Source: a bacterium (GTDB taxonomy: Bacteria > JALSQH01). From it: a stretch of 7,897 bases of DNA. Position 1 is the first letter of the stretch. Each line of letters begins with the position of its first letter. The stretch is taken from contig JALSQH010000211.1 of NCBI GenBank assembly GCA_026985515.1, forward strand, positions 1 through 7,897. The letters are read 5' to 3'. This document shows, in pieces, positions 1 through 7,897 of the stretch. The position numbers and the translations under genes are program-made. Under the pieces are notes generated by a model, which searched no databases, was not told the origin of the DNA, and saw only the letters and a list, made by a program, of their open reading frames with translations.

Positions 1-1
1 G

Positions 2-1186
2 GGGGTTAAGCAGGAGAGTAATCTCCTTACCCTGGCAAGAGCTATTGAAGACAGGGATGCAGAAATTGTTGGAGCTGAAATTATCCCTGACAATTCTGAG
101 GCAATAGAGACTTCTCTTAAAAGGGCAGTTTCATCAAATGTGGATTATATTGTTGTTTCTGGTGGTCTTGGCCCCACCGATGATGATATTACGAGGGAAA
201 GTGTTGCTCATCTTCTGGGTACGAAGCTTATCCTGGATAATACCTGCTGGGAAGAGATAGTTGAGAAGTTTAAAAAAAGGGGGTTGCCGGTAGCTGAGAG
301 AAACAAAAAGCAGGCAATGATTCCTGAGGGAATGAAAGCTGTGAGGAATCCCGCTGGAACTGCCTGCGGTTTTTATGGGGAAGTTAATGGGAAAATCCTC
401 ATCGTTTTACCCGGGGTTCCTGTTGAATTTAAAGAGATGCTGTTTACCCTCGTTGAGTCACTTCTTCCTTTAAAGAGAAGTGAAAATCTTCTTGTGCTGA
501 GGCTCTTTGGTATAAGTGAATCTGGACTCAACGAACTTCTTGAAAAAACAATTTTGAAAATTTATCCAGATTTGAAATTAACATTTCTCCCTGATTATCC
601 TGAAATAGAATTGAGAATAAGATTCACAACTGTTGAAGAAGATGAATTGAAGGAAGAATTGAGAAGAGTGGTGGGTAACTATGTGTATTCATGGAAGGGG
701 GAGATTCTTCCTGTAGTTTTTGGTAAAGAGTTGAAATGGAGGGGTTTATTTTTTGCTGTGGCGGAGTCGTGCACTGGAGGGCTTGTTGCAAAAAGCATAA
801 CCGATATTCCTGGAAGTTCAGAGTACTTTGACAGGGGATTTGTGACTTATTCCAATCAGGCCAAGATGGATCATCTTGGAGTAAGGGAGGAAACTCTCAG
901 AAAGTTCGGGGCGGTAAGTGAGGAAACGGCGAGAGAGATGGTTCTGGGTGTCCTTGAACACAGCAGGGCTGATATTGCAGCATCAATCACGGGGATCGCT
1001 GGACCCACAGGTGGAACACCTGAAAAGCCTGTGGGGACAGTATATACTGCCATTGCAGACAGAGAAGGGAGAATAGAGGTCGTGAGAAACTTTTTCCCGG
1101 GTAACCGGGAGCAGGTGAGAAAGGCAACAATGACAAAGGTCCTCTTTGGAGTGGTAAAATGGCTCGAAAGGTTTTACCCGCTGTAA
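2..1186 (+). CDS. cinA: CinA family protein (MoaB-like domain + NMN deamidase domain), 5' end cut off
   Basis: The reading frame is open from the first complete codon at 2, so the start lies outside the window; alignment by eye to the family suggests only about 15 residues are missing. The GTG at 140 is an internal codon. The N-terminal MoaB/MogA-like domain shows GGLGPTDDDITRE (about 161-199), NPAGTACGF and LPGVPVEFKEM. The middle region has FGISESGL. The C-terminal PncC domain (about 745-1150) shows AESCTGG (761-781), GFVTYSNQAK and SITGIAGPTGGTPEKPVGT. In known relatives the C-terminal domain converts nicotinamide mononucleotide to nicotinate mononucleotide in pyridine nucleotide salvage, and the N-terminal domain can hydrolyse ADP-ribose. 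It is a cytosolic enzyme. All diagnostic motifs seem intact. The usual 'NTN' of the first helix reads as ESN here. The stop codon lies inside the next gene, so the two are probably co-transcribed. Confidence 0.95.
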   Translation, partial: GVKQESNLLTLARAIEDRDAEIVGAEIIPDNSEAIETSLKRAVSSNVDYIVVSGGLGPTDDDITRESVAHLLGTKLILDNTCWEEIVEKFKKRGLPVAERNKKQAMIPEGMKAVRNPAGTACGFYGEVNGKILIVLPGVPVEFKEMLFTLVESLLPLKRSENLLVLRLFGISESGLNELLEKTILKIYPDLKLTFLPDYPEIELRIRFTTVEEDELKEELRRVVGNYVYSWKGEILPVVFGKELKWRGLFFAVAESCTGGLVAKSITDIPGSSEYFDRGFVTYSNQAKMDHLGVREETLRKFGAVSEETAREMVLGVLEHSRADIAASITGIAGPTGGTPEKPVGTVYTAIADREGRIEVVRNFFPGNREQVRKATMTKVLFGVVKWLERFYPL

Positions 1187-1743
1187 GAAATTTTGTTGCA
1201 ATACCTGTGGAGGGTGAACTGGGGGAGCTGTTAATAGAGAAAGTTGCGGAATGGAGAAGGATCCAGCCAGATTTAAAGTGGGAGAAAAGGGGGAATTTCC
1301 ATATCACACTGAAGTTCATTGGAGATTCTACAGAAAGAGAACTGGTAAAAATTGAAGAAATTATATCTGAGGTTTTTTCAGATATTCACAGGTTTTCAGT
1401 TCCCGTTGGATCTGTTGGAGCTTTCCCTGATTTTAAAAGGGCAAGGGTTGTGTGGGTTGGGGCGCTTTTCCCCGATAGTTTTGTGGAAAGAGTGGAAAAG
1501 TTTGACAGGCTTCTTTACGAATACCTTGGAATTCCAAGGGAGAAAAAGGAGTTTACCCCCCACATCACCATTGCAAGGGTAAAACGCTCTTCTATTAAAC
1601 GGGAACTTCTTGATGGATTCAGGGAGTTCAATGAATTTGTAAATGGGAAAGAACTGAGTGTTGATAAAGTTGTGCATTTCAAAAGTGAACTGAAACCCTC
1701 TGGCGCAGTTCACACTCCTCTCTTTACCCTGGACCTCAGGTAA
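1159..1743 (+). CDS. thpR: RNA 2',3'-cyclic phosphodiesterase (2'-5' RNA ligase family, 2H phosphoesterase)
   Basis: A 194-residue protein with the two HxTx motifs of the 2H phosphoesterase superfamily: His48-Ile-Thr50-Leu in the context HITLKFIG, and His135-Ile-Thr137-Ile in PHITIARV. Length and motif spacing fit the ThpR/LigT family. These enzymes open 2',3'-cyclic phosphates on RNA ends and in vitro also join 2'-5' linked tRNA halves; the cellular role is uncertain. The ATG at 1159 lies 28 bases inside cinA. A GGAG at 1148-1151, seven bases before it, supports this start, and no other usable start lies in frame before the first strand (RNFVAIPV). The overlap suggests translational coupling with cinA. 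A cinA-thpR order is, from memory, seen in other bacteria, sometimes followed by recA, but recA is not here. Confidence 0.93.
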   Translation: MARKVLPAVRNFVAIPVEGELGELLIEKVAEWRRIQPDLKWEKRGNFHITLKFIGDSTERELVKIEEIISEVFSDIHRFSVPVGSVGAFPDFKRARVVWVGALFPDSFVERVEKFDRLLYEYLGIPREKKEFTPHITIARVKRSSIKRELLDGFREFNEFVNGKELSVDKVVHFKSELKPSGAVHTPLFTLDLR

Positions 1744-1923
1744 TTTGAATCTTTTGCTCAGGATAATCTATACTCAAAAGAAGAGAGGCGATAGCTCCAG
1801 CCCTGACCCTTCATTTGATTCTTTTTAATGTATTTTGGCGATGAAAATCACATGCAAGTTGGAGGGTCTTTCCACATCTCTGCTACTTAGAAAGATGATG
1901 AAGGGGGTTGGGTATTGGAGATG

Positions 1924-1985
1924 CTGTTTCAAAAAAATTGAGGTTGGGTACCAACCTCAAATTGAATTGTCAACTGTTTCAAAAA
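1924..1985 (+). repeat. 12-base direct repeat CTGTTTCAAAAA flanking the hairpin
   Basis: Two identical copies of CTGTTTCAAAAA lie at 1924-1935 and 1974-1985, exactly 50 bases apart. The perfect inverted repeat is between them, and the second copy falls inside the spacer of the predicted promoter. About five helix turns separate them, so a protein bound at both would sit on roughly the same face of the DNA. They may be regulator sites; no regulator is identified. Confidence 0.4.
1931..1960 (-). terminator. Perfect 10-bp hairpin; terminator-like on the minus strand, or an operator
   Basis: The arms 1938-1947 (TTGAGGTTGG) and 1951-1960 (CCAACCTCAA) are perfect reverse complements around a 3-base loop. 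Seven A residues (1931-1937) precede the left arm, so a transcript of the minus strand would have a stem directly followed by seven U residues, the shape of an intrinsic terminator. No minus-strand gene lies just upstream to need it, and the plus strand lacks a T-run after the stem. Its place just before the 2005 promoter makes an operator or a block to antisense transcription equally possible. Confidence 0.45.
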
Positions 1986-1994
1986 GTATATACT
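1967..1994 (+). promoter_or_regulatory. Predicted promoter of the nuclease-like/cstA unit
   Basis: A TTGTCA (1967-1972) is followed after 16 bases by TATACT (1989-1994), a good match to a housekeeping sigma-factor promoter. Transcription would be expected to begin near 2001, about four bases before the ATG at 2005, which would leave almost no leader. This fits the absence of a ribosome binding site before that ATG. Confidence 0.45.
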
Positions 1995-2004
1995 TTAAGT
2001 AGTT

Positions 2005-2349
2005 ATGTTTGGGAAGTTCTTTTTGAAAGTCAGATCAGGCGGGAAAGTTCATTTTGATTATGTTATAGCCTACAGGCAGGCAATAGGTATTGTTGATCTC
2101 AAGGCACTTGACAGATTTATGAAAACGAATGATGTGGATAAACTCCTTTTAATTGCCGAGAACCCCCTTACTCAGGGTACCATCAATTATCTGAATGATC
2201 TTTCATGGAAAGAAAAGGTTGAAGTTGTCGTTACGGATAGGCTTTTGAAGACCGTTTCGGAGCTTAAGAAGAAGTACAGGGAGAAAGAGATTAAAGTCAT
2301 AAACCTTGATGAGTTTGGAGAAAGACCCTTTCAGTACGACAGTTGTTAG
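2005..2349 (+). CDS. Small protein, possible PD-(D/E)xK nuclease-like domain
   Basis: I do not recognise this 114-residue protein with certainty. It has no signal peptide or membrane segment. The order strand-Asp18-strand-Asp31-x-Lys33 (FDYVIAYR then IGIVDLKAL), then a helix, a hydrophobic strand (KLLLIAENPLT) and a second strand plus helix (KVEVVVTDRLLKTV), resembles the core of restriction-endonuclease-like (Mrr-type) domains, where the D...(D/E)xK residues bind metal. The usual N-terminal helix seems missing or very short, so it could be a truncated domain or an inactive relative. The ATG at 2005 has no ribosome binding site. TTG at 2023, seven bases after GGGAAG, is an alternative start and would keep the Asp and Lys residues. 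cstA begins 14 bases downstream with its own ribosome binding site, so the two likely form an operon. Confidence 0.6.
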   Translation: MFGKFFLKVRSGGKVHFDYVIAYRQAIGIVDLKALDRFMKTNDVDKLLLIAENPLTQGTINYLNDLSWKEKVEVVVTDRLLKTVSELKKKYREKEIKVINLDEFGERPFQYDSC

Positions 2350-2363
2350 ATGGAGGTTAAAAA

Positions 2364-4052
2364 ATGAATGGACTTTTGTGGGCCATCATTATGCTTGCGT
2401 GGCTCTGGGGTGGGTATTTCATTTATGGAAAGATAATTGAGAAAAAATTGATTCAGCCTGATGACAGCAGATCCACACCTGCGGTGGAGTACAATGACGG
2501 AGTTGACTATTCCCCTGCAAAGACCCCAATACTTTTTGGTCACCATTTCTCCTCAATTGCGGGTGCGGGACCCATTGTTGGACCCATTATAGCGGTGCTT
2601 TACTTTGGATGGCTTGCAGCCAGCCTCTGGGTTGCTCTGGGGGCAGTTTTTATGGGAGCCGTCCATGATTATACAGCACTTATGGTTTCCGTGAGAAATA
2701 AGGGAAGTTCCCTTGCAGATGTGGCAGAGACCGCCGTAAGTCACAGAGCAAAGGTTATATTTGCCATATTTATCTGGATAACCCTTGTTCTTGTGGTGGC
2801 TGTTTTTGGCGTAGTTACAGCAAAAACCTTCATAGGTCAGCCCCAGATTGTTGTTCCCACCTTTGCCCTTATTTTAATTGCCATTTTCTTTGGCTGGCTT
2901 GTTTACAGGATGGGAGTGCCCATATGGATAGGCACAGTTGCGGCACTGATTCTGGTTGCAATTTTCCTTTATGCTGGTGATATTTACCCCATCTCTCTTC
3001 CCAGAAATGCCACCCTTGGTTTTCTTGCTTCTTCCCCTTCAATGATATGGTTTGTTATACTCATGATTTACGCCCTTTTTGCTTCCGTTCTTCCTGTGTG
3101 GTTACTCCTCCAGCCGAGGGATTACCTCAGCATGTGGCTTCTTTTCCTCGGAATGGGGCTTGGTTACATTGGATTGATCTTTGCTCATCCCACAATTAAC
3201 GCACCAGCCTTCACCTCCTTTACTTCAAAGGGTGGTCCTCTCTGGCCCATGCTCTTTGTGATCATAGCGTGTGGTGCAATTTCCGGGTTTCATTCTCTTG
3301 TGGCAGGGGGTACAACCTCAAAGCAGCTGGAGAAGGAGAGTTCAGGTAAGATTATTGGTTATGGTGCAATGATAATGGAAGCCACTCTGGCAACTCTCGT
3401 TATTGTTATAGGTGCTGCCGCCCTTAAGTGGGATCCCTCAGGAAAGTTACACCTGGGTTACCAGTTTCTTATGAATAAAAGTGCCGGTGGGGGACCCATC
3501 AAAGCCTTTGCTGTTGGTTTCGGACAGCTTGTTAAGGAGATTCCAGGACTGAACAGTAAAATCGGGATTTATGTCGGAATGCTGATGCTCAATGGCTTTG
3601 TGATAACAACGCTGGATACTGCTACAAGACTTGCAAGGTTTGTGCTTCAGGAGCTTACCAGAGACACAATTCCTTTCATTGCAAACAGATGGATCGCCAC
3701 AATTGTAACCATCGCTTTTGCCTGGTACTTTGGTGCTACGGGCAGCTGGAAAACAATATGGCCTGTCTTTGGTGCTTCCAACCAGTTAGTTGCTGCTCTG
3801 GCTCTTACTGTTGTAAGTGCATATTTCCTTGGAGTGAAAAAACCTCTCAAGTACACAGTTATACCTGCCATTCTCATGCTTGTAACAACAATGGGTGCAC
3901 TGCTCTACCAGGCTTACAAATTCATTTTCGTTGTTCCCAAACTGCAGATTGCAATAACTGCCTTGATACTCTTTGCCCTTGCACTTTTTATCTTCCTTGA
4001 GGCAAAGGATGTTTTTATAGCTCTCTTCAGGACTCAGAAGCAGACTTCCTGA
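2364..4052 (+). CDS. cstA: CstA family carbon starvation / peptide or pyruvate transporter
   Basis: A 562-residue, very hydrophobic inner-membrane protein with about 15 likely membrane segments. Strong family signatures are visible: FGHHFSSIAGAGPIVGPI followed by GAVFMGAVHDY near the N-terminus, LLQPRDYLS, FHSLVAGGTTSKQL, TTLDTATRLARF and WPVFGASNQLVAAL. It is shorter than the roughly 700-residue E. coli CstA, as are many family members outside the enterics. Studied relatives (E. coli CstA, BtsT) take up peptides or pyruvate during nutrient shortage; the substrate here cannot be read from sequence. GGAGG at 2352-2356, seven bases before the ATG, fixes the start. It lies 14 bases after the small nuclease-like gene and probably shares its promoter near 1967-1994. 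Its last 26 bases overlap the 3' end of the convergent Mut7-C gene, and no terminator is seen. Confidence 0.93.
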   Translation: MNGLLWAIIMLAWLWGGYFIYGKIIEKKLIQPDDSRSTPAVEYNDGVDYSPAKTPILFGHHFSSIAGAGPIVGPIIAVLYFGWLAASLWVALGAVFMGAVHDYTALMVSVRNKGSSLADVAETAVSHRAKVIFAIFIWITLVLVVAVFGVVTAKTFIGQPQIVVPTFALILIAIFFGWLVYRMGVPIWIGTVAALILVAIFLYAGDIYPISLPRNATLGFLASSPSMIWFVILMIYALFASVLPVWLLLQPRDYLSMWLLFLGMGLGYIGLIFAHPTINAPAFTSFTSKGGPLWPMLFVIIACGAISGFHSLVAGGTTSKQLEKESSGKIIGYGAMIMEATLATLVIVIGAAALKWDPSGKLHLGYQFLMNKSAGGGPIKAFAVGFGQLVKEIPGLNSKIGIYVGMLMLNGFVITTLDTATRLARFVLQELTRDTIPFIANRWIATIVTIAFAWYFGATGSWKTIWPVFGASNQLVAALALTVVSAYFLGVKKPLKYTVIPAILMLVTTMGALLYQAYKFIFVVPKLQIAITALILFALALFIFLEAKDVFIALFRTQKQTS

Positions 4053-4491
4053 TCTCCATGAGGATTTTTAGCATATTCTTCTGATGAGTGCCTCTCCAGT
4101 AAATTTTCCCGCAGGAGGGGCACATTTTGAATTCTTTATGCTTTTTTGAAATGTACGATGGAACTTTTCCTCTGACCTCTTCAGGGGATATCTGTTTAAG
4201 CTCCACATTGCAGTTGAGGCATCTTGTAAAAGCATTTTCAAGAGGGTCAATCTTGAATTTTTTTACCACCTCCACTGCCTGATTGAAGGGGATGTCATCC
4301 ACAACAACGAAGAACTCGTGTGTTCCGGTGGGAAAGTTTCTCCTCCGGGTGAGAATAATTCTTTTTTCTTTCTCTGCAATCTGGATAAGCTCTTCAGGTA
4401 CAGATGTGTTAACATATTTACAATCCACTCCCATGCTGCGGAGAAGTCTGCATAACTTACCAAGGTTTCTGTCTGCAAGAAAGGAGATCAC
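4027..4491 (-). CDS. Mut7-C family protein: PIN-like RNase domain plus C-terminal zinc ribbon
   Basis: A 154-residue protein matching the Mut7-C domain from end to end. The N-terminal PIN-like part begins FLADRNLGKLCRLLRSMG, with the conserved acidic Asp7, and continues to IILTRRRNF (about 45-53). The C-terminal part carries a zinc ribbon: Cys91-x2-Cys94 (RCLNCN) and Cys124-x2-Cys127 (MCPSCGKIYWRGTH). Family members are predicted RNases; few have been studied. Odd point: after 'LTR' relatives usually have Asp or Asn, but here Arg50 (codon AGG) is found, so the active site may be altered. The start is GTG at 4491-4489; it directly precedes the domain's first strand, but no clear ribosome binding site precedes it. 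The gene follows the 198-residue gene by 29 bases on the same strand, so coupling is plausible. Its end overlaps cstA tail-to-tail. Confidence 0.85.
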   Translation of the reverse strand: MISFLADRNLGKLCRLLRSMGVDCKYVNTSVPEELIQIAEKEKRIILTRRRNFPTGTHEFFVVVDDIPFNQAVEVVKKFKIDPLENAFTRCLNCNVELKQISPEEVRGKVPSYISKKHKEFKMCPSCGKIYWRGTHQKNMLKILMEIRKSASES

Positions 4492-4520
4492 ACTTTATTT
4501 TACCACTATTGCCAGAAGAG

Positions 4521-5117
4521 TTAAGTTTCTTCTTCCCACGCAATTGTAAGTTCAATGTAAGGTGTTTTGTCCTCCCACTCCCCTAGTCTTACAGATTTCA
4601 GTCTGATATTTTTGCAACCTTTCATTTCGAGAAGAGAAGATATACCTCCAATTGTCATATGTTGTAACACCAGTCTGAGCCCGGGAATCTGATACAGGTA
4701 GGGTAAGCCAAGCCTGAAGGTACCCTCATTCTTACCACCTTTCACAAATTCTGCTCTTCCATTTTCAAAGATTTCTGGAACAATTTTTTCCGGGGCATAT
4801 TTGAGTACATCAATTGGCGTTTTGAAAAGAATATTAAGATTTCTCACAAGTTCTCTTTTGATTATTAGTTTTGCTTCTTCTCTTCCAACTTCCTGAATAA
4901 ATTTTCCAAGTCCATTTCCGTAACGATTTTCAGCAAGATTAAGAAGGCTGGTGAGACGAGAGAGAGGATATTTAACATTCTCGAGCACCTCTTTTTTGAG
5001 TAGATCCTTCAGTTCTTCTGGCAGGGTTTCAAGAAATTTTTCATAGTCCTTTTTCCCATAAAGGGTAAGAATAGCGTTTCTCACAGCATAAAAATTTGAT
5101 GCATGAACATTTACCAT
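4521..5117 (-). CDS. Uncharacterised protein, possibly V4R/DUF2378-like sensor domain
   Basis: A soluble 198-residue protein with no signal peptide or membrane segment. I do not recognise it firmly. The helical N-terminal half (residues about 10-90: YGKKDYEKFLETLPEELKDL, then SRLTSLLNLAENRYGNGLGK and EVGREEAKL), a central 'tP..vL' segment, and a strand-rich C-terminus ending in ELTIAW recall the layout of V4R / myxobacterial DUF2378-type ligand-binding domains. It lacks the Cys-containing 'C..rGd..C' turn often found there. This likeness is from memory and weak. The start is the ATG at 5117: a very strong ribosome binding site (5121-5132) lies right before it, and the in-frame ATG at 5138 sits upstream of that site. 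A TATAAT at 5142-5137 serves as likely promoter. It is followed by the Mut7-C gene, probably in one operon, and is divergent from the glycoside hydrolase. Confidence 0.75.
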   Translation of the reverse strand: MVNVHASNFYAVRNAILTLYGKKDYEKFLETLPEELKDLLKKEVLENVKYPLSRLTSLLNLAENRYGNGLGKFIQEVGREEAKLIIKRELVRNLNILFKTPIDVLKYAPEKIVPEIFENGRAEFVKGGKNEGTFRLGLPYLYQIPGLRLVLQHMTIGGISSLLEMKGCKNIRLKSVRLGEWEDKTPYIELTIAWEEET

Positions 5118-5120
5118 TGT

Positions 5121-5132
5121 ATCACCTCCTTT
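5121..5132 (-). promoter_or_regulatory. Full-length Shine-Dalgarno sequence
   Basis: On the minus strand AAAGGAGGTGAT is complementary over 12 bases to the usual bacterial 16S rRNA 3' tail. It ends three bases before the ATG at 5117, and its GGAGG core is seven to eight bases away. It decides the start and predicts strong translation initiation. Confidence 0.85.
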
Positions 5133-5136
5133 GTTC

Positions 5137-5163
5137 ATTATATGGGTTTGGTGAAAAAATCAA
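5137..5163 (-). promoter_or_regulatory. Predicted promoter of the minus-strand pair
   Basis: On the minus strand a perfect TATAAT (5142-5137) is preceded by a weak -35 (TTGATT at 5163-5158, spacing 15; or TTTTGA at 5165-5160, spacing 17). Transcription would start near 5130, so the leader would be only about 13 bases and consist almost entirely of the ribosome binding site. Confidence 0.5.
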
Positions 5164-5177
5164 AACAATGTTTTAAT

Positions 5178-5206
5178 TTGACCATTTAAAGGATTTGAGG
5201 TAATAT
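5178..5206 (+). promoter_or_regulatory. Predicted promoter of the glycoside hydrolase gene
   Basis: TTGACC (5178-5183) and TAATAT (5201-5206) are 17 bases apart. The expected start of transcription is near 5213, the first base of the GTG codon, which would make the mRNA leaderless. A GAGG at 5197-5200 could instead serve as a distant ribosome binding site if an earlier promoter is used. The promoter sits back to back with the minus-strand one in a 95-base divergent region. Confidence 0.45.
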
Positions 5207-5212
5207 TTCATT

Positions 5213-6559
5213 GTGAGAAGACTGAGTTTAGCAGCCGTATTTTTATCCTTCTTTTTCTTATTCTCCTGTGGACCCCGGAAGAGTGAAAATTATCCGCCGG
5301 AAACTCTGCCAGAAATAAACTATTATTATCCGAATCTGGTTACAAATTACGGTATTGCAGGTTTTGGAAGGTCAAGTATTGATTTTCAGTTCAGGAAAAT
5401 GGCAGAGGCGGGTCTCCAGATCGTGAGAAGGGAAATAACCTGGAGCGATGTTGAAAGAGAAAGGGGCAATTTTGATTTTTCATGGTATGATCAGATTGTG
5501 GACCTTGCCAGATCTTATGGATTGAGATATCTGGGTATACTTGCTTATGGAAACAGGTGGGCCTCAGAAGAGGGAAGTCAGATTGGAGGTCATGAGGGTG
5601 ATTTTTATCCTCCCGATGATCTTGAAGATTTTGCAAATTATGTGTACACCACTGTTCAGCATTACCGCGGAAGGATAAAAATGTGGGAGGTGTGGAATGA
5701 ACCAAATGGAGGTTACAGGTTCTGGAAGAGCAGTCTTGTGGGTGACCCGAAGGGTTACGCGGAACTGTTAAAAGTGGCCTACACTTCTGTGAAAAAGGCA
5801 TGTCCGGAATGTATTGTTTCATATGCCGGGCTTTTCTATCATCAGGAAGCGATTATGGGAGCAGTTACATTTTTAGAAAAAAGTTTTGAGGCTGCCCCTG
5901 ACCTCGGTGATTACTTTGATGTTATGGCGTATCATCCATATCCATTTTACCCTCCCCTTGCCGCTCCCGAAAGTGACCAGTTTATAGAGGTTCCAATTTA
6001 CACGATGAATGAAAATATTCTCTCGGTGCTGAAGATGAACGGTGTTAATAAGCCATTGTGGATAACTGAAATTGGCTGGCCCACAATCTATTCTCTCACA
6101 GAAGAGATGCAGGCTGAGTACCTGGTGAGGAGTTTTGCCCTCGCCTATGCAACAGGCGCCAGCATGTATCTCTACTTCACATTCTGGGATTCCGATATCA
6201 GTCGAGCAATTGTACCCCCCGAGGCGGAGTTTGGATTATACAACTATCCCTATTCCACCACAGATTATGAGTCTCTTGCCAAGAAAGGCTGGTTTGCATA
6301 CACAGAGGTGGTGAAAATTCTCGGGGGAAAATGGTTTTCGGGAATCTGTAAAGATGTGAAGCTTGATCCCCTCACCCAGTTTGCACTTAAATTTACATCT
6401 GCGACGGAGAGGGTCTGTGTTGTATGGAGTAAGGGGGGAAGGGAAAAACTTAAAATTGCCAATCGTCCTGATTTAATACTGGATATTTATGGTAGAAGTG
6501 TTACGCTCCCGGAGATAAGCGAATCTCCACTCTATCTCATATGGAAGGAGAATCGTTGA
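5213..6559 (+). CDS. Lipoprotein glycoside hydrolase, clan GH-A (GH39/PslG-like)
   Basis: A 448-residue protein. The N-terminus has two Arg, a hydrophobic stretch and a lipobox LFSC with Cys19, so it is probably exported and lipid-anchored. The body reads as a (beta/alpha)8 barrel of clan GH-A: 'F..M..AGLQIVRREITWSDVERERGNFDFSWYD' type first strands, the acid/base Glu163 in WEVWNEPN, a MAYHPYP strand, and the nucleophile Glu286 in WITEIGWPT, 123 residues later. About the last 80 residues are likely a small beta domain. Both catalytic Glu are present, so it should be an active retaining enzyme. The pattern is nearest to GH39-type xylosidases and the polysaccharide hydrolase PslG; GH5-like families cannot be excluded and the substrate is unknown. 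GTG at 5213 is the start because it gives a complete signal sequence and the frame offers no better one. A GT2 gene follows 30 bases later, suggesting a joint role in surface polysaccharide. Confidence 0.88.
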   Translation: MRRLSLAAVFLSFFFLFSCGPRKSENYPPETLPEINYYYPNLVTNYGIAGFGRSSIDFQFRKMAEAGLQIVRREITWSDVERERGNFDFSWYDQIVDLARSYGLRYLGILAYGNRWASEEGSQIGGHEGDFYPPDDLEDFANYVYTTVQHYRGRIKMWEVWNEPNGGYRFWKSSLVGDPKGYAELLKVAYTSVKKACPECIVSYAGLFYHQEAIMGAVTFLEKSFEAAPDLGDYFDVMAYHPYPFYPPLAAPESDQFIEVPIYTMNENILSVLKMNGVNKPLWITEIGWPTIYSLTEEMQAEYLVRSFALAYATGASMYLYFTFWDSDISRAIVPPEAEFGLYNYPYSTTDYESLAKKGWFAYTEVVKILGGKWFSGICKDVKLDPLTQFALKFTSATERVCVVWSKGGREKLKIANRPDLILDIYGRSVTLPEISESPLYLIWKENR

Positions 6560-6589
6560 AATTTCGATCTTTCCAGATATGATAAAAAC

Positions 6590-7564
6590 ATGGTTGCAGT
6601 TATTCTGCTCAACTGGAATAACAGCAGAGATACTCTGGAATGCCTGAGATCTCTTATCTCTGACAGGTTTCCTCATAAGAGAATCATTGTTGTTGATAAT
6701 GATTCATCAGCCAGAGATTATGAAAATCTTATTGCTGGAATAAGGGGGATGGGAAACAGTTTTAGGGAAATAAGGGAAGAAGAGATTGAGGAAGTTGATC
6801 CATCCACTCTGGATGATTTTCTTATTGTTGTGAAAAACAGGGAAAACTACGGATTTGCCGGCGGTAACAACAGGGGTATAAAACTTGCCCTGAAATTTAG
6901 AGATGTAAAATATTTATGGCTGTTGAACAACGATACAGTGGTGAAGGATGACACTCTCCTGAATCTTGTAAAGAGAATTGAAAAAGATAACAGAACTGGA
7001 TTCGTTGGGTCAGTACTTCTTTATTTCTCATATCCTGATAAAATTCAGGCAGTTGGGGGCGGAAAGTTTTACCCGTGGTTTGGAAGTGCAAGGTTGATCA
7101 TGAAGGGAAAAAGTGTGCGGGGGAGGAAGTTCAGGGAGTTGAGAGAAGAGGAGGTTTTGAAAAGAATAAACTACATTATGGGTGCCTCACTTATGGTGAG
7201 AAGAGAGGTTATTGAGCAGGCTGGTCTGCTTGATGAGGTTTTTTTTCTATATGGAGAAGAGGTTGACTGGCAGTTAAGAGGGAGGAAGAAAGGCTGGAAA
7301 ACAGGAGTTTCTCTGGATAGTTATGTGTATCATAAAGTCAGTGGCACTGTAAAAAGCAGGAGTTCCCTCTACAGATTTCACATGATGAGAAGCAGTACAA
7401 TTGTGATTCTGAGGCATTATAGTTTTCTCTATCTCGGTTCCGCCCTTATATTTCAACTACTTTATTCTCTTGCAAAAATGGAGGGCATTTCCGGAATAAA
7501 GGATATTTTGAAGGGGTTTGGATCAGGATTAAGGGAATATTTTAAGAATCGAGCCACTTTGTGA
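6590..7564 (+). CDS. Family 2 glycosyltransferase, rhamnosyltransferase-like
   Basis: A 324-residue GT-A fold enzyme of the WbbL/RfbF-like GT2 group. Motifs in order: VILLNWNN (4-11), VVDNDSS with Asp36 and Asp38 for nucleotide binding, ENYGFAGGNNRGI (85-97), WLLNNDT with Asp115 as the DxD-type metal site, GASLMVRREVIEQAGLLDE, and the catalytic-base region GEEVDW (Glu223, Glu224, Asp226). The C-terminus has one hydrophobic stretch (SFLYLGSALIFQLLYSL) that may touch the membrane. Such enzymes move a sugar, often rhamnose, from a nucleotide donor to a growing surface polysaccharide. Odd: an acidic insert of roughly 20 residues (REIREEEIEEVD region, about 55-75) lies between the donor-binding strand and ENYGFAGG. 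The ATG at 6590 has no evident ribosome binding site; a 30-base gap follows the hydrolase stop, so reinitiation after that gene is likely. Confidence 0.93.
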   Translation: MVAVILLNWNNSRDTLECLRSLISDRFPHKRIIVVDNDSSARDYENLIAGIRGMGNSFREIREEEIEEVDPSTLDDFLIVVKNRENYGFAGGNNRGIKLALKFRDVKYLWLLNNDTVVKDDTLLNLVKRIEKDNRTGFVGSVLLYFSYPDKIQAVGGGKFYPWFGSARLIMKGKSVRGRKFRELREEEVLKRINYIMGASLMVRREVIEQAGLLDEVFFLYGEEVDWQLRGRKKGWKTGVSLDSYVYHKVSGTVKSRSSLYRFHMMRSSTIVILRHYSFLYLGSALIFQLLYSLAKMEGISGIKDILKGFGSGLREYFKNRATL

Positions 7565-7772
7565 AATAACACTTGATTGAGGATCCCGGCATAAAATCAG
7601 AAAAAACCTTAGAGGAAAAATCCACGGGGTCCAAAGATTTATGGATGAGATACCGGTTTGAGAAGGGTATGGGGAGTTGGTGATAAGGAGGGTGGATAAC
7701 CCCAACTACTTGACTTTTCCTAAAAATTGTAGTATCAAGAAATTGTGAAATGATTTAAATGGGAGGGTTGAT
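7565..7772. other. Non-coding leader region upstream of the repeat-containing gene
   Basis: This stretch of 208 bases has no gene I can support. It shows an 8-bp potential stem (7581-7588 with 7625-7632, one G-U pair, 36-base loop), a G-rich patch around 7666-7696, and a promoter-like pair at 7710-7738. No clear terminator follows the glycosyltransferase. Confidence 0.6.
7710..7738 (+). promoter_or_regulatory. Predicted promoter of the repeat-containing gene
   Basis: TTGACT (7710-7715) and TATCAA (7733-7738) are 17 bases apart. The -35 is good and the -10 moderate (four of six). A start near 7745 would give a leader of about 28 bases that contains the ribosome binding site GGGAGGG (7761-7767), five bases before the ATG at 7773. 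Confidence 0.5.
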
Positions 7773-7897
7773 ATGAAAAACTTTAAATTTCAATTAGTTA
7801 ACTCTCTTCCTTCCTTCCTTCCTTCCTTCCTTCCTTTTAGCACTTTTTCTTCTATTTAACCCGCTTTTAAATTGGGACCTGCATGCAGGTAAGAAGT
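7773..7897 (+). CDS. Putative phase-variable exported protein, OFF in this copy, cut by window end
   Basis: GGGAGGG (7761-7767) lies five bases before an ATG at 7773. The first codons read MKNFKFQLVNS, then enter seven TTCC repeats, which read as Leu-Pro-Ser-Phe units. In this copy the frame ends at TAA 7857-7859 after 28 codons. One repeat fewer (or two more) would shift reading to the frame starting TTA at 7837, which is open to the window end and reads LALFLLFNPLLNWDLHAGKK. The joined product would have a basic start, a long hydrophobic core and a plausible LHA-GKK cleavage site, like a signal peptide. One repeat more would hit TAG at 7838. The downstream frame has no ATG, GTG or TTG of its own before the window end and has a stop (TAG, 7795) just before the repeat, so it seems to need this start. 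The function of the mature protein is unknown. Confidence 0.6.
7807..7834 (+). repeat. Tetranucleotide tract, (TTCC) x 7
   Basis: Seven uninterrupted TTCC units, with a matching C before and TT after (7806-7836). The unit length is not a multiple of three, so each gain or loss by slipped-strand mispairing changes the reading frame of the gene beginning at 7773. Three units make 12 bases, four codons (Leu-Pro-Ser-Phe). Confidence 0.97.
7877..7890. repeat. 14-base perfect palindrome ACCTGCATGCAGGT
   Basis: The sequence is identical to its reverse complement. It falls within the downstream reading frame of the repeat-containing gene. A palindrome of this length is expected about once in 16 kb by chance, so it may mean nothing; a protein-binding site is possible. 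Confidence 0.5.

Follow-up and report, generated by a model that had tools for sequence, protein, structure and literature searches.

A TTCC tract in predicted signal-peptide DNA and its sister loci in an uncultured bacterium: a candidate family of frame-switched genes

The leader and repeat tract at the end of contig C211

The window analysed here is the complete contig C211 (7,897 nucleotides), part of a 2.36 Mb genome assembled in 268 contigs and estimated to be 97.6% complete. Because the window is the entire contig, position 7897 marks an assembly break and not the end of a gene, and the contig stops there because the sequence at that point recurs elsewhere in the genome. Close to this end, behind a glycosyltransferase gene, lies a short leader open reading frame (ORF) containing a run of TTCC units (Table 1). 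Read as an array it comprises 7.75 copies of CTTC at 7806–7836, and the perfect tract within it begins 34 bases past the ATG and ends 63 bases short of the contig end. The putative promoter was not called by the automatic scan because its −10 element is weak; −35 motifs of the TTGAC(T/A) type also occur upstream of sister leaders. Comparison of the window with Rfam returned no match, and thus no known riboswitch.

Table 1. Features at the end of the window (C211)
Feature	Position	Strand	Remarks
Putative sigma70-like promoter	7710..7738	+	TTGACT 7710–7715, 17-base spacer, TATCAA 7733–7738; recognised by eye
Ribosome binding site	7761..7767	+	GGGAGGG; kept as GGGAGGGTNGA in 4/6 of the first leaders found
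Leader ORF as assembled	7773..7859	+	MKNFKFQLVNSLPSFLPSFLPFSTFSSI, then stop; 28 aa, OFF frame; ATG 7773
Candidate switched gene, 5' part	7798..7897	+	Open frame LTLFLPSFLPSFLLALFLLFNPLLNWDLHAGKK..., without its own start codon; probable continuation into C171
Candidate contingency tract	7807..7834	+	TTCC x7, within hydrophobic core of predicted signal peptide
TAG	7838..7840	+	Ends translation at unit numbers 2 mod 3 (5, 8, 11)
TAA	7857..7859	+	Present-frame stop

An initial annotation of the window had described a ribosome binding site and ATG ahead of seven perfect repeats, followed by one frame stopping at 7857, one stopping at the TAG at 7838 and one open to 7897. All of these coordinates proved exact on rechecking, and the three frames behave as described. 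It had also been argued that only unit numbers divisible by three connect the ATG to the open frame, and simulated changes of unit number agree: 3, 6, 9 and 12 units lead into the open frame, 4, 7 and 10 to the present stop, and 5, 8 and 11 to the TAG. The resulting OFF products have 28 codons with seven units and 23 with eight. A start codon belonging to the downstream gene itself, which would have bypassed the tract, was looked for, and the open frame was found to contain no ATG, GTG or TTG before 7897. Translated in the ON frame, the N-terminus is MKNFKFQLVNSLPSFLPSFLLALFLLFNPLLNWDLHAGKK, with a basic start, a hydrophobic core and LHA before G.

An open frame that closed shortly past 7897 would have counted against a switch; with the help of other contigs it could instead be followed beyond the end of the window. 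In the sister locus C106 it remains open to the end of that contig, 198 bases past the last position of C211. The minus strand of C171 starts with 102 bases that are identical to C65 and differ from C106 at three or four positions, the last base of C106 included; beyond these shared bases C171 diverges and continues for 596 codons in the matching frame (L107, 8396 to 6609, minus strand). The genome holds three leaders of the TTCC type (C211, C106 and C65), and because C65 is already continued by sequence of its own and C106 conflicts with C171, by elimination C171 most likely continues C211. The gap to be bridged would be 95 bases; in C106 and C65 the corresponding interval has exactly this length. 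If this join holds, the ON protein would have ~668 amino acids with six units, and one residue class of unit numbers would lead to a long ORF with the others stopping early. ORFs of 1214, 529 and 439 codons come next in C171, with starts that resemble lipoprotein signals. Searches of the C171 protein against Pfam, NCBIfam and PADLOC gave no match.

Elsewhere in the window, a 205-aa ORF on the minus strand (4521–5138) adjoins a Mut7-C RNase gene and has no match in Pfam or NCBIfam; we take it to resemble DUF2378-type myxobacterial proteins.

A family of leader loci in one genome

A similar tract, or what remains of one, is present in at least eight sister genes of this genome. We count nine loci in all (C211, C106, C65, C205, C207, C11, C96, C110 and C168) and exclude C13, which has a leader without a tract. 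A DNA search with the leader retrieved C106 (91%), C65 (78%) and, weakly, C205; a pattern built on the ribosome binding site and first codons added C207 and C13, and a looser pattern added C11. The ACCT class (C96 and C110), whose leaders start MKLN, was found by a repeat scan and a homologue search from it. The motif MK[NS][FVI]KF[QE] is common to six other loci, with the variant MKSKRFQ in C168. This leader peptide is kept while its codons vary (AAC, AAT, AGC or AGT; TTT or TTC), which points to translation.

Four different units occupy the same signal-peptide position: TTCC (seven units in C211, four in C106, two in C65), TCAT (six in C205), TCAC (six in C168) and ACCT (six in C96). Leader C168 (MKSKRFQRLVSSLTHSLTH) follows the frame plan of the others with its TCAC unit. 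Between the ATG and position 7897, the only difference between C211 and C106 is 12 bases, equal to three TTCC units. They are nonetheless separate loci, as their upstream neighbours differ, a glycosyltransferase gene for C211 and a transposase-like one for C106. Length variation is therefore seen between paralogues, with seven and four units in a sequence otherwise the same after the ATG. That the repeat number might be constant had been named as a possible objection to a switch; within this one genome the three TTCC paralogues have 7, 4 and 2 units.

Several members have features of their own. C96 (L245, 2328–2351, minus strand) and C110 (L273, from 1558) form the ACCT class, with leader MKLNLPTYLPT... 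and a signal peptide that is read in a different frame; they are near-identical over their 5' third before diverging, and C110 terminates with a stretch of G followed by CSETPGQDEVTIFFAVYMWIFLVKRR, resembling a C-terminal sorting tail. C168 (L277, from 1333) has TCAC x6 where C205 has TCAT x6, the unit apparently having been replaced through the whole array, and its signal peptide and 675-codon ORF stand in different frames, which implies a second frame break. In C65 (L009, 6334 down to ~4600) the leader with two TTCC units is followed by a pseudogene that several stops and frame shifts interrupt; further along are repeats of a PQQ-like beta-propeller and 589 bases shared with C171 at 94.6% identity. 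C207 (L030, ~9055–9107) has a single frame shift midway through the subtilase domain of an otherwise long predicted surface protein, for which Pfam gave a subtilase match along with weak bactofilin and DUF7305 matches. The C96 protein had no match in PADLOC.

Tetranucleotide arrays were counted in 1,325,357 bases (1.33 of the 2.36 Mb) of the same genome. Four reached at least 4.75 copies (C211, 7.75; C205, 6.25; C96, 6.0; C106, 4.75), each of them confined to the opening 65 bases of a leader ORF that follows a ribosome binding site; none was found elsewhere in the scanned 1.33 Mb. The fifth long array, TCAC x6 of C168, comes from outside this sample. Three order-2 Markov simulations of ~1 Mb each produced one four-copy tetranucleotide array in all and none longer. 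The perfect tract of C211 is longer than expected by chance, its unit is not a multiple of three, and it stands between the start codon and the body of the gene. A repeat with a 9-base, frame-keeping unit was seen in C32 (L055, 302–341), where 4.4 copies of TCTTTCTCC encode, on the minus strand, EEKEEKEEKEEKE in a DnaJ-like and helix-turn-helix-like protein.

Signal peptides were judged by hydrophobicity (best 15-residue mean within the first 50 amino acids) and by eye. C211 scores 2.13 in the ON frame versus at most 1.14 in its OFF products, and across the nine loci the scores are 1.8 to 2.8 ON versus at most 1.35 OFF. The first start codon within the open frame lies 37 codons in for C106 (TTG), 33 for C65 (TTG), 26 for C11 (ATG) and ~70 for C96 and C110 (ATG), in every case beyond the signal peptide. 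Two leaders are followed by downstream starts: C13, where a leader without repeats (MKSVKFQLLSSFKGGAQQ, then a stop) precedes its own AAAGGAGG and ATG, and C205, which has its own downstream lipoprotein start. A strict switch is thus inapplicable to these two, and the leader may only modulate.

The offset between leader and open frame is +1 in C211, C106 and C110 and +2 in most others. Programmed frameshifting was ruled out, since this offset differs among loci and there is no common slippery site. An origin from a mobile element was also rejected: a transposase-like ORF adjoins C106, and none was found beside the other leader loci examined.

A probable frame switch and its alternatives

By sequence criteria, C211 is very probably a translational simple-sequence contingency locus. 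Transcription would start upstream of 7761 and ribosomes at ATG 7773, and strand slippage during replication would alter the number of four-base units and with it the reading frame. With 3, 6, 9 or more units in steps of three, the ribosome would enter the ~668-codon gene, whose product would be secreted or surface-located (ON); with seven units, as assembled, or eight, it would meet a stop once 28 or 23 codons, respectively, had been read (OFF). A step of three units would add only LPSF to the hydrophobic stretch, such that every ON length would keep the signal peptide. Slippage in living cells, export and surface location are what we infer from these features. The suggestion already made from the window, that its ON/OFF logic is that of phase-variable surface genes, gains support from the nine-locus family, the intact downstream frame and the opa and autB precedents. 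Against a switch stand the small number of units, seven compared with about 5–50 in most Haemophilus tracts (PMC2651432), the lack of an ON allele among the nine loci, a bias that broken genes would show as well, the decay of C65 and the further frame breaks in C207, C11 and C168, the downstream starts of C13 and C205, and the same-family genome G001, where TCAY arrays are absent and the homologue is missing the signal-peptide region.

The assembly shows every one of the nine loci OFF, an outcome expected with a frequency of (2/3)^9 = 0.026 under random phase. This is also what one would see if C211 were the remnant of a once phase-variable gene, its tract real but the locus locked OFF and decaying as C65 has done. 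Decay is evident in the family: C65 has become a pseudogene, the frame is shifted once in C207 and once in C11, and C168 has its second break. However, C211 retains seven perfect units, and its probable continuation is an intact 596-codon ORF at the head of the three long ORFs in C171. The two ACCT genes also speak against decay. Over 726 aligned codons C96 and C110 share 71% DNA and 65% protein identity with a dN/dS of 0.47; changes are most frequent at third positions, alignment gaps comprise whole codons, and both frames are free of stops, with both genes OFF as assembled. This sequence comparison demonstrates purifying selection on two silent sisters. Their frames are undecayed though at present they lack a start near the beginning, and therefore ON states must recur. 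We regard a locked remnant as an unlikely explanation of C211.

The first 120 codons of C96 and C110 share 97% DNA identity and the remainder has diverged; The pair C65 and C171 shows the same pattern, a shared 5' part followed by divergence. Recombination may keep the common front of these genes and vary the rest.

Less probable again, and to our minds distinctly improbable, is that the leader acts as an upstream ORF, a short MKxxKFQ peptide controlling the downstream gene by translational coupling or attenuation, for which an out-of-frame arrangement would be normal. Every leader does end at a stop as assembled, and the downstream starts of C13 and C205 speak for such control. However, C211, C106, C65, C11, C96 and C110 have no start before or inside the signal peptide, so reinitiation could not yield an exported protein from these six loci, and fixed coupling would forbid the mixture of +1 and +2 offsets. 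A chance repeat or an assembly artefact, which the position of the tract beside a repeat-induced contig break might suggest, has next to no probability and is already refuted by the sister loci, as at least five independent loci carry long arrays of four units at one gene position, none such arose in the simulated genomes, and C205 and C96 are both well away from any contig end.

Lineage and comparison with known systems

The neighbours of the tract had been thought unlike those of Haemophilus and Neisseria, and the genome's GroEL is indeed closest (72–76%) to deltaproteobacterial MAGs, an affinity only. Among the genomes searched there is one same-family relative, G001, which has no TCAY array and whose homologue of the C207 N-domain lacks the signal-peptide part. 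Among 59 genomes (its own and 58 others) and 84,980 species, the leader pattern turned up nowhere but in its own genome, so there was no orthologous locus to compare.

Most known cases of frame switching by short repeats come from animal-associated bacteria, with immunity as the usual explanation. Here we tentatively propose, with a little less than even confidence, that a deep, uncultured and probably environmental lineage has a whole set of contingency loci, in which paralogous surface-protein genes share a signal-peptide cassette whose unit has been swapped (TTCC, TCAT, TCAC, ACCT) with place and function kept, and in which near-identical 5' and divergent 3' parts suggest variation of the cell surface through the combined action of slippage and recombination. 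Nine or more such loci in a lineage of deltaproteobacterial affinity would raise other selectors of random ON/OFF surface proteins, among them phages, predators and attachment. Contigs broken at repeats in metagenome bins may hide such genes, which would be annotated as short peptides or started too late.

The closest parallels come from Neisseria and Haemophilus. In the opa genes of Neisseria, CTCTT repeats lie in the region encoding the leader peptide (PMC3960869). As in our loci, where a surface location is a prediction, scattered paralogues carry a repeat in the signal-peptide DNA of surface proteins, and the frame read from a fixed ATG depends on the number of units. Unlike them, opa has a pentanucleotide, one unit in all paralogues and beta-barrel adhesins as products; here four tetranucleotide units head unrelated proteins in a distant lineage. 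With TTCC in place of CTCTT and no Pfam match for the C171 protein, C211 falls outside the opa family. In autB/autA of Neisseria and Haemophilus, AAGC repeats lie in signal-sequence DNA, and most meningococcal strains carry an intact autB out of phase (PMC5118866). The tetranucleotide repeat in signal-sequence-coding DNA soon after the start codon and the predominance of the OFF state (here 9/9 loci) are shared. However, AutB is an autotransporter with repeats right after the ATG, whereas in C211 they lie further in, within the hydrophobic core, and no autotransporter domain was found with Pfam. The tetranucleotide loci of Haemophilus influenzae (lic2A, hgp and others; PMC2651432) resemble the present loci in their tract at the coding 5' end, in frame-based ON/OFF control (probable here) and in surface-related genes (predicted here), but their tracts are longer and encode mostly hydrophilic repeat peptides, and many targets are glycosyltransferases and not signal peptides. 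A small literature search found no report of such a locus set in this part of the tree. C211 would thus work like opa and autB, with nothing to indicate homology to either: the mechanism is already known from these systems, and what is new is its candidate members in a deep uncultured lineage.
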